Shown piece after piece: positions 1 through 64,000 of a stretch of 64,000 nt of DNA; position 1 is the stretch's first letter, and each line of letters starts with the position of its first letter. Under the pieces are notes generated by a model. The model saw only the letters and a program-made list of their open reading frames with translations. It did no database searches and was not told where the DNA came from. Where the stretch lies: the NCBI RefSeq assembly GCF_000384295.1, contig NZ_KB913037.1:9685508-9749507 (forward strand), in the 5' to 3' direction. Source of the DNA: Amycolatopsis balhimycina FH 1894. Its GTDB lineage: Bacteria; Actinomycetota; Actinomycetes; Mycobacteriales; Pseudonocardiaceae. Made by a program: the position numbers and the translations under genes.

Positions 1-1
1 G

Positions 2-682
2 GAGGGCAAGAAGCTCAACCGCCTGACCGAGCTGGCCGCGTTCCTTGCCCTGCACCCTGGCGTGACAGCCGACGAGATCTCCCGCCAGCTCGGCACGGAC
101 ACCCAGCCGTGGTCCGCGGCGACCCGGCAGGGCTACATCTCCCGCCTCCGCACCTGGCTCGGGCGGGACGAGAAGGACGAGCTGTACGTGCCGAACGTCG
201 ACGCCCGTCACGGCGGCTACCGGATGTCGGACTCGTTCACCTCCGACTGGCGCGTCTTCCGAGACCTGGCGCGCAGTGGTCTCGCCGACCGAGACAGCGC
301 GGTCTCGGACCTGCAGCAAGCTCTCGATCTGGTGCGGGGAACCCCGTTCGGCAACGTCCCGGCCGGCAGGTACGCGTGGAGCTCGTGGCACCAGCGGGAG
401 ATGATCGATGCGATCGTCGATGTCGCTCACACCCTTGCTGACGCCTACCAGAAGGCCGGCGACCTCCCCGCGGCACGCCGGGCAGCCATGCGCGGGCTGC
501 TTGCCGAGCCGGTGAGCGAGATCCTTTACCGAGACTTGCTCCGCATCGAGTACCGCGCGGGCAATCTCGCAGCCGTTCGCCAAACGGCCGACAAGCTCGT
601 CGCCCTCGCGGCCTCACTTGAGTTGGAGCTCGATGAGGAAACCAGCGCTCTGGTGAGCACGCTGCTGGCCGACCGGTCGTAG
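2..682 (+). CDS. BTAD-domain transcriptional regulator, C-terminal part (5' truncated by window)
   Basis: The frame is open from the first bases of the window, so the true start lies upstream; about 226 residues are visible. The beginning (LTELAAFLALHPGVTADEI) reads like a winged-helix DNA-binding segment. It is followed by an alpha-helical region with TPR-like character (AYQKAGDLPAARRAAMRGLL) typical of the bacterial transcriptional activator domain of SARP/AfsR-like proteins. In actinomycete integrative elements such domains often end large LysM-BTAD proteins of unknown role, and the nearby recombinase supports that reading. The gene contains five copies of the GTCTCG hexamer or its complement (260-535). 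A regulatory role for the element is inferred. Confidence 0.75.
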   Translation, partial: EGKKLNRLTELAAFLALHPGVTADEISRQLGTDTQPWSAATRQGYISRLRTWLGRDEKDELYVPNVDARHGGYRMSDSFTSDWRVFRDLARSGLADRDSAVSDLQQALDLVRGTPFGNVPAGRYAWSSWHQREMIDAIVDVAHTLADAYQKAGDLPAARRAAMRGLLAEPVSEILYRDLLRIEYRAGNLAAVRQTADKLVALAASLELELDEETSALVSTLLADRS

Positions 683-736
683 CGAGCAAGTATTCAGGCG
701 AGCCGCTGGTGAATTGTCGACCACGCCTTTTCGCGT

Positions 737-846
737 GTCTCGCTCAAAGGAAATCCCTGACGTGGGTCTCGAGACACGTGAACTGAAGTCGTGCCTGTCT
801 CGCCCCGGTCTCGCGAACGGTCTCGGTGGTCGAAGTGGCAGTCTCG
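737..846 (+). repeat. Cluster of six direct GTCTCG repeats
   Basis: GTCTCG occurs at 737, 766, 797, 808, 820 and 841, all in the same orientation, in 110 non-coding bases. The copy at 766 is part of the 10-bp palindrome GTCTCGAGAC (766-775). Start-to-start spacings are 29, 31, 11, 12 and 21, close to whole helical turns, which suits a protein binding one DNA face. Candidates are an element regulator, a replication initiator (iterons), or a TraB/FtsK-like translocase recognition cluster; the sequence alone does not decide. Confidence 0.6.
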
Positions 847-885
847 GCAGGGGAATCGGGCCCTGAACACGTCGTGGTGACGGAA

Positions 886-1086
886 ATGGCATGGCGCCAG
901 AGTGGTCCTACTTGGTGTTACGATCAGGATCGTTCCCGCGGGGAGAAATGTCATTTCTCTGGCCGCGTTGAGCTTGTCGGTGGGGCAAGCGCTGAAGGAT
1001 TGCGCGCCCGGCTTGCTCGCGCCTCGGCAGATCTTCTTCGTTGGGCTGCTGACGCCTCGTCCGCTGAACCCGCCAAGGATGCCTGA
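886..1086 (+). CDS. Small hypothetical protein upstream of the recombinase
   Basis: An ATG at 886 opens a 66-residue frame that stops 5 bases before the recombinase start, suggesting co-transcription. A GTG at 826 would add 20 residues, but that extension runs into the GTCTCG repeat cluster, so the ATG is preferred. The protein has a Cys-containing N-terminal half (WCYDQDRSRGEKCHFSGRVEL) followed by an Arg/Ala-rich amphipathic helix (AEGLRARLARASADLLRWAA). I do not recognise the family. Small proteins beside large serine integrases can be directionality factors, but nothing in the sequence proves that here. Confidence 0.5.
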   Translation: MAWRQSGPTWCYDQDRSRGEKCHFSGRVELVGGASAEGLRARLARASADLLRWAADASSAEPAKDA

Positions 1087-1091
1087 TCGTC

Positions 1092-3158
1092 ATGAATTCA
1101 CCCAACCGTGTGATCGTCAACCCTCCTGTTCCAGGGCGGCCCGGTTTTGGCCAACCCCTCCGGCCCGGTGTCTCGGGGCCATCGGGACTGTCCGACCACG
1201 CGGTCTCGCCCCTGGGTATGCCCCTGGCCCTGCTCCGAGACGAGGTCCGCGTCGCCTTCCTGGGACGAACCTCCACAGAGGAGCAGCAGGATCCCCGCCA
1301 GTCGATCCTGCGCCAGCTGGGCAACTCCAAGACCGCCTTGCCCGAATCCTGGGTCATCGTCGCGCACTTCTACGACGTCGAGTCCGGGCGGATGGAACTG
1401 GACCGGCGTGGCCGCGGCGACCACTACGACCGCTTCGACATCCCCATCGCCCGCGACGGGGGCATCGCCGACCTGCTGGCCGAGGCTGCGAGACCGGACC
1501 GCCGGTTCGACGTCGTCATCTGCGAGAGCATCGCGCGAGTCGCGCGCCGGGCCTTCGAAGGACTCTCGGTCGAACGAGACCTCGAACGGTGCGAGGTCTC
1601 GCTGTTCGCCGCGAACGAGACCATCAGCGTCTCGGGCAGCCGAGCCCAGCGGATCCTGCAGCGCCGGATCAACCAGTCCGTCGCGGAGTACGAGGTCCTG
1701 AACACCCTCGAACAGTCCTGGGGAGGCACCTGCACCCACGTCCGCGAGGGATGGAACATCGGCAAGCCCTGCTACGGCTACAAGGCCAAGACATTCCGGC
1801 ATCCGAACCCGGCGAAGGCCGCGAAGGGGATTACGAAGACTCGCCTCGAACCCGACGGCGTGCGGAGTGAGACTGTGACCCAGATCGCTTCCTGGGCCTA
1901 CTACGACTGCTTGGGTGGCGACGCGATCGCCACGCTCCTCAATCGGGACTTGGCCAACCACCCGCCGCCCGTGCCGCCGGGACCGGAGCGAGCGCGCGGG
2001 GCGTGGAGCCGCTCCAGCGTCTACGACATCCTCCGCAACCCCAAGTACACCGGCTACCAGGTCTACAACCGCCGCGCCACGCGGTCACGCCACGGCAAGG
2101 TCAACGACCCGGTGAAGTGGGTCTGGTCGCTCGAGCCCGCCCACGAGCCACTGATCCCGAAGTGGATGTACGACGAGCTCACGGCTCGCAGGCAGGCCAA
2201 GAAGGGCTCTCGCGCCGGCGGTGACCGCAACGTCCACCCCCAGACCAAGCGGACCTACCTGTTCCGCGGGATGCTGTTCTGCTCGTGCGGGAGACGGATG
2301 ATCGGCGTACCGCGGCACGGCAAGTCGTACTACCTGTGCCGACCGAGCAACACGAACCGAGGTCGGCCGGACAAGTACCTCGGTCACGAGAAGGCGCTGT
2401 ACTTCCGTGAGGATGCCGTCCTCGACGCCGTCTCCAGGTTCTTCGCCGACCGCGTGTTCGGCTCGGACCGCCGGGCGATTCTCGAGACCGAGCTGGCGGG
2501 CGTCGATGACCAGGCCGATCGCGATCGAGAGGCGGAGGCTCAGCGGCTGGCCAAGGCCCTCGACGAGCTGACCAAGAAGCAGAACTCCATCCTGCGGCAG
2601 GCCGCCGACGGTGATCCTGATGACCCGTTCACGAAGGCCCTGAGGGGCCGCTACAACGAACTGGAACAGCAACGGGCGGGTGCGGCGAGTGCGCTGGCCG
2701 ACCTCAAACAAGCTGGCGGAGCCACAGCAGCCAAGCCGACAGCTGAGGACAAGGGCCTGATCGATGCGCTCCCGTACCTGGCCCTGAACCTGGCGACGGC
2801 ACCGGAACGGCTGCTGCGGACGCTGTTCGAGGTCACGCAGCTGACCATCCGGATTGACGCTGGCGGCGATCGTGCGACACTGGAGATCACACTTCCCGAA
2901 GATCAGCTGCCGGACATCACCGGCGCAGCGGAAAGGATCACCGAGGAGATGCTCTCGCAAGGAACGCCCAGCGGGCGGCCTTGTGAGGTTGCTGTTCGTG
3001 CCCCCGGAGAGATTCGAACTCTCACTGGACGGGTTTTGAATCCGTTGCCTCTGCCAGTTGGGCTACGGGGGCGCGACGTGGTGACTCTACGGGATCACCT
3101 GACCCCGCCCGCGCTCGGGGCTGGGGACCGCTGTGTCGCGCTGGCCACTACGTGGTGA
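1092..3158 (+). CDS. Large serine recombinase (integrase), reading through the tRNA
   Basis: 688 residues. The resolvase catalytic domain spans about 50-200, with the nucleophile Ser61 in GRTSTEE and an arginine cluster in ARVARRAFEG (about 148-157). The DNA-binding Recombinase domain follows (about 225-345), then a zinc ribbon (Cys397, Cys399, Cys416) and a coiled coil (about 470-550), the order of phiC31/Bxb1-type integrases. There is a 45-residue N-terminal extension. Residues about 636-661 are encoded by the antisense strand of the tRNA gene and the rest by chromosome beyond it, so the C-terminal tail depends on the integration state. It is expected to catalyse integration and excision of the element by site-specific strand exchange. 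Confidence 0.92.
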   Translation: MNSPNRVIVNPPVPGRPGFGQPLRPGVSGPSGLSDHAVSPLGMPLALLRDEVRVAFLGRTSTEEQQDPRQSILRQLGNSKTALPESWVIVAHFYDVESGRMELDRRGRGDHYDRFDIPIARDGGIADLLAEAARPDRRFDVVICESIARVARRAFEGLSVERDLERCEVSLFAANETISVSGSRAQRILQRRINQSVAEYEVLNTLEQSWGGTCTHVREGWNIGKPCYGYKAKTFRHPNPAKAAKGITKTRLEPDGVRSETVTQIASWAYYDCLGGDAIATLLNRDLANHPPPVPPGPERARGAWSRSSVYDILRNPKYTGYQVYNRRATRSRHGKVNDPVKWVWSLEPAHEPLIPKWMYDELTARRQAKKGSRAGGDRNVHPQTKRTYLFRGMLFCSCGRRMIGVPRHGKSYYLCRPSNTNRGRPDKYLGHEKALYFREDAVLDAVSRFFADRVFGSDRRAILETELAGVDDQADRDREAEAQRLAKALDELTKKQNSILRQAADGDPDDPFTKALRGRYNELEQQRAGAASALADLKQAGGATAAKPTAEDKGLIDALPYLALNLATAPERLLRTLFEVTQLTIRIDAGGDRATLEITLPEDQLPDITGAAERITEEMLSQGTPSGRPCEVAVRAPGEIRTLTGRVLNPLPLPVGLRGRDVVTLRDHLTPPALGAGDRCVALATTW
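2999..3072 (-). tRNA. tRNA with CAA anticodon (Leu), short variable loop
   Basis: On the minus strand the 7-bp acceptor stem pairs 3066-3072 with 3000-3006, with A as discriminator at 2999. A D arm with GG follows, then an anticodon arm (3029-3045) whose loop TTCAAAA gives anticodon CAA (3036-3038). The T arm has a perfect GAGAG/CTCTC stem and TTCGAAT loop (3007-3023). CCA is not encoded. CAA reads the Leu codon TTG, but the variable region is only 5 nt (CCAGT), unlike the long arm normal for bacterial tRNA-Leu. The last base pair of the anticodon stem is an A-C mismatch. The 3' end is the presumed attachment site. Confidence 0.9.
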
Positions 3159-3254
3159 ACGCCATCTCTTCGACTGGATCGTTCCCGGTAGGCTTCAAGT
3201 TCGCGGGAAAGCCGCGAAAACCGAACGTCCCGCCAAGTCTTCAGGAGGACCCCG

Positions 3255-3869
3255 GTGACCGATCAGGCTACCGAGGCCAACGGTGCTGCCACCGTGCCGC
3301 AGCGTCGGGTGCTCGTCGCGGAGGACGAGGCGCTCATCCGGCTGGACCTCGTCGAAATGCTGCGTGAAGAGGGTTATGAGGTTGTCGGTGAGGCAGGTGA
3401 CGGCGAACAGGCCATCGCGCTGGCCACCGATCTCAAGCCTGATCTCGTGATCCTCGATGTCAAGATGCCCAAGCTGGACGGCATCGAGGCCGCTTCCAAG
3501 ATCACCGGCGACCGGATCGCGCCCGTCGTCATCCTCACCGCCTTCAGCCAGCGGGATCTCGTCGAACGTGCTCGGGATGCCGGCACCATGGCCTACCTTG
3601 TCAAGCCCTTCGCGAAGCGTGACCTCGTGCCTGCCATCGAGCTCGCCGTCAGCCGGTTCTCCGAGCTGCAGGCGCTCGAGGCCGAGGTCGCCGGGCTCAC
3701 CGACCGGCTCGAGACGCGGAAGGTCATCGACCGCGCCAAGGGGCTGCTCATGAGCAGGCAGGGGCTCACCGAGCCCGACGCCTTCCGGTGGATCCAGCGC
3801 ACCGCGATGGACCGCCGGACCACGATGAAGGCTGTCGCGGAAGCCGTCGTGGAGAGCATCGGGAGCTGA
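3255..3869 (+). CDS. pdtaR: ANTAR-domain response regulator (PdtaR-like)
   Basis: 204 residues, GTG start 6 nt after AGGAGGA (3242-3248). The N-terminal receiver domain (about 18-130) has acidic residues in VAEDEA, phospho-acceptor Asp68 in DLVILDVKMP, and Lys117 in YLVKPF. The C-terminal ANTAR RNA-binding domain (about 138-198) includes KVIDRAKGLLMSRQGLTEPDAF. Architecture and length match mycobacterial PdtaR (Rv1626), the partner of histidine kinase PdtaS, which acts by RNA antitermination. The kinase is not in the window. It lies upstream of an amino-acid ABC transporter, but a strong terminator separates the two, so co-transcription is unlikely. Confidence 0.9.
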   Translation: MTDQATEANGAATVPQRRVLVAEDEALIRLDLVEMLREEGYEVVGEAGDGEQAIALATDLKPDLVILDVKMPKLDGIEAASKITGDRIAPVVILTAFSQRDLVERARDAGTMAYLVKPFAKRDLVPAIELAVSRFSELQALEAEVAGLTDRLETRKVIDRAKGLLMSRQGLTEPDAFRWIQRTAMDRRTTMKAVAEAVVESIGS

Positions 3870-3881
3870 CTCCCAACCACG

Positions 3882-3916
3882 AAAGCGGGGGTTCGGCCAC
3901 GGCCACCCCCGCTTTT
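3882..3916 (+). terminator. Rho-independent terminator after pdtaR
   Basis: An 11-bp perfect stem (AAAGCGGGGGT with ACCCCCGCTTT) closes a 12-nt loop and ends in TTTT, starting 12 nt past the stop codon. Confidence 0.85.
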
Positions 3917-4264
3917 GTGACGCTCCGGGTGCCCGAATGGGCGTACTTGGTACCTTTGCGCACCTTCTCGGCGTGGTCTGGCGTCATGATCGAAGCCGGG
4001 TCCGTAGACTCTGCACACCTTGAACCAGGCGTCAAGGGGGCGGTCTGCGGGCTGTTGCGCACCGAGAGTCACGACCCGCTGGTCTGCTTACGACAAGCGG
4101 GTGTAAATCATACGTTAATACTCGTGACGACCGTCACGATGTGGCTACAAGAGCGCGTGTGACTCTGTGCAACGGCCCCCGAGGCGGCTACTTTCAGCGG
4201 CCAGTCAGGTCCCACGCCGGGACAGCCGCCCGACCGGGCGGCCAGGTGGCATTTGGAGGAACGA
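3917..4264 (+). promoter_or_regulatory. Upstream region of the transporter operon
   Basis: About 350 bases without a convincing gene. It has an AT-richer patch (4101-4122) and a 6-bp inverted repeat CGTGAC-GACC-GTCACG at 4123-4138, a plausible operator. No clear -35/-10 pair was assigned. The base composition and position suggest the transporter promoter lies here. Confidence 0.45.
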
Positions 4265-5476
4265 GTGCAGAAAGCACGACTTGCGAGGGTCATCGTGCTG
4301 GCCAGTGTCGGGGCCATCGCCCTCAGCGCGTGTTCGGCACGGACAGACAGTGGCTCGGGCAGCAACAGCTCGAGCTCGCAGTCCCAGGCCGCGGCCCCGT
4401 CCGCCGCAGCCGACGCGGCCGACCCGGCCGGCGACGGCAAGGCGCAGTGTGCCCCTACCTCCATCGCGTACGCGGGCACGATCAACGGCGCCAACGCCGC
4501 GCTGGGCCAGAACATCCTGAACGGCGCGAAGCTCGCCGTGGACCAGCACAACAAGGCCAACCCGGGCTGCCAGGTCAAGCTGGAGCAGTTCGACACCGAG
4601 GGCACGCCGGACAAGGCGCCCGGCATCGTGACGCAGATCGTCAACACGTCGGCGATCATCGGCGTCGTCGGCCTGCCGTTCTCCGGTGAGTCGAAGGCCG
4701 CGGGCAACATCTTCAACAGTGCGGGCCTGGTCACGGTGACCCCGTCGGCGACCAACCCGACGCTGAGCCAGAACGGCTGGAAGACCTTCTTCCGCGGTCT
4801 GGGCAACGACAACACCCAGGGCCCGGCCGCCGCGAAGTTCATCACCGGCGACCTCAAGGCCAACAAGGTGTGCGTCATCAAGGACGACTCCGACTACGGC
4901 ACGGGCCTGGCGGCTTCGACCATCAAGGCGCTCGGCGACAAGGGCACCTGCCAGGACAGCGTCAAGACGAAGCAGACCGACTTCTCGGCCGTGGTCAACA
5001 AGATCAAGAGCGAGAAGCCGGACGCGGTGTTCTACTCCGGGTACTACCAGGAAGCCGCGCCCTTCGCGCAGCAGCTGAACGACGCGGGCGTCAAGGCCAA
5101 GTTCGTCGGCCCGGACGGCGTGAAGGACGACGAGTTCGTCAAGGGTGCCGGCGAGGCCGCCGCGAGCGCGTACTTCACCTGCCCGTGTGTCCCGGCTGAC
5201 CAGTTCACCAAGTTCACCGACGCCTACAAGGCCGCGGTCGGCAAGGACCCGGGCACCTACTCGCCCGAGGCCTACGACCTGGCGACGATCCTGCTCAAGG
5301 GCATCGACTCGGGCAAGAAGGACCGCGCCGGCCTGCTCGACTTCGTGAAGAGCTACGACGGCCAGGGCATCACCAAGCACTTCAAGTGGGACGACAAGGG
5401 CGAGCTCTCCAGCACGACCGTGTGGACCTACAAGGTCGAGGGCGGGAAGATCGTCCGCAACACCGAGATCAAGTAG
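4265..5476 (+). CDS. livK: Branched-chain amino acid ABC transporter substrate-binding lipoprotein
   Basis: The GTG at 4265 is chosen because GGAGG (4255-4259) sits 5 nt upstream; 403 residues. The signal peptide ends in lipobox ALSAC with lipidated Cys23, followed by a Ser/Ala-rich linker. The mature part is a type-I periplasmic-binding fold of the LivJ/LivK family (IAYAGTINGANAALGQNILNGAKLAV, later VCVIKDDSDYGTG). It captures a branched-chain amino acid or related amide outside the membrane and delivers it to the permeases encoded next. It is first gene of a five-gene operon and is followed by a large stem-loop that could favour its higher expression. The exact substrate cannot be read from sequence. 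Confidence 0.92.
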   Translation: MQKARLARVIVLASVGAIALSACSARTDSGSGSNSSSSQSQAAAPSAAADAADPAGDGKAQCAPTSIAYAGTINGANAALGQNILNGAKLAVDQHNKANPGCQVKLEQFDTEGTPDKAPGIVTQIVNTSAIIGVVGLPFSGESKAAGNIFNSAGLVTVTPSATNPTLSQNGWKTFFRGLGNDNTQGPAAAKFITGDLKANKVCVIKDDSDYGTGLAASTIKALGDKGTCQDSVKTKQTDFSAVVNKIKSEKPDAVFYSGYYQEAAPFAQQLNDAGVKAKFVGPDGVKDDEFVKGAGEAAASAYFTCPCVPADQFTKFTDAYKAAVGKDPGTYSPEAYDLATILLKGIDSGKKDRAGLLDFVKSYDGQGITKHFKWDDKGELSSTTVWTYKVEGGKIVRNTEIK

Positions 5477-5498
5477 CGCAACGCTTCCGTTCTGATTA

Positions 5499-5545
5499 CC
5501 GGGGTGCACGTCCGGCGGCTCGATCCCGCCGGGCCTGCACCCCGG
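5499..5545 (+). promoter_or_regulatory. Intercistronic stem-loop between livK and livH
   Basis: An outer 10-bp stem (CCGGGGTGCA, 5499-5508, with 5536-5545) encloses an inner 7-bp stem (CCGGCGG, 5512-5518, with 5526-5532). It has no T-run, so it is more likely an mRNA-stabilising or attenuating hairpin than a full terminator. Confidence 0.65.
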
Positions 5546-5564
5546 TCCCACATGGAGAACTAGT

Positions 5565-6577
5565 GTGTCATTGACTCATGATCTGAGCTCGCTCGTCCTG
5601 GCCCAGGGCGATACCTGGATCAAGTTCGACGTGAGCGCGTTCCTGGACCAGTTCTGGAACAACACGTTCGACGGGCTCGCCTACGGCAGCATCTACGCGC
5701 TCGTGGCGCTGGGCTACACGCTCGTTTACGGCGTTCTGAAGCTCATCAACTTCGCCCACTCCGAAGTCTTCATCTACGGCGTCTACGCGACGTGGTTCAC
5801 CTTCTACGGCCTCGGGTTCCGGCCCGGCAACACGCCCACGCTGTCGGTGGTGGAACTGGTCGGCTTCCTGCTGCTCGCCCTGCTGGCGTCGATGGCGGTT
5901 TCCGGGGGCACGGCCGTGATCCTGGAACGGGTGGCCTACCGTCCGCTGAGAAAACGCGGGGCACCCAAGCTGGTGTTCCTGATCACCGCGATCGGCGCGT
6001 CGTTCGTGCTGCAGCAGCTCATCTTCATCTGGCGCCACGGCAACCCGGAGCTGGGCATCCGCCTGATGCGCAACGAAGAGGTCTTCACGCTCTTCGGCGG
6101 CAGCGTCACCAACGTCACGATCATCACGGTCATCGCTTCGATCGTGCTGATGCTGGCCGCCAACTACTTCGTCAACAAGACCAAGTTCGGGCGCGGCATC
6201 CGCGCGGTGGCGCAGGACCCGGACACCGCGACGCTGATGGGCGTGAACAAGGAACGCGTCATCATGCTGACCTTCCTCATCGGCGGCCTGCTCGCCGGCG
6301 CGGCGGCCCTGTTCTACATGATGAAGATCCCGCAGGGCGCGTGGTACCAGGGCGGCTTCCTCCTCGGCATCAAGGCGTTCACGGCGGCGGTGCTCGGCGG
6401 GATCGGCAACCTGCGCGGCGCGCTGCTCGGCGGCCTGCTGCTCGGCGTCGTCGAGAACTACGGCCAGTCGCTGTTCGGCGGCGGCTGGCGCGACATCGTC
6501 GCGTTCGTCCTGCTGGTGCTGGTCCTGATGATCCGGCCCACCGGCATCCTCGGTGAGTCGCTCGGAAAGGCCCGGGT

Positions 6578-6581
<4 letters not shown>
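5565..6581 (+). CDS. livH: Branched-chain amino acid ABC transporter permease LivH
   Basis: 338 residues, GTG start with GGAG at 5554-5557. A short N-terminal segment precedes multiple hydrophobic helices. The family signature is clear: GLAYGSIYALVALGYTLVYG near residue 40, and the cytoplasmic coupling region MGVNKERVIMLTFLIGGLLAG about residues 225-245. It forms the membrane channel with LivM. The stop codon overlaps the livM start (ATGA), indicating translational coupling. Confidence 0.92.
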
Positions 6582-7719
<1,138 letters not shown>

Positions 7720-7723
<4 letters not shown>

Positions 7724-8646
7724 CCGACCCCCAGAACGGCGGCCCCGAGGTCACCGCCGAGGGCGGCATCGTCGCCGAGCTGCAGCACATGTCGGTCGAG
7801 GAACGGGCCGAGCACGACGCCGAAGTCGCCGAGGTCGTCGCGCCGGACCGCGACATCGACGTCGAGGTGGGGCAGACGCTCCTCGAGGTCGACGACGTGA
7901 CGATGCGCTTCGGCGGTCTCGTCGCGCTGGACCAGATCTCCTTCGACATCCGCCGCGGCGAGATCCTCGGCCTGATCGGCCCCAACGGCGCGGGCAAGAC
8001 GACCTGCTTCAACGCGATGACCGGCGTTTACCGGCCGACGTCGGGCGAGGTCCGGCTCGAAGGCAAGGCGCTGGGCAAGGCGTCGCGGCACGGCATCACC
8101 CAGCTCGGCATCGCCCGGACGTTCCAGAACATCCGGCTCTTCGCCGAGATGACCGCGCTGGAGAACGTCGTCGTCGGCACCGACGCGCGGCACAAGACCA
8201 GCCTGCTCGGGGCCTTGGTGCGCTCTCCGCGGCACCACCGCGAGGAGAAGGCCGCCGTCGAGAAGGCGATGGCCCTGCTGGAGTTCGTCGGCATCGCCGA
8301 CCGGGCGGCCGACCGGGCGAAGAACCTGCCCTACGGCTACCAGCGGCGCCTGGAGATCGCGCGGGCGCTGGCGACCGAGCCGAAGCTGCTCTGCCTGGAC
8401 GAGCCCGCGGCGGGCTTCAACCCGGCGGAGAAGGAAGATCTGATGGGCCTGATCCGGACGATCCGCGACGACGGCTACACGGTCCTGCTCATCGAACACG
8501 ACATGAAGCTCGTGATGGGCGTGACCGACCGGATCGTGGTGCTGGAGTTCGGCAAGAAGATCGCCGAAGGCGTGCCGGCCGAAATCCGCGAGAACCCCGC
8601 GGTGATCGCGGCCTACCTGGGGGTGCCTGACGATGACGTTGCTTGA
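7720..8646 (+). CDS. livG: Branched-chain amino acid ABC transporter ATPase LivG, with N-terminal extension
   Basis: 308 residues. Walker A is GPNGAGKT (about 87-94), Walker B is LLCLDEPAAGFNPAE, and the switch histidine is in LLIEHDMKLVMGV, as in LivG ATPases. LivG proteins usually begin close to the strand LLEVDDVTMRFGG; here about 50 extra, very acidic residues (ELQHMSVEERAEHDAEVAEV) precede it. The extension has normal local codon use and the start overlaps the livM stop, so it is probably translated. The ATPase powers import together with LivF. Confidence 0.92.
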
Positions 8647-9346
8647 GTTGTCGGACGTGTCCGTCCACTACGGACGGATCCAGGCGGTCACCGGGCTGTC
8701 CATCACGGTGAACGAGGGCGAGATCGTCACGCTCATCGGCGCGAACGGCGCGGGCAAGTCGACGACGATGCGGGCCATCTCCGGGATCCGGCCGATCTCC
8801 TCCGGGAAGATCACCTTCGCCGGCGAGGACATCTCCAAGCTGCGGGGTGACCTCCGCGTGGTCCGCGGGATCTCCCAGGCACCGGAAGGCCGGGGCATCT
8901 TCCCCGGTATGACGGTGATGGAGAACCTCGACATGGGCGCGTACGCGCGCAAGGACCGCAAGGACCTCAGCGCGGACCTGGAGCGGGTGTTCGAGCTGTT
9001 CCCGCGGCTGGCGGAACGCAAGACCCAGCTGGGCGGCACGATGTCCGGCGGCGAGCAGCAGATGCTCGCCATCGGGCGCGCCCTGATGGCGAAGCCGAAG
9101 CTGCTGCTGCTGGACGAGCCGTCGATGGGGCTCGCGCCGCAGTTCATCCAGCAGATCTTCCGGATCATCACGGAGATCAACAAGCAGGGCACCACGGTCC
9201 TGCTGGTGGAACAGAACGCGCAGCAGGCGCTGTCCCGCGCCCACCGGGCGTACGTGCTCGAAACCGGCCGGATCACCAAGTCCGGCACCGGCAAGGAGCT
9301 GCTGGCGGACAACAGCATCAAGGAGGCCTACCTGGGCGTCGGCTGA
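8633..9346 (+). CDS. livF: Branched-chain amino acid ABC transporter ATPase LivF
   Basis: 237 residues, normal LivF length. Walker A is GANGAGKST (36-44), the LivF hallmark SQAPEGRGIFPGMTVMENL follows, then signature MSGGEQQMLAIGRALM and Walker B LLLLDEPSMGL. The ATG lies 14 nt inside the end of livG, so translation is coupled. It ends the transporter operon; a strong hairpin follows. Confidence 0.93.
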   Translation: MTLLELSDVSVHYGRIQAVTGLSITVNEGEIVTLIGANGAGKSTTMRAISGIRPISSGKITFAGEDISKLRGDLRVVRGISQAPEGRGIFPGMTVMENLDMGAYARKDRKDLSADLERVFELFPRLAERKTQLGGTMSGGEQQMLAIGRALMAKPKLLLLDEPSMGLAPQFIQQIFRIITEINKQGTTVLLVEQNAQQALSRAHRAYVLETGRITKSGTGKELLADNSIKEAYLGVG

Positions 9347-9364
9347 CATCCGGGCAGGCTCGCC

Positions 9365-9400
9365 ACCGGCCCCGTGCGCTTCGGCGTGCGGGGCCGGTTT
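9365..9400 (+). terminator. Terminator after the transporter operon
   Basis: ACCGGCCCC (9365-9373) pairs with GGGGCCGGT (9390-9398), with further pairing GCGC/GCGT around a TTCG loop, then TT. It begins 19 nt after the livF stop. Confidence 0.8.
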
Positions 9401-9508
9401 GCGTCCGGAGTCACAACCATCGGTTGTCGGCGGCGCCGGAACGGCTGTTGGACCCGCCCGGCTCCCCGGCGGTTTGCTTGGGGGGAACCGGAAACGAAGG
9501 AGTGCGGG

Positions 9509-10279
9509 ATGGGCGAGATGGTCGAGGGTGTGGCGGCTGGGGTGCCGTTCGTGGCGGTGCCGCCGGCGGACCCGGACGCGCCGGCGGCGCTGGTGGCGGG
9601 CTGGCACCTGATGGACGTGCCGGCCAGTGAACGGGCGATGGCCGAGGCCGTGCCGATGGCGGGCCTCCAGGCCTGGCGCGTGTACTTCGGGCTGCCACTC
9701 TCCGGGGCGCGGCTGCCCGAAGGCGGTCCCGAAGAGGTCTTCCGGCGGGCGAGCGAGGACGCCGTCCTGAACGTCTTCGAGCCGGTGACCGAGCAGGCGG
9801 CGGGCGAGTTCCCGGCCGCGCTGGCGGAACTGCGCGACCGGCTGCCGGGCGCGACCGGGCCGCTCGGGGTGTTCGGCGGCTCGGCCGGGGCGATCGTGGC
9901 CCTGGAGGTGCTGGCGCGCGGGGACGCCGGGATCGCGGCCGCCGCGGTGGCCAGCCCGGTCGTCCAGCTCGCGCCGATGATCGCCGCCAACGAGCGGCGC
10001 TTCGGGGTGACCTACTCGTGGACCGAGCGGTCCCGCGCGGTCGCGGCGCGCTACGACTACGTGGACCGGGCCGGCGAGCTGACCGCGCCGCTGCTGCTGG
10101 TCACCGGCGCGGACGACGACGTCGCCGTGCGGGAGCCGGCGCAGGCGCTGCGCGACAAGCTGGGCGCCGAGCTGGTGGCGGTCGGCGGGATGGCGCACGA
10201 GTTCCCGCCGGGGACGCCGGCGGCGGCCCGCGTCGACGCGGCGTTCACCGAGTGGTTCGCGCGGCGGTTGCGAGGCTGA
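9509..10279 (+). CDS. Alpha/beta hydrolase
   Basis: The ATG at 9509 follows AAGGAG (9497-9502) by 6 nt; an in-frame start further upstream lacks a ribosome site and lies in the preceding terminator. 256 residues with an alpha/beta-hydrolase fold: nucleophile Ser125 in GGSAGA, acid in VTGADDDVA (about 203), and His230 in GGMAHEF. No signal peptide, so cytoplasmic. Substrate is unknown. The 3' end overlaps the convergent LysR gene by 35 bases. Confidence 0.8.
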   Translation: MGEMVEGVAAGVPFVAVPPADPDAPAALVAGWHLMDVPASERAMAEAVPMAGLQAWRVYFGLPLSGARLPEGGPEEVFRRASEDAVLNVFEPVTEQAAGEFPAALAELRDRLPGATGPLGVFGGSAGAIVALEVLARGDAGIAAAAVASPVVQLAPMIAANERRFGVTYSWTERSRAVAARYDYVDRAGELTAPLLLVTGADDDVAVREPAQALRDKLGAELVAVGGMAHEFPPGTPAAARVDAAFTEWFARRLRG

Positions 10280-11216
10280 GGTCGTCGGCCGGCAGCCAGG
10301 CGTGGTCCGGATCGTAGGCGCACCAGTCCTCTTCGCGGCTGGTGCGCCCGGCCACGGCCAGCAGCCGGCGCAGCGCCGGGTGTGCCTTCCCGCGCCGCCA
10401 GATCAGCGACCACGGGAACAACGGTGACGGCTCGAACGGCAGGACCTCGAGGTTGAGGTCAGGGGCCAGTTCCATGTCGGCGCCGGCCAGCGTGACGCGC
10501 CGCTTGCCGTACCGCGTCTGCTCGAGCGTGTGCCGCAGGTCGTAGCTGACGCCGGAGTCGTCGATCGGCACGGCGAACTCTTCGCACAGCTCTTTCAGGT
10601 AGGACAGCCATTCGGCGGGGCCGCTGAGCCCGGGCAGCCAGATCCCGTCGGCGCGCAGCTCGTCGAGCCGCAGCACGTCCTGCCCGGCCAGCGGGTGCTC
10701 CGGCGCGAGCAGGGCGACCAGCGGCTCGAGCCGGACCGGCCGGTGCTCCAGCTCGTCCGGCAGCGGCCGCCCGCAGCCGGACACCCGGCCGAAGGCGGCG
10801 TCGAGCTCGCCGGACAGCAGCGGGTCGATCGCGTTCGCGAACCCGCGGCCGGCGACCCGGTCGATGCGCAGCCCCGGCTCGTGCGCGGCGAGCCGGCGAA
10901 GCAGGTACATGGGGGAGAGCCGGTGGTCGACGAGGTCGAGGCGCAGTGGCCGGTCCTCGGCACCCATCGCGGCCACCGCGGCGTCGGCCACCCGTAGCAG
11001 CTCGCGCGCGTGCGGGAGGAACCGTTCGCCGTCGGCGGTCAGCTCGACCGAGCGGGGCGTGCGCAGGAACAACGGCGTCGCGAGGGCGTCTTCGAGCTTC
11101 CGGATCCGCTTCGACAGCGCCTGCTGGGTGAGGAACAGCGCCTGGGCGGCCCGCCCGAAGTGCCGCTGCTCCGCGGTCACCACGAACGCCCGGACCTGGG
11201 CGACGTCGAGGTCCAC
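10245..11216 (-). CDS. LysR-family transcriptional regulator
   Basis: 323 residues, GTG start. The N-terminal winged helix (about 1-65: VRAFVVTAEQRHFGRAAQAL, then QQALSKRIRKLEDAL) is typical of LysR, followed by a substrate-binding effector domain. The gene starts 5 nt after the stop of a thioesterase gene on the same strand, so both are probably one transcript. The C-terminal end overlaps the convergent hydrolase gene, a possible target, but no LysR T-N11-A box was identified. Confidence 0.88.
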   Translation of the reverse strand: MDLDVAQVRAFVVTAEQRHFGRAAQALFLTQQALSKRIRKLEDALATPLFLRTPRSVELTADGERFLPHARELLRVADAAVAAMGAEDRPLRLDLVDHRLSPMYLLRRLAAHEPGLRIDRVAGRGFANAIDPLLSGELDAAFGRVSGCGRPLPDELEHRPVRLEPLVALLAPEHPLAGQDVLRLDELRADGIWLPGLSGPAEWLSYLKELCEEFAVPIDDSGVSYDLRHTLEQTRYGKRRVTLAGADMELAPDLNLEVLPFEPSPLFPWSLIWRRGKAHPALRRLLAVAGRTSREEDWCAYDPDHAWLPADDLSLATAARTTR

Positions 11217-11221
11217 GGGGC

Positions 11222-11662
11222 TCAGGCGCCCGGCGGGCGGTCCCGGACGACGCAGGTGAGCCGGGCGGTGCAGGTGCGGCGGCCCTCGTCGTCGGTCAGC
11301 ACGATTTCCGCGGTGATGGTGCCGCGCCCGACGTGCAGGGGCGTCGCCACGCCGGTGACGGTGCCCGACCGGACGGCCCGGTGGTGGGTGCAGGACAGCT
11401 CAAGCCCCATCGCCGCGCGACCCGGGCCCGCGTTGAGCGCGGCGACCGTCGAGCCCAGCGCCTCGGCGAGCACGGCGTTGGCGCCGCCGTGCAGCAGGCC
11501 GTACGGCTGGAGGTTGCCCTCGACCGGGATCGTGCCGACGACGCGTTCGGCGGTGGCTTCCAGGAGCTTCATGCCGACCTTGTCGTTCAGCTGCTGGTCC
11601 GCGGCGGCCGGATCGATCCCCGACAGCCGGTCCACGTCGATGGGGGCGGCACTTTCCGTCAC
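11222..11662 (-). CDS. Hotdog-fold thioesterase (PaaI family)
   Basis: 146 residues. The hotdog signature LQPYGLLHGGANAVLAEALGS (about 52-72) and GLELSCTHHRAVRSGTVTG match the PaaI/MenI thioesterase group, which hydrolyses aromatic or 1,4-dihydroxy-2-naphthoyl-CoA thioesters. The natural substrate cannot be assigned. It is divergent from polA, sharing a roughly 60-bp intergenic region, and lies upstream of the LysR gene in the same direction. Confidence 0.85.
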   Translation of the reverse strand: MTESAAPIDVDRLSGIDPAAADQQLNDKVGMKLLEATAERVVGTIPVEGNLQPYGLLHGGANAVLAEALGSTVAALNAGPGRAAMGLELSCTHHRAVRSGTVTGVATPLHVGRGTITAEIVLTDDEGRRTCTARLTCVVRDRPPGA

Positions 11663-11694
11663 ACAAAGCTCCTGTTCCTATGCGACACGTAAGA

Positions 11695-11717
11695 GTGTCG
11701 GACCCTCAGCCTAGACT
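11695..11717 (+). promoter_or_regulatory. PafBC-type (RecA-NDp) DNA-damage promoter of polA
   Basis: GTGTCGGAC (11695-11703), 8 nt, then TAGACT (11712-11717). This matches the mycobacterial motif tTGTCRgtg-N8-TAnnnT in core TGTCGG, spacing and -10 box. A separate inverted repeat CGACAC-N6-GTGTCG (11683-11700) overlaps its left half. The polA GTG starts 7 nt after the -10, implying a leaderless mRNA. Confidence 0.6.
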
Positions 11718-11724
11718 CGGGCCC

Positions 11725-14466
11725 GTGAGCCCGAGTGAGAAGACGACCGTTGCCAACGCCACAGGAAACACCAGCCTCGCCGAGCGGCCGAAGCTGCTGC
11801 TGATCGACGGCCATTCGATGGCCTACCGCGCGTTCTTCGCGCTGCCCGCGGAAAACTTCAAGACGAAGACCGGGCAGGTGACGAACGCCGTCTTCGGCTT
11901 CACCTCGATGCTCATCAACCTGTTGCGCGACGAAGCGCCGACCCACCTGGCGGTGGCGTTCGACCTCTCGCGCAAGACGTTCCGCTCGGAGACCTACGCC
12001 GACTACAAGGCGAACCGCAGCGCGACGCCGGACGAGTTCCGCGGCCAGGTGGACCTGGTCAAGGAGGTCCTCGACGTGCTCGGCATCCCGTCGCTGGTCA
12101 AGGAGAACTTCGAGGCCGACGACATCATCGCCACGCTCACCACGCAGGCGACGGCGGACGGCTTCGACGTCCTGATCTGTACCGGCGACCGCGACGCGCT
12201 GCAGCTGGTCACCGAGCACGTCACCGTGCTCTACCCGAAGCGCGGCGTTTCGGAGATGACCCGGTTCACCCCGGACGCCGTGGAGGAGAAGTACGGGCTC
12301 ACCCCGCGGCAGTACCCGGACTTCGCCGCGCTGCGCGGCGACCCGTCGGACAACCTGCCGAGCATCCCCGGTGTCGGCGAGAAGACCGCGGCCAAGTGGA
12401 TCAGGCAGTTCGGCTCGCTCGACGACCTGATCGACCGGGTCGACGAGGTCAAGGGCAAGGTCGGCGACGCGCTGCGGGCGCACCTCAGCTCGGTCCAGCT
12501 CAACCGCCAGCTGACGGAGCTGATCCGCGACGTCGAACTGGAGATCGCCCCGGCCGGGCTGGAGCTGCGCCCGTGGGACCGCGAGGCGGTGCACGCGCTG
12601 TTCGACGAGCTGGAGTTCCGCGTGTTGCGGGACAGGCTGTTCGCGACGTTGCAGAGTGCCGAGCCGGAGGCCGACGAAGGCTTCGAGGTGTCGGGCGAGG
12701 CGCTCGCGCCCGGTGCGCTGGGCGCGTGGCTCGCCGCGCACGCGGGCGAGGGCCGTCCGGTGGCGCTGGCCTTCCGCACGGTGGGCACGTCGGTCCGGTC
12801 CGACCTGCGCGCGGTCGCCTTCGCGGCGGCTGACGGCGAAGGCGCGTACGTCGACGTCACGGCGATGGACCAGGCCGACGACGCGGCGCTGGCCGCGTGG
12901 TTCGCCGACCCGAAGATCCGCAAGACCGGTCACGACCTCAAGGTCCCGCTGCACGCGATCCGCGCCCGCGGCTGGGCGCTGGCCGGGCTGGAGATGGACA
13001 CCGCGCTGGCGGCGTACCTGGTACGGCCCGGGCAGCGCACGTTCGAGCTGGACGACCTCGCCCTGCGCTACCTGCACCGCGAGCTGCGCTCGGAGACCGA
13101 CGGCGGCGACGGTCAGCTGTCGCTGCTCGACGGCGGCGCGGAAGGCTTGGAGCAGAAGGAGATCCAGGAAGAGCTGGTCAAGGCCCGCGCCATCTTCGAG
13201 CTGGCCGGCGCGCTCGAGAAGGAGCTGGAGCAGATCGGCGGCGCGAAGCTGCTCGCCGAGCTGGAACTGCCGCTCCTGGAGGTCATCACCGAGCTGGAGA
13301 TCGCCGGCGTCGCCGTCGACCTCGAGCAGCTGACGACACTCGAAGCGCACTACCTTTCGCGGGTCACGCAGGCCGCAGAAGAGGCGTACAGGGTGATCGG
13401 CAAGCAGATCAACCTCGGCTCGCCGAAGCAGCTGCAGGTCGTGCTGTTCGACGAGCTCGGCATGCCGAAGACCAAGCGCACCAAGACCGGCTACACCACC
13501 GACGCCGAGGCGCTGCAGGGCCTGTTCGAGAAGACCGAGCACCCGTTCCTGCAGCACATGCTGGAGCACCGCGACGCGACCAAGCTGCGCACCACCGTGG
13601 AGGGGCTGATCAAGTCCGTCGCCGACGACGGGCGCATCCACACCACGCTGCTGCAGACGATCGCGGCCACCGGGCGGCTGTCCTCGACCGAGCCGAACCT
13701 GCAGAACATCCCGGTCCGCACCGAGGAAGGCCGCCGCATCCGCGACGCCTTCGTCGTCGGCGAGGGCTTCACGGAGCTCATGACCGCGGACTACAGCCAG
13801 ATCGAAATGCGGATCATGGCGCACCTCTCGCAGGACGAGGGCCTCATCGAGGCGTTCAACAGCGGCGAGGACCTGCACACGTTCGTCGCGTCGCGGGCGT
13901 TCTCGATGCCGCCGGAGGAGATCACGCCGGAGCTGCGCTACCGCGTCAAGGCGATGTCGTACGGCCTCGCGTACGGGCTGTCGGCGTACGGGCTTTCGCA
14001 GCAGCTGCGGATTTCCACCGAAGACGCCAAGTCGCAGATGGAGGCCTACTTCGACCGCTTCGGCGGGGTGCGCGACTACCTCCACTCGGTCGTCGGCGTC
14101 GCGGCGAAGAACGGCTACACCGAAACGGTCTTCGGCCGCCGCCGCTACCTGCCGGACCTCAACAGCGACAACCGCCAGCGCCGCGAAATGGCCGAGCGCA
14201 TGGCCCTCAACGCCCCGATCCAGGGCAGCGCGGCCGACATCATCAAGGTCGCGATGCTCAACGTCCACCGCGAGCTGGTCAAGGCGAAGCTGAAGAGCCG
14301 GATCCTGCTGCAGGTCCACGACGAACTCGTGCTCGAAGTCGCCGACGGCGAGCGGGACGAGCTGGAGAAGCTCGTGCGCCAGGGGATGGGCTCGGCGTAT
14401 GACCTCGCGGTGCCGCTGGAGGTTTCGGTCGGCTACGGCCGGTCCTGGAACGACGCCGCGCACTGA
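11725..14466 (+). CDS. polA: DNA polymerase I
   Basis: GTG at 11725 gives 913 residues; an in-frame ATG 45 nt upstream would lie inside the promoter. The 5' nuclease domain (about 20-310) begins LLLIDGHSMAYRAFFALP. The middle 3'-5' exonuclease-like domain lacks the DEDD metal ligands, as is usual in actinobacterial PolA. The polymerase domain carries motif A DYSQIEMRIMAH (about 687-698), motif B KAMSYGLAYGLSAYG, and motif C LQVHDELVLEV. It fills gaps and removes RNA primers during replication and repair. Regulation by the DNA-damage type promoter just upstream is likely. Confidence 0.98.
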   Translation: MSPSEKTTVANATGNTSLAERPKLLLIDGHSMAYRAFFALPAENFKTKTGQVTNAVFGFTSMLINLLRDEAPTHLAVAFDLSRKTFRSETYADYKANRSATPDEFRGQVDLVKEVLDVLGIPSLVKENFEADDIIATLTTQATADGFDVLICTGDRDALQLVTEHVTVLYPKRGVSEMTRFTPDAVEEKYGLTPRQYPDFAALRGDPSDNLPSIPGVGEKTAAKWIRQFGSLDDLIDRVDEVKGKVGDALRAHLSSVQLNRQLTELIRDVELEIAPAGLELRPWDREAVHALFDELEFRVLRDRLFATLQSAEPEADEGFEVSGEALAPGALGAWLAAHAGEGRPVALAFRTVGTSVRSDLRAVAFAAADGEGAYVDVTAMDQADDAALAAWFADPKIRKTGHDLKVPLHAIRARGWALAGLEMDTALAAYLVRPGQRTFELDDLALRYLHRELRSETDGGDGQLSLLDGGAEGLEQKEIQEELVKARAIFELAGALEKELEQIGGAKLLAELELPLLEVITELEIAGVAVDLEQLTTLEAHYLSRVTQAAEEAYRVIGKQINLGSPKQLQVVLFDELGMPKTKRTKTGYTTDAEALQGLFEKTEHPFLQHMLEHRDATKLRTTVEGLIKSVADDGRIHTTLLQTIAATGRLSSTEPNLQNIPVRTEEGRRIRDAFVVGEGFTELMTADYSQIEMRIMAHLSQDEGLIEAFNSGEDLHTFVASRAFSMPPEEITPELRYRVKAMSYGLAYGLSAYGLSQQLRISTEDAKSQMEAYFDRFGGVRDYLHSVVGVAAKNGYTETVFGRRRYLPDLNSDNRQRREMAERMALNAPIQGSAADIIKVAMLNVHRELVKAKLKSRILLQVHDELVLEVADGERDELEKLVRQGMGSAYDLAVPLEVSVGYGRSWNDAAH

Positions 14467-14481
14467 CCGGGTGCCTACTCA

Positions 14482-14513
14482 GCGCCACGACCCGGATCAC
14501 CGGGTCGTGGCGC
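14482..14513 (+). terminator. Hairpin terminator after polA
   Basis: A 14-bp perfect stem (GCGCCACGACCCGG with its complement) closes an ATCA tetraloop, 15 nt past the polA stop. No T-run follows. Confidence 0.75.
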
Positions 14514-14568
14514 CGAAGTACTCGGGCGGACGTCGTCGGGGCGCGTCGCCGCGGCGACGCTGGGAGCC

Positions 14569-15093
14569 ATGGCCAGTGACTTCCAGCGGCGCAAGATCTC
14601 GCTCGTCTTCGGCGCCCTGGACGCCGACCACGACGGCTACCTCACCGAGTCCGATTTCCGGGCCCTCACGGCGAGGTGGCTCGGCCTCCGCGGCACGGAC
14701 TCCGGCACGCCCGAAGGGGAGCGGCTCGCCGCGATCATGATGGGCTGGTGGGGCACCCTGGACGACGCCGCCGGCCACGGCGGCAAGGTCACGCTCGAGC
14801 AGGTGCTCCAGGTCGTCGACGAACTCCCGAAGATGCCGGGCGCCGTCACCGGTACGGCCGCCGCGATGTTCGAAGCCGTCGACGAAAACGGCGACGGTGT
14901 CATCTCGGTGCCCGAGTATCGCCGCATGATCGAGGCCTGGAGCGGTGCCACCCCGGACGGCGAAGTCTTCGCCCACCTCGGCCTCGACGGCGACGGCCGT
15001 CTCTCCCGAGACGAGTTCACCGGGCACTGGTACGAGTTCTGGGCGGGTGACAACCCGGCCGCTCCCGGCAGCCGGATTTTCGGACGCGTCTGA
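14569..15093 (+). CDS. EF-hand calcium-binding protein
   Basis: 174 residues, ATG start, no signal peptide, so cytoplasmic. Two good EF-hand loops are visible: DADHDGYLTESD (18-29) and DENGDGVISVPE (105-116). A C-terminal loop, GLDGDGRLSRDE (138-149), has Gly in place of the first Asp, and the second hand (around HGGKVTLEQ) is degenerate. This is the calerythrin-like four-hand pattern found in actinomycetes. It probably buffers or senses calcium. The next gene on the same strand encodes a degenerate protease-like protein with its own promoter. Confidence 0.88.
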   Translation: MASDFQRRKISLVFGALDADHDGYLTESDFRALTARWLGLRGTDSGTPEGERLAAIMMGWWGTLDDAAGHGGKVTLEQVLQVVDELPKMPGAVTGTAAAMFEAVDENGDGVISVPEYRRMIEAWSGATPDGEVFAHLGLDGDGRLSRDEFTGHWYEFWAGDNPAAPGSRIFGRV

Positions 15094-15224
15094 CCGGAAT
15101 ACTCACGTGTGCGCAACACCGCTCGGCGTTCCGACCAACGGAGGACTCCGTTCGGGTGAGCCATTACCGCTGGGTAGGGAGGTCGGCGCCCACACCCCGG
15201 CGATCACGGCGTAGGGTCCGCCGA

Positions 15225-16826
15225 ATGGGGTTCGAGCGTGAGCGACGACGCTGGCGAGTCCGGCTGCACGACGAACTCGGCCGGGTGTGCGGCGCGGGCA
15301 CGGTACTCGACGAGTACCACGTGCTCACCAGCGCGCACGTCGTCGAGACCGCCGGAGGTCCGCGAGCCGCGCTGAGCGTCGACTTCGTCGGCCTGGCCGA
15401 GGCACTGCCCGGAGCCGCGGCCGTGGTCGAGGGCTGCTGGGTGCCTTCCGACGGTGGTGGCCACGGCGATCTCGCCCTGCTGCGCCTGGAACGCCCCGAA
15501 TCCCGCGTGTTCCGTGCCCCGCTGCACCGGATGCCCCTCGGCGAGCACCAGCTCGTCCGCGTCTTCGGCTTCCCGCCGGGTTCGGTCGGCCGCTGGATGC
15601 ACGCCCGGCTCGGCGGCCCGGAACAGACCGGCGGCGAGTGGGTCCGCCTGTTCCGCACCGCCGAGGCCGAATCGCTCGGCCCCGGCTTCGGCGGCACGGC
15701 GGTGCTCGACGAGGCGACCGGCCACTTCGTCGGCATGGTCGTCGGCAAGGACACCGGTACTTGGATGGTGCCCGTCGAGACCATGCTCGGGCACCTGCCC
15801 CAGCTCAGCATCTGGGCCTCGGGCGGCCCGGCCGTCGACGCCAGCTTCTCGCGCCCGGTGGGCGAAGCCGTCGACGTCTCCTTCGTGCAGCGCGTCGTCG
15901 ACTGGTTCGCCAAGGCCGAGCCGGGCACGGTCTGGGTCGTCGACACCGGCGAGGCCGGTTCGCCGACCGCCGCGGCACTGCGGTTCGGCATCGTCCTCGC
16001 CGACCGGGAACGGTCCCTCGGCGTGCCCGGCCTGCCGCCCGCGCTCGGCCCGATGCCGCCGGCGGGCAGCGTGGACCTGGCGGTCGACGCGACCGGCCGC
16101 ACCGCGGACGCCGTCCGGCACCGGATCGCCGACCGGCTCACGACCGGCGTCGCCGGCCGCACGCTGGTCGTCGACGCGATCGACGACTCCGCCGAGCCCG
16201 ACCGGCTCGTCGGCGAGGTGCTCGCCCCGCTCGCCGGGCGCGCGGCCGAGCTCGGCTTGCGCCTGCTGCTCGGTTTCCGGGAGGAGTCCTCGCCCGGGGT
16301 GGCGGCCGTGCGCGCGAGCACCAACGGTGCCCGCCCGGCCCCGGACGACCTCGCCGGCCGGCTGGAGGTGCTCACCAAGGCGGTGGAGGAGCTCGCCGAG
16401 ATCGAGGCGTACCAGCTGCGCGTGGCGACCCGTTTCACCGGCGTCGCGATGCTGCCGGCCCGGGCCCAACGGCTGCGGAGCGCGCTGAAGCAGCTTCGCT
16501 CGGCGGAGGTCGACGGCGACGCCGAGTGGGTCGAGCGCCACATCGACGGCCACGAGCACGCCGTGGCCCCGGCGGTCGAGGACGGCCGCCGCCAGCGCGC
16601 GGTGCTGGACGGCCTGGTCGCGCGCCGCGAGGAGCTGCGCGCCCGCCTGGCCGCCGACAACCAGCTCGCCCGCGAACAAGGCTTGCTGGGCGACCCCGAC
16701 CTGGAGCAGGCGTACCTCCCGGCGAAGCGGCTGCTGATCGACGGCCCCTGCGAGCTGACGGCGGCGGCCACGGCAGTCGACAGCTATGCGGCGGCGGTCC
16801 GGGCCCGCATCGAGGACCGCGGCTGA
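15225..16826 (+). CDS. Trypsin-like/NTPase-like protein with lost catalytic residues
   Basis: ATG at 15225, 7 nt after TAGGGT (15212-15217), suggests a leaderless mRNA; 533 residues, no signal peptide. Residues 1-190 have a chymotrypsin-type fold with His38 (TSAHVV) and Asp82 (GDLALL). The expected nucleophile motif PGFSGG reads PGFGGTA (153-159), so the Ser is missing. The middle part resembles the NTPase region that often follows such peptidase domains (GSVDLAVDATGRT, later TLVVDAIDDS), but the expected P-loop is VDTGEAGSPT without GK[ST]. The C-terminus is helical, probably coiled coil. Relatives occur in actinobacterial biological-conflict modules; here it may be a non-catalytic sensor or scaffold (inference). 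Confidence 0.75.
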   Translation: MGFERERRRWRVRLHDELGRVCGAGTVLDEYHVLTSAHVVETAGGPRAALSVDFVGLAEALPGAAAVVEGCWVPSDGGGHGDLALLRLERPESRVFRAPLHRMPLGEHQLVRVFGFPPGSVGRWMHARLGGPEQTGGEWVRLFRTAEAESLGPGFGGTAVLDEATGHFVGMVVGKDTGTWMVPVETMLGHLPQLSIWASGGPAVDASFSRPVGEAVDVSFVQRVVDWFAKAEPGTVWVVDTGEAGSPTAAALRFGIVLADRERSLGVPGLPPALGPMPPAGSVDLAVDATGRTADAVRHRIADRLTTGVAGRTLVVDAIDDSAEPDRLVGEVLAPLAGRAAELGLRLLLGFREESSPGVAAVRASTNGARPAPDDLAGRLEVLTKAVEELAEIEAYQLRVATRFTGVAMLPARAQRLRSALKQLRSAEVDGDAEWVERHIDGHEHAVAPAVEDGRRQRAVLDGLVARREELRARLAADNQLAREQGLLGDPDLEQAYLPAKRLLIDGPCELTAAATAVDSYAAAVRARIEDRG

Positions 16827-16840
16827 GCCTGCTCGATTCC

Positions 16841-16887
16841 GTGAAGGCCACCTTGAGGAACATAGAGTTCCTCAAGGTGGCCTTCAC
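16841..16887. repeat. 47-bp palindromic hairpin repeat, copy 1
   Basis: GTGAAGGCCACC... pairs over about 21 bp with its complement, with an ATAGA-type centre. It lies just past the end of the protease-like gene and before the convergent oxidoreductase gene, as a terminator would. Nearly identical to 61491-61537 (one base differs), and shape-identical to 52447-52493. Confidence 0.85.
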
Positions 16888-16967
16888 GAACTTGCGGCGC
16901 CGAAACTGTCGGTGGCGGCCGGTAGCGTGGAAAACGGGGGCGCCCCCGCGGCCCATGCCCGGGAGCA

Positions 16968-17897
16968 TCAGACGGTGAGGACGATCTTGCCCCGGAGATG
17001 ACCGCGCTCGATCAGCCGGTGTGCGTCGGCGATGCGCTCGAACGGGAACGTCTCCTGCACGTGGACCCGGAGCTTGCCCTGTTCGACCAGCGCGGCCAAG
17101 TGGCGCAGGGCGACCGGATCGGGTTCGACCGCGATGCCGCTGAAGCGCATGCCGGCCGCCTCGAACTTCGCGATGAGTGCCGTGTCCTCCTCGGCGACCG
17201 CCGTCACGAGGTGCCCGCCCGGCCGGAGCACGCCGAGCGAGCGCGAAGCGGTGTCGCCGCCGAGCGTGTCGAGCACGAGATCGACGTCGCCGACCACCTC
17301 GGTGAAGTCGGCCGCCGTGTAGTCGACGACCTCGTCGGCGCCCAAGCCTTCGACGAACTCCCGCTTGCCCGCGCCGGCGGTGGTGATCACGTGCGCGCCC
17401 AGTGATTTCGCGATCTGGATCGCGACGTGGCCGACCCCGCCGCCTCCGCCGTGGATCAGGACGCGGTCGCCCTCGGTCACGCCGCCGAGGTCGACCAGGC
17501 CCTGCCACGCCGTCAGCCCGACGACCGGCAACGCCGACGCCTCGACGTGGGAGAGCGACGCGGGCTTGCGCACCAGGTGCAACGCCGGCGCGGCCACGAA
17601 CTCGGCGTACGCGCCGGCCGCCCGCGGGAACAGCGGCATCCCGAACACCTCGTCGCCGGGCCGGAACCGCCACGTCTGCGCCGCCGCCTCGACCACGCCG
17701 CTGATGTCCCAGCCGAGGACGAACGGCGGCGGGCCGAGCAGCGGGAATTCGCCGGCGCGCAGACGGGGTTCCAGGGGGTTCAGCCCGATCGCCTTGACCC
17801 GGACGAGAACTTCGGTCGGCAGGGGCCGGGGCTCGGGTGCGTCCACGATGGTGAGGACCTCGGGGCCGCCGAGCGTGTGCTGGGTGATGACTCGCAT
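16968..17897 (-). CDS. NADP-dependent alcohol dehydrogenase/quinone oxidoreductase (zinc-free MDR)
   Basis: 309 residues. A GroES-like N-terminal domain (about 1-115) is followed by a Rossmann domain with nucleotide-binding loop VLIHGGGGGVGHVA (about 146-159). Catalytic zinc ligands are absent, placing it among quinone-oxidoreductase-type MDR enzymes. The ending ERGHLRGKIVLTV is typical. It is divergent from an AraC regulator, which is the obvious candidate regulator. Substrate unknown. Confidence 0.9.
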   Translation of the reverse strand: MRVITQHTLGGPEVLTIVDAPEPRPLPTEVLVRVKAIGLNPLEPRLRAGEFPLLGPPPFVLGWDISGVVEAAAQTWRFRPGDEVFGMPLFPRAAGAYAEFVAAPALHLVRKPASLSHVEASALPVVGLTAWQGLVDLGGVTEGDRVLIHGGGGGVGHVAIQIAKSLGAHVITTAGAGKREFVEGLGADEVVDYTAADFTEVVGDVDLVLDTLGGDTASRSLGVLRPGGHLVTAVAEEDTALIAKFEAAGMRFSGIAVEPDPVALRHLAALVEQGKLRVHVQETFPFERIADAHRLIERGHLRGKIVLTV

Positions 17898-17987
17898 GCC
17901 TCAACGATGGCCGCCGCGACGAAGGCGTACCACCGGTGTCCCGCCGGAATTCTCCGGCAACCCGCCAATTTGGCTAGGGTGGATGCC

Positions 17988-18749
17988 GTGACCCAGCCGG
18001 TGCCCTCGACCGACGATGCGGCTGTCTGCGGGCCCTTGGCCCACGGTGCGGACGTCGCCGCGCACTTCCACGACTTCGGCCAGCTCAGGTACGCCACCTC
18101 CGGGGCACTGGTCACCACGACCGCGGCCGGCACCTGGGTGGCGCCGGCGAACCGCGTCACCTGGGTGCCGCCGTTCCACGTGCACAGCAGCCGCTCACAC
18201 GGGCAGACCGTGGTCGGGCTGCTCCGGGTTCCGGCGGCACTGGCCGGGCGGCTGCCGGCGCAGCCCTCGGTGTTCGCGGCCAGTGCGTTGCTGCGCGAGG
18301 CCTACCTGGCGGTGCTCGGCGACCACGAACCGGCCGGCAGCTCCCGCGCCCGTCTGCTGCTCGAGGTGGTCATCACGGAGCTCGCTCGTGCCCCGCAGGA
18401 ACCCCTGCGCCTCCCGGAGCCCGGCGACGCGCGCCTCAAGGCCGTCACCGATCTGCTGCACGCCGATCCGGCGAGCCCGGCGACCCTGGCCGAGCTGGGA
18501 CGCCGGACCGGTGCGAGCGAACGAACCCTCAGCCGGCTGTTCGGCAGCGAGCTGTCGATGAGCTTCCACCAGTGGCGCACGCTGCTGCGCGTTCAGCGCG
18601 CGCTGCTCGAACTCTGCGCGGGCACCTCGGTCACCGACACGGCGACGCGGCTGGGCTGGGCGAACCCGACCAGCTTCATCGAAGCTTTCACCACTCTCGT
18701 CGGCCGGACACCCGGCCGGTACCGGGCACAAGCGCGCGCCGCCGGCTAG
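17988..18749 (+). CDS. AraC-family transcriptional regulator
   Basis: The GTG at 17988 lies 7 nt after TAGGGT (17975-17980), pointing to a leaderless mRNA; 253 residues. An N-terminal cupin-like sensing region (HFHDFGQLRYATSGALV) is followed by two helix-turn-helix motifs in the last 100 residues (LAELGRRTGASERTLSRLF and TRLGWANPTSFIEAF). It is divergent from the MDR oxidoreductase, its likely target. Its stop overlaps that of the convergent TetR gene by 3 bases. Confidence 0.88.
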   Translation: MTQPVPSTDDAAVCGPLAHGADVAAHFHDFGQLRYATSGALVTTTAAGTWVAPANRVTWVPPFHVHSSRSHGQTVVGLLRVPAALAGRLPAQPSVFAASALLREAYLAVLGDHEPAGSSRARLLLEVVITELARAPQEPLRLPEPGDARLKAVTDLLHADPASPATLAELGRRTGASERTLSRLFGSELSMSFHQWRTLLRVQRALLELCAGTSVTDTATRLGWANPTSFIEAFTTLVGRTPGRYRAQARAAG

Positions 18750-19318
18750 CGGCGGCCCAAGCCGCGGATCAGCACCATCACCGCGTCACGGACCTCGGTG
18801 CGCGTCCGCTGGGGCCCGAACACCTGCCAGTCCAGCGCCACCACCAGCATCGTGCCGAACAGCCCGGCCGCCGCGGTCGGGATCTCCACTCCCGCGGGCA
18901 GGCGGCCGGCGTCCTCCAGCCGCGCGAGCTGGTGCTTCACGATCGAGATGATCTCCTCGCGCAGCAACGACAGCGTGCCGTGCCACTGGCCCGGCGTCCG
19001 CCACAGCTCGCTCACCAGGATCTGCGAAAACCCCGGGTACCGGGCGATGAACTCCAGCGTCGTGTCGACCTGGGCCTCGATCACTTCCAGCGGGTCCGCG
19101 TCCGTCACCGCCGCGCGCAGCCGCCCGGCGAGCATGTCGACGCCGTACCGCAGCAGCGCGTCGACCAGCCCGTCCTTGGACCCGAAGTTGTAGTACACCG
19201 TGCCCTTCGCGACGCCTGCCGCCGCGGCGATGTCGTCGACGGTCAGCCCCACCAGGCCACGGCTCTTCGAGAGCTCCAGGGTGGCCTCGAAGAGCTTCTG
19301 CTTCGTCCCGCCGCTCAC
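18746..19318 (-). CDS. TetR-family repressor of the YhgE export operon
   Basis: 190 residues; the GTG overlaps the permease stop (GTGA), so it is translationally coupled as last gene of the operon. The N-terminal helix-turn-helix (about 20-48) reads VDDIAAAAGVAKGTVYYNF; the rest is a helical ligand domain. A 28-bp perfect palindrome sits before the first gene of the operon and contains a typical TetR core (TGACCGGTCA), so autorepression is likely. The inducer is unknown. The frame is open further upstream, but that part overlaps the permease gene and is not used. Confidence 0.92.
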   Translation of the reverse strand: MSGGTKQKLFEATLELSKSRGLVGLTVDDIAAAAGVAKGTVYYNFGSKDGLVDALLRYGVDMLAGRLRAAVTDADPLEVIEAQVDTTLEFIARYPGFSQILVSELWRTPGQWHGTLSLLREEIISIVKHQLARLEDAGRLPAGVEIPTAAAGLFGTMLVVALDWQVFGPQRTRTEVRDAVMVLIRGLGRR

Positions 19319-21213
19319 AGGCTCAGCTCGGGCTTGAGCGCGGACACCGTCCAAACGCGACGCTTCCGCGCGGCCAGGGTCGAGACCAGGACCCCGCCCA
19401 CGAGGTAGGCCAGCAGGACCCCGATGTCGCCGAGCAGTTGCGTCGTCGTGGCGCCGCTGTAGAACAGGTGGCGGAAGCCGTCGATCGCGTAGCCCATCGG
19501 CAGCACCACGTGCAGCGGGTACAGCGCGTCCGGGATCGTCTGCCATGGGAACGTGCCGCCCGCGCTGACCAGCTGCAGGACCAGCAGCACCAGCCCGAGG
19601 AACTTGCCGACCGCGCCGAAGAACGCGTTGAGCGCGTGCACCACCGAGGTGAACGTCAGCGACACCAGCACGGCGAACCCGATCGCGGGCAGCGGGTGGG
19701 CGATGTGGATGCCGACCAGCCAGGTCACCGCGCCGAACAGGACGACCACCTGCGCGGTGCCCAGCAGCGCGGAGGACAGCCAGCCGCCGACCGCGACCCG
19801 GAACGGCGCCGCGCCCGCGGTCAGCGCGCGCGTCGAGAGCGGGCGCAGGATCAGGAAGAGCACGAACGCGCCGATCCAGGTGGCCAGCGAGATGAAGAAC
19901 GGCGCGAGGCCGGCGCCGTACGTCCCCGCCGACGCCTCGCCGTTGGCGTTCACCGCCACCGGGTCCGCGATCGTGTTGGCCGTCGCCGCGCGGGTCGGGT
20001 CGTCGGGGTTCGGGATCTGCTTGAGCCCGGCCGCGAGACCGTCACGCAGCTTCACCGCGCCGTCCGCGAGCTGGTTCGTGCCGTTCACGGCGGTCTTCTC
20101 GCCGTCGTTGAGCTGCGAAGCGCCGTCACGCAGCTGGTTCGCGCCGTCGGACGCCTGGGCGATGCCGCTCGCCAGCTGCGGGGACGCCGCGGCGAGCTTG
20201 GCCGCGCCGTCGGACACCTGGCGGGCGCCGTCGGCGAGCTTCGCGAGGTCGCCGTTGGCCTGCTGGATCTTGCTGTTCGCCTGGTCGACGGGGGAGCGCA
20301 GCTGGTCGGCCTTGGCCAGGATCGCCTGCACCTGGGCGTCCGGCACCCCCGCGTCGCGCAGGTCCGTCTGCAGCTGGGTGCGGTAGGAGTCGAGCTTGCC
20401 CTGGATGTCGGACGACGCGTTCGCCGCGATCGACGCCGCGTCGGCGACCTTCTGGTCCCCGGCGGCCACCTGCGAAGCGCCGCCGGCGAGCTGCTGCGTC
20501 TGCGAGGGCAGGGCAGCGGTACCGCTCTTCAACGTGCTCAGGCCGGTCGCCAGCGTCGACGAGCCGTCCGCGAGCTTGGCGGCGCCGTCGGCGAGCTGCT
20601 GCTGCCCGGACTTGAGCTGCGTGGCACCGTCGGCGAGCTGCGACGCGCCCGTCGAGGCCTCCTGGATCTTGCCGTAGATCGTGGAGAAGCCGACCAGGAA
20701 CCGGTCCGCGGCCTCGCTGCCGACCTTTTCGGCGATCGTCTTGCGGACCTGCTCGGCGACCTGCTTGGCGATCGTGCCGGACAGGTAGTTGTTGGCGTCG
20801 TTGGTGGTCAGCGTGATCGTGGCCTGCTGCGGCTGGAAGTTGCCGACCGAAAGCAGCGACGCGGAGAAGCCGCTCGGGATACCGATCGCGAAGGAGTACT
20901 TGCCGTCGCGGACGCCGTCGCGCGCGTCCGGCTCGGACACCTCGTGCCACTGGAAGGTGCCGGACTTGACCAGCTCGTCGGTCACCTCGCGGCCGACGTT
21001 GCGCTGCTGGCCGCTGGAGTCCTTCGCGCCGGTGTCGCTGGTGAAGACCGCGGCGGGCAGCTTGTCGAGCCGGCCGTACGGGTCGTAGTTCGCGTAGAGG
21101 TAGAAGGACGCGTAGAGCAGCGGCACCAGGACGAGCGCGACCAAGGCGAGCTTCGGCAACGTGCCGGTGGAGAGGCGGCGCAGCTCGTTGCGCGCGATCC
21201 GGAAGGCGTTCAT
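19315..21213 (-). CDS. YhgE/Pip-family ABC-2-type membrane protein
   Basis: 632 residues. An N-terminal membrane helix (LPKLALVALVLVPLLYASFYLYA) is followed by a large extracytoplasmic domain. Its middle (about 200-390) is rich in coiled-coil repeats of the type QLADGAxxLxxG. Five or six membrane helices then follow (about 425-615) as in ABC-2 permeases. This is the YhgE/Pip group, related to phage-infection protein and ESX-like export factors. The preceding gene encodes a degenerate ATPase, and a TetR gene follows, suggesting inducible export or envelope defence. Start overlaps the ATPase stop. Confidence 0.9.
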   Translation of the reverse strand: MNAFRIARNELRRLSTGTLPKLALVALVLVPLLYASFYLYANYDPYGRLDKLPAAVFTSDTGAKDSSGQQRNVGREVTDELVKSGTFQWHEVSEPDARDGVRDGKYSFAIGIPSGFSASLLSVGNFQPQQATITLTTNDANNYLSGTIAKQVAEQVRKTIAEKVGSEAADRFLVGFSTIYGKIQEASTGASQLADGATQLKSGQQQLADGAAKLADGSSTLATGLSTLKSGTAALPSQTQQLAGGASQVAAGDQKVADAASIAANASSDIQGKLDSYRTQLQTDLRDAGVPDAQVQAILAKADQLRSPVDQANSKIQQANGDLAKLADGARQVSDGAAKLAAASPQLASGIAQASDGANQLRDGASQLNDGEKTAVNGTNQLADGAVKLRDGLAAGLKQIPNPDDPTRAATANTIADPVAVNANGEASAGTYGAGLAPFFISLATWIGAFVLFLILRPLSTRALTAGAAPFRVAVGGWLSSALLGTAQVVVLFGAVTWLVGIHIAHPLPAIGFAVLVSLTFTSVVHALNAFFGAVGKFLGLVLLVLQLVSAGGTFPWQTIPDALYPLHVVLPMGYAIDGFRHLFYSGATTTQLLGDIGVLLAYLVGGVLVSTLAARKRRVWTVSALKPELSL

Positions 21214-21911
21214 GCGGGGTCTCCGTCAGTGCTCACGGTGAGCTCTTCGGTGGGTTCGGGTTCGGGGCTGGGTTCGGGGGAGTGGTGCCGCGGCTCGGGC
21301 TGCTCGGTGGCGCCGATGCGCGCGGGTGCGAAGGGGAGCGCGGACAGCGGGGTGGTCGCGGCCAGCACGACCACGGCGAAACCGCGCTCGGCCTGCTCGC
21401 GCGCCAGCCCGGCCCAGCCGTCGACGTCGCTCGTGTGCCGGTCCGGGGTGTCGAGCACCAGCACGCGCACGCCCTTGCGCTCCGCGGCCAGCTCGGTGAG
21501 CAGCCGCGTGCGCAGCACCGGTGTGAGGTTCTCGAAGCGCGTGCCGGCGAACGGCGCGGCGTCGTGGCCGGCGAGCCAGCGGGCGACGTCCTCCTTGCCC
21601 GCCGGGCGGTGGGCCAGCGCCAGCTCTTCGCCGACGACCACACGCAGGGGCAGGGCGTCGTCGGGCTCGCTGACACCGGGCGCGTCGACGACCGCGACGA
21701 GCTCGGGCAGGCCCGCGTCGACGCCCTCGGCGTGCACCGTGCCGGTGGTCGGCTTGAGCCGCCCGGCCAGCGCCAGGCCGAACGCCGTGACGCCGACGCC
21801 GGGTTCGCCGTGCACGATCGCCAGGTCGCCCTCGCCGACGGTCAGCGAGGTGGGCGGTAACAAGGTGCCGTGGTGCCCTTCGAGGGACACCCGATCGGCT
21901 CGGACCTGCAC
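21210..21911 (-). CDS. ABC-transporter ATPase-like protein with degenerate motifs
   Basis: 233 residues, GTG start with GGGAG upstream. The fold order is ABC-like, but Walker A reads GEPGVGVT (35-42), so the essential Lys is Val. The signature region is LTPVLRTRLL instead of LSGGQ-type. A Walker B-like strand, VRVLVLDTPD, is kept. The C-terminus is a Pro/Glu-rich tail (EPSPEPEPTEEL). It probably pairs with the YhgE-like permease encoded next, but ATP hydrolysis by this subunit is doubtful. It is the first gene of the TetR-controlled operon. Confidence 0.75.
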   Translation of the reverse strand: MQVRADRVSLEGHHGTLLPPTSLTVGEGDLAIVHGEPGVGVTAFGLALAGRLKPTTGTVHAEGVDAGLPELVAVVDAPGVSEPDDALPLRVVVGEELALAHRPAGKEDVARWLAGHDAAPFAGTRFENLTPVLRTRLLTELAAERKGVRVLVLDTPDRHTSDVDGWAGLAREQAERGFAVVVLAATTPLSALPFAPARIGATEQPEPRHHSPEPSPEPEPTEELTVSTDGDPA

Positions 21912-21931
21912 GGTTTCTCCCGCTTCGAGAA

Positions 21932-21959
21932 CTTTTGAACTGACCGGTCAGTTCAAAAG
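21932..21959. promoter_or_regulatory. 28-bp perfect palindrome, TetR operator
   Basis: CTTTTGAACTGACC followed directly by its exact reverse complement; no mismatch over 28 bp. It lies 20 bp upstream of the ATPase-like gene whose operon ends in a TetR gene, so it is the presumed operator. Confidence 0.88.
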
Positions 21960-22033
21960 CTAGTCCCGGCGGGCGCCGGCGGCAAGATCACCGGACGCAC
22001 GTCACACTTGTGGGTGGCTCACCAGATCGTGGG

Positions 22034-22954
22034 TCAGCGCAGCGCCGCCGCCGGGCGCACCTCCCAGGCCGTCCACAGTGGACGATAGCCCTGCCGGTGC
22101 CAGAACACCGAGGACAGCGGGTTGGTCGGGTTGTAGTAGAGGTACGTGCGGGTCGCGCCGCCCCGGTGCAGCTCCCGGTGCACGTGGGCCATCAGCGCCC
22201 GGCCGAACCCGCCGCCGCGCTCGCCGGGGGCGGTCACGACGTTGTTCACGTACCCCCAGCGTCCTGTCGGGAGCAGCTCACCCGCTTCGGTGTCCGGCAG
22301 CGTGTCCACCCACGCGCAGTGCGCGAGCGCGCGGATTTCGCCGTCCTCTTCGGCCAGCCAGACGGCCGGCTCGTCCTCGGCGAGAGCGTCCCGCAGCGAC
22401 GGCGCGAGCAGCTCGGCCGTGTTGTCCCGGCGCGGCGCGGCGACGAGCCCGGTGTAGTCGAACGTCGCCACGGCCAATTCCAGCGCCGCGGCGAAGTCGC
22501 CGGGCCCGGCCCGGCGGATGGTGACCCCCGGCTCGGCGCCGGCCGGGGGAGCGGTGCGTACGCCGATGGCGGAGAGCGGGACGAGCCCGTGGTCGAGGAA
22601 GGCGCGGATCGCCTCGGCGTCCCGGCTGGGCCAGACGACCACGCACGCCGAGTCGTCGCCGGTCTCCTCGGTCTCCAGGCGGCCCTTCAGGGCGCGCAGC
22701 AGGAGGTCCGCGCCTTCGGTGCCGGTGTCGCCGAAGTACGGGAAGAACTGCCACGTGTCGGCGGCCGACCACAGCATCGGGACGTCGCCGGGCGCGAGCC
22801 GGTGCCGCTGCAGCACCCCGGTGACCTGCGTGCCGTCCGCGGTCGCCGCGTCGAGGCGCTCGCCATCGGCCGGTGGCGGGGCGGGCGGCAGCAGCGCGTC
22901 GACCGCCGCGAAGCGCGCCCGGTGCGCCGCGAGCAGCGGCTCGGCGATGTCCAT
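22034..22954 (-). CDS. GNAT-family acetyltransferase, copy 1
   Basis: 306 residues; the ATG follows a G-rich ribosome site. The C-terminal half (about 165-300) is a GNAT domain with acetyl-CoA loop motif APGERGGGFGRALMAHVH and an ending NPLSSVFWHRQGYRPLW. The N-terminal half resembles a second, degenerate GNAT module. It is a paralogue of the next gene upstream (22978-23889): same architecture, and a 40-bp stretch identical at DNA level near the 3' ends. Substrate unknown. Confidence 0.82.
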   Translation of the reverse strand: MDIAEPLLAAHRARFAAVDALLPPAPPPADGERLDAATADGTQVTGVLQRHRLAPGDVPMLWSAADTWQFFPYFGDTGTEGADLLLRALKGRLETEETGDDSACVVVWPSRDAEAIRAFLDHGLVPLSAIGVRTAPPAGAEPGVTIRRAGPGDFAAALELAVATFDYTGLVAAPRRDNTAELLAPSLRDALAEDEPAVWLAEEDGEIRALAHCAWVDTLPDTEAGELLPTGRWGYVNNVVTAPGERGGGFGRALMAHVHRELHRGGATRTYLYYNPTNPLSSVFWHRQGYRPLWTAWEVRPAAALR

Positions 22955-22977
22955 GGTTCCCCCCGGAGAGTGCGAGA

Positions 22978-23889
22978 TCAGGACCAGGCGGGGCGCCGGA
23001 TCCACATGGTCCACAGTGGACGATAGCCCTGCCGGTGCCAGAACACCGGCGAGAGCGGGTTCGGCGGGTGGTAGAACAGGAACGTGCCGCGCACGCCCCG
23101 GCCGAGCAGGTCGTCGTGCGCCACCGCCATCAGTGCCCGGCCGACCCCGCCGCCGCGCGCCGCGGGCGCGACCGACAGCGTGTCGACGTACCCCCAGCGG
23201 CCCGGGAACAGCCGTCCGTGCATGCTGTCGCCCGGTGACGGCGAGGCCAGCGCGCAGGAGGCCATCCCCGCCGGTACGCCGTCGTCCTCCGCGAGCCAGA
23301 CCAGGCCGCTGAAGCGCAGGGAACGGACGACTTCGGCGCGCAGCAGCGCCCGCGCGCGCGGCCGCGGCACCGCGGTGCCGACCAGCGACGTGTAGCGCCA
23401 CTCCGCCAGCCGCAGTTCGGTCAGCGCGTCGATGTCGCCCTCCCCGGCGAGGCGGACGGTCACCCGGGCCGGCCCCGGCGCCCCGGGCGGGACGGCGGCC
23501 CGCACCGCCAGGCACGTCATCGGCGCGAACCCGTGCGCCAGCAGCACCGCCGACGCCTCGGCGTCGCGGCTCGGCCAGGTCAGCGTGCAGCCGGAGTCCG
23601 GGCCGGCCGGCGTCCCGCGCATCCGGTCGCGCCACGCGCCCAGCAGCGCGGCGAGGCCCGCCGCGCCGCTGTCGCCCGGCACCGCGGTCAGGTCCCAGAT
23701 CTCCGACGGCCCCCACAGCGCCGGCCACGCCCCCGTGGCGTGCACGACGTGCGTCAGCAGCCCGCCCGCCTTCCGGCCGCCCGCGGCCGTCAGCAGCGGC
23801 TCGCTCGCCGCCGGCGGCGCCGCGATCGGCGGGAGCAGCGGATCGAGCGCGGCGAAGCGCGCGTTCTGCTCCGCCTCCAGGGGGTTCAC
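22978..23889 (-). CDS. GNAT-family acetyltransferase, copy 2
   Basis: 303 residues; the GTG overlaps the methyltransferase stop by 4 nt, indicating one operon (methyltransferase, copy 2, copy 1). The C-terminal GNAT domain has APAARGGGVGRALMAVAH and ends NPLSPVFWHRQGYRPLW. The N-terminal segment (EAEQNARFAALDPLLPP) parallels that of copy 1 (LLAAHRARFAAVDALLPP). Tandem duplication is evident. Acceptor substrate cannot be inferred. Confidence 0.82.
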   Translation of the reverse strand: MNPLEAEQNARFAALDPLLPPIAAPPAASEPLLTAAGGRKAGGLLTHVVHATGAWPALWGPSEIWDLTAVPGDSGAAGLAALLGAWRDRMRGTPAGPDSGCTLTWPSRDAEASAVLLAHGFAPMTCLAVRAAVPPGAPGPARVTVRLAGEGDIDALTELRLAEWRYTSLVGTAVPRPRARALLRAEVVRSLRFSGLVWLAEDDGVPAGMASCALASPSPGDSMHGRLFPGRWGYVDTLSVAPAARGGGVGRALMAVAHDDLLGRGVRGTFLFYHPPNPLSPVFWHRQGYRPLWTMWIRRPAWS

Positions 23890-24737
23890 GAGCGGTGCGT
23901 GCGGAAGATCGCGGTGCCCGGGAAGAGCCGGCCGCGCAGCGGGCTCCACTGGCCCCAGACCCGGGTGTGCCCTTCGGGCCACTCCGGCTCGACCAGGTCG
24001 GTCAGCGTGAACCCGGCCGTGGCCAGCGCGCGGACGTAGTCGCCGAGGGTGTGGTGGTACTCGACGTAGGTGGCGGTGCCGTCGTCGTCGACCTCGACGT
24101 ACGGCGTGCGGTCGAAGTACGGCTGGGTGACGGTGAGGCCCTGCGGGCCCGGGTCGTCGGGGAAGATCCACCGCATCGGGTGAGTCACCGAGAACACCCA
24201 CGGCGCGCCGGGCCGCAGCACCCGGTGGACCTCGGCGAAGACCGCGTCCACCGACGCCACGAACGGGACCGCGCCGAAGGCCGAGCAGGCCGCGTCGAAG
24301 CTGCCGGACGCCAGCGGCAGGTGCTCGGCGTTGGCCTGCACCAGCGGCACGGCGAGGCCGGTGCGCTCGTTGCCCGCCCGCGCGTGGCGGAGCATGCCCG
24401 CCGACAGGTCGGTCGCCACGGCGTGCGCGCCCTGGCCCGCCAGCCAGCGCGAGGACGCGGCCTGCCCGCAGCCGACCTCCAGCACGCGCTTGCCCCGGAC
24501 GTCGCCGAGCAGCCGGGCGTCCGCCTCCCGCACGCCCTCCGGGCACCAGACGAAGTCGGCGTCGCCGAGGAACCCGCCGTGCTCGGCCTGGTAGTCGTCG
24601 GCGTCGGCGTCCCACCACGCGAGGTTCGCGGCCGCGGCCTCCGGCCCGCCGACCTCGCGGTAGGCGACCGCCGTGGTGCCCAGCCGGTGCTCGGCGGCGT
24701 CGTGGCGCCCCGGCGCGGGTGGCTCCTCCGGTGGCAT
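23886..24737 (-). CDS. Class I SAM-dependent methyltransferase
   Basis: 283 residues. SAM-binding motif I is VLEVGCGQAASSRWLAGQG, followed by acidic loop ATDLSAGML and motif FDAACSAFGAVPF. It resembles the methyltransferase that sits between polA and rpsA in many actinobacteria. The C-terminal part (WGQWSPLRGRLFPGTAIF) is characteristic of that group. The substrate is not known. It leads an operon with two acetyltransferases and is divergent from rpsA. Confidence 0.88.
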   Translation of the reverse strand: MPPEEPPAPGRHDAAEHRLGTTAVAYREVGGPEAAAANLAWWDADADDYQAEHGGFLGDADFVWCPEGVREADARLLGDVRGKRVLEVGCGQAASSRWLAGQGAHAVATDLSAGMLRHARAGNERTGLAVPLVQANAEHLPLASGSFDAACSAFGAVPFVASVDAVFAEVHRVLRPGAPWVFSVTHPMRWIFPDDPGPQGLTVTQPYFDRTPYVEVDDDGTATYVEYHHTLGDYVRALATAGFTLTDLVEPEWPEGHTRVWGQWSPLRGRLFPGTAIFRTHRS

Positions 24738-25066
24738 GATGGTGTCTCCGGTCCCGGTGGCCTGCTTGCTCCACCTGCGTCCTCGTACGTGCGGTTTGCT
24801 TCCGCGAGGACCTTAGCGATCGACGGGGGACCCTGATTGTGCCGCCTAGCGGCTGCCGCGTAGGATAAGTGTTAGCGCAGTGGGTTCGCGCTGCCTTCCG
24901 CTCAGCTTCTGGTTGGGACTCGGGTCGCGCACCGTATGCGGGGTCAATGCCGCGGTCGTTCATGGTGGACGTTTGCTCGCAGGGTCGTCGTATGCTCCCA
25001 TCGCGCCGACACATCGCGCTGACAACTGCCAACCCTCGATTCCCATCCACCGGAGCAACCCGCCTA
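24738..25066 (+). promoter_or_regulatory. rpsA promoter and long leader
   Basis: TTGTGC (24837-24842), an 18-bp spacer and TAGGAT (24861-24866) form a good promoter for rpsA. Transcription from about 24873 gives a leader of roughly 195 nt before the ATG. No gene is credible here. Long leaders on rpsA commonly carry autoregulation by S1, but no specific structure was resolved. Confidence 0.6.
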
Positions 25067-26569
25067 ATGACCACCGACACCGCCATCGCCCCGACCGCCC
25101 CGAACGCGGCCCCGCAGGTCGCCATCAACGACATCGGGTCGGAGGAAGATTTCCTCGCGGCTATCGACAAGACGATCAAGTACTTCAACGACGGCGACAT
25201 CGTCGAAGGCACGATCGTCAAGGTCGACCGCGACGAGGTCCTGCTCGACATCGGCTACAAGACCGAGGGTGTCATCCCCTCGCGTGAGCTCTCCATCAAG
25301 CACGATGTCGACCCGGCTGAGGTTGTCACCGTCGGCGATGAGGTCGAAGCCCTCGTTCTCCAGAAGGAGGACAAGGAAGGCCGTCTGATCCTGTCCAAGA
25401 AGCGCGCGCAGTACGAGCGCGCCTGGGGCACGATCGAGGAGCTCAAGGAGAAGGACGAGCCCGTCAAGGGCACCGTCATCGAGGTCGTCAAGGGTGGCCT
25501 CATCCTGGACATCGGCCTGCGCGGCTTCCTCCCCGCGTCCCTGGTCGAGATGCGCCGCGTGCGCGACCTGCAGCCGTACGTCGGCCGCGAGCTCGAGGCG
25601 AAGATCATCGAGCTGGACAAGAACCGCAACAACGTGGTCCTGTCCCGCCGCGCCTACCTCGAGCAGACCCAGTCCGAGGTGCGCAGCGAGTTCCTCAACG
25701 CGCTCGCCAAGGGCCAGGTCCGCAAGGGCGTCGTGTCGTCCATCGTCAACTTCGGTGCCTTCGTGGACCTGGGTGGCGTCGACGGCCTGGTGCACGTCTC
25801 CGAGCTGTCCTGGAAGCACATCGACCACCCGTCCGAGGTCGTCGAGGTCGGCCAGGAGGTCACGGTCGAGGTCCTGGACGTCGACATGGACCGCGAGCGC
25901 GTCTCGCTGTCGCTGAAGGCGACCCAGGAAGACCCGTGGCGCCAGTTCGCCCGCACCCACGCGATCGGTCAGATCGTGCCGGGCAAGGTCACCAAGCTGG
26001 TTCCGTTCGGTGCGTTCGTGCGCGTCGAAGAGGGCATCGAGGGCCTGGTCCACATCTCCGAGCTGGCCGAGCGCCACGTGGAGATCCCGGAGCAGGTCGT
26101 CCAGGTCAACGGCGACGTCATGGTCAAGGTCATCGACATCGACCTCGAGCGTCGTCGCATCTCGCTGTCGCTGAAGCAGGCGAACGAGGGTGTCACGCCG
26201 GACACCGAGTTCGACCCGACCCAGTACGGCATGGCCGCCGAGTACGACGCCGAGGGCAACTACATCTACCCCGAAGGCTTCGACCCGGACACCCAGGAGT
26301 GGCAGGAAGGCTTCGACAAGCAGCGTGAGGAGTGGGAGCGCCAGTACGCCGAGGCGCACACTCGTTACGAGGCCCACATGAAGCAGGTCGTGAAGGCTGT
26401 CGAGGCGGACGCGGAAGCGGCTGCCGACGCGGCGACCGGCATCGAGGGTGGCGCGGAAAGCTACACCTCCTCGGGCTCGGCCCCGGCCGACACGAAGAGC
26501 AGCGGTGGCACCCTCGCCTCCGACGAGCAGCTCGCGGCGCTCCGCGAGAAGCTCTCCGGTGGTGCGTGA
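25067..26569 (+). CDS. rpsA: 30S ribosomal protein S1
   Basis: 500 residues, ATG start with GGAG 11 nt upstream. Four S1 RNA-binding domains are visible at about 36-105, 123-188, 209-277 and 294-363 (for example GDIVEGTIVKVDRDEVLLDIGYKTEGVIP and GKVTKLVPFGAFVRVEEGIEGLVHISEL). An acidic, low-complexity tail of about 120 residues follows, as in other actinobacterial S1 proteins. It binds mRNA and promotes translation initiation. A strong terminator follows. Confidence 0.98.
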   Translation: MTTDTAIAPTAPNAAPQVAINDIGSEEDFLAAIDKTIKYFNDGDIVEGTIVKVDRDEVLLDIGYKTEGVIPSRELSIKHDVDPAEVVTVGDEVEALVLQKEDKEGRLILSKKRAQYERAWGTIEELKEKDEPVKGTVIEVVKGGLILDIGLRGFLPASLVEMRRVRDLQPYVGRELEAKIIELDKNRNNVVLSRRAYLEQTQSEVRSEFLNALAKGQVRKGVVSSIVNFGAFVDLGGVDGLVHVSELSWKHIDHPSEVVEVGQEVTVEVLDVDMDRERVSLSLKATQEDPWRQFARTHAIGQIVPGKVTKLVPFGAFVRVEEGIEGLVHISELAERHVEIPEQVVQVNGDVMVKVIDIDLERRRISLSLKQANEGVTPDTEFDPTQYGMAAEYDAEGNYIYPEGFDPDTQEWQEGFDKQREEWERQYAEAHTRYEAHMKQVVKAVEADAEAAADAATGIEGGAESYTSSGSAPADTKSSGGTLASDEQLAALREKLSGGA

Positions 26570-26592
26570 GCACTAGCGCTCTGAGCTAGACC

Positions 26593-26642
26593 ACGGAACC
26601 CCCGGTCCACTTCGGACCGGGGGTTCCGTCGTTCGGTCTTTT
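26593..26642 (+). terminator. Rho-independent terminator of rpsA
   Basis: A 16-bp perfect stem (ACGGAACCCCCGGTCC with its complement at 26614-26629), 5-nt loop, and a T-rich run ending at 26642. It also serves the convergent TetR gene. Confidence 0.9.
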
Positions 26643-26652
26643 GCTCTGCCGG

Positions 26653-27288
26653 TCAGCGGTTGCGCAGGCCGAGGCCGGTCATCATCGCCGTCACCGCCTG
26701 GCGGTACATCTGCTCGTGCGCCTCTTCGGTCGGCGGGATGAACCAGTCGGGCAACGGCGTCCGCGAAGCCAGCATCAGCTCCGCGCTGACCAGGCCGTGC
26801 ATGGCCGTCCACAGCTGGTACGCCGTCGAGCGGGCGTCCGCACCCGGCGGGCACACCAGGTTGACCCGGGCGATGAACATGCCGAACGTCGTCCGCAGCA
26901 CCGCCGACCGCAGGGCCGGGTCCGGGTCGAAGCCGGGGACCGGGCGTTCGAACATCAGCCCGTAGCGGGCCGGGCTCTCCAGGGCGAAGCCCCGGTATTC
27001 GAGCGCCAGGTGCAGCAGGTCGCCGACACCGTCCGGGCTCGACGGCGGCAGCCCCTCCAGCAGCTCCCGCAGCGAGTCGAAAGTGCGCTCGTACAGGGCG
27101 TCGAGCAGGCCCGCGCGGCCGCCGAAGCGGGCGTACACCGAGAGGGTCGACGCGCCGGCGGCCTCGGCCACGCCGCGCACGGTCAGGCCCGGGACACCCC
27201 GGTCCAGCAGCACGGACAACGCCGCGTCGAGATGGCGTTCGCGGCTGCCCTGTTCGGCCGGCCGCGTCGGCAAATGCCTGGTGGCCAC
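26653..27288 (-). CDS. TetR-family transcriptional regulator
   Basis: 211 residues from the GTG at 27288, which follows a GAAGGGGG ribosome site; the frame stays open upstream but without a better site. The helix-turn-helix (about 22-60) reads LTVRGVAEAAGASTLSVYARFGGRAGLLDALY. The C-terminal domain contains FIPPTEEAHEQMYRQAVTAM, as in the TetR_C_33-like group. It is divergent from an osmC-like gene across 138 bp. Confidence 0.88.
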   Translation of the reverse strand: MATRHLPTRPAEQGSRERHLDAALSVLLDRGVPGLTVRGVAEAAGASTLSVYARFGGRAGLLDALYERTFDSLRELLEGLPPSSPDGVGDLLHLALEYRGFALESPARYGLMFERPVPGFDPDPALRSAVLRTTFGMFIARVNLVCPPGADARSTAYQLWTAMHGLVSAELMLASRTPLPDWFIPPTEEAHEQMYRQAVTAMMTGLGLRNR

Positions 27289-27350
27289 GGCGCACCCCCT
27301 TCGCAGCAGCCGGGCGCAAGCGGCGTCCGGGTGACCCATCCGCAGCAGAA

Positions 27351-27361
27351 GATACGATATC
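27351..27361. promoter_or_regulatory. Small inverted repeat in the TetR/osmC divergent region
   Basis: GATA-CGA-TATC lies in the AT-richest part of the intergenic region. It is short; an operator for the TetR protein is possible but weakly supported. Confidence 0.3.
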
Positions 27362-27426
27362 CGCCCCGGTCTTGGGAATGCGCGGGATGTCCGGATGTGC
27401 GGCGTCCCCGGGAGGGACGGACACTG

Positions 27427-27873
27427 ATGAACCACCCCGAGCCCGGCACGGTCGTCGTCACGGCGACCGGCGACGGCACCTACACACAGCAGGTCACGAC
27501 GGCGACGCACACACTGCTCGTCGACGAACCCGTCGCGGTCGGCGGCGTGGACGCCGGCCCGAACCCGTACGAGCTGCTGCTCGCTTCGCTGGGTTCGTGC
27601 ACGGCGATCACACTGCGGATGTACGCCGACCGCAAGGGCATCCCGCTGACCCGGGCGACGATCCGGCTGCGGCACGACCGCATCCACGCCGAGGACTGCG
27701 AACGGTGTGAAACCGAGCGGGGCATGCTCAGCCGGATCACCCGCGAGATCGAACTGGACGGCGACCTCGACGACGACCAGCGGGCCCGGCTCATGCTGAT
27801 CGCCGACAAGTGCCCGGTGCACCGCACGCTGTCGTCGGAGATCGCGATCGAGACGCGCGAGACCGGTCGCTGA
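27427..27873 (+). CDS. OsmC-family peroxiredoxin-like protein
   Basis: 148 residues, ATG preceded by GGGAGGG. The OsmC fold shows the two redox cysteines in SLGSCTAITLRMYADRKG (about Cys58) and DKCPVHRTL (about Cys129). Two further cysteines lie in EDCERCETERG between them. OsmC proteins reduce organic hydroperoxides; the divergent TetR gene may regulate it. Confidence 0.9.
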   Translation: MNHPEPGTVVVTATGDGTYTQQVTTATHTLLVDEPVAVGGVDAGPNPYELLLASLGSCTAITLRMYADRKGIPLTRATIRLRHDRIHAEDCERCETERGMLSRITREIELDGDLDDDQRARLMLIADKCPVHRTLSSEIAIETRETGR

Positions 27874-27880
27874 GCGGCGG

Positions 27881-28129
27881 TCAGGCGGCGCGCGCGACCA
27901 CCGCGACCGGGGTGCGCGGGCGGACGGCCGGCACCCAGATGCGCTCGAGCGCGGCGGCGCGAGCCTTGCGGCGAAGGCCGGCGAAACTGTGCTTGGCCGG
28001 GACCAGCAGGGCGCTCAGCCAGGTGCGGCGGTAGTCCGCCAGTGCGTCGGCCACCGGGCGATGAAGAACGCAGTGCACCAGCCCCGGCGTGCCGAGCCGG
28101 TGCCTCCCGGCGTGCTTGCTGTCCGCCAT
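27881..28129 (-). CDS. Small basic hypothetical protein
   Basis: 82 residues. The ATG at 28129 is preceded by a perfect GGAGGAACC ribosome site, which supports it as a real gene although the frame could extend 19 residues further. The sequence is Arg/Ala-rich with a central helix (ADYRRTWLSALLVPAKHSFAGLRRKARAAAL) and no membrane segment. Family not recognised. It is convergent with osmC and divergent from coaE. Confidence 0.6.
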   Translation of the reverse strand: MADSKHAGRHRLGTPGLVHCVLHRPVADALADYRRTWLSALLVPAKHSFAGLRRKARAAALERIWVPAVRPRTPVAVVARAA

Positions 28130-28317
28130 CGGTTCCTCCGCGTGGACGACCTCGTCGCGCGCACCGTACGCACTGGCGGCGGGCAAGGTGGGTAAGCAAC
28201 GCGGCGTGTCCGTATATCGGTTGAGTCACGCGTCACGATCGACTTGCGGATCGCCCGTTCCTCTGCGTCGCCGACGTCCCGCCGGGCGCGCTGTCGTGCG
28301 TGACTAGGGTGATCGGC

Positions 28318-29502
28318 ATGTTGCGTGTGGGGTTGACGGGTGGGATCGGGGCAGGCAAGTCGACCGTGGCGAACCGGCTCGCCGAACACGGCGCCCTGCT
28401 GGTGGACTCCGACCGGATCGCGCGGGAGGTGGTCGAGCCCGGCACCGAGGGACTGGCCCGGCTGGTCGGGGAGTTCGGCCCTGGGATCCTCGCCGCGGAC
28501 GGCTCGCTCGACCGGCCCGTGCTCGCCGCGAAGGCGTTCGCCGACGATGAATCGCGGCGCCGGCTCAACGCGATCGTGCACCCGCTGGTCGGCGCCCGAA
28601 CCGGCGAGCTGATGGCCGCCGCGAAGCCGGACGCGATCGTCGTCCACGACATCCCGCTGCTGGTCGAGAACGGGCTGGCCACGGCCTACCACCTGGTCGT
28701 GGTCGTCGACGCGCCGGTCGAGGTGCGGGTGCGGCGGCTGGTTTCGGCCCGGGGGATGGCCGAGGAGGACGCGCGGGCGCGCATCCGGGCGCAGGCGAGC
28801 GCCGAGCAGCGCCGCGCCGTCGCCGACGTCTGGCTGGACAACGGCGGTGCCGAAGACGCCGTGCTCGCCGAGGTCGACGCGCTGTGGGCGGACCGGCTGG
28901 TGCCGTTCGAGGCGAACGTCCGGCTGCGCCGGCCGCGGCCGCCGATGTCGCCGAAGATCGCCGCGTACGACCTCACCTGGCCGGCGCAGGCCGAGCGCGT
29001 CCTCGCCCGAGTCCGCGCGGTGGCGGGGGAGCCGGCCCGCCGCGCCGACCACATCGGGTCGACGGCCATCCCCGGCCTGCCCGCCAAGGACGTCCTCGAC
29101 CTGCAGCTCACGGTGTCCACTTTGGACGACGCGAACACGCTGCGGGAGCTGCTGTCCGACGCCGGCTTCCCCCGGCTGGAGGGCGACTGGTGCGACGACG
29201 CCCAGGACGGCGGCGAGCCGTGGCCCAAGTGCCTGCACGTCGGCGCCGACCCGAAGCGCCCGGTGAACCTGCACGTCCGGTCGGTGGAGACGCCGGCGTG
29301 GCGGCTCGCGCTGCTCTTCCGCGACTTCCTGCGCGCGAACCCGGACGAGCGCGACGACTACCGCGACGTGAAGCTGCGGCTGGCCGAGGCGCACGCCGCC
29401 GACGGCACGGTCGAGGCCTACGCCGACGAGAAGCAGGAGTGGGTGAACGCCGCGTTCGGCCGGGCGGAGAAGTGGGCCGCGGCCACCGGCTGGACGCCTT
29501 AG
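28318..29502 (+). CDS. coaE: Dephospho-CoA kinase fused to a GrpB/UPF0157 domain
   Basis: The ATG at 28318 lies 7 nt after TAGGGT (28305-28310), so the mRNA is probably leaderless; 394 residues. The kinase domain (1-200) has P-loop GGIGAGKST (8-16) and substrate region DSDRIAREVV; it phosphorylates dephospho-CoA to CoA, the last step of coenzyme A synthesis. Residues about 212-394 form a GrpB-like nucleotidyltransferase-fold domain (ADHIGSTAIPGLPAKDVLDLQL). The same fusion exists in mycobacterial CoaE. Confidence 0.96.
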   Translation: MLRVGLTGGIGAGKSTVANRLAEHGALLVDSDRIAREVVEPGTEGLARLVGEFGPGILAADGSLDRPVLAAKAFADDESRRRLNAIVHPLVGARTGELMAAAKPDAIVVHDIPLLVENGLATAYHLVVVVDAPVEVRVRRLVSARGMAEEDARARIRAQASAEQRRAVADVWLDNGGAEDAVLAEVDALWADRLVPFEANVRLRRPRPPMSPKIAAYDLTWPAQAERVLARVRAVAGEPARRADHIGSTAIPGLPAKDVLDLQLTVSTLDDANTLRELLSDAGFPRLEGDWCDDAQDGGEPWPKCLHVGADPKRPVNLHVRSVETPAWRLALLFRDFLRANPDERDDYRDVKLRLAEAHAADGTVEAYADEKQEWVNAAFGRAEKWAAATGWTP

Positions 29503-29648
29503 CGGTCGCGCCTGGAATCGTTGGGGGGCGGGGGAATCCCGCTGCGCGGCGCCCAGGACGCGCGTCGCGCCAATCCGGGCTGGGGCGACAGACTGAACTC
29601 CGGCTAAGATCTGCTGGCAATCATGCTCAGACCTGGGGGAGACCTTCC

Positions 29649-30644
29649 ATGACGATGCCCGAAGACAGACCGCAGCAGCCCGCGCCGGAAGCGAATCCCT
29701 TCGGGCCCCCGGCCTCGGGGGCTGCCCTGCCGCCGTACCCGTCCGCGCCGTACCCATCCGCGCAGTACCCGCCCGCGCCGTACCCGACGCCTCCGCCGCT
29801 CGGCTTGCCGCCCAAGAAGCGTGGTGGCCTCAAACTCGCGCTGCGGATCGGTGTTCCCCTCGTGTTCCTCGCGGTCGTGGTCGTGATCGGGCTGACCTCG
29901 TCCACGGCCAAGAGCAGCAACGTCGGCGACTGCCTCAAGGGCAACACGGACAACGCCGACAGCGTGACCTCGGTGGCCTGTGGCCCGGAGGCCAGCTACA
30001 AGATCGTCGGCAAGGTCGCGAACCAGTCTCAGCTGGCACTGACCGTCGGCGGCGGCTGTGACCAGTTCCCGACCGCGACCGTCGCGTACTGGGAGGGCGT
30101 CAAGTCCTCGGAGGGCACGTTGCTCTGCCTGGAGGACGTGAAGAACCCGGGCAAGGGCATGCCGGTGGTGGGTGACTGCGTCAAGGGAGACCTCTCCGAT
30201 GCCGCCCACACCGAAAAGGTCCCGTGTGGACCGGAGGCGAGCTACAAGGTCGCCGGTGTCGAGGACGGCGGCGCGCTGGGCGGGCTCACGACCGCGGTCT
30301 GCGCCAAGGTCCCGTCCGCGGCCGCCTCGATGGAGTGGAAGCGGCAGGGCAGCCTGTCGTCGAAGGTCCTGTGCCTGGAAGACCTGAAGAACCCGGACAA
30401 CCGGAAGCCCGCCGTCGGCGAGTGCATGGCGACCGGCGCCAACGACGAGCTCCACCTCGCCCCCTGCAAGAAGGGTGCGGCGAAGGTGCTCGGTCAGGTG
30501 GACGGCCTGACCAAGATGGACGGTCTGTCGAAGACCGTCGAGGAGATCTGCAAGGACTTCCCCGGCGCCGACCAGGCGGCTTCCTGGAGCATGAAGGGCT
30601 CCTTCGCGGTGACCACCTACTGCATGCAGTCGGTCAAGAAGTAG
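29649..30644 (+). CDS. Membrane-anchored protein with three Cys-rich repeats
   Basis: 331 residues, ATG with GGGGGA upstream. A Pro/Tyr-rich cytoplasmic segment (1-55, repeats of PYPSA type) leads to one membrane helix (about 61-82). Three tandem repeats of about 80 residues follow (about 88-170, 171-252, 253-331). Each carries a pattern VGDC, CGPEASYKV, C and LCLED, giving four Cys per repeat and presumably disulfides outside the cell. The pattern recalls LppU/septum-formation type extracytoplasmic domains; function unknown. Confidence 0.75.
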   Translation: MTMPEDRPQQPAPEANPFGPPASGAALPPYPSAPYPSAQYPPAPYPTPPPLGLPPKKRGGLKLALRIGVPLVFLAVVVVIGLTSSTAKSSNVGDCLKGNTDNADSVTSVACGPEASYKIVGKVANQSQLALTVGGGCDQFPTATVAYWEGVKSSEGTLLCLEDVKNPGKGMPVVGDCVKGDLSDAAHTEKVPCGPEASYKVAGVEDGGALGGLTTAVCAKVPSAAASMEWKRQGSLSSKVLCLEDLKNPDNRKPAVGECMATGANDELHLAPCKKGAAKVLGQVDGLTKMDGLSKTVEEICKDFPGADQAASWSMKGSFAVTTYCMQSVKK

Positions 30645-30655
30645 GGCTTGGTGGG

Positions 30656-30691
30656 CGGTTTCGGAAGTGTTTCGGGGAACTTCCGGAACCG
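30656..30691. terminator. Bidirectional hairpin terminator
   Basis: CGGTTTCGGAAGT (30656-30668) pairs with ACTTCCGGAACCG (30679-30691), one G-T pair, 10-nt loop. It separates the convergent repeat-protein and glycosyltransferase genes. Confidence 0.7.
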
Positions 30692-30696
30692 ACCAC

Positions 30697-32205
30697 TCAG
30701 GCTTTCATGTCCTTGAGCCGCGGCCAGATCTCGGCCCAGCTCGCGGTCCGGCCGGTGAGCTGCCAGACCGGCATGTGCTCGCTCGCATTGCGCACGCCGA
30801 GCCGGTTGCCGACCTGCCCGACGATCCTGGTGTCACCGAAGTACTTCGCGAGCTTCGACGGGTCGTAGCCCACGAAGAGCACGTTGCCGGCGTCGTCGGC
30901 CGGACGGCCGAAGTACCAGAAGCCCCGGCTGGGGCTGTACGCCTCGGGCAGCCCGCGCTCGGGCCCGTACCGGCTGAGGGCACCCGCCTGCCAGTAGCCG
31001 CCGGTGACGATCGCCGTCCCCGGGGGCGCGGTCCGGTGCAGCGCGGCGACGTCGTCGGCGAGGTCCGGCCAGCCGATCTCCTCGGCGGCGTAGGCGGGCC
31101 GCGGCACATCCGGGTGCTCGACGAGCCAGTGCGCCGGCCAGACCGGCAGCGTGAACGGCAGGCTGAACAGGGCGGACACGACGAAAACGGGCCAGGTCGG
31201 CACCCACCGCCACCACAGCGCGGGCTCCCTGGCCTCCAAGTGCACGGCGGCGGCCGCCCACAGCACGCCGAACATCCCGGCCGCGTAGTAGTACCGCCCG
31301 TTCGCGACGAGGAAGACCGTGACGACACCCAGCGCCGTCCAGCCGAGGAACCGGTAGGGCCGCAGCTGCTTGCTCCCGAGCAGCACGGCGACGCCGTAGA
31401 GCACCCCGAGCGCGCCGATCACCCACCCGGCGCCGGCCAGCAGGTTCGGGACGAAGCTCGCGCGGCCGCCGGCGGCGTCGACCTCGGCGCCGACCGCGTC
31501 CCCCATGCCGAGCTGCGGCCAGCCGTTCGCGCGCTGCCACAGGAGCGTGGGCACCAGCGAGACCGCGGCGATCAGGGCACCCAGCCAGAGCTGGGGGCGG
31601 CGCAGCAGCTCTCGCGGGCCGAACACGGCCACCGCGAACGCGGTCACTGCCCAGAAGGCCGCGATGAGCAGCTTGTCGTTGAGCGCCACGGCCGTCACGA
31701 CGCCGAGCCAGACCAGCAGGGCGTCGTTCCGGGTGCGGACCCAGCGGACCAGCAGCCACAGCACGAGCGTCCACAGCAGCGGGTCGATCGTCGACGTGGC
31801 GAGGTAGTGGCCGCTGCCGACGAACTGCCCACAGATCGCGTACGCCGCCGCCGCGCGGGCCTGCGCCTTGCGTTTTCCGCCGAGTTCGCGCGCTGTCAGC
31901 GCGGTGACGACTACCCCGGCCGCTGTCGCGAGGATCGCCGGTAGCCGGAACACCACTAGCGAGCCCGGGGCCAGGGCGTTCATCGCCTAGGCCAGTGCCG
32001 GCACCAGAGGTGGCTGGTCGGCGTATCCCCAGGCCAGGTGCCTGCCGGCCGCGAGGAAGTACAGCTCGTCACCGAAGTAGCCGTAGCGGCCTGCTGTGAG
32101 CAGCAGTGCCGTTGCCGGTCCTGCCGCGAGCAGCAGGACCGGTAGCCGGGCTAACGGCGCCAGTTCGGCTTTCGCCTCGTCGGTGGCCGTGGCTACGCCG
32201 TCCAT
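30697..32205 (-). pseudogene. GT39/ArnT-like glycosyltransferase interrupted by an amber codon
   Basis: The 503-codon frame encodes a polytopic membrane glycosyltransferase resembling dolichyl-phosphate-mannose-protein mannosyltransferases, which glycosylate proteins or lipids outside the membrane from polyprenyl donors. The N-terminal piece has an ATG after AAGGAG and the family motif [26 protein letters not shown]. It is stopped by TAG at 31987-31989, in frame with the remainder (ALA-stop-AMNALAPGSLVVFRLP). Trp is plausible at that position, so TGG to TAG by one G-to-A change is the simplest explanation. The downstream part could restart at the ATG at 31983 but would lack the first catalytic loop. 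Confidence 0.85.
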
Positions 32206-32505
32206 TGTGCTCCTTTGTTCCTCTGTCGGCGTTCTTCTCGCACCCTACGTGGGTGGGGTTCCTTGCATCGTGTGGGTGGTGACCTCGGTTACATCTCTTG
32301 TGGCTGGGTTTCAAGATGCGGCTTCGCCGTGGCGTGGAGAATCGGCGCTCCTCGGGTTGTTTTCTCGTTGTGGTCGGCAACGCCGATTCCCCACGCACCG
32401 AGCCCTTCCGTCTTTTCTCGTCGGTGTTCCGGTGCTGTGACAGGTTGGCTTTGGTGGTACCTGATCGTGTGATGACAGGTGTTCGATTGGCGGTATTCTT
32501 GAGTT
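32206..32505 (+). promoter_or_regulatory. Lower-GC intergenic region with promoter of the HNH gene
   Basis: Three hundred bases clearly lower in GC than the neighbours and without a supported gene. Near its end ATGACA (32472-32477), 16 bp and TATTCT (32494-32499) form a promoter; the HNH gene ATG follows after 6 nt. Confidence 0.5.
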
Positions 32506-33735
32506 ATGGCCGAACGCGTGATCTGGCAAGCCGATGCGGTGGCACTCGCCGGCCGTCTCGGTGCCCTGTTCGCGTCCATCCGGTCTGCTGAGGCTGAAGT
32601 TGGGGCGTTGTTGGTGGAGATCGAGCAGCGCGGTGTGCTGGAGCTGTTCGGTTACCGATCGGTCCCCCGCCTTCTCGAGCATCTGGCTGATGTTCCGAAG
32701 TCCTCGGCCGAGCGGATGGTGAAGCGGGCGCGGGCGGTCAATCCCGGTGTGAGCCTTGATGGCGCTCCGATTCCCGCGATCGCTGCTGCGACTGGGGTTG
32801 TGGCTCGGTCGGGGCGGTTGAGTGACCCGATGATCGATGTGATTGTCGGGGTGTTGCAGGATGTTCCGCCTGAGCATCGTGAGGGTGCCGAGCAGCATCT
32901 GCTCGGCTTTGCTGAGGAGGCCGGGCATCGGCAGGTCGCTGCCCTGGGCGCCCGGATCCTGGCCCATCTCGACCCCGACGGCACCGAGCCGGACGACACC
33001 GAAATCGCCATCCCGACCCGGGAACTGTCGTTGCGGCGTAAGAGAACCGGGATGTGGGAGATCAGCGGCAAACTCGACGATGAGACCGGCGCCCGCGCCA
33101 GCGCGCTCCTCGACTCTCTCGCGCAGCGCCGCAGCACCGACGAGGGCCCAGACCTGCGCTCGCCGCAGGAACGTTACGGTGATGCGTTCTCCGACGCGGT
33201 CGATCTGGCGTTGAATTCTCCGGAGTTGCCGAGGCAGGCCGGTGAACGCGCGCACGTGATGGTCACGGTCTCCTTGGAGGATTTGAAGTCCGGGGTGGGC
33301 ACCGCGCTGCTCGGTGATGTCGGGACGATCTCGGCGGCGGAGGCCCGGTTGCATGCCTGTGACTGCAACATCATCCCCGCGGTCCTCGGTACGAAGAGCG
33401 AACCGCTGGACCTGGGGCGCCTGCGTCGCCTGGTCAGCCCCGCACTCCGGCACGCCCTGTATCTGCGCGACCGGGGCTGCGCATTTCCTGGGTGTCATCG
33501 CCCACCCCGCCACTGTCAGGGCCATCACGTCCGCCATTGGGCGGATGGTGGTCCGACGGAGCTGGGGAATCTGGTGCTGACGTGCGCTCACCACCACAGG
33601 CTGTTGCATCGCTCCGGGTGGGAAGTCCGCATCGCCGCCGACGGTCTCCCGGAGTTCCTGCCGCCGATCTTCTTGGACAAGCGGCGAAAACCCAGGCGAA
33701 ACAATCTCCACCAACCGCTGCCCGTCGCGGCGTAA
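32506..33735 (+). CDS. DUF222 / HNH endonuclease (13E12-repeat family)
   Basis: 409 residues. The N-terminal DUF222 region (about 25-300) is helical. The C-terminal HNH nuclease (about 325-380) has CAFPGCHRPPRHCQGHHVRHW and LGNLVLTCAHHHRLLH, with two CxxC/H-type metal-binding segments. The family is the 13E12 repeat family, present in many copies in actinobacteria and suspected to be mobile or homing-like. The first half of the gene and the upstream region are lower in GC than the surroundings, consistent with transfer. The mRNA is probably leaderless. Confidence 0.9.
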   Translation: MAERVIWQADAVALAGRLGALFASIRSAEAEVGALLVEIEQRGVLELFGYRSVPRLLEHLADVPKSSAERMVKRARAVNPGVSLDGAPIPAIAAATGVVARSGRLSDPMIDVIVGVLQDVPPEHREGAEQHLLGFAEEAGHRQVAALGARILAHLDPDGTEPDDTEIAIPTRELSLRRKRTGMWEISGKLDDETGARASALLDSLAQRRSTDEGPDLRSPQERYGDAFSDAVDLALNSPELPRQAGERAHVMVTVSLEDLKSGVGTALLGDVGTISAAEARLHACDCNIIPAVLGTKSEPLDLGRLRRLVSPALRHALYLRDRGCAFPGCHRPPRHCQGHHVRHWADGGPTELGNLVLTCAHHHRLLHRSGWEVRIAADGLPEFLPPIFLDKRRKPRRNNLHQPLPVAA

Positions 33736-33748
33736 CCGAATAGGGGAC

Positions 33749-33776
33749 AGGCCCGCAGCCACACGGCTACGGGCCT
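33749..33776 (+). terminator. Hairpin after the HNH gene
   Basis: AGGCCCG and AGCC pair with GGCT and CGGGCCT around an ACAC loop with one internal mismatch. Confidence 0.6.
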
Positions 33777-33875
33777 ACACCCACGAGGTCATGCCCGGTG
33801 GATCCAGTCCGATCCGGTTCGGCCCGCCGGCCGCGGGTATCCGGGAACTCTGCTACGGAAGCGGGAGGATGCGGG

Positions 33876-34745
33876 ATGTGTCGTCTGTTCGGTTTGTCCG
33901 CTGCGCCACAACGGGTTCACGCCACTTTCTGGCTGCTCGAAGCCCCGGACAGCCTGGCCGCGCAGAGCCGGCGGGAACCCGACGGGACCGGTTTGGGGGT
34001 CTTCGGCGCGGATGGTGCGCCGCGGATCTGGAAACAGCCGCTCGCCGCCTACGCGGACGAGCAGTTCGCCTACGAAGCCAAGCAGTGTGAGTCGGTGACG
34101 TTCCTCGCGCACATCCGCTACGCCTCGACCGGCGGTGTCGAGCCCCGGAACACCCATCCTTTCACGCAACACGGCCGTCTCTTCGCCCACAACGGCGTGA
34201 TCGGCGACCTGCCGGCGCTGGAAGCCCGGCTCGGCGACTACCGGGACCTCGTCGAAGGCGACACCGACTCCGAGCGGTTCTTCGCCCTCGTCACGCGGGA
34301 GATCGACGAGCACGACGGTGACGTCGGCGCCGGGATCACCGCCGCCGCGCGGTGGGCCGCCGCGCACCTGCCCGTCTACGCGCTCAACCTCGTTCTGACC
34401 ACCTCCAGCGAGCTGTGGGCGTTGCGGTACCCGGACACCCACGACCTCTGCTTCCTCGCCAGGGCGCCGGGTGGGCCGCACGGCGACCGCCACCTCGAAC
34501 ACGCCAGTGCCGCCGGCCGCATCCGGGCCCGCTCCGGGCCGCTCGCCCACCACCGCGCCGTCGTCGTCGCCAGTGAGCCGATGGACGAAGATCCCGGCTG
34601 GCAGCACCTGCAGCCCGGTCAGCTGCTGCATGTCGGCCCCGGCCAGGTCGTCACCCGCCGGACCGTCCTCGAACAGCCGCCGCGGCACCCGCTCACCCTC
34701 GACGATCTCGGCACGCACGCCGCCGCGTCGCAGCAAGGCCGGTGA
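33876..34745 (+). CDS. Class II glutamine amidotransferase
   Basis: The ATG at 33876 is chosen because it places the catalytic Cys at residue 2 (MCRLFG) and follows GGGAGG (33862-33867); 289 residues. Family motifs include SRREPDGTGLGVF, FLAHIRYASTGG and NTHPFTQHGRLFAHNGVI. It is an Ntn-type glutaminase domain standing alone, like YafJ/EgtC proteins that hydrolyse glutamine or gamma-glutamyl bonds. No ergothioneine genes are nearby, so the substrate is open. Confidence 0.9.
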   Translation: MCRLFGLSAAPQRVHATFWLLEAPDSLAAQSRREPDGTGLGVFGADGAPRIWKQPLAAYADEQFAYEAKQCESVTFLAHIRYASTGGVEPRNTHPFTQHGRLFAHNGVIGDLPALEARLGDYRDLVEGDTDSERFFALVTREIDEHDGDVGAGITAAARWAAAHLPVYALNLVLTTSSELWALRYPDTHDLCFLARAPGGPHGDRHLEHASAAGRIRARSGPLAHHRAVVVASEPMDEDPGWQHLQPGQLLHVGPGQVVTRRTVLEQPPRHPLTLDDLGTHAAASQQGR

Positions 34746-34854
34746 ACCCGGGCGGCACTGACCCGGGCCGCGCTCCGATTCCTTTCGGGGCCGCTCGACG
34801 TCCAAGACTTCGGAACCGGTGCTGCCCCGCGCCGCGAACCGAAGGAGCGAGTCC

Positions 34855-35637
34855 ATGTCCGACTTGAAAGCCCACGCCGACCTGCTGCGCGAACTCCACC
34901 ACGGGAAGCTGCTCGTCCTGCCGAACGCCTGGGACGAGGCCAGCGCCGAACTCGTCGTCGAGGCCGGGTTCCCGGTTGTGGCGACCTCCAGCGCCGCCGT
35001 GGCCGACGTGCTGGGCCACCAGGACGGCGAGAAGGCGCCCTGGCGGGAGATGTTCGCCGCCGCCGCCCGGATCGCGGCCGTCGTGCCCGTTCCGGTGACC
35101 GTCGATGCCGAGGCCGGCTACGGCCTCCAGCCGGACGAGCTGGTGGACCGGCTCCTCGAGGCCGGGGCCGTCGGCTGCAACCTGGAGGACACCGACCACC
35201 GGGCCGGGGGTCTCGTCGACGCTGCCGAGCACGCCGACTGGCTGGCCCGGGTGCGCGCGGCCGCCGACGCGTCCGGCGTCCCGGTCGTCGTCAACGCGCG
35301 CATCGACGCGTTCCTGCCGCCCAGCGGGATTCCCGAAGAAACCCGGCCGGCCGAAGCGATCCGGCGGGGCCGGCTGTACCGGCAGGCCGGTGCCGACTGC
35401 GTCTACCCGATCGGGATGACGAGCCGTGACGACGTCGCCCGGCTGGTCGCCGAGGTGCCGGGCCCGGTCAACGGCAACACCGGCGCCGCGCTGGACCTGG
35501 ACACCCTGGCGGCGCTGGGGGTCGCCAGGGTGTCCTACGGGCCCCGCTTCTACCGCGCGGGACCCGGACAGCTGCGCGGCGCCCTCGAGACCCTGCGCCG
35601 GACCGAGGAACCGGATGGCCGGGCGCCCCGTCGATGA
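34855..35637 (+). CDS. Isocitrate lyase/PEP mutase-family protein
   Basis: 260 residues, ATG after GAAGGAG (34841-34847). The TIM-barrel family signatures are LLVLPNAWDEASAELVVEAGF, the metal-binding VTVDAEAGYG and NLEDTDH. It lacks the KKCGH catalytic loop of isocitrate lyase, so it is a PEP-mutase/oxaloacetase-like enzyme of unknown substrate. The 3' end overlaps the next gene by 23 nt, so the two are probably coupled. Confidence 0.87.
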   Translation: MSDLKAHADLLRELHHGKLLVLPNAWDEASAELVVEAGFPVVATSSAAVADVLGHQDGEKAPWREMFAAAARIAAVVPVPVTVDAEAGYGLQPDELVDRLLEAGAVGCNLEDTDHRAGGLVDAAEHADWLARVRAAADASGVPVVVNARIDAFLPPSGIPEETRPAEAIRRGRLYRQAGADCVYPIGMTSRDDVARLVAEVPGPVNGNTGAALDLDTLAALGVARVSYGPRFYRAGPGQLRGALETLRRTEEPDGRAPRR

Positions 35638-36214
35638 GGTGGTCCTCGCTTCGGCCCTGGACTACGCGGTGACGTCGGCGGCGGGGATCGGTCTCGCCGA
35701 TCTTCGCCGCCCGTCGGCCTGCGCCGGCTGGACCGTCGCGGACGCGCTGGCCCACCTGACGGCGTCGCTCCGGTGCTTGGCCACGGCCCTGGCCTCCGGC
35801 GCCGTGCCGTGCCCGGTCACCCCGCCTGCCGGGCCGGTCACGGCGCGGACGCTGCGCCGCGAGCTCGGCCGGGCGGCGGTTTCGTTCGGCGCCGCGGCCC
35901 GCGATCTCCGGGGGCGGCGCTCGGTCGCCGTCGACGGCTTGCCGCTGCCCTGTCACCGGCTGGTCGTCGTGGGCGCGATCGAGGCGGCCGTCCACGGCTG
36001 GGACGTCGCCCGCCGGCCCGTCCCCGGTGAGCTCGCCACCCGGCTGCTCGCCGTGCTGCCCCTGGTCGTCGACGACACGACCCGGCGCGGGGTGTTCGCC
36101 GATCCGGTCGCCCTGCCGCCGGGCCGCCCGGCCGGGGAACGCCTGCTCGCGGCCCTCGGCCGCGATCAGCTGCACCAGGACCGATTCCTTTTGCCGCCGG
36201 GTGATGTCCAATGA
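35615..36214 (+). CDS. Maleylpyruvate isomerase/DinB-like family protein
   Basis: 199 residues, ATG inside the end of the preceding gene. The four-helix DinB/MDMPI-type N-terminal region contains CAGWTVADALAHLTASLR, and the later region HRLVVVGAIEAAVHGWDVAR matches the mycothiol-dependent maleylpyruvate isomerase-like group (TIGR03086 type). Metal ligands are not all obvious. Its end lies just upstream of a sigma factor gene, and in actinobacteria such proteins often accompany ECF sigma factors as regulators or partner enzymes (inference). Confidence 0.72.
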   Translation: MAGRPVDEVVLASALDYAVTSAAGIGLADLRRPSACAGWTVADALAHLTASLRCLATALASGAVPCPVTPPAGPVTARTLRRELGRAAVSFGAAARDLRGRRSVAVDGLPLPCHRLVVVGAIEAAVHGWDVARRPVPGELATRLLAVLPLVVDDTTRRGVFADPVALPPGRPAGERLLAALGRDQLHQDRFLLPPGDVQ

Positions 36215-36242
36215 ACAGGACCCCACGAACAGGGAGGGCGTT

Positions 36243-37229
36243 GTGTCTTCGGAGACGATCCCGCGGGCGGGAAACGCGTGGTGGCGAGACGAGTTCGACG
36301 CGCTTCGCCCGGCCCTGGTCGCGCACTGCTACCGGATGACCGGCTCGTACCACGACGCCGAGGACGTCGTCCAGGAGACCTATCTCAAGGCGGCGCGGGG
36401 CGTGGACGCGTTCGAAGGGCGCTCGTCGGTCAAGACCTGGCTCTACCGGATCGCGACCAACACCTGCCTCACCGAGCTGAACCACCGGAACCGGCGCGTG
36501 CTGCCCGCCGGGCTCGGCGCACCGGCAGACGATCCGGACGCCCGCGTCCACGGTGACGACTCGCTCGCGTGGCTCGAGCCGCTGCCCGACGCCGTGCTCG
36601 GGCACCAGCCCGGCGATCCGGGGGACGTCGTCGTGCTGCGCGAGTCGGTGCGGCTGGCGCTGATCGCGGCACTGCAGTACCTGCCGGTCCGCCAGCGCGC
36701 GGCGTTCCTGCTCCGGGAGGTGCTTTCCTGGTCCGCCGCCGAGATCGCCGACGCCCTCGGCGTCAGCGTTCCCGCCGTCAAGAGCCTGCTGCAACGCGCC
36801 CGCGGCAGGCTCGACGCCCTGGATCCGGACGGTCCGCCGCCGCGGACGCCGGACGCCGGCGTCGAGCGGGCGCTGCTCGACCGCTACATCGCGGCCTTCG
36901 AGGCCGCGGACGCCGCCGCCATCCGCGCGGTCGTCCAGGACGACTTCAGCCTCGAAGCCGTGCCGCACCCGGTCTGGTTCAAGGGGGTGCACGTGTGCCT
37001 GCCGTTCCTGGAGCGGCACGCCTTCGCCGCCGGCGGGACCGTCCGGCTGCTGCCCACGCGGGCCAACGGCCAGCCGGCGGCGGGCAGCTACCGGCCCGAC
37101 GCTTCGGGGACCCTGCGCGCCGAAGGCCTGTGGGTGTTCACGATGACCGGAGACCGCTTCTCCCGGGCCGTCAAGTTCCTCGATCCGGACCTCGTCACCG
37201 CCGCCGGCCTGCCCGCGCGGCCGGCCTGA
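36243..37229 (+). CDS. Large ECF sigma factor with C-terminal SnoaL-like domain
   Basis: The GTG at 36243 has AGGGAGG (36231-36237) 5 nt upstream and is preferred over an ATG at 36204; 328 residues. Sigma region 2 (about 15-85) contains HCYRMTGSYHDAEDVVQETYL, and region 4 (about 130-185) contains LPVRQRAAFLLREVLSWSAAEIADALG. The segment LPAGLGAPADDPDA is typical of the TIGR02960 (SigX5-like) group. A C-terminal NTF2/SnoaL domain (about 205-320) probably replaces an anti-sigma factor. No anti-sigma gene is adjacent. Confidence 0.9.
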   Translation: MSSETIPRAGNAWWRDEFDALRPALVAHCYRMTGSYHDAEDVVQETYLKAARGVDAFEGRSSVKTWLYRIATNTCLTELNHRNRRVLPAGLGAPADDPDARVHGDDSLAWLEPLPDAVLGHQPGDPGDVVVLRESVRLALIAALQYLPVRQRAAFLLREVLSWSAAEIADALGVSVPAVKSLLQRARGRLDALDPDGPPPRTPDAGVERALLDRYIAAFEAADAAAIRAVVQDDFSLEAVPHPVWFKGVHVCLPFLERHAFAAGGTVRLLPTRANGQPAAGSYRPDASGTLRAEGLWVFTMTGDRFSRAVKFLDPDLVTAAGLPARPA

Positions 37230-38681
37230 TCAGGCGCGCATCAGGATGAAGTCGCCGTGCCCGCCGTAGCCGAGCACGTCTTCGGCGTACTGGGTGCCGT
37301 CGAAGGTGGTCAGCCACCACCGATCGCCGATCCGCACGAGCATCGGGTGCGGGATGTTGGTGCCGTACGGCGCGTTCAGCGTGCCCAGCTTGCGCAGCCG
37401 CAGGTCGTAGACCGGGTATTCGCGGGCATTGCCGTCGCTGGCGAACAGGTACCACCGGCCGCCCACCCGCTGCAGGATGGTGCCTTCGGTCTGGGTGACC
37501 GACGTGTCGGCGCCCAGCAGCGTCAGGCCACGGTCGTAGTCGGCGCCGGGGGCGGCGGCCGCCAGCGCGGGGTGGAACACGAAGGCCGGCTGCTGCGCCG
37601 GGCTTTCCACGAACGCGATGTGCCAGCGGCCGTCGATCTTCGTCAGCGCGGGGTCCCATGAGCTGACGCTCGTCGGCAGCGGGAGCTGTTCGGTGGGCAG
37701 GACGTGCACGCCGGAAAGCACGTCGGCGTGGGTGACGGCGTGGCGCACGTGCACGCCGGTGAAGGCGAAGTCGCCCCACGAGCTCATGAGCAGGATGAAC
37801 CGGTCGTGCTCGTCGTCGCGGACGATCTGGCCGGCGTGGTCGCCGAGCACGACGCCGTCGCGCGCGAAGAACAGGGTCGCGACCTGCTCCAGCTTCGTCG
37901 GATCGGCGAGGTCGAGCGTCCAAACCGCCCAGTGGGCCTGCTGGAAGAAGCCGAGCCCGGCGTTGGTCATGGTCAGGTAGAGCTTGCCGTGGCGGATGTA
38001 GGGCCGTCCGTCGGCGTACTGCACGACGTGGGGATCGCGGACGCCGGCCTGGCCGAAGTAGCCGGCCCGGACCCGGCCGAGCCGCGCCGGCCCACGGCTG
38101 CCGTAGGCGTAGGACAGCTTGCGCAGCACCGCGGGGTCGCGCAGGTCGATCCGCGCCCGGACCTGGTCGCGTTCGGTCAGCAGCGGCCGCCACCCGGTGC
38201 CCGTGCCGGCCAGGACCGTGACCGCGTTTTCGTTGACCACCACGGCGAAACCGAACGGCGCCGTCAGCTTCGCCGCCGTGGTCTTGACCACCGTGGTCCC
38301 GGCGGGCGTGGTGACCTCGATGGCCGCCTGTCCCACGGCGTCGTCGTAGGTGCCGAGCACCGAGACGCCGTTCCCGGCCAGCCCGGCGACGACCCGGGAG
38401 CCCGGTGCGGCCACTTCGACGGTCACCGTTCCGTAGGGAGCTTTCGGCCGTGCTCCGGTCTCGACCAGGGCACCGGGCCGGGCCCGGGTGTCGACCTGGA
38501 CGAACTTCGGGGCGATCAGGGCGAACGGCCGGAACTGCTCTTCGACCGTGAACTCGAGGTCCAGCGGGCTCGGGCCGGCCGCTTCGGCGGATCCGCCGAA
38601 CAGCCCAGCCGTCACGCCCGTGACCCCCAGCAGGGTGAGCGCGCGCAGCACTTCGCGTCGATCGAAGTCGGATTCGGTCAC
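37230..38681 (-). CDS. Tat-exported beta-propeller glycosidase-like protein
   Basis: 483 residues. The N-terminus DRREVLRALTLLGVTGVTAGLF is a twin-arginine-type signal, so export is expected. After a beta-sandwich-like region (about 40-180), residues about 200-480 have repeated blades with motifs such as RDPHVVQYADGRPYI, SSWDPALTKIDGRWHIAFVES and TEGTILQRVGGRWYLFAS. These resemble GH43/GH117-type five-bladed propellers. The catalytic set was not confirmed. A LacI-type operator (38708-38719) lies 27 bp upstream. Its stop abuts that of the sigma factor gene. Confidence 0.7.
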   Translation of the reverse strand: MTESDFDRREVLRALTLLGVTGVTAGLFGGSAEAAGPSPLDLEFTVEEQFRPFALIAPKFVQVDTRARPGALVETGARPKAPYGTVTVEVAAPGSRVVAGLAGNGVSVLGTYDDAVGQAAIEVTTPAGTTVVKTTAAKLTAPFGFAVVVNENAVTVLAGTGTGWRPLLTERDQVRARIDLRDPAVLRKLSYAYGSRGPARLGRVRAGYFGQAGVRDPHVVQYADGRPYIRHGKLYLTMTNAGLGFFQQAHWAVWTLDLADPTKLEQVATLFFARDGVVLGDHAGQIVRDDEHDRFILLMSSWGDFAFTGVHVRHAVTHADVLSGVHVLPTEQLPLPTSVSSWDPALTKIDGRWHIAFVESPAQQPAFVFHPALAAAAPGADYDRGLTLLGADTSVTQTEGTILQRVGGRWYLFASDGNAREYPVYDLRLRKLGTLNAPYGTNIPHPMLVRIGDRWWLTTFDGTQYAEDVLGYGGHGDFILMRA

Positions 38682-38707
38682 CTGGGGAACCTCCGGAAAC
38701 TGGTTGC

Positions 38708-38719
38708 GACAACGTTGTC
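38708..38719. promoter_or_regulatory. LacI-type operator upstream of the propeller glycosidase gene
   Basis: GACAACGTTGTC, a perfect 12-bp palindrome. A near-copy, GACAACGGTGTC, occurs at 49703-49714 upstream of the GH92 gene, so both may answer to one regulator. Confidence 0.65.
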
Positions 38720-38835
38720 AACGGGTCCGGGCAGGCGGCTCGCGGCTGAACCACCGGGTCGTCACCGTAGGGCCCGGCAAGAGCCGTCCGCAACGGCCGT
38801 TCGCCTGCCCGGCGTGACGCCGATGGGTGTTCCAG

Positions 38836-38861
38836 GTTCCGGACGGCCCTCCGGTGGGTAG
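38836..38861 (+). promoter_or_regulatory. SigB-type promoter (a)
   Basis: GTTC (38836-38839), 16 bp, GGGTAG (38856-38861), about 57 bp before the ATG at 38918. It fits the general-stress sigma consensus GNNT-N14-16-GGGTAY loosely at the -35. Confidence 0.45.
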
Positions 38862-38917
38862 CCCACAGGTGTGAGCTGAGCAGGCCCAGCCTGCTGCGAC
38901 GAGTGAGAGGTGATCAC

Positions 38918-39721
38918 ATGAGCCAGGGCGACGCCCCGGTCGGGCGATCGGTGAAGACGGCGGCGGCCGGCGTACGGGATCTCGCCGCGGAGGCCGCACG
39001 GGTGGGAGCGGCGGCGGCCGTGCGGGCGGTCGAAATCACCGACCGGAAGCTGGCCGAAAGCAAGGACGAACTCGCGAAGGTCGGCCGCGCGGCGACCAAG
39101 GACCTCGACAAGAGCACGCGGTCGTCGCGCCGCGACGTGCTGGCGAACTCGACCGCCGCCCGCGACGAGGTGCTGGCCAGGGCGGCGAAGATGCGCGACC
39201 CGGGCCGCAAGGCGGCGCAGGCGGTCGCGGCCGTCGTGGGCTCGGCGGGGGAGTCGGGCCGCGCCCGCCGGAAGGTCGTGACGGCCGCGAAGCGGGACTT
39301 GGCCGTGGCGCTCCAGGAAGCCAAGAGCGTGGCCCGCGGCGAACGCACCAAGCGGGCCCGCTGGCCGTGGCTGGTGGCGATGGGCGCGGTGGCGGCGGCG
39401 ATCGTGGCGGTGGTGCAGGTCCGGCGGTCGAACCCGTTGGCCGAGGCGGACGCCGCCGGGCAACCGGACGAGAAGCCGGCGTCGCAGGCGAGCGGTAATA
39501 CGGCTGCGCTGCCCACCGAGAAGCCGGCGGCTGCGACGCCGCCGGCCGCGAAACCGGCGGAGCAGGTTGCGAAGCCTGCGGCCGGCAAGCCGGCTTCGCC
39601 GCAGACCGCGAAGCCCGTGCAGCAGACCGAGAAGCCGGCGGCGGCTCAGCCGACGCAGGCCGGCAAGCCCGACGTCGCGAACGGTCGTGCGCCTGCCGGG
39701 CGGAGTCAGAACAAGGGCTAG
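38918..39721 (+). CDS. Single-span membrane protein with Lys/Pro/Ala-rich tail
   Basis: 267 residues, ATG after GAGAGG. Residues 1-150 are helical, highly charged and Ala-rich (histone H1-like composition: ARRKVVTAAKRDLAVAL). One membrane helix (WPWLVAMGAVAAAIVAVVQV, about 152-172) follows. The C-terminus (about 180-267) consists of AKPA/EKPA-type repeats and is extracytoplasmic or DNA-binding depending on topology. Family not recognised. A SigB-type promoter upstream suggests a stress gene. Confidence 0.7.
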   Translation: MSQGDAPVGRSVKTAAAGVRDLAAEAARVGAAAAVRAVEITDRKLAESKDELAKVGRAATKDLDKSTRSSRRDVLANSTAARDEVLARAAKMRDPGRKAAQAVAAVVGSAGESGRARRKVVTAAKRDLAVALQEAKSVARGERTKRARWPWLVAMGAVAAAIVAVVQVRRSNPLAEADAAGQPDEKPASQASGNTAALPTEKPAAATPPAAKPAEQVAKPAAGKPASPQTAKPVQQTEKPAAAQPTQAGKPDVANGRAPAGRSQNKG

Positions 39722-39830
39722 TAGGCCGGCGAGCCCGAAGCCGCGAACGAGGCTTGGCGCACCGGTTCCGCTGTCCGCACCCGAGGTGACCCCGGGTGCG
39801 GGCAGCGGCATGCCCGGAGCCGAATGCCGA

Positions 39831-39844
39831 AGAAAGCGCTTACA
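39831..39844. promoter_or_regulatory. LacI/GalR-type (cre-like) operator
   Basis: AGAAAGCGCTTACA contains the palindrome AAGCGCTT (39834-39841) and resembles operators of LacI/GalR proteins. It lies 35 bp before the sugar isomerase-like gene. Confidence 0.5.
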
Positions 39845-39878
39845 CTCGGACGGTCGCCGGAACGAGCGGAGGTCGTCG

Positions 39879-40649
39879 ATGGGGTGGCGGTTCGCGGTCA
39901 GCACGCTGGGCATGCCCGGTGTTCCCGTGCGGGAAGCCGCGCGCACCGCGCTCGCGCACGGCTGCGAAGGCCTGGAACTGCGCGTGCACCCGGACGAGGA
40001 AGTCCACTGGGGACTGTCCGGCCACGCCGCCGACCGGGTGCGGTCCTTCCTGGCCGACCAGGGGCTGGCCATCGCCGCCCTGGCCGGCTACGCGAAGGTC
40101 GCCGCGCCCGGTGCCGACGAACCCGTGGTCGACGAGTTGAAGGCACTGATCGGCTTGGCGCACCGGATCGGCGCGCCGGCGGTGCGCGTCTTCCCGGGCG
40201 GCGACGGTGACGCGCGGCCGCGCATCGGCGCGGTTCTCGGCGACCTGCGCGACGCCGGGGTGCGGCTGCTGGTCGAGACGCACGACTCGCACCCCACCGG
40301 GGCCGCGGCCCTGGACCTGGTCGCCGGGTTCGGGGAACCGGACCTGGCCGCCGTGCTGTGGGACGCGGTCCACCCGTGGCGCGCCGGGGAGGCACCGGCC
40401 GTCACCCGGGAGGTGCTCGGCCCCTACCTCGGCTACTTCCAGGTCAAGGACGCCGTCAGCCTCGAGGATCCCACCCCGGTGCCGCCGGGGGAGGGCGCGG
40501 TCCCGCTCGGCGAGTGCGGCGAACTCCTGCGTTCGTGGTCGGGCTGGGTCTCCCTGGAGTGGGAAAAGGCGTGGTACCCGGCCATCGCGCCGGTGGAGAC
40601 GCCCTTGCGCACGGCGGCGGCCTGGTTCGGCCGGTACGCGCCGCGGTGA
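39879..40649 (+). CDS. Sugar phosphate isomerase/epimerase (xylose-isomerase-like TIM barrel)
   Basis: 256 residues; the ATG follows GCGGAGG (39866-39872). The AP-endonuclease-2-like TIM barrel shows GCEGLELRVHPDE, LLVETHDSHPTG (metal-ligand Glu/His region), VLWDAVHPWRAGE and FQVKDAV, with a final metal ligand in WVSLEWEKAW. Such proteins isomerise or epimerise sugars such as inosose or hydroxypyruvate; the substrate is unknown. A LacI/GalR-type operator upstream suggests induction by a carbohydrate. Confidence 0.85.
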   Translation: MGWRFAVSTLGMPGVPVREAARTALAHGCEGLELRVHPDEEVHWGLSGHAADRVRSFLADQGLAIAALAGYAKVAAPGADEPVVDELKALIGLAHRIGAPAVRVFPGGDGDARPRIGAVLGDLRDAGVRLLVETHDSHPTGAAALDLVAGFGEPDLAAVLWDAVHPWRAGEAPAVTREVLGPYLGYFQVKDAVSLEDPTPVPPGEGAVPLGECGELLRSWSGWVSLEWEKAWYPAIAPVETPLRTAAAWFGRYAPR

Positions 40650-40653
40650 CGAA

Positions 40654-40683
40654 CTCCGGAGGCCGGTCGCCCGGCCTCCGGAG
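40654..40683. terminator. Bidirectional terminator
   Basis: A 13-bp perfect stem CTCCGGAGGCCGG with a TCGC loop between convergent genes (isomerase and LPMO). Confidence 0.8.
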
Positions 40684-40686
40684 CGG

Positions 40687-41358
40687 CTAGCGTCCGGAGA
40701 AGTTGACGTCACTGCAGAAGTAGTACGACTGGTCCAGGTGGCTCGCCTGCCAGATCGTGTAGACGACGTGCCGTCCCGTCCGGGTGCCCGCGTTCACCGC
40801 GACCTGGTACTGCCCCGCGGGTGCGTAGCGGCCCGTCTGGGCGACCAGTTCGAGGTTGCCCCAGCCCAGCGGCTGGGTCGCCGGGTCGAAGCCCTGCTTG
40901 GTGATGTACACCAGCAGGTAGTCCGCGCCGTGGTGGGCCTGGTCGGTGATGGTGAGGGTGAACCGGTTGTCCTTGTTCGCCATCTGCCACGCGCCGACCG
41001 TGTCGAGGGAGTTGTACCGGGGCGCCTGCGTACGCCCGCCGCTGCACAGCGTGCGGTCGGGGATCGCGCCCTGGTGGTTGCCCTTGACCCCTTCGCGGTA
41101 GAGGCCGTTCCAGTTCCACATCGCGTTCGGGTCGGCCTGCCAGGCCTGCCAGCACATCGGGTCCTTGGTCGCCATCGCAGGGTTCTGGAAGTCGCTGCCC
41201 CAGCGGTTCCAGCAGCCGTAGTTGCGCGACGGCGGGTCGGTGGCCGAACCGTGCGCGTCGGCGACGCCGGTGAGCACGCCGCCCAGCAGCACGGCGGTCA
41301 CCGCCGTCACCACCAGGGAGAGCAGGGTCTTGCGGGGGCGGATCCGTCGGGGAACCAC
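40687..41358 (-). CDS. Lytic polysaccharide monooxygenase (AA10)
   Basis: GTG at 41358 follows AAGGAGG; 223 residues. The signal peptide (TLLSLVVTAVTAVLLGGVLTG) ends at ADA, so mature His36 (HGSATDPPSRNYGCW) becomes the N-terminal copper-brace histidine; the second is His95 in GNHQG. The conserved ending AGTRTGRHVVYTIWQASHLDQSYYFCSDVNF fits single-domain AA10 enzymes that oxidatively cleave chitin or cellulose outside the cell. No binding module is attached. A perfect CebR-type box lies 27 bp upstream, linking it to cello-oligosaccharide control. Confidence 0.95.
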   Translation of the reverse strand: MVPRRIRPRKTLLSLVVTAVTAVLLGGVLTGVADAHGSATDPPSRNYGCWNRWGSDFQNPAMATKDPMCWQAWQADPNAMWNWNGLYREGVKGNHQGAIPDRTLCSGGRTQAPRYNSLDTVGAWQMANKDNRFTLTITDQAHHGADYLLVYITKQGFDPATQPLGWGNLELVAQTGRYAPAGQYQVAVNAGTRTGRHVVYTIWQASHLDQSYYFCSDVNFSGR

Positions 41359-41384
41359 GCTGTCCTCCTTCGTCCGGGCCGGTT

Positions 41385-41398
41385 TGGGAGCGCTCCCA
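41385..41398. promoter_or_regulatory. CebR/CelR-type operator of the LPMO gene
   Basis: TGGGAGCGCTCCCA, a perfect 14-bp palindrome identical to the known actinobacterial cellulose-regulon box, 27 bp upstream of the LPMO start. Confidence 0.88.
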
Positions 41399-41729
41399 AG
41401 GGTTGCGCCGGACGACCATACGCGGCACCGCGGGTCGCTGGCCACCAACACGGTCGCCGGGAACCCTTGTGGTGCTTCGCATTCCGGCGCGCTGCGGGAC
41501 TGAACGGCTCCTGAACGGCCGAAAGTCCCGGGTCCCGCGCCGCCCGATCGGCCCCTGGCCCGGCAACGGCCCGTGCGTGCGGGACGCGACGGCTGGTCCG
41601 CACGGGCGTATCCGGAAAAATTATCACCGGAGGACGGGCCCGGGGACTTTGAGTCCTCTGAGGACTTGAGGGGTTGCCGGCCGGGGGTCTCCGGGGCGCG
41701 GCCGGGTGACCGCGCCCCGGAGTGGCGGC
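41399..41729. other. Gene-free region with one palindrome
   Basis: About 330 bases without a credible gene, between the LPMO regulatory region and the 3' end of the DUF3618 gene. It holds one perfect palindrome, AGTCCTC-T-GAGGACT (41652-41666), near the 3' end of the DUF3618 operon. It has no T-run; a weak terminator role is possible. Confidence 0.4.
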
Positions 41730-42341
41730 TCAGCCCTGGGACCGCACGTTTTCCCGGGCCTCCTGGGCGCGGCCGGTGACGTCGCCGGTCGCCGAACGTG
41801 CTTCGTCCTTGACCGTGGACGCCGCGTCCGCGGCTTCGGACTTCACCGAGTCCGCCGCCTGCTGCACGGGCTCGCGCAGGTTCTCCTTCAGCTCTTCGGC
41901 GGCGTGCTGGGCGGCCGGTGCCACGTGCTCGCGGGCGAGGTCGGTCGCCCGGCCGGCGAGCCGGCGCTCCGGATCGCTCGCGGGCAGCAGGGACGACACG
42001 AGCCAGCCGGCGCCGAAGGCGATCAGGCCGGCGGCCAGCGGGTTGCCCTGCGTGCCACGGCGGATCGACGCCGGCGCGTCGCTGACGGCGTCGGCGGCCG
42101 AGCTCACCTTTTCCCCGGTCGCCGAGGCGACCGAGCCCACCTTGTCGCCCGCGGTCGAGGCCGTGCCGGCCGCCGTGCCCATGACGCTGTCCCGCGCGTT
42201 GCCGAACGCCGTGCGCAGCCGGCCGACGCGGCGTTCGACGATCCGGCCCGGGGTCACCTTTTCGGTGAGGGCGTTCACGTCCGTGCTGAGATTCCGTTGC
42301 GTGCCTTCGATTTCGCGGCGGAGCCGCTCCGGTTCGGTCAT
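41730..42341 (-). CDS. DUF3618-containing envelope-stress protein
   Basis: 203 residues. The N-terminal DUF3618 motif is PERLRREIEGTQRNLSTDVNALTEKV. A central hydrophobic segment (GNPLAAGLIAFGAGWLVSSLLP) spans the membrane, and the C-terminus is a long amphipathic, Ala/Glu-rich helix like LEA or apolipoprotein-type proteins. The start overlaps the upstream gene by 4 nt, so it is last in a three-gene operon headed by a SigB-type promoter. Confidence 0.85.
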   Translation of the reverse strand: MTEPERLRREIEGTQRNLSTDVNALTEKVTPGRIVERRVGRLRTAFGNARDSVMGTAAGTASTAGDKVGSVASATGEKVSSAADAVSDAPASIRRGTQGNPLAAGLIAFGAGWLVSSLLPASDPERRLAGRATDLAREHVAPAAQHAAEELKENLREPVQQAADSVKSEAADAASTVKDEARSATGDVTGRAQEARENVRSQG

Positions 42342-42757
42342 GGTCGTCCGCCTTTCAGTGCGTCCGGGACTTGCTGCAGCGTCTCGACGGTGCGTTCGGG
42401 TTTCGGGTTGATCCGGCGGACCTCGCGCCGCCCGGTCGCGTAGAGCACGGCGCCGGCGATCACCCACACCACCGCGACGATGAGCGCCGCCCAGCCCGCG
42501 TCCATCACGTTCGCCAAGCCCTGCCACAGCGCCAGGGAAAGGAACAGCACGACCATGTAGCCGGCGAACCCCGCGCCGCCGAGCATGCCCGCGCCCTTCG
42601 CGGCCTTGCCCGCCTCGGCCTTCACTTCGGCCTTCGCCAGCTCCATCTCCTGCCGCACCAGGGTGGAGAGGTCCTTCATGACGTTGGACATCAGCTCGCC
42701 GACCGAACTGTCGGCGACGTCGACGGGCCGGTCGGGCCCGGGTCCCGGCGTCATCAC
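42338..42757 (-). CDS. Phage-holin-superfamily III-like membrane protein
   Basis: 139 residues; a GTG overlapping the previous stop is taken as start, with ATG one codon later as alternative. An amphipathic segment (VGELMSNVMKDLSTLVRQEMELAKAEVKAEAGKAAKG) precedes two membrane helices (GYMVVLFLSLALWQGL and WAALIVAVVWVIAGAVLYA). This is the Phage_holin_3_6 pattern, which in actinobacteria is a stress-induced membrane protein rather than a phage lysis protein. Confidence 0.88.
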   Translation of the reverse strand: MMTPGPGPDRPVDVADSSVGELMSNVMKDLSTLVRQEMELAKAEVKAEAGKAAKGAGMLGGAGFAGYMVVLFLSLALWQGLANVMDAGWAALIVAVVWVIAGAVLYATGRREVRRINPKPERTVETLQQVPDALKGGRP

Positions 42758-43509
42758 GGCACCTGCCCCGGCGCGGAGAAGCGGGGGCTCGGCTGCGGGA
42801 GGCCTTCCGTGGGCTGGGGCCCGGCGTATCCGCCGGGAGCCACGGCCGGACGGCTCGGCTGTGGCAGGGCTTCCGTGGGCTGAGGCGCGTTGTACCCGGC
42901 GGGAGTCGTGCCCGGCTGCGGCACGTGCGGGGTCGCGGCGGGGCCGGCGTGCGGCTGCGGAATGCTCGCTTGGCCGTTCGGCGAACTTTCCTCCTTCTGC
43001 TGCGCCACGACGCCCCGGGTGAGGCGTCCGACGAGGGCACCGGCCACGGCCGCGCCGACGAGGAACGAGCCGGGACGGCGGCGGGCGAAGCGCCGCACTT
43101 CGTCGAGGAGGTCACCGGGTTCCCGGTGCTCCAGCCAGTCGGCGACCGAGTGCGTCCGGTCGGACACCTGCCGCGCGACGTCGGCGGCGACGCCGGGGGC
43201 GTCGGTCTGCTCCGCCATCCGCTCGAGCTGACCGGCCAGCTGGTGGAGGCTCTCGGCCGCCTTCCGCTGACCGTCCTTGGCCTGCGACTGCAGCTGCTGA
43301 CGGCCTTCGTGGAGGAGGTCGCGGGCTTCCCGCTGGGCGTGCGCCGCGACGTGTTTCGCTTGGTCCGTGGCGGTTTGCGCCACCTCGCCACCCCGGTCGG
43401 CGGCCGTGGTAGCCACTTCGCGGGCTTCGTCCTTGGCGGTTTCCGGCATCGACGGCGAGCCGCTGCCCCGCTGCTGCGGCGGTGACTGACCGCCGGGTCC
43501 CTGTGTCAT
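42754..43509 (-). CDS. Amphipathic, Pro-rich-tailed stress protein
   Basis: 251 residues, ATG after a CAGGAGG site. Residues about 15-120 form a long, charged helix with 11-residue-like periodicity (ATTAADRGGEVAQTATDQAKHVAAHAQREA), as in LEA-type proteins. A segment resembling a short membrane helix (GSFLVGAAVAGALVGRL) follows, then a low-complexity tail with two near repeats ending QPTEALPQPS and QPTEGLPQPS. First gene of the DUF3618 operon, with a SigB-type promoter at 43589-43613. Confidence 0.75.
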   Translation of the reverse strand: MTQGPGGQSPPQQRGSGSPSMPETAKDEAREVATTAADRGGEVAQTATDQAKHVAAHAQREARDLLHEGRQQLQSQAKDGQRKAAESLHQLAGQLERMAEQTDAPGVAADVARQVSDRTHSVADWLEHREPGDLLDEVRRFARRRPGSFLVGAAVAGALVGRLTRGVVAQQKEESSPNGQASIPQPHAGPAATPHVPQPGTTPAGYNAPQPTEALPQPSRPAVAPGGYAGPQPTEGLPQPSPRFSAPGQVP

Positions 43510-43588
43510 CTCGACCTCCTGCGGGAGAGGCACTTCCGCGCCTTTCGTGGATGCCGATGGCGGACCATCGGCCTGGTAGTGCGGCTGG

Positions 43589-43613
43589 CTACCCGGGTGT
43601 TCCGGGGATAAAC
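43589..43613 (-). promoter_or_regulatory. SigB-type promoter (b)
   Basis: Minus strand: GTTT (43613-43610), 15 bp, GGGTAG (43594-43589), about 80 bp before the ATG at 43509. Confidence 0.65.
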
Positions 43614-43635
43614 CGGACGCGCGGGCAGCGCACGA

Positions 43636-43668
43636 CCGCCCCCGCCGTCGAGGGAACGGCGGGGGCGG
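43636..43668 (-). terminator. Terminator of the SRPBCC gene
   Basis: 13-bp perfect stem CCGCCCCCGCCGT with 7-nt loop, 26 nt past the stop codon on the minus strand. Confidence 0.75.
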
Positions 43669-43693
43669 CTGGGGAGTGCGGCAGTGGGTGCGG

Positions 43694-44158
43694 TCAGTTC
43701 CCGGGACGTTCGACGTCACCGCGCCACGCGCCGGTCTCCCGGCTGCCGCGCTCCTCGATGAACGTCTTGAACCGGCCGAGGTCGCCCTTGACGCGGCGGT
43801 CGAGGATGCCGAGCTTGTCGGCGACGTTCTCGACGAAGCCGTCCGGGTCGATGTCGAGCTGCGCGGTGACCCGGGTGTGCCGGTCGTCGAGGCGGTGGAA
43901 CGTCACGACACCCGCGTGCGTCGGGCCGGAGTCCGACTTCCAGGCGATGCGCTCGTCGGGGTGCTGCTCGGTGATCGTGGCGTCGAACTCGCGGGTCTGC
44001 CCGGCGACGCTGACCTTCCAGCGGGTGTGGGTGTCGTCGAGCTGCCGGATCTCGTCGACGCCCTCCATGAAGTGCGGGAAGGACTCGAACTGCGTCCACT
44101 GGTTGTAGGCGGTGGTGACGTCGGTCTCGACGTCGACGGATTCGGTGACGGTGCTCAT
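43694..44158 (-). CDS. SRPBCC-family (polyketide cyclase-like) protein
   Basis: 154 residues. The START/Bet v1-like fold reads VETDVTTAYNQWTQFESFPHFMEGV, then RWKVSVAGQTREFDATITEQ and VTFHRLDDRHTRVTAQLDIDPDGF. The group is the Coq10-like SRPBCC proteins widespread in actinobacterial stress loci. The ligand is unknown. A good SigB-type promoter lies upstream, overlapping the divergent STAS promoter. Confidence 0.88.
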   Translation of the reverse strand: MSTVTESVDVETDVTTAYNQWTQFESFPHFMEGVDEIRQLDDTHTRWKVSVAGQTREFDATITEQHPDERIAWKSDSGPTHAGVVTFHRLDDRHTRVTAQLDIDPDGFVENVADKLGILDRRVKGDLGRFKTFIEERGSRETGAWRGDVERPGN

Positions 44159-44201
44159 CGCGGCCGTGTCCTTTCTCGGGGCGGGATCGTCCTGTCCCGG
44201 G

Positions 44202-44226
44202 TTACCCGGCAAATCGATGACAAAAC
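44202..44226 (-). promoter_or_regulatory. SigB-type promoter (c)
   Basis: Minus strand: GTTT (44226-44223), 15 bp, GGGTAA (44207-44202), about 45 bp before the SRPBCC ATG. Confidence 0.7.
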
Positions 44227-44245
44227 GATGCAAACGTTCTAGGGT
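44217..44245 (+). promoter_or_regulatory. Housekeeping-type promoter of the STAS gene
   Basis: ATGACA (44217-44222), 17 bp, TAGGGT (44240-44245). It overlaps the divergent SigB-type promoter, so the two may interfere. Confidence 0.5.
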
Positions 44246-44270
44246 TGGACGTCGATGGAGGGAGATCGCG

Positions 44271-44645
44271 GTGGCCGACGACGGGACGCCTGTACTGACG
44301 GTGCGGATCCGCACCTTGCCCGAAGCCGTCGTCGTCGCGGCGGTCGGCGACTTGGACCTCGGCACCGCGCCGATGCTGCGCGCGCGGGCCCGGGCGGCCC
44401 TCGACGGCGGCCCGGGCGCGCTCATCGTGGACCTGGGCGGGATCGCGTTCTGCGGCTCGGCGGGGCTGCAGGTGATCGCCGAGCTCGTCGCGGCGACCGC
44501 CGCCGCGGACCTGCCGTTCGCGGTCGTCGCCGACCGGCGGCCGGTGCTGCGCACCCTGCGGCTCAGCCACCTGGACGCCACGCTCGCGCTGTACCCGACC
44601 CTGGCCGGCGCCCGCGCGTGGCTGCGGGAGCGGCCCAGCGTGTGA
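44271..44645 (+). CDS. STAS-domain anti-sigma factor antagonist
   Basis: 124 residues, GTG after GGAGGGAG. The SpoIIAA/RsbV-like STAS fold shows VVVAAVGDLDLGTAPML and GGIAFCGSAGLQVI, with Ser63 at the position phosphorylated by anti-sigma kinases. It would release a stress sigma factor from its anti-sigma when dephosphorylated. No kinase or sigma gene is adjacent, but it stands among SigB-type promoters, which fits a role in that circuit. Confidence 0.9.
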   Translation: MADDGTPVLTVRIRTLPEAVVVAAVGDLDLGTAPMLRARARAALDGGPGALIVDLGGIAFCGSAGLQVIAELVAATAAADLPFAVVADRRPVLRTLRLSHLDATLALYPTLAGARAWLRERPSV

Positions 44646-44650
44646 ACGGC

Positions 44651-44676
44651 GTTAGGCCCGGCCCGGCGGCGGGTAG
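44651..44676 (+). promoter_or_regulatory. SigB-type promoter (d)
   Basis: GTTA (44651-44654), 16 bp, GGGTAG (44671-44676), 9 nt before the ATG at 44686, so the transcript may be leaderless or nearly so. Confidence 0.55.
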
Positions 44677-44685
44677 TCCCCAGCC

Positions 44686-45492
44686 ATGGAAGCGGAGGCG
44701 CTGCTGCAGAGCCTGACCCGCGTCGTGACCGCGCTGACCGGCACGGGCCTCCGGTTCGCCGTCGCCGGCGGCCTGGCCGTGTACGCCCGCGGCGGGCCGC
44801 CGTCGGACCACGACGTCGACCTGTTCCTCAAGCCCGGCGACGCGGACCGCGCGGCGGAGGTCCTCACCGCCGCCGGGCTGCGGCGCGTGCACCCGCCGGA
44901 AGACTGGCTGACGAAGGTCTACGACGGGGACATCCTCGTCGACCTGATCCACCGGCCCAACCACCGGCCGGTGACCGACGAGCTGCTCGACCGGGCCGCG
45001 CTGATGCGGATCGGGTCCACCGCGGCGCCGGTCGTCTCCGGCACCGACCTGCTGGTGGACAAGCTGCTCGTGCTGAGCGCGCACCGGTGCGACCTCGCGC
45101 CGCTGCTGCGGATCGCCCGGGACCTGCGCGAGCAGGTCGAGTGGACCGAGGTCGCCGTGCAGGTGTCGGCCTCCCCGTACGCCCGGGCGTTCCTGAGCCT
45201 GCTCGGCGACCTGGCCGTGATCGACCCGAAGGAGGCACTCGTGCCCGAACCACCGCAGTACCTCGTCGCCCGGCTCAGCCGGGCACTGGCCGAAGACCCC
45301 CGTACCGCGGAGCTCGGCGTGCACGTGACCGTCCGGGGCGAGCACGTCCACCTGACCGGCGAAGTGACCTGTCCGGCGCGGAAGACGGAGGTGGACGCCG
45401 TCGTCCACGAGTACCTGACGGGAGAGCTGGTGCACAACGACGTCCGGGTCGCCGACGTCCGGGAACCGGTGCGGGCGGAGGAGATTTCATGA
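44686..45492 (+). CDS. Nucleotidyltransferase fused to a BON domain
   Basis: 268 residues. The N-terminal domain (about 1-170) is a minimal nucleotidyltransferase fold: VAGGLAVYARGGPPSDHDVDLFL supplies GG (28-29) and Asp43/Asp45, and DILVDLIH a third acidic residue (about 86). A C-terminal BON domain (about 190-268: ALAEDPRTAELGVHVTVRGEHVHLTGEV) usually binds lipid or membrane surfaces. I do not know a characterised protein with this pairing. The stop overlaps the metallophosphoesterase start by 4 nt, and a SigB-type promoter lies directly upstream. Confidence 0.8.
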   Translation: MEAEALLQSLTRVVTALTGTGLRFAVAGGLAVYARGGPPSDHDVDLFLKPGDADRAAEVLTAAGLRRVHPPEDWLTKVYDGDILVDLIHRPNHRPVTDELLDRAALMRIGSTAAPVVSGTDLLVDKLLVLSAHRCDLAPLLRIARDLREQVEWTEVAVQVSASPYARAFLSLLGDLAVIDPKEALVPEPPQYLVARLSRALAEDPRTAELGVHVTVRGEHVHLTGEVTCPARKTEVDAVVHEYLTGELVHNDVRVADVREPVRAEEIS

Positions 45493-46220
45493 GGATCGCC
45501 GCGGTCGGGGACGTGCACCTCGGCGAAGATTCCCGCGGCCTGCTCCGGCCGGCCCTGGAACACCTGGCGGGCACCGCCGACGTCCTGCTGCTGGCCGGCG
45601 ACCTCACCCGGCACGGCACGATCGACGAAGCCCGCGTGGTGGCCGACGAGCTCGCCGGGCTGGGCGTGCCGATCGCCGCCGTCCTCGGCAACCACGACCA
45701 CCACAGCGACTCCGGCGAGGTGATCGCCAACCTGCTGCGGGAGACCGGCGTCGAGGTGCTGGAAGGCGAGGCGGCCCGGTTCGACCTGCCGGACGGCTCC
45801 CTGGGCGTCGCGGGCGTCAAGGGCTTCGGCGGCGGGTTCGCCGGCAAGTGCGCCAGCCGCTTCGGCGAGCGCGAGATGAAGGACTTCGTCGAGCACACCA
45901 TGGCGTCGGCCAATTCGTTGCGCAAAGCGTTGCAAAGCCTCGACACCGATGTCGTCGTGGCCCTGACGCACTACGCGCCGATCCCGGGGACGCTGCACGG
46001 CGAGCCGCCGGAGATCCACCCGTTCCTCGGCTCGTACCTGCTGTGCGAGCCGATCGACGAGGTGGGCGCCGACCTCGCGCTGCACGGCCACGCCCACTTC
46101 GGGTGCGAGCAGGGCGTGACGCCCGGCGGGGTGCGCGTGCGGAACGTGGCCCAGCCGGTGATCCGCAAGGCTTATGCGCTGTACGAGCTGCACCCGGCCG
46201 AGCTCTCCGCGCGCCGCTGA
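45489..46220 (+). CDS. Calcineurin-like metallophosphoesterase
   Basis: 243 residues; the ATG overlaps the preceding stop (ATGA). All five metallophosphoesterase motifs are present: GDVHLGE, GDLTRHG, GNHDHHS, LTHYAP and LHGHAHFG, so it should bind two metals and be active. It is translationally coupled to the nucleotidyltransferase-BON protein, suggesting that one adds and the other removes a nucleotide or phosphate (inference). No signal peptide. Confidence 0.9.
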   Translation: MRIAAVGDVHLGEDSRGLLRPALEHLAGTADVLLLAGDLTRHGTIDEARVVADELAGLGVPIAAVLGNHDHHSDSGEVIANLLRETGVEVLEGEAARFDLPDGSLGVAGVKGFGGGFAGKCASRFGEREMKDFVEHTMASANSLRKALQSLDTDVVVALTHYAPIPGTLHGEPPEIHPFLGSYLLCEPIDEVGADLALHGHAHFGCEQGVTPGGVRVRNVAQPVIRKAYALYELHPAELSARR

Positions 46221-46226
46221 CGGTTC

Positions 46227-46529
46227 TTACGCGGCCAGGTGCGCGGCCGCGGCCGGCACGTGCGGCGCCAGCGCGTCGGCGATCACGGCGTACCCGGCGG
46301 CCGAGGGGTGGAAGCGGTCGGCGGAGAACAGCGCGGGGTCGGCGGCGAAGCGGGCGGCGAGCTCGGGGCCCGCGGCGGCCACGACCCCACCGGCGCGGAC
46401 GGCGGCTTCGGCCTGGGCACGCGCGTAGTGCGCGCTCGCGGCGGAGACCAGCTGCCGGTAGGCCCCCGGCAGATCTGGTCCTGCTCGACGGCCCGGAACT
46501 GGTGGCGGCGGCGCTGTCGCCGGTCCCAC
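46227..46529 (-). pseudogene. C-terminal remnant of an SGNH/GDSL hydrolase
   Basis: About 85 residues resemble the end of SGNH esterases: LPGAYRQLVSAASAHYARAQAEA and the block V motif DRFHPSAAGYAVIADAL. The N-terminal part with the GDS nucleophile is absent; upstream sequence leads straight into the terminator of the lipoprotein gene. It has no credible ribosome site. Probably a deletion remnant. Confidence 0.6.
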
Positions 46530-46534
46530 GTTGT

Positions 46535-46554
46535 ACCCCGGCTAGGACCGGGGT
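46535..46554 (-). terminator. Hairpin at the end of the lipoprotein gene
   Basis: ACCCCGG and CCGGGGT pair over 7 bp around CTAGGA, abutting the stop codon of the lipoprotein gene. Confidence 0.45.
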
Positions 46555-47375
46555 CAGGTACCCATCTTCTTCAAGAGTTCGGTGATGTCGGCGACCTGGT
46601 CGGCGGGCGGCACCGGGATCTCCACCGCCTTGCCCCAGTCGCGGTAGTCGGTCGTGGCCTTCAGCGTGGGGTCGCCCTGCAGATTCGACGGGGACGCGGC
46701 TGTCAGGTCGATGGCGAACCGCACGGGCCGCCGCGCCGCGTCGAGCCACAGCTCGGCCGGCAGCTTGGCGGTCATCGGCTTGTCCACCTGGCCGTTCACG
46801 GTCCGGTGCGCGAACTCCGGGAACAGCTCCGGTGCCTTCGCGCCGTCGATTTCGAGGCGGTAGTGGTTGACCGGCAGGGCGCCCAGCCGGGTCTGCTCCG
46901 CCGACACGATCCGGCCGGACCGCTCGACCACCAGCAGGGCCCAGCCGACGTCGGGCAGCTTCTGGATGAGCGGCTCGCCCCCGGACATCGCCCGGCTGAC
47001 CGGGTCGGCGCTGTCGGGGTCGGCACCCATCCACTGCTTGCCCGGGATGACTTCCTGGGGCATCCGGGTGTAGCTGCGCCCGTGGATCACGCGGGTCTCG
47101 AACCCCTGGATCACCATCGTGAGGCTGCCCCGGCCACCGTCGAGGGTGAGGGAGCCGGGAACGTCGGAGGTGGTGGTGCCGAGCACGGCGGTCATGGCGA
47201 AGGTGGCGGACGGCGTCTCGGCGACGCCGGCCCGGATGCCCGCCACGAGCTGGGCTGCGTCGGCGGCCGGCGCGCTCAGCGTGGTGGGGGCCGGAGGCGG
47301 TGCGGCGGTGGGACCGGGGTCGCAGGCCGCCAGGGCCAGTGCCGCCGCGGCGATGATCAGGCCGGTCTTGCGCAC
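46554..47375 (-). CDS. LppX/LprG-like lipoprotein
   Basis: 273 residues, GTG start. The signal peptide has lipobox LAAC with lipidated Cys18, then a Pro/Ala/Thr-rich linker. The body begins LVAGIRAGVAETPSATFAMTAVLGTT, typical of the LppX_LprAFG-like lipid-binding fold, followed by beta strands such as SLTMVIQGFETRVIHGRSYTRM. Related proteins carry lipids or lipoglycans in the periplasm. The ligand is unknown. Confidence 0.8.
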   Translation of the reverse strand: MRKTGLIIAAAALALAACDPGPTAAPPPAPTTLSAPAADAAQLVAGIRAGVAETPSATFAMTAVLGTTTSDVPGSLTLDGGRGSLTMVIQGFETRVIHGRSYTRMPQEVIPGKQWMGADPDSADPVSRAMSGGEPLIQKLPDVGWALLVVERSGRIVSAEQTRLGALPVNHYRLEIDGAKAPELFPEFAHRTVNGQVDKPMTAKLPAELWLDAARRPVRFAIDLTAASPSNLQGDPTLKATTDYRDWGKAVEIPVPPADQVADITELLKKMGT

Positions 47376-47554
47376 GGGGCCCCCTCGGTGTCCGGTGCGG
47401 AGGAAGGTATCGGGAAAAGGTCACGTTCCGGGCATCGCCGACCCGACGGGTGTGACGTGTGTCCGGCTTGAGACCGTGACCGGATCGCGCATAATGGCCA
47501 CTGACCGACTGCTTGGTATGTGCCGGGCACCACAGCCGAAGGAGACACCCTGCC

Positions 47555-48307
47555 GTGAACTCGTTCAAGGATCGCGTCGCGATCGTCACCGGCGCCAGCC
47601 GGGGCATCGGCCTCGGGATCGCGAAGACGCTCGTCGAGCGCGGCGCCAAGGTCTGCCTCACCGCGCGCAAGCCGGAGGCCCTGGAAGAGGCCGTCAGCTC
47701 CCTCGGCGGCCCGGACGTCGCCATGTTCGTGGCCGGCAAGTCCGACGACACCGACCACCAGGACGAGACGGTCGCCAAGACGATCGAGACCTTCGGCCGG
47801 CTCGACTACCTGGTCAACAACACCGGCATCAACCCCGCCTACGGCCCGGCGCTGGACATCGACCCGGCCGCGGCGGCGAAGATCCTCGCCGTCAACGTGC
47901 TCGCGCCGCTGGCCTGGACCAAGCGCGCCCGCGACGCGTGGATGGGGGAGCACGGCGGCGCGGTCGTCAACGTCGCTTCCGTTGCCGGCCTCGGCGCTTC
48001 GCCCGGCATCGGCATGTACGGCGTCAGCAAGGCCGCGCTGATCCGGCTGACCGTCGAGCTCGGGGCCGAGCTGGGGCCGAAGATCCGCGTCAACGCCGTC
48101 GCCCCGGCCGTGGTCAAGACGAAGTTCGCGACCGCGCTCTACGAGGGCCGCGAGGAGGAGGTCGCCTCGGCGTACCCGATGAAGCGGCTCGGCCTGCCGT
48201 CCGACATCGCGGGCGCGGTGGCGTTCCTGCTCTCCGACGACGCGGGCTGGATCACCGGCCAGACCGTGGTCCTCGACGGCGGCGTGACCCTCGGCGGTGG
48301 CCTGTGA
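47555..48307 (+). CDS. Short-chain dehydrogenase/reductase (FabG-like)
   Basis: 250 residues, GTG after GAAGGAG (47538-47544). Classical SDR: cofactor loop TGASRGIG (about 12-19), NNTG, catalytic Ser in VVNVASVAG, YGVSK (Tyr/Lys), and C-terminal ITGQTVVLDGGVTLGGG. It probably oxidises or reduces a keto/hydroxy-acyl group with NAD(P)H. The stop overlaps a second SDR, so the two are coupled. Confidence 0.92.
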   Translation: MNSFKDRVAIVTGASRGIGLGIAKTLVERGAKVCLTARKPEALEEAVSSLGGPDVAMFVAGKSDDTDHQDETVAKTIETFGRLDYLVNNTGINPAYGPALDIDPAAAAKILAVNVLAPLAWTKRARDAWMGEHGGAVVNVASVAGLGASPGIGMYGVSKAALIRLTVELGAELGPKIRVNAVAPAVVKTKFATALYEGREEEVASAYPMKRLGLPSDIAGAVAFLLSDDAGWITGQTVVLDGGVTLGGGL

Positions 48308-49074
48308 CCGGCGTCGTCGTCACCGGGGGCGGCGGCGGCATCGGTGCCGCGCTGGCCCGCCGCTTCGCCGCCGACGGCGCTCAGGTCGTCGTCGCCGACC
48401 TCGACGGCGACAAGGCCGCCGAAGTCGCGAAGGAAGTCGGCGGGACGGCCTTCGCGGGGGACGTCGCGAGTCCCGAAGGCGTCGCGAGGCTGGTCGAGAG
48501 CGCCCGCGGAACCCTTGGCGAGATCGACGTCTTCTGCGCCAACGCGGGGATCGCGCCCTTCGGCGGAGCCGAAAGCGGCGAAGAGATGTGGGCGCGCACC
48601 TGGGAAGTCAACGTCATGTCCCACGTCCGCGCGGCGAACCTGCTGCTGCCGGCGTGGCTCGAGCGCGGCAAGGGCCACTTCGTCGCGACGGTGTCCGCCG
48701 CCGGCCTGCTGACCAGCCTCGGCTCGGCGCCGTACTCGGTGACCAAGCACGGCGCGCTGGCGTTCGCCGAATGGCTGTCGGCGACCTACCGGCACCGCGG
48801 CATCACCGTGCAGGCGATCTGCCCGCAGGGCGTGCGCACGGCGATGCTGGAAAGCACCGGCACCGCCGGGCAGCTGCTGATGGGCGCGTCGGCGATCGAG
48901 CCGGAGCAGGTGGCGGACGCGCTGTTCGCGGCGATCGAGGAGAAGCGGTTCCTGGTGCTGCCCCACCCCGAGGTCGCGGGCTACTACGCGGTGCGCGCCA
49001 CCGACACCGACCGGTGGCTCGGCGGGATGAACAAGCTGCAGCGCAAGGTCGAAGAGGCCGTCGGAGAGCTGTGA
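48304..49074 (+). CDS. Short-chain dehydrogenase/reductase
   Basis: 256 residues, GTG overlapping the upstream stop by 4 nt. Cofactor loop TGGGGGIG (about 7-14), Asp in VADLDGD suggesting NAD preference, CANAG, Ser in VSAAGLL, and catalytic YSVTK. The C-terminal KLQRKVEEAVGEL is typical of an SDR group linked to fatty acid or steroid metabolism. It is coupled with the preceding SDR. Confidence 0.92.
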   Translation: MTGVVVTGGGGGIGAALARRFAADGAQVVVADLDGDKAAEVAKEVGGTAFAGDVASPEGVARLVESARGTLGEIDVFCANAGIAPFGGAESGEEMWARTWEVNVMSHVRAANLLLPAWLERGKGHFVATVSAAGLLTSLGSAPYSVTKHGALAFAEWLSATYRHRGITVQAICPQGVRTAMLESTGTAGQLLMGASAIEPEQVADALFAAIEEKRFLVLPHPEVAGYYAVRATDTDRWLGGMNKLQRKVEEAVGEL

Positions 49075-49078
49075 ACCC

Positions 49079-49594
49079 CTAGCGCACCACGCGGTACCAG
49101 TTCGGGCGCAGGACTTCGAGCCTGATCGTCCGGCCGCCCGGGTGGCCGAACATCCGCACGCCGTCGCCGAGCAGCACCGGGACGGGCAGCGCGAGGATCT
49201 CGTCGAGCGTCCCGGCTTCGAGGCACTGCCGGGCGATGCCGGCGCCGAGAACGTTGACGTACTTGCCGCCCGCGGCCTCCTTCGCGGCGGTCACGGCCTC
49301 CTCGAGATCACCCACGAAGGTGACGTCGGGGGCCGCGGCCGCCGGGCGGTGGGTGAGCACGAACTGCGGCCCTTCCCAGCCGCCGCCGAATGCCTTGCCC
49401 TCGCCTTCGGTGCCGCGGTGGGGGTCGTCCCCGCCGTAGGTCCGCCGGCCGACGAGCAGCGCGCCGATCCGCGGGATCAGCTCGTCGACCAGCGGGTCGG
49501 GACCCAGGTATGGGGTCAGCCAGGACATGTCCCCGCCGGGGCCGGCGATGAACCCGTCGACCGAGCAGCTGAACGCGTAGAGCAGTTTCGCCAT
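49079..49594 (-). CDS. Dihydrofolate reductase-family (RibD C-terminal-like) protein
   Basis: 171 residues, ATG after GAGGAG. RibD_C-like fold: LLYAFSCSVDGFIAGPGGDMSWL, LLVGRRTYGG, and NVLGAGIARQCLEAGTLDEI. This group uses NADPH to reduce unknown substrates and is not true folate reductase. Convergent with the SDR pair, with a 4-nt gap. Confidence 0.88.
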   Translation of the reverse strand: MAKLLYAFSCSVDGFIAGPGGDMSWLTPYLGPDPLVDELIPRIGALLVGRRTYGGDDPHRGTEGEGKAFGGGWEGPQFVLTHRPAAAAPDVTFVGDLEEAVTAAKEAAGGKYVNVLGAGIARQCLEAGTLDEILALPVPVLLGDGVRMFGHPGGRTIRLEVLRPNWYRVVR

Positions 49595-49702
49595 GGGTTG
49601 TCTCCTCGAACTCAGTGGACTTCAGTACTGACGGCCGAGAGCGCGAAACTCATCGGTTCACCCGGTCATGTCCGGAACGCGACAGGATCACCACGGACCG
49701 TT

Positions 49703-49714
49703 GACAACGGTGTC
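49703..49714. promoter_or_regulatory. LacI-type operator upstream of the GH92 gene
   Basis: GACAACGGTGTC, one mismatch from a perfect palindrome and one base different from the box at 38708-38719. It lies 66 bp before the GH92 ATG. Confidence 0.6.
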
Positions 49715-49780
49715 AGCGCGCGAGGACCGTTTCGTCACGCAATCGGCTGAACTTGTGCTCACTGGCGAAGGACAAGTGAC

Positions 49781-52435
49781 ATGGTCTTGCGTACTTTCAC
49801 GCGGTTTTCCGCCGCGACCCTCCTGGCAGTAGCCGGAATGATCCCCGTACCCGCCTCCGCGGCGCCGCTCGTCACCGACCCGGCGTCCCTGGTCAACCCG
49901 TTCATCGGCACGTCCAACGCCGCGGACGACTTCCCCGGCGCGGACGTCCCGTTCGGCATGCTCCAGTGGAGTCCCGACACGCCCAGCCGCCCCGACGGCG
50001 GCGGCTACGAGTACAAGGACTCCGCCATCACCGGCTTCAGCCTGACGCACCTGTCGGGGCCGGGCTGCGGCGCCGACGGCGACGTCCCGATCCTGCCGAC
50101 CGTCGGCGCGGTGAACACCGGCGCGAGCGTCTCCTTCAGCCACAGCAACGAATCCGCGAGTCCCGGGTACTATTCGGCCGGGCTCGGCAACGGCGTCACG
50201 ACCGAGCTGACCACCGCGCTGCGGTCGGGGATCGGCCGGTTCACCTTCCCCGCGACGGCGCAGGCGAACCTGCAGTTCAAGCTCAACGGCAGCCAGAACG
50301 GCACTTCGAACCAGACGTGGACGGTGGTCAGTCCCACCGAAGTGTCCGGCTCGGTCACGTCCGGGCACTTCTGCGGCGCGGGGTTCACCTACACGCTCTA
50401 CTTCGACATCGTCTTCGACCGGCCGTTCAGCACCAGCGGGACCGCCGCGGCGACGGCGGTGACCCCGAAGGCGTCGCCGGGCAAGCTGCACGGCACCGCG
50501 ACGGCCGAAGCCGCGCCGGCGGCCGGCCCGGGCAGCGCGTACGTCCGGTTCGACACGACGAGCAACCCGACCGTGCAGGCCAAGGTCGGCATCTCCTACG
50601 TCTCGGTCGCCAACGCCGTCGCCAACCGCGCGGCCGACATCCCGGCGTTCGACTTCGCCGCGACCAAGCAGGCCGCGCACGACAGCTGGAACTCCCTCCT
50701 CGGCCGGATCCAGGTCGCCGGCGGGACGACGGCGCAGCAGCGCGTCTTCTACACCGCGCTGTACCACTCGCTGGTGCACCCCAACGTCTTCTCCGACCGC
50801 AACGGCCAGTACATCGGCTTCGACAACCAGGTGCACACCGTCGCGAGTGGACACTCGGCGCACTACGCCAACTTCTCCGGCTGGGACATCTACCGCACGC
50901 AGGCACAGCTGTCCGCGCTGGTCGCCCCCGCGCAGACGAGCGACATCGCGCAGTCGATGATCGCGGACTACGCCCAGGGCGGCACGCTGCCGAAGTGGTC
51001 GCAGAACAACGGCGAGACGTACGTGATGGTCGGTGATCCCGGCACGGCGATTCTCGCGAGCTACTACGCGTTCGGGGCACGGAACTTCGACACCGGGGCG
51101 GCGTTGCAGGCGATGCTGCGCGAAGCGAGCACGTTCAACAACGTCCGGCCCGGTCTCAACGCGACGAACGCTCCCGGCTACCTGCCCGCCAACGGCACCT
51201 ACCAGTGCTGCAACTTCTACGGCCCGGTCTCGACGCAGCTGGAGTACGACACGGCGGACTTCGCGCTCTCGGCGTTCGCCGGGGCGCTGGGCGACACCGC
51301 GAACCAGGCCTTCTACGCCGGCCGTGCGCAGAACTGGAAGAACACCTTCAACTCGTCCAGCGGGTTCATGCAGCCCAAGCAGGCGGACGGCTCGTGGACC
51401 GGCGGGTTCGACCCGGCGAGCGGCTCGAACTTCGTCGAGGGCACCTCGTGGCAGTACACCGGCATGGTGCCGTTCAACGTGGCGGGCCTCGCCGCGGCGC
51501 GCGGCGGCAACAGTTCACTGATCAGCTACCTCGACAGCGTGCTGGCCGGCTTCCACGGCAGTGGCGGGAAGCAGGCCGACCTCGGCAACGAACCCAGCCT
51601 CGAGCTGCCGTGGGAGTACGACTACGTCGGGCAGCCGTACAAGACGCAGAAGGTCGTGCGGCAGGTGCAGGACCAGATCTGGACCGACGCGCCCGGTGGG
51701 CTGGCCGGCAACGATGACCTCGGCGCGATGAGCGCGTGGTACGTCTTCTCGGCGCTGGGTTTCTACCCGATGACGCCGGGAACGGCGGACCTGGCGCTGG
51801 GCAGCCCGCTGTTCACGCAGGCGGTGGTGACGCTCCCGAGCGGCAACACCCTGACGGTGAACGCGCCCGCGGCGGCGGACAACGCGCCGTACGTCCAGAG
51901 CGCGACCTGGAACGGCTCGGCGTGGAACAACGCGTACGTGCCGACGTCGGCTCTGGCAGCCGGCGGGACCCTGTCGTTCGTTCTCGGCACTTCCGCGAAC
52001 ACGGCGTGGGCGGCCTCGAACCCGCCGCCGTCGTACTCCGGCACGCTGCCGCACCTGGGCGCGTTGTCTTCGGGCATCGCGGGCAAGTGCGCGGACGTGG
52101 CCCAGAGCGGCACGGCGAACGGGACGCACGTGCAGCTGTACACCTGCAACAACTCCGGCGCGCAGAAGTGGTTCTCCGGCCCCGACGGGACGTTCCAGGC
52201 CCAGGGCGGCTGCCTGGACGTCAGCAACAGCGGCACGGCGAACGGCACGAAGGTGCAGCTGTGGCAGTGCAACGGCTCCGGCGCGCAGAAGTGGCAGCCG
52301 GGCACGGCGGGCGCGCTGGTGAACCCGCAGTCGGGCCGGTGCCTGGACGACCCGAACAGCACGTCGGCCGACGGAACCCAGCTGCAGCTCTACGACTGCA
52401 ACCAAAGCGCGGCCCAAAGCTGGACCCGCGGCTGA
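49781..52435 (+). CDS. GH92 alpha-mannosidase with C-terminal ricin-type lectin
   Basis: 884 residues with a Sec signal peptide (cleavage after about residue 27, ASA). The GH92 part (about 35-760) starts VNPFIGTSNAADDFPGADVPFGMLQWSPDT and contains TGFSLTHLSGPGC and GNDDLGAMSAWYVFSALGFYPM. GH92 enzymes are calcium-dependent exo-alpha-mannosidases of high-mannose glycans. The last 125 residues form a ricin B/CBM13 trefoil with three QxW-like repeats (AQKWF, AQKWQ, AQSWT). Secreted; likely controlled by the LacI-type operator upstream. Confidence 0.95.
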   Translation: MVLRTFTRFSAATLLAVAGMIPVPASAAPLVTDPASLVNPFIGTSNAADDFPGADVPFGMLQWSPDTPSRPDGGGYEYKDSAITGFSLTHLSGPGCGADGDVPILPTVGAVNTGASVSFSHSNESASPGYYSAGLGNGVTTELTTALRSGIGRFTFPATAQANLQFKLNGSQNGTSNQTWTVVSPTEVSGSVTSGHFCGAGFTYTLYFDIVFDRPFSTSGTAAATAVTPKASPGKLHGTATAEAAPAAGPGSAYVRFDTTSNPTVQAKVGISYVSVANAVANRAADIPAFDFAATKQAAHDSWNSLLGRIQVAGGTTAQQRVFYTALYHSLVHPNVFSDRNGQYIGFDNQVHTVASGHSAHYANFSGWDIYRTQAQLSALVAPAQTSDIAQSMIADYAQGGTLPKWSQNNGETYVMVGDPGTAILASYYAFGARNFDTGAALQAMLREASTFNNVRPGLNATNAPGYLPANGTYQCCNFYGPVSTQLEYDTADFALSAFAGALGDTANQAFYAGRAQNWKNTFNSSSGFMQPKQADGSWTGGFDPASGSNFVEGTSWQYTGMVPFNVAGLAAARGGNSSLISYLDSVLAGFHGSGGKQADLGNEPSLELPWEYDYVGQPYKTQKVVRQVQDQIWTDAPGGLAGNDDLGAMSAWYVFSALGFYPMTPGTADLALGSPLFTQAVVTLPSGNTLTVNAPAAADNAPYVQSATWNGSAWNNAYVPTSALAAGGTLSFVLGTSANTAWAASNPPPSYSGTLPHLGALSSGIAGKCADVAQSGTANGTHVQLYTCNNSGAQKWFSGPDGTFQAQGGCLDVSNSGTANGTKVQLWQCNGSGAQKWQPGTAGALVNPQSGRCLDDPNSTSADGTQLQLYDCNQSAAQSWTRG

Positions 52436-52440
52436 TCCCG

Positions 52441-52499
52441 AAGTCCGTGAATGGCACATTGAGAGACTTAGAGTCCCTCGATGTGCCATTCACGGACTT
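52441..52499. repeat. Palindromic hairpin repeat, copy 3 (terminator-like)
   Basis: An inverted repeat of 18 bp or more (AAGTCCGTGAATGGCACA with its complement) between the convergent GH92 and enoyl-CoA hydratase genes. The central 47 bp (52447-52493) align without gaps to the repeats at 16841 and 61491, with paired base changes. Confidence 0.8.
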
Positions 52500-52510
52500 G
52501 GCGCGGTGGG

Positions 52511-53314
52511 TCAGGGGGCCGGGTGGGGCGGGAACCGTGGTGGGCGGCGCTCGTTCCAGCTGGCCAGGCCCTCGGCCAGTTCCGGACGGGCGAACGACTC
52601 GATCATCAACGCCGTCGCCTCGCGGGCCGCCTCCGGCAGGGGGAGTGAGGCTTCCCGGGAGAACTGCGCCTTCATCACCGCCATCGACCGGGGTGCGCTG
52701 TAGGTGGCCAGCTCGGTCGCGTAGGCGTGGGCGCGCAGTCCCAGCTCGCCCGGCGGGACCACTTCCTGGACCAGGCCGTAGGCGAAGGCCTGCTCCGCGG
52801 TGAACGTCCGGCCGGAGAGCAGCAGGTCACGGGCCCGGCCCTGGCCGACCAGCTCCGGCAGCAGCTTCGCGATGCCGTACTCCGCGATGAGGCCACGGCG
52901 GGCGAACGCCGTGGTGAACTTCGCGCCCGCCGCCGCGAAGCGGACGTCCGCCGAGCACGCGATCACGAAGCCCAGGCCGGCGCAGCCGCCGTTGACCGCC
53001 GCCACGACCGGGACGCCGACCGCCGCGGCCGCCAGCACGTCCCGCCAGTTCTCGTGGCCGCCGCCCGACGCCGGGGGAGCGGCCGAGATGTCGTCGAGCA
53101 GGCCAAGGTCGGCGCCCGGGCAGAACGCCTTGCCCGCGCCGGTGACGACGACCGCGCGCACCGCCGGGTCGGCGTCCGCTTGGCGCAGCGCCGAGCCGTA
53201 GCGGGCCTGCATCGGCACGTCCATCGCGTTGCTGCGGCCGGGCTTGTCGAACGTCAGCGTGGCGACGGGGCCGTCCGCCGCGTATCGCACACCATCCACA
53301 GTGGACTCGGTCAA
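52511..53314 (-). CDS. Enoyl-CoA hydratase/isomerase family protein
   Basis: The TTG at 53314 follows GAGGAGG and gives 267 residues. The crotonase fold shows VATLTFDKPGRSNAMDVPM, AVVVTGAGKAFCPGADL (oxyanion hole), and AAVNGGCAGLGFVIACSADVRF. Instead of the paired catalytic glutamates of true hydratases only some acidic residues are evident (GLIAEYGIAKLLP), so the exact reaction is open. An AAGCG-GT-CGCTT palindrome sits 32 bp upstream. Confidence 0.9.
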   Translation of the reverse strand: MTESTVDGVRYAADGPVATLTFDKPGRSNAMDVPMQARYGSALRQADADPAVRAVVVTGAGKAFCPGADLGLLDDISAAPPASGGGHENWRDVLAAAAVGVPVVAAVNGGCAGLGFVIACSADVRFAAAGAKFTTAFARRGLIAEYGIAKLLPELVGQGRARDLLLSGRTFTAEQAFAYGLVQEVVPPGELGLRAHAYATELATYSAPRSMAVMKAQFSREASLPLPEAAREATALMIESFARPELAEGLASWNERRPPRFPPHPAP

Positions 53315-53345
53315 GGCCGCCTCCTCGGGGTTCGCTGACCAGACT

Positions 53346-53357
53346 AAGCGGTCGCTT
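53346..53357. promoter_or_regulatory. TetR-type operator candidate for the hydratase gene
   Basis: AAGCG-GT-CGCTT, 5-bp arms, in the divergent region between the hydratase and GH2 genes. Confidence 0.45.
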
Positions 53358-53369
53358 GGACGGTGGCCA

Positions 53370-53386
53370 GTTCGAAATTGTCGAAC
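53370..53386. promoter_or_regulatory. Inverted repeat upstream of the GH2 gene
   Basis: GTTCGA-N5-TCGAAC. Arm order is opposite to the actinobacterial LexA box, so it is not called an SOS box. It lies about 75 bp before the GH2 ATG. Confidence 0.4.
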
Positions 53387-53460
53387 CCTTTGGTCACCCG
53401 GAAATCCTTGTGCAATAGTGCTTTCCGCCCGCACGCCCGGTCTCCGGAAGGAACTCCCCG

Positions 53461-56400
53461 ATGCCGAACACCCCCGAACCGAGCAGACGGCTGGTCCTGG
53501 GCGGCGTCGGTGCCGCCGTGGCCACGGCGGCGGTCGCGCCGGTTGCCCGGGCCACCGACACTCTCGCCCGGCCGGACCTCGGCGTCACCGGCCGCGAGAC
53601 GGACCTCGGCATCGGCTGGCGGTTCGTCCTCGCGAACCCCGACGGCGTCACCGATCCGGAGGGCAGGTTCGCCGACGCCGCGAACCCCGCCTTCGACGAC
53701 TCGAAATGGCCGGTCGTCGACGTCCCGCACGACTGGAGCATCGAGCTCCCGCCGACCGAGAAGGGCGGCACCAGCAGCGGGTCCGGCTTCTTCCGCGGCG
53801 GGCTCGGCTGGTACCGCAAGACGTTCACGCTGCCGCCGTCGCTCGAGGGCAAGCGCCTTTCGGTCGAATTCGACGGCGTCTATTCGGACGCCCACGTGTA
53901 CTTCAACGGCGAACTGCTCGGAAACCACCCCTACGCCTACACCGGGTTCGCCTTCGACCTGACCGGCCTGGTGCGCACCGGCGGGCGGCCGAACGTCCTC
54001 GCCGTGCGGGCGGTGAACCCGCTGCCCAGCAGCCGCTGGTACGCCGGCAGCGGGATCTACCGCCGCGTCCGGCTGGTGGTGACCGAGCCGGTGCACGTCG
54101 CCCGGCACGGCACGTTCGTCACGACCCCGGACATCGCCGCCGGTCGCGGCACGGTGCGGGTGGCGACGGACGTCGTGAACGACTCCGCCGCCGCGGTGAC
54201 GGCCGAGGTGCGCACGACCGTCACCGACCCCGCGGGACGGGTCGTGGCGAACGGTTCGGCCGCGGTCGCCGTGCCCGCCGGGCGGACGGCGACCGCGGTC
54301 ACCACGCAGAACGTCGCCGCGCCGCGGCTGTGGTCGACCACCGCACCCCGGCTGTACCGGGTGCGCACCGACATCGCCGTGGCCGGGCGCGTGCTCGACA
54401 CGACCACCGCGGACTTCGGCTTCCGGTACACCGGGTTCCACCCGGACCACGGGTTCTCGCTCAACGGCGTGCCGACGAAGCTGCGCGGGGTCAACCTGCA
54501 CGCGAGCCAGGGCGCGCTGGGCGCGGTGATCGACCCGGCCGCCCTGGAGCACCAGATGCGGCTGATGCTCGCGATGGGCGTCAACGCGCTGCGGACCGCG
54601 CACAACCCGCCCGACCCGCAGCTGGTGACGGTCTGCGAACGGCTCGGGATCGTCATGATGGTCGAGGCGTTCGACTGCTGGCGGACCGGCAAGCTCGAAT
54701 ACGACTACCACCGCGACTTCGACGCGTGGAGCGGGCGCGACATCGCCGAGATGGTCCACGCGGCCAAGAACTCGCCGGCCGTCGTGCTGTGGTCGATCGG
54801 CAACGAGGTGCCGGACGCGTCGATGGCGGGCGGCCCCGAGATCGCGAAGGCGCTGATCGCCGTGGTCCGCGGGATCGACCCGACCCGGCCGGTCGTCATG
54901 GGCTCAGACCGCTACCGCGGTGTCCCGGCGCCGGGCTCGCCGCAGGACCTGATCCTGAAGCAGCTCGACGGCCTCGGCGTCAACTACAACACCGCTCAGT
55001 CCCTCGACGGGCTGCACGCGAAGTACCCGGACAAGTTCTTCTTCGAGTCGGAGTCGTCGTCGGCGACCTCGACGCGCGGGGTCTACCAGGACCCGGACCT
55101 GCTGAACACGGGCGAGAACCACACGCCGGGCAAGCGGGCGACGTCGTCCTACGACAACAACCTCGCCTCGTGGACCTTCAGCGGCGAGTACTCGCTGAAG
55201 AAGGACCGGGACCGGAAGTTCTGCCAGGGCCAGTTCCTCTGGGCCGGGCAGGACTATCTCGGCGAGCCGACACCGTACGACGTCTTCCCGGTCAAGACGT
55301 CGTTCTTCGGCGCGGTCGACAGCGCGGGCCTGCCCAAGGACGCCTTCCACCTGTTCCGCAGCCAGTGGACCACCGCGCCGATGGTGCACCTGACGCCGAT
55401 GGACTGGACGGACCACCGCGCCGGCGAACCGGTCGCGGTGTGGGTCTACTCCACTGTGGACACCGTCGAGCTGCTGCTCAACGGGAAGTCGCTCGGGGTG
55501 AAGAAGTTCGACCGCAAGACCACTGTGGACGGACGGCCGTACCTGGAGACGAGCGAGCCGGCCGGCGACGACAAGAAGGACCCCTCGGGCAGCTACACCA
55601 GCCCGAACGGCGGCACCGGCAAGCTGCACCTGACCTGGACCGTGCCCTTCGAACCCGGCACGCTGACCGCGATCGCCCGCGCGGGCGGCCGCGAGGTGGC
55701 GCGCGATCAGCTCGTCACGGCCGGGCCGCCGCGCGCGATCAAGCTCAGTGTGGACGCGCCGGGCGGCGGTGTCGTGGCCGGGGCGATGACCTTCGTGACC
55801 GCGTCCGTCGTGGACGCCCACGGGGTGGTCGTGCCCGGCACCGAGCCGGTGCTGCGGTTCACCGTCCGCGGGCCGGGCCGGATCGCCGGGGTGGACAACG
55901 GCAGGCAGGAGCTCGCCCAGAGCTACCAGCAGCCGGCGATCCCGGCGTTCAAGGGCCAGGCGGTCGCGGTGATCGCGGCGACCGGCGGCCGCGGCCCGAT
56001 CACCGTGACGGCGAGCGCGCCGGGGCTGGCTCCGGGCACGATCACCTTGTCCGGCACGAATCTCGGTCAGCGCAACGGTCCCGGCGCGCGGGCGGCCGGG
56101 ACGGCGGTGGTCCCGGCCCCTTCGACGGCGGACGCGAGCTACTCGGGCGCCCCGGACACGCTGCCCTCGGCGATGCTGGACGGCAACCCGGCCACCGGCT
56201 GGTCGAACTTCTACGTCAAGCAGGCGACGGCGACCCTGCCCGCGGTGAGCCGGCCCCGGGCGCGGGACTGGGTGTCCCTGGCGTGGCCGTCACCCCAGCG
56301 GTTCGGCGCTGTCACGGCGAACTTCGTGGTGGACGGGACACTGACGCTCCCGGCCGCGGTGGAGGTCGCCTGCCGCACGCCCCGGGGCTTCGAGCCGGTG

Positions 56401-56538
56401 CGGAACCTGCGGATCACGTGGGGGACCGGTGCGAACGACCCGACGACGTTCGCGTTCGATCCGGTGGTGACCACGGAAGTGCGGATCACCATGACGGCGC
56501 GCGGGTTCCTGCGGATCAGCGCGCTGACGGCCCGCTGA
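53461..56538 (+). CDS. Tat-exported GH2 glycoside hydrolase (beta-galactosidase-like)
   Basis: 1025 residues. The N-terminus SRRLVLGGVGAAVATAAVAPVARA is a twin-arginine signal. GH2 sugar-binding and immunoglobulin domains (about 40-330) precede a TIM barrel with acid/base Glu about 450 in WSIGNEVPD and nucleophile Glu about 529 in FFFESES. DUF4982-like and Ig-like domains follow (about 640-860). The C-terminal 140 residues resemble a discoidin/F5-8C carbohydrate-binding fold. It should release beta-linked galactose or a similar sugar outside the cell. Confidence 0.93.
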   Translation: MPNTPEPSRRLVLGGVGAAVATAAVAPVARATDTLARPDLGVTGRETDLGIGWRFVLANPDGVTDPEGRFADAANPAFDDSKWPVVDVPHDWSIELPPTEKGGTSSGSGFFRGGLGWYRKTFTLPPSLEGKRLSVEFDGVYSDAHVYFNGELLGNHPYAYTGFAFDLTGLVRTGGRPNVLAVRAVNPLPSSRWYAGSGIYRRVRLVVTEPVHVARHGTFVTTPDIAAGRGTVRVATDVVNDSAAAVTAEVRTTVTDPAGRVVANGSAAVAVPAGRTATAVTTQNVAAPRLWSTTAPRLYRVRTDIAVAGRVLDTTTADFGFRYTGFHPDHGFSLNGVPTKLRGVNLHASQGALGAVIDPAALEHQMRLMLAMGVNALRTAHNPPDPQLVTVCERLGIVMMVEAFDCWRTGKLEYDYHRDFDAWSGRDIAEMVHAAKNSPAVVLWSIGNEVPDASMAGGPEIAKALIAVVRGIDPTRPVVMGSDRYRGVPAPGSPQDLILKQLDGLGVNYNTAQSLDGLHAKYPDKFFFESESSSATSTRGVYQDPDLLNTGENHTPGKRATSSYDNNLASWTFSGEYSLKKDRDRKFCQGQFLWAGQDYLGEPTPYDVFPVKTSFFGAVDSAGLPKDAFHLFRSQWTTAPMVHLTPMDWTDHRAGEPVAVWVYSTVDTVELLLNGKSLGVKKFDRKTTVDGRPYLETSEPAGDDKKDPSGSYTSPNGGTGKLHLTWTVPFEPGTLTAIARAGGREVARDQLVTAGPPRAIKLSVDAPGGGVVAGAMTFVTASVVDAHGVVVPGTEPVLRFTVRGPGRIAGVDNGRQELAQSYQQPAIPAFKGQAVAVIAATGGRGPITVTASAPGLAPGTITLSGTNLGQRNGPGARAAGTAVVPAPSTADASYSGAPDTLPSAMLDGNPATGWSNFYVKQATATLPAVSRPRARDWVSLAWPSPQRFGAVTANFVVDGTLTLPAAVEVACRTPRGFEPVRNLRITWGTGANDPTTFAFDPVVTTEVRITMTARGFLRISALTAR

Positions 56539-56589
56539 GGCCCCTTGACCACGGGCCCGGCGAGGCGCACCCCTCGCCGGGCCTGCGGG

Positions 56590-57453
56590 TCATCGAGAGC
56601 AGGGAGCGAGCGCGTCGAGGCCCTGCGGCTTCGCGGCGTTGCGGCCGATGGCGGTGGCGATCCGGTTGATCGTCGCCACGCGCTTGTCCTCGAGCGGGCC
56701 GAGGATGGCGTTCTGGACGAAGTTCGGGCCGCCCTGGCCGACGGTCGTCTGCAGGCGGTTGTTGGCTTCGTTGATCTGGGTGTTCAGCAGGTCGAGGTTG
56801 CGTGTCACCTCGGCCTGGGCCTGGGCGGGGATGGCCGGGAGCTTGCTTGCCACGTCGGGGCACGAGATCTTCCCGACGCCGGCGTTCCCGGTGTTGCCGG
56901 TGTTCCCGTTGTTGTTGCCCTGGTTGCCGTTCTGGCCCGCGTTCCCCTTGCCGCCGTTGCCCTGGGCCGGCGCGGTCCCGGCGTTGCCCGCGCCCGCGCC
57001 GGCCTTGCCGCCGACCGCGCAGGTGGCCAGGCCGTCGAGACCCTGTGGCTTCTCGGCCCGGCGGCCGATCGCGATGGCGATGCGGTCGATCGTGGACTTC
57101 CGCTTGTCCGCCAGCGGGCCGAGGATCGCGTTCTGGACGAAGTTCGGGCCGCCCTGGCCGACGGTCGTCTGCAGGCGGTTGTTGGCTTCGGCGATCTGGG
57201 TGTTCAGCAGGTCGAGGTTGCGTGTCACCTCGGCCTGGGCCTGGGCGGGGATGGCCGGGAGCTTGCTCGCCACGTCGGGGCAGCTGATCTGGCCGACGGC
57301 CGCCGCCTGGTTGTTGGACGCGGCGTTCGCGGCGTTGGGGTCACCGAAGGTCGTCGCGAACGCCAGCGCGCCGCCCGCGATCGCGAGGGCGAGCGCGCCG
57401 GTCGCGATCTTCGTCCGCTTGGATAGGCGGTGTCGTCCACCGGTAGCAGGCAT
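56590..57453 (-). CDS. Secreted protein of two near-identical repeats with Gly/Asn linker
   Basis: 287 residues. A signal peptide (IATGALALAIAGGALAFATTFG) is followed by two about 90-residue repeats (55-145 and 195-285) beginning ISCPDVASKLPAIPAQAQAE and ending in a Cys. They are joined by a linker rich in Gly and Asn (NGNQGNNNGNTGNTGN). Repeats are helical, with two Cys each at their ends. The DNA of the repeats is nearly identical at a spacing of 420 bp, pointing to recent duplication or gene conversion. Family not recognised; a cell-surface or matrix role is a guess. Confidence 0.75.
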   Translation of the reverse strand: MPATGGRHRLSKRTKIATGALALAIAGGALAFATTFGDPNAANAASNNQAAAVGQISCPDVASKLPAIPAQAQAEVTRNLDLLNTQIAEANNRLQTTVGQGGPNFVQNAILGPLADKRKSTIDRIAIAIGRRAEKPQGLDGLATCAVGGKAGAGAGNAGTAPAQGNGGKGNAGQNGNQGNNNGNTGNTGNAGVGKISCPDVASKLPAIPAQAQAEVTRNLDLLNTQINEANNRLQTTVGQGGPNFVQNAILGPLEDKRVATINRIATAIGRNAAKPQGLDALAPCSR

Positions 57454-57727
57454 GAATGACTCCGTTTTCGTGAATGGGTTAGCGTGAACATGTGGGTACT
57501 CCGCCGCCTTCGGGGGGTGCGGCGGGGTTTCGGATGGGGCGGTCCCTACGGAATCGCCGACGCCATGGTGGCCTCTGGACCAGCGGTTTGTCCAGTGTGA
57601 TCCGGAAGAAAAGAAGATCTGAACCGTTTTGAACCGGGGTACGTGTAACCGGGTGAAGGGTGTTGTCTGGCCGCATTGTTCGGTGCGCCCGGAATTGTTT
57701 CGCGCAATTCCGGCGTGAAAGCGGTAC
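57454..57727. other. Intergenic region between divergent genes, with direct repeats
   Basis: No gene seen. It holds TGAACCG twice exactly 10 bp apart (57620-57626 and 57630-57636), and an inverted repeat CTGGAC-N9-GTCCAG (57575-57595). Either could bind a regulator of the secreted repeat protein. Confidence 0.4.
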
Positions 57728-57776
57728 TTGACGTGCCCGGCGTCGCCTCCTAGCGTCGACATACCGACCGGTCGGT
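57728..57776 (+). promoter_or_regulatory. Promoter and TetR operator of fadD
   Basis: TTGACG (57728-57733), 17 bp, TAGCGT (57751-57756), then the perfect 14-bp palindrome ACCGACCGGTCGGT (57763-57776) on the expected transcription start. The TetR encoded at 59735 is the likely binder. Confidence 0.75.
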
Positions 57777-57795
57777 GTCCAAAGGAGGTCACTGG

Positions 57796-59448
57796 ATGAG
57801 CTGGTACGACGCGAAGCCCTGGCTCGCGAGCTACGACGAACGGGCGCGGGCCGCGGGACCGGCGAAGCCGACGACGCTGCCCGAGTCGTTCCGCCGCGCC
57901 GCGGACCACGTCCCGGACCGGGCGGCGATCGCGTACTTCGACGCGCGGCTGAGTTATCGCGTCGTCGACGAGCTCTCCGATGGCGTCGCGCGCTACCTGG
58001 CGGCACGCGGCTTCACCCGCGGCGACCGGCTCGCCCTGGTGCTGCAGAACATCCCCCAGTTCGTCATCGCCCTGCTGGGCGCGTGGAAGGCCGGCGGGAT
58101 CGTGGTGCCGGTCAACCCGATGTACCGCGGACGCGAGCTCACCCACGTGCTCACCGACGCCGGCGTCAAGGCGATCGTCTGCTCGCAGCGGGGCTGGAAC
58201 GCCTACATCGCGGACACCGTGCGGCACAGCCCGGTCGAGATCGCGCTCACCACCAGCGAACTGGAGTTCCAGACCCGCGACGACGAACGCGTGCTGGGCA
58301 AAGTCACCCGCGAGGAGACCCCGGGTGCCGCCGAACTCCTCGACGCCGCGGCCACGCCGGGCCCGAAGCCCCCGGAACCCGCCTTCGCCCTCGGCGACAC
58401 CGCGTTGATCAGCTATACCTCCGGCACGAGCGGCACACCGAAGGGCGCCACCAACACCCACGGCAACGTCGGCACCAACGCCGCCGCCCTCGGCGCCTTC
58501 AGCGGCCTGCCCGCGGGCTCGACGCTGTTCGGGCTCGCGCCGCTGTTCCACATCACCGGCATGGTCTGCGAGATCGGCTCGGCGATCGACATCGAGGGCA
58601 CCCTGGACCTCGCCTACCGCTTCGAACCCGGGGTCGTTCTGGACGCCTTCCTCGAGCACAAGCCGTCGTACACGGTCGGGCCGTCTACCGCCTACATGGC
58701 GTTGATGGCCCACCCGGACTTCAGCCGCGAGCACTTCGCGTCGTTCGCGCTGCTCTACTCCGGCGGCGCCGCGCTGCCGCCCGCCGTCGTCGAGGCCTTC
58801 CGCGCGAAGACCGGGCACTACATCCACAACGGCTACGGCCTCACCGAAACCACGGCCGGCTGCGTCGTCGTCCCCGGCACGCTGGAAGCCCCGATCGACC
58901 CCGCGTCCGGCACCATCTCCGTCGGGCTGCCGGTGCCGGACACGATCGTCCGGATCCTCGGCGAGAACGGCGAAGAGCTGCCGCCCGGGCAGGCGGGCGA
59001 GATCGCCGTCGAGGGCCCGATGGTCGTCTCGGGCTACTGGAACCGCCCGGATGCCACCGCTGAAGCCCTGCCTGGCGGGCGGCTGCTCACCGGCGACATC
59101 GGGTTCATGGACGAACGCGGCTGGGTCTACGTCGTCGACCGCAAGAAGGACATGATCAACGCGTCCGGCTTCAAGGTCTGGCCGCGCGAAGTCGAAGACG
59201 TCCTGTACACGCACCCGGCGGTGCGCGAAGCCGCCGTCGTCGGGATCGCCGACGAGTACCGCGGCGAGACGGTCAAGGCGTACGTGAGCCCGGCACCGGG
59301 CGCGACCGCGGACCCGCAGGAGCTGGTGGCCTGGTGCAAGGAGCGGCTCGCCGCCTACAAGTACCCGCGCACCATCGAAGTCCTCGACGAGCTGCCGAAG
59401 ACCACGAGCGGCAAGATCCTGCGCCGCGAACTGCGGGCCAGGGGGTAG
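57796..59448 (+). CDS. fadD: Acyl-CoA synthetase (AMP-forming)
   Basis: The ATG is placed at 57796 because AAAGGAGG (57781-57788) lies 7 nt upstream; 550 residues. ANL-superfamily motifs: AMP-binding YTSGTSGTPKGATN (about 207-220), NGYGLTET, LTGDIGFMDERGWVYVVDRKKDMI and the C-terminal PKTTSGKILRREL with the catalytic Lys. It activates a carboxylic acid to its CoA thioester; chain-length specificity unknown. Transcribed with the following remnant and possibly TetR. Confidence 0.93.
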   Translation: MSWYDAKPWLASYDERARAAGPAKPTTLPESFRRAADHVPDRAAIAYFDARLSYRVVDELSDGVARYLAARGFTRGDRLALVLQNIPQFVIALLGAWKAGGIVVPVNPMYRGRELTHVLTDAGVKAIVCSQRGWNAYIADTVRHSPVEIALTTSELEFQTRDDERVLGKVTREETPGAAELLDAAATPGPKPPEPAFALGDTALISYTSGTSGTPKGATNTHGNVGTNAAALGAFSGLPAGSTLFGLAPLFHITGMVCEIGSAIDIEGTLDLAYRFEPGVVLDAFLEHKPSYTVGPSTAYMALMAHPDFSREHFASFALLYSGGAALPPAVVEAFRAKTGHYIHNGYGLTETTAGCVVVPGTLEAPIDPASGTISVGLPVPDTIVRILGENGEELPPGQAGEIAVEGPMVVSGYWNRPDATAEALPGGRLLTGDIGFMDERGWVYVVDRKKDMINASGFKVWPREVEDVLYTHPAVREAAVVGIADEYRGETVKAYVSPAPGATADPQELVAWCKERLAAYKYPRTIEVLDELPKTTSGKILRRELRARG

Positions 59449-59452
59449 CCCG

Positions 59453-59697
59453 GTGGTCGAGACCGTCCGCGGCGCGATCGCGCCCGAAGCGCTGGGCAGT
59501 GTGCTGATGCACGAGCACCTCTTCGTGCTCAGCCCCGAGTTCGCCGCCAACTACCCCGAACACGAAGGATTCCGGGAGGACGAGCACGTCCCCGAAGCGA
59601 TCCGGCGCCTGAAGGAGCTGAAGGCGGGGTGTCCGAAACGGACATCACGACCATGCTCGTCGACAACCCGCGGCGGTTCCTGGCCTGGCGTGGCTGA
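59453..59697 (+). pseudogene. Phosphotriesterase-family gene with large internal deletion
   Basis: The first about 59 codons match the N-terminus of phosphotriesterase-like lactonases (VLMHEHLFVLSPEFAANYPEHEG, with the metal-binding HxH). The next bases, read one frame over, give the family's C-terminal end (VSETDITTMLVDNPRRFLAW, then stop at 59695-59697). About 240 residues in between are missing, and the join near 59625-59632 shifts the frame. Start is 4 nt after fadD, so it was once part of that operon. The product is surely inactive. Confidence 0.82.
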
Positions 59698-59734
59698 GCC
59701 GTTATCCTGAAGCGTCCTGAGAGGGGGTACTGCG

Positions 59735-60358
59735 GTGACCCGAGCAAGCACCCGCAAACCGGGCGAGGCCGGCGACGACCAGGCCGCCGTGCCCCGGCGG
59801 CTGCTGGAGCACGCCACGAAGCTGTTCGCCAAGAAGGGCTTCGACCGCACGTCCGTCCAGGAGATCGTCGAGGCCGCGGGCGTCACCAAGGGCGCGATGT
59901 ACCACTACTTCGGCTCGAAGGACGACCTGCTCTACGAGATCTACGCGCGCGTCCTGCGTGAGCAGACCCGGCAGCTAGAGAGCGTCGCCTCGTCGGACGC
60001 CCCGCTGCGGGAACGCCTCGCCGCCGCCGCGTCCGACGTCGTCGTGTCCAGTATCGACAACCTCGACGACAACACGATCTTCCTGCAGTCGATGCACCAG
60101 CTGTCCCCGGACAAGCAGAAGGCGGTACGCGCCGAGCGCCGCAAGTACCACGAGCGCTTCCGCGGCCTGATCGAAGAAGGCCAGGACTCGGGCGAGTTCC
60201 GCACGGACAAGCCGGCCGACGTCGTCGTGGACTTCTTCTTCGGCTCGGTGCACCACCTGGGGTCGTGGTACCGCCGCAGCGGCTCGCTGACGGCCCGCCA
60301 GATCGGCGACCACTACGCGGACCTGCTCCTGGACGCCCTCCGCCCGCCAGCAGGCTGA
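59735..60358 (+). CDS. TetR-family regulator of acyl-CoA metabolism
   Basis: 207 residues, GTG after a GAGAGGGGG site. The helix-turn-helix (about 30-70) reads TSVQEIVEAAGVTKGAMYHYFGSKDDLLYEIY; the C-terminal part contains NLDDNTIFLQSMHQLSPDKQKAVRAERRKYH as in KstR2/FadR-like regulators that bind acyl-CoA. It probably represses fadD through the ACCGACCGGTCGGT palindrome. Confidence 0.9.
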   Translation: MTRASTRKPGEAGDDQAAVPRRLLEHATKLFAKKGFDRTSVQEIVEAAGVTKGAMYHYFGSKDDLLYEIYARVLREQTRQLESVASSDAPLRERLAAAASDVVVSSIDNLDDNTIFLQSMHQLSPDKQKAVRAERRKYHERFRGLIEEGQDSGEFRTDKPADVVVDFFFGSVHHLGSWYRRSGSLTARQIGDHYADLLLDALRPPAG

Positions 60359-60373
60359 TTCATCGAAAGTGCG

Positions 60374-61261
60374 CTAGTGGCGCTGGAGGTGGTCGAGCAG
60401 CAGGGCGATCACCTCGTCCGGCGCTTCCATCGCCATCCACTGGCTCGCGCCCTCGATGATCTGGAACCGGTACTCCGCGTCGATGTGGTGGACGGTCAGC
60501 TCGGCGGCGCCCTGGCCGAGGTAGGGGTCTTCGCGGCCCCAGAGGTAGAGCGTCGGCACGGTGATCGGGCCGGCCGGGATGTCGAAAGCGTCGTTGGTCG
60601 CGCCGCGGTACCAATTCAGCGTGGCGGTGAGCGCACCCGGTTCGGAAAGGCGCGCGATGGCGCGTTCGACGAATGCGGCGGGAATCCGGCGGCTGTAAAC
60701 AGCCCGTAATTGCGCGGCTTCGTCGCGTAAGAGGTATTTCTCGGCTTTGCCGACGGCGCGCCGGAAGAAGCGGATGTAGCCGAGATCGTGGAACTGCCCG
60801 TCGTCGGTGGCGGTCGCGCACTGGAGCGCCGCCGGGTGCGGCGTGGAGAGCACGGTCAGTGAGCGCAGCCGTCCGGGGTGCGCGGCCGCGAGCGCCCAGG
60901 CGACCATGCCGCCCCAATCACGGGCGACCAGGTGGAACTTCTCCGCGCCCTGGCTGTCGGCGAAGGCGAGCGCGTCGCCGACGAGGAGGTCGAGGGAGTA
61001 GCGCTCGACGCCGTCCGGCCGCGCACCGGCGGCGTAACCCCGCTGGTCAACGGCCAGTGCCCGGTAGCCGGCCTCGCCGAGGGCGTGGAGCTGCTCGATC
61101 CAGGCGTCGGCGAACTCGGGCCAGCCGTGCAGCAGGAGCACGAGCTCACCCGACGCGGGTCCGGCCGCGAGGGCGCTGTGGTGGTGATCACCGACGGTGA
61201 TGGTCAATTCTTCCAGCGTGCCGGGAGCTCCGGCGTCCGTCGGCGCGACGGCGGTTTCCAT
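60374..61261 (-). CDS. Epoxide hydrolase-like alpha/beta hydrolase with atypical triad
   Basis: ATG at 61261 gives 295 residues. The oxyanion motif HGWPEFADAW and nucleophile Asp in LVARDWGGMVAWALA are those of epoxide hydrolases/haloalkane dehalogenases. The acid region is LYLWGREDPYLG. The usual catalytic His segment (GxxHW) reads GASQWMAMEAPDEV, with Gln in place of His, so normal turnover is doubtful. Convergent with the TetR gene. Confidence 0.85.
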   Translation of the reverse strand: METAVAPTDAGAPGTLEELTITVGDHHHSALAAGPASGELVLLLHGWPEFADAWIEQLHALGEAGYRALAVDQRGYAAGARPDGVERYSLDLLVGDALAFADSQGAEKFHLVARDWGGMVAWALAAAHPGRLRSLTVLSTPHPAALQCATATDDGQFHDLGYIRFFRRAVGKAEKYLLRDEAAQLRAVYSRRIPAAFVERAIARLSEPGALTATLNWYRGATNDAFDIPAGPITVPTLYLWGREDPYLGQGAAELTVHHIDAEYRFQIIEGASQWMAMEAPDEVIALLLDHLQRH

Positions 61262-61490
61262 GGCGCACAGGCTAGATCCGGAAGGCAGGCGAAACCAATG
61301 GGGGGAAGGGCACTTTTGCCTCCCTTTTGCCCTTGAGGTGGCCTGGCTCACAGAATTTTCGCTCAGGTGAGCGAAAATACGAAAGAACTTGAAGAGTATT
61401 CATGAAATCGCCGGATCCGGGGGTGCGCGAGCGTAGCGGGACGCGCACGGACGGCGTTCGGCTCGCGCAGCCGCGGCCGGGCCCAAAGCC

Positions 61491-61537
61491 GTGAAGGCCA
61501 CCTTGAGGAACATAGAGTTCCTGAAGGTGGCCTTCAC
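61491..61537. repeat. 47-bp palindromic hairpin repeat, copy 2
   Basis: Identical to 16841-16887 except one base in the right arm. It lies 13 bp past the 3' end of the acyl-CoA dehydrogenase operon and probably terminates it. The 270 bases around it (61262-61550) hold no gene. Confidence 0.85.
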
Positions 61538-61550
61538 GTCAAAGCCGCGG

Positions 61551-62645
61551 TCAGGCGGGCAGGTTCACCAGGTCCGCCAGCCGGGCCCGGTGCTTGCCCG
61601 GGGTGCCCAGGGCGATCTCGTCCGCCTTGGCCCGCTTCAGGTACAGGTGCGCCGGGTGCTCCCACGTCATTCCGATGCCGCCGTGCAGCTGGACGGCCTC
61701 CTCCGTGGCCTTCACCGCGATCGGCGCGTTGCGGGCCTGCGCCACCGCCACCGCGATCGGCACGTCGGTGCCCGTGGCCAGCGCGTCCGCCGCGTTGCGG
61801 GCCGCCGCGCGGGCGAGGACCAGGTCCGTGTACAGGTTCGCCAGCCGGTGCTTGAGCGACTGGAACCCGCCCACCGGGCGGCCGAACTGGTACCGGCCCT
61901 TCAGGTAGCGCACCGTCTCCGTGAGCGCCCACTCGGCGACCCCGGTCTGCTCCGAGGCCAGGATGCCCGCCCCGAACAGCAGGGCGTTCTCCAGCGCCGC
62001 GGCCGCCGCCGGGCCCGAGGCCACGAGCACCGCCGGGGCGTCCGACAGCACCACGTCGGCCACCCGGCGGGTCAAATCGAACGACACCAGCTCCGACACC
62101 GTCGCGGCCGGCGCCTCGACCACGTACAGGCCCGGGCCGTCGGGTCCCGCGGCCGGGACCACGAGCAGGTCGGCCACCGACGCGTCGGCGACCGTCCCCA
62201 CGCGCCCGCTCAACTTGCCCTCGGGTGAGGCGGTGACCGACGACGGGAACCCCGCTCCCGGGGCCGTCGACAGCGGCACGGCCAGCGCGCCGATCGCCTG
62301 CCCGGCCGCGAGCCGGCGGACGAAGCCGCCGGCCGAAGCCGAAACCAGCGCCGTCGTCGCCAGCACGACGCTGCCGAGGAACGGCACCGGCGCCACACTG
62401 CGGCCCAGCTCCTCGGCCACCACGGCCACCTCGCGGGCCGACGCGCCGTGCCCGCCCAGCTCCTCCGGCACCGCCAGCCCGGCGACGCCGACCTCTTCGG
62501 CCAGCGTGCGCCACAGCTTCAGGTCGTACGGCTCCGCCGTCTCCACGCGGGCCAGCAGCGCCTCGGCCGAAGCCTTGTCCGAAAGCAGGTCCCGGACCGA
62601 AGCCCGCAGGTCCTCCTCGACTTCGGAATACAGCAGGTCACTCAT
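61551..62645 (-). CDS. Acyl-CoA dehydrogenase, small-type subunit
   Basis: 364 residues; the ATG overlaps the upstream dehydrogenase stop. The N-terminal helical domain starts LLYSEVEEDLRASVRDLL, the C-terminal FAD domain contains YLKGRYQFGRPVGGFQSLKHRLANLYTDL and AVQLHGGIGMTWEHPAHLYLKRA. It is shorter and more divergent than its partner; adjacent unequal pairs in actinobacteria often form alpha2-beta2 dehydrogenases of steroid side-chain type (inference). Confidence 0.9.
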   Translation of the reverse strand: MSDLLYSEVEEDLRASVRDLLSDKASAEALLARVETAEPYDLKLWRTLAEEVGVAGLAVPEELGGHGASAREVAVVAEELGRSVAPVPFLGSVVLATTALVSASAGGFVRRLAAGQAIGALAVPLSTAPGAGFPSSVTASPEGKLSGRVGTVADASVADLLVVPAAGPDGPGLYVVEAPAATVSELVSFDLTRRVADVVLSDAPAVLVASGPAAAAALENALLFGAGILASEQTGVAEWALTETVRYLKGRYQFGRPVGGFQSLKHRLANLYTDLVLARAAARNAADALATGTDVPIAVAVAQARNAPIAVKATEEAVQLHGGIGMTWEHPAHLYLKRAKADEIALGTPGKHRARLADLVNLPA

Positions 62646-63826
62646 CGGGGGAGGTCCTTCCAGGCGACGTCCTTGTCGACGCGCGGCTCCGAGGGCAGCC
62701 CCAGCACGCGCTCGGCGATGATGTTGCGCAGGACCTCCGAGGTGCCGCCCTCGATGGAGTTGCCCTTCGCGCGCAGGTAGCGGTAACCGGCCTCGCGGCC
62801 GGTGAAGTCGACGATCGCCGGGCGCCGGAACGACCAGTCGTCGTAGGCCAGGCCCTCTTCGCCGAGCAGCTCGACCTCCAGGCCGGTGAGGGCCTGGTTC
62901 AGTTCCGAGAACGCGACCTTCATGGCCGAGCCTTCCGGCCCGGGCGCGCCCGCTGTCAGCTGCTGACGCAGCCGGGTGCCGGCCAGCCGCAGCGTTTCCG
63001 CCTCGACCCAGTGCTGGACGAGCCGGTCGCGCAGCGCCGGCGTGCGCAGCTCGGGCCGCTCACGCCAGGTCTTCGCGACGATCCCGATCAGCCCGCCTTC
63101 GCGCGGCAGGACGTACCCGCCGATCGCGACGCGCTCGTTCATCAGCGTCGTCTGCGCGACTTTCCAGCCCTCGCCGACCGCGCCGAGGCGCTGGGTGTCC
63201 GGGATCCGGACGTCGGTCAGGAAGACCTCGTTGAACTCGGCCTCGCCGGTGATCTGGCGCAGCGGCCGGACCTCGACGCCGGGCGCGGTCATGTCGCACA
63301 GGAAGTACGTCATGCCCTGGTGCTTCGGCACGTCCGGATCGGTACGGGTGACCAGGATCGCCCACTGCGACTCGTGCGCCCCGGACGTCCACACCTTCTG
63401 GCCGGTGACGACCCAGTCGTCGCCGTCACGGACGGCGCGGGTGCCGAGCGCGGCGAGGTCGGAGCCGGCGCCCGGTTCGCTGAACAGCTGGCACCACACC
63501 TCCTCGCCGGTCCACAGTGGACGCAGGAAGCGTTCGCGCTGCTCCGGCGTGCCGAAGGCGAGGATGGTCGGCGCGGCCATGCCGAGGCCGATACCGATCC
63601 GCCGAGGGTTGTTGTCCGGTGCGCCCGCGTCCGTGAAGACATCGTCCACAACGGACTGCAGCGCGCGCGGCGCGTTCTGCCCGCCGAGCCCGGCGGGGAA
63701 GTGGATCCAGGCGAGGCCGGCGTCGAACCGGGCCCGGAGGAACTCCAGGCGGTCGGTCGACGCGGGGTCGTGCGACGCCAGGAACTCGGTCGCCTGGCGG
63801 GTCAGGTCTTCGGCGGTGACAGTCAC
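62642..63826 (-). CDS. Acyl-CoA dehydrogenase
   Basis: 394 residues, GTG overlapping the stop of the upstream gene (GTGA). FAD/acyl-CoA motifs: WCQLFSEPGAGSDLAALGTRA, WVVTGQKVWTSGAHESQWAILV, and C-terminal GNSIEGGTSEVLRNIIAERVLGLP. It would oxidise acyl-CoA at C2-C3 and pass electrons to ETF. Middle of a chain of three coupled dehydrogenase genes. Confidence 0.93.
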   Translation of the reverse strand: MTVTAEDLTRQATEFLASHDPASTDRLEFLRARFDAGLAWIHFPAGLGGQNAPRALQSVVDDVFTDAGAPDNNPRRIGIGLGMAAPTILAFGTPEQRERFLRPLWTGEEVWCQLFSEPGAGSDLAALGTRAVRDGDDWVVTGQKVWTSGAHESQWAILVTRTDPDVPKHQGMTYFLCDMTAPGVEVRPLRQITGEAEFNEVFLTDVRIPDTQRLGAVGEGWKVAQTTLMNERVAIGGYVLPREGGLIGIVAKTWRERPELRTPALRDRLVQHWVEAETLRLAGTRLRQQLTAGAPGPEGSAMKVAFSELNQALTGLEVELLGEEGLAYDDWSFRRPAIVDFTGREAGYRYLRAKGNSIEGGTSEVLRNIIAERVLGLPSEPRVDKDVAWKDLPR

Positions 63827-63999
63827 TTCGCGCCCTCCGAGAGGTACTTCTTCAGTTCGCGCCGGGCCAGGGAGCGCTTGTGGACCTCGTCCGGCCCGTC
63901 GGCCAGGCGCAACGTGCGGTTCCCGGCCCACATCGCGGCCAGCGGGAAGTCCTGGCTGACGCCGCCCGCGCCGTGCACCTGCACGGCCTTGTCGAGGAT
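63823..63999 (-). CDS. Acyl-CoA dehydrogenase, C-terminal end (cut by window)
   Basis: The last 58 residues are visible: VQVHGAGGVSQDFPLAAMWAGNRTLRLADGPDEVHKRSLARREL is the conserved end of a long-chain type acyl-CoA dehydrogenase. Its stop overlaps the next dehydrogenase start by 4 nt. The start lies beyond the window. Confidence 0.88.
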   Translation of the reverse strand: MLDKAVQVHGAGGVSQDFPLAAMWAGNRTLRLADGPDEVHKRSLARRELKKYLSEGAK

Positions 64000-64000
64000 C

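Follow-up and report, generated by a model that had tools for sequence, protein, structure and literature searches.

The hexamer GTCTCG, which crowds one end of an integrative element in Amycolatopsis balhimycina, is probably a docking site for transfer machinery. Many other integrative elements from this bacterial family have the hexamer in a compact array that faces inward, and this array tracks a relaxase gene across two integrase modules that are about 25% alike. A more specific reading, in which GTCTCG is the recognition word of a MOBC-type origin of transfer (oriT) and the cluster is a cis-acting protein-docking region for the transfer (mobilization) functions of this element family, stands in our judgment at an even balance between right and wrong.

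In the window (the whole 64-kb stretch of DNA that was analyzed), an exact-match search of both strands found 20 sites between positions 260 and 1634, 12 as GTCTCG and 8 as CGAGAC, all with the positions and orientations listed in an earlier note made from the sequence alone. The sites and the genes around them are arranged as follows.

Positions 2 to 682, plus strand: gene for a 900-aa LysM/BTAD protein, its C-terminal end (BTAD PF03704, LysM PF01476).
Positions 260 to 1634, no strand assigned: the GTCTCG/CGAGAC cluster of 20 sites (from exact match, density, and sister-element conservation).
Positions 260 to 307, no strand assigned: sub-cluster 1, four sites within the LysM/BTAD gene, in its 3' part.
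Positions 737 to 846, plus strand: intergenic core of seven sites (six direct, one inverted), containing the palindrome GTCTCGAGAC at 766 to 775.
Positions 826 to 1086, plus strand: small ORF of 86 aa, start codon uncertain, with no Pfam family.
Positions 1092 to 3158, plus strand: large serine recombinase, the element integrase (Resolvase, Recombinase, and Zn_ribbon_recom).
Positions 1170 to 1634, no strand assigned: eight sites within the integrase reading frame, in its 5' part.
Positions 2998 to 3072, minus strand: tRNA-Leu (CAA), the apparent attachment site and right end of the element.

The LysM/BTAD gene starts 2 kb to the left of the window, the 86-aa ORF is a relative of a small protein whose gene, in related elements, immediately precedes that of the integrase, and the 3' end of the integrase gene overlaps the tRNA gene. 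The structure model of the small ORF (mean pLDDT 69, pTM 0.39) was too weak for a fold search, and an Rfam scan returned nothing near the gathering score. The palindrome is the overlap of the sites at 766 and 770. All six direct copies described for the 110-bp gap are present (737, 766, 797, 808, 820, and 841), with spacings of 29, 31, 11, 12, and 21 bp; the near-helical spacing that had been proposed fits the last three best and the 29- and 31-bp intervals less well.

Genome-wide, GTCTCG occurs 8,689 times in 10,858,503 bases, or 0.80 per kb, which gives an expectation of 1.1 sites in 1,375 bp versus 20 observed (Poisson p about 1e-18). Ten scattered 20-kb pieces of the genome carried the word at 0.88 per kb, the densest other 1,375-bp stretch among 20 pieces (the ten scattered ones and ten spanning 200 kb leftward) held 6 sites, and the maximum in any 2-kb bin over the 120 kb to the left of the window was 5. 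Across the whole window, GTCTCG was rarer than in shuffled sequence (54 observed versus a mean of 85.6), with 20 of the 54 sites falling in the first 1.64 kb. The cluster lies far over background. Thirteen of its sites fall within coding frames, and 10 of these are in frame. Arg-Asp pairs are written as CGAGAC in 5 of 6 cases inside the cluster versus 12 of 314 in genes elsewhere in the genome, and Val-Ser pairs as GTCTCG in 5 of 7 versus 37 of 313; because GTCTCG itself defined the cluster, these figures are not independent and show only that amino acid content is no explanation for it.

Conservation bears on whether the cluster still has a role. In two sister elements, 19 and 18 of the 20 sites are retained, versus 71% and 55% of the other hexamers there (p 9e-3 and 9e-4, respectively), and third codon positions within the coding sites are unchanged in 26 of 26 and 25 of 26 cases. 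Such retention argues against the cluster being a nonfunctional relic, left from a compact array after the LysM/BTAD gene took the place of the relaxase gene. The relic would account for a window with no stem-loop box, no adjacent relaxase, looser spacing, and an IS21-family element 2.4 to 4.7 kb to its left, but with the sites kept over background in both sister copies we consider it quite improbable. The conservation that the earlier note had asked about is present, both in the two sister copies of the cluster and as GTCTCG arrays in many related elements.

In most relatives with the compact form, about 5 to 12 tightly spaced half-sites lie directly behind a PF13814/MOBC-type relaxase gene and directly before a conserved stem-loop box; gene orders at these related loci come from simple ORF calling rather than a trained gene finder. 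A survey sample picked by PF13814 (MOBC relaxase superfamily) alone comprised 59 genes, spread over 32 of 60 genomes (two of 61 PF13814 places were omitted, one with internal stops and one under the cutoff). With an array defined as 5 or more sites within 200 bp, arrays were found at 9 of the 59 genes, from six genomes, and not at the other 50; all nine begin 52 to 193 bp past the stop codon. Arrays lie behind PF13814 proteins down to 34 to 42% identity with the nearest query. At 27 of 32 loci, a set partly selected for array presence, GTCTCG was the top hexamer of all in the 350 bp past the relaxase stop (five of 37 loci were omitted: a duplicate, two whose relaxase stop was misassigned, and two on partial contigs). 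Spacing within arrays is ordered: 11 bp separate the central inward-facing pair in 15 of 26 cases, and 12 bp separate direct neighbors in 31 of 58. A different hexamer for each element found no support as a general rule because most array loci use GTCTCG, and at three loci without a GTCTCG array (L060, L064, and L068), no other hexamer exceeded 5 copies in the examined stretch.

Each of the two modules of integrase plus small ORF is found behind a relaxase-array-box unit. A cluster is present at 16 of 23 integrase loci with an upstream relaxase relative (and absent at the other 7), versus 7 of 31 same-integrase loci without such a relative (Fisher p 8e-4), the remaining 24 falling short of 5 sites in 200 bp. 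At L214, the second module is kept while relaxase and array are both absent; at L068, relaxase and box are kept and the array is absent. A search pattern for the box, which contains no GTCTCG, found 14 places, 9 of them already seen: 11 have both a relaxase and 7 to 16 GTCTCG sites just upstream, and 3 have neither, so that the array is absent at all three loci retaining the box without a relaxase. The box had no significant match in the window or at L053, L063, L071, L072, L127, L156, L231, and L247. In the relatives, this stem-loop is a candidate location for nic.

These losses also bear on an operator array, in which a regulator, possibly the relaxase repressing itself, would control the small ORF and integrase through the GTCTCG sites, along with divergent transfer genes in elements that carry a type IV secretion system (T4SS), and so switch excision and transfer. 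The cluster or array does precede the small ORF and integrase, both in the window and in all relaxase-array units whose downstream genes were examined. Inward-facing pairs resemble dimer sites, and in the type represented by L127 and L231 the cluster occupies the space that separates the integrase genes from a divergent gene beside TcpC. However, most same-integrase loci lacking a relaxase relative have no cluster, the L214 array was lost along with the relaxase while small ORF and integrase remained, and at least ten sites within 110 bp, with further sites across 540 bp of integrase coding DNA, exceed the need of an ordinary operator. We regard an operator as rather unlikely. For the same reasons, the scarcity of clusters at relaxase-less loci and the state of L214, neither the integrase nor its small ORF is favored as the reader of the word.

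The preferred reading, a MOBC-type oriT, draws on the protein that accompanies the arrays. For MOBC-relaxase elements, the prototype oriT is that of pAD1 TraX, and CloDF13 MobC is another case. In the putative PD-(D/E)XK-like nuclease part of the array-linked proteins, Asp198 and Asp217 are invariant in 23 aligned sequences, while a catalytic-looking Glu is missing in 4 of the 23, three of which have arrays. The N terminus is predicted to be a winged helix (model mean pLDDT 68), and a Foldseek search with this model gave no match at an E value of 0.001 or below, with winged-helix and FokI chains ranking highest. CONJscan uses the Pfam domain PF13814 to recognize MobC (PMC5357655), and pAD1 TraX, a MOBC protein with an N-terminal winged helix-turn-helix, is described as binding five direct repeats 70 to 120 bp from nic (PMC12857230). 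In the proposed mechanism, the PF13814 winged helix would bind the GTCTCG array, several relaxase molecules could load next to one another, and a nick would be made near the array, with one strand passed to the recipient cell.

As in the pAD1 system, the repeats of array-bearing relatives lie beside the relaxase gene. Unlike that system, the repeat here is a hexamer arranged in arrays that face inward, the word is common to relaxases down to 34 to 42% identity, and it occurs also in elements that bear a T4SS and whose relaxase is far more divergent. Against an oriT in the window itself, the stem-loop box and an adjacent relaxase are both absent, and the dispersed layout differs from that of known MOBC origins; the window cluster may nonetheless be a dispersed variant of the compact arrays that does the same job. 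Counting against the oriT reading in general are the 50 PF13814 genes with no array, the 7 relaxase-linked integrase loci lacking one, the state of L068, the three boxes with no relaxase, the Glu missing from 4 of 23 proteins, and the absent or distant PF13814 matches of G231, G260, and G124 described below. Elements with a comparable gene content are the MobC IMEs with serine integrases (Streptococcus IME_Class_8, and the MobC IMEs of a 2017 review), which are compact and combine a PF13814 relaxase and a serine integrase with a small gene between (PMC5357655). The streptococcal ones also encode a VirD4 coupling protein, whereas none was seen directly upstream of the relaxase at ten loci here in a gene listing from ORF calling alone.

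In actinobacteria, the best-known conjugation recognition code is that of TraB, and the earlier note had drawn its parallel with repeats read by TraB/FtsK-like translocases. Short repeats close to one end of an actinomycete element do recall the TRS/clt of Streptomyces plasmids and AICEs, for which pSVH1 TraB, with the word 5'-GACCCGGA-3', offers a precedent (PMC5133688). The reader there is an FtsK-like translocase acting on double-stranded DNA, the word differs, and the gene linked to the arrays here is a PF13814 relaxase. A profile search with PF01580 (FtsK_SpoIIIE), a model that may miss a diverged translocase, gave 13 matches in the genome, none within 600 kb and the nearest 648 kb to the left of the window. 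A TraB/FtsK reader was rejected on this basis, and we consider TRS/clt-like repeats highly improbable; a transfer-recognition code remains the best reading, with a conserved cluster and arrays in relatives, while the translocase parallel is not supported. Mycobacterium AICEs that target tRNA-Leu share the serine integrase and the target (PMC3218068), but AICE transfer uses TraB. The relaxase search in the survey describing them was limited to MOBF (PMC3218068).

The transfer genes of the window element appear to lie farther left, where a region 62 to 79 kb from the window encodes a weak TcpC match and AAA_10 (VirB4-like), NlpC/P60+SLT, PF13814, and ParB_N proteins. In 264 kb (200 kb leftward plus the window) there is a single PF13814 match, 64 kb to the left and none adjoining the cluster, and its product has 21% identity to the array-linked type. 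Integrase, relaxase, and T4SS genes, the three kinds that would make up a T4SS-type ICE, all fall within 82 kb. With the nearest PF13814 gene 64 kb off and no left boundary found in 200 kb leftward, where a second copy of the tRNA-Leu end was not found either, membership of one element is putative. In a related element (G054), TcpC and AAA_10 genes adjoin a dispersed cluster and the same type of integrase, and a pair of PF13814 and ParB_N genes is found 13 kb away from that cluster. Another genome with a dispersed cluster (G231) has zero PF13814 matches, and those of G260 and G124 are far off or on another contig. In both kinds of element, the sites precede the small-ORF and integrase genes, as an operator would.

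ParB_N genes directly follow the PF13814 gene in G054 as well as in the region 62 kb to the left of the window, which suits a replication or partition site: iterons of a protein replicating the excised circle, or a centromere for a ParB-like protein whose gene adjoins that of the distant relaxase. Sites scattered over 1.4 kb would accommodate a spreading centromere protein, and PF13814 carries the name 'replication-relaxation.' We consider this distinctly unlikely, since no obvious partition operon was seen upstream in ten compact-array loci (gene listing from ORF calling alone) and no replication gene was found adjoining the window cluster among the part of the element's genes that was scanned.

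GTCTCG could even be a transfer password shared within the family by small relaxase elements with compact arrays, in which no transfer channel was seen among the genes examined, and T4SS-bearing elements with dispersed clusters, with distantly related PF13814 proteins as readers. We think this doubtful, but if true, a resident conjugative element could mobilize small or relaxase-less elements such as those of G231, G260, and G124, a question that one common word makes testable. To our knowledge, transfer origins of MOBC elements have barely been mapped in Gram-positive bacteria. Because GTCTCG lies behind PF13814 genes at 34 to 42% identity and also near the integrase of T4SS elements, it provides a sequence handle for locating transfer origins in antibiotic-producing actinobacteria.

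In broader searches, a dyad pattern was found in 31 of 297 genomes, versus 16 for a reversed control (those 16 all from one genus, g8), and in 8 of 298 in an order-wide draw; a direct-triple pattern (118 of 297 genomes) was set aside as largely simple tandem repeats. A plasmid search returned three PF13814 relatives, all distant, and a phage comparison gave tRNA-Leu genes only among the matches listed (20 of 132). At a distance of 9.0 Mb, next to an IS21-family copy, there is a 39-bp copy of the tRNA-Leu end.

All 20 copies of GTCTCG or its complement CGAGAC listed by the earlier note, spread over window positions 260 to 1634 at the apparent right end of a mobile element, lie exactly where it placed them. 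The genome-wide density of 0.80 per kb predicts about 1.1 sites here, in line with that note's estimate of roughly one, versus 20 observed (Poisson p ~1e-18). The genome-wide density check that it proposed likewise left the cluster far denser, with at most 6 sites in any stretch of the same length among 20 other 20-kb pieces of the genome. Five sites fall within the last part of a LysM/BTAD gene, seven in the next gap, and eight in the early integrase frame.

to 682: LysM/BTAD gene, end part; holds 5 GTCTCG sites
826-1086: small ORF, between the gap and the integrase
1092-3158: large serine integrase frame, overrunning the tRNA-Leu gene; its first part holds 8 GTCTCG sites
2998-3072: tRNA-Leu (CAA), overrun by the integrase frame

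Where the sites lie fits the main rival explanation, an operator controlling the small ORF and integrase.

Sister elements, the other comparison proposed at the outset, retain the cluster. The G564 genome has a copy that is 94.6% identical over this region and keeps 19 of 20 sites intact versus 71% of other hexamers (p = 9e-3), and the copy in G291 (89.5% identical) keeps 18 of 20 versus 55% (p = 9e-4), with both p values assuming independent sites, yet two sites overlap. By these alignments, the cluster is conserved as DNA. Within it, Arg-Asp pairs are coded CGA-GAC in 5 of 6 cases versus 12 of 314 in the rest of the genome, and Val-Ser pairs GTC-TCG in 5 of 7 versus 37 of 313; because the cluster was chosen for GTCTCG itself, these figures exclude amino-acid content as the cause and nothing more.

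Relatives of the window integrase occur in 79 of the 297 genomes sampled within this bacterial family, many with a compact array of close-set GTCTCG half-sites upstream of the gene. Outward copies in these arrays read CGAGAC and inward copies GTCTCG, so that half-sites face each other. Of 26 central pairs, 15 are spaced 11 bp; of 58 direct-neighbor pairs, 31 are spaced 12 bp. Hexamer and spacing are conserved; the sequence between sites is not.

The gene upstream of the compact arrays encodes a protein matching PF13814, a Pfam family given in PMC5357655 as the MobC relaxase superfamily. When genes were selected by this family alone (59 usable genes, 32 of 60 genomes), nine genes from six genomes had an array of five or more sites within 200 bp, in every case starting 52 to 193 bp past the stop codon. 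A dyad pattern search retrieved further arrays: among 20 of its loci that were inspected, 14 had a PF13814 relative, one had the integrase alone, and five, mostly with few sites, had neither close relative. Since many PF13814 loci have a different small ORF and another serine integrase that resembles the first at only about 25%, the array accompanies the relaxase-type gene, not the integrase. Among 54 loci with the first integrase, a cluster was present at 16 of the 23 that have an upstream PF13814 relative versus 7 of the 31 that lack one (Fisher p = 8e-4). In the genome that holds the window, two PF13814 genes, L076 (G000:C1:9621318) and L077 (G000:C1:2467077), each contain three intragenic GTCTCG sites within about 30 bp. 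Another locus (L130:7974-8046) has eight sites in about 70 bp, and integrase, relaxase, and small-ORF relatives are all absent nearby.

Immediately past the compact array lies a conserved box, roughly 50 bp long. Its sequence is close to CCGGTGATCGCTGGCCCCGACGGGTGC...GCAGTCGGGGAGTCGAAGC, and base pairing is possible between CCCCGAC and GTCGGGG within it. A search pattern free of GTCTCG found the box at 14 places in named genomes (9 already seen before), one of them in a Streptosporangiaceae MAG. Eleven had a PF13814 gene, along with 7 to 16 GTCTCG sites in the 320 bp upstream; the remaining three (L210, L214, and L215) lacked both, so the box is not strictly bound to the relaxase and has its own function or history. 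At L210 and L215 the gene preceding the box encodes a DNA methylase (PF01555), and L214 looks similar by eye. At these three loci, array and relaxase were lost, or never gained, as a pair.

The simplest and most likely reading is that the compact array serves as a relaxosome loading site: the relaxase would bind the GTCTCG array and nick nearby, with the box as candidate nick place. According to PMC12857230, pAD1 encodes the MOBC prototype TraX, which carries a winged HTH at its N terminus and binds a set of five direct repeats lying 70 to 120 bp from its nick. A predicted model of an array-linked PF13814 protein (modest quality, mean pLDDT 68) has a winged-helix-like N terminus; a fold search with it gave no hit at E ≤ 0.001, and its highest-ranking matches were winged-helix proteins and FokI. 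Array-linked proteins share two invariant Asp residues at the place expected for a nuclease site, although a Glu is absent in 4 of 23. The TraB/FtsK reading, one of the parallels named by the earlier note, lacks its reader, the closest PF01580 match being 648 kb from the window. Relaxase-binding repeats adjoining a MOBC gene are already known; new here are the sharing of one hexamer, the arrangement of the array with half-sites facing inward, and the variant with dispersed sites. Open-licence literature, mostly titles and abstract openings, described no such array for the Amycolatopsis motif, PF13814/"replication-relaxation" with oriT, or MOBC in actinobacteria.

The window's cluster is of this dispersed type, with no box in the window and no adjoining PF13814 gene; the sole one in the window and the 200 kb to its left is 64 kb to the left, in a gene run with a sub-threshold TcpC match, AAA_10 (VirB4-like), NlpC/P60+SLT, and ParB_N. 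Eight other loci have a cluster without an adjacent relaxase relative (L053; L063, with four sites in 200 bp; L071; L072; L127; L156; L231; and L247), and each of these genomes belongs to the same genus as the window. At L127 (genome G054), TcpC and AAA_10 genes adjoin integrase and cluster, with a PF13814-ParB_N pair 13 kb off; there, as in the window, sites also pile up inside the integrase gene, at differing places. We infer, one step more weakly than for compact arrays, that the window's sites may serve the PF13814 protein encoded far off on the same element. Counting against such a link, a search of genome G231 found a cluster and no PF13814 match, and the matches in G260 and G124 are distant or on another contig. 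A ParB-read centromere or replication iterons, the latter also raised by the earlier note, are possible readings, as is a relic of a lost array. DUF2637 genes adjoin two dispersed clusters and another lies 100 kb left of the window; such proteins are encoded at L063:14566-15303 (- strand), L071 (64% identical to that of L063), and L007:29-832, Pfam-confirmed for L063 and L007.

All 40 genomes searched within the genus have the tRNA-Leu gene and its right flank, and left flanks differ among 20 loci compared; given this shared right and variable left flank, the site appears to be a hotspot for integration. Within the element's right part, 2.4 to 4.7 kb left of the window, is an IS21-family pair (IstB_IS21 and Mu-transpos_C_2; L003:15313-17573). 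A second copy near 666 kb of the same contig (L155), with no difference across the 678 bp compared, lies about 260 bp from a 39-bp piece of the tRNA-Leu 3' end, which suggests IS-linked rearrangement. An AT-rich gene of 1,353 aa with weak NACHT and TPR matches (L003:2956-7017, - strand) is possibly a STAND-type defence gene aboard the element.
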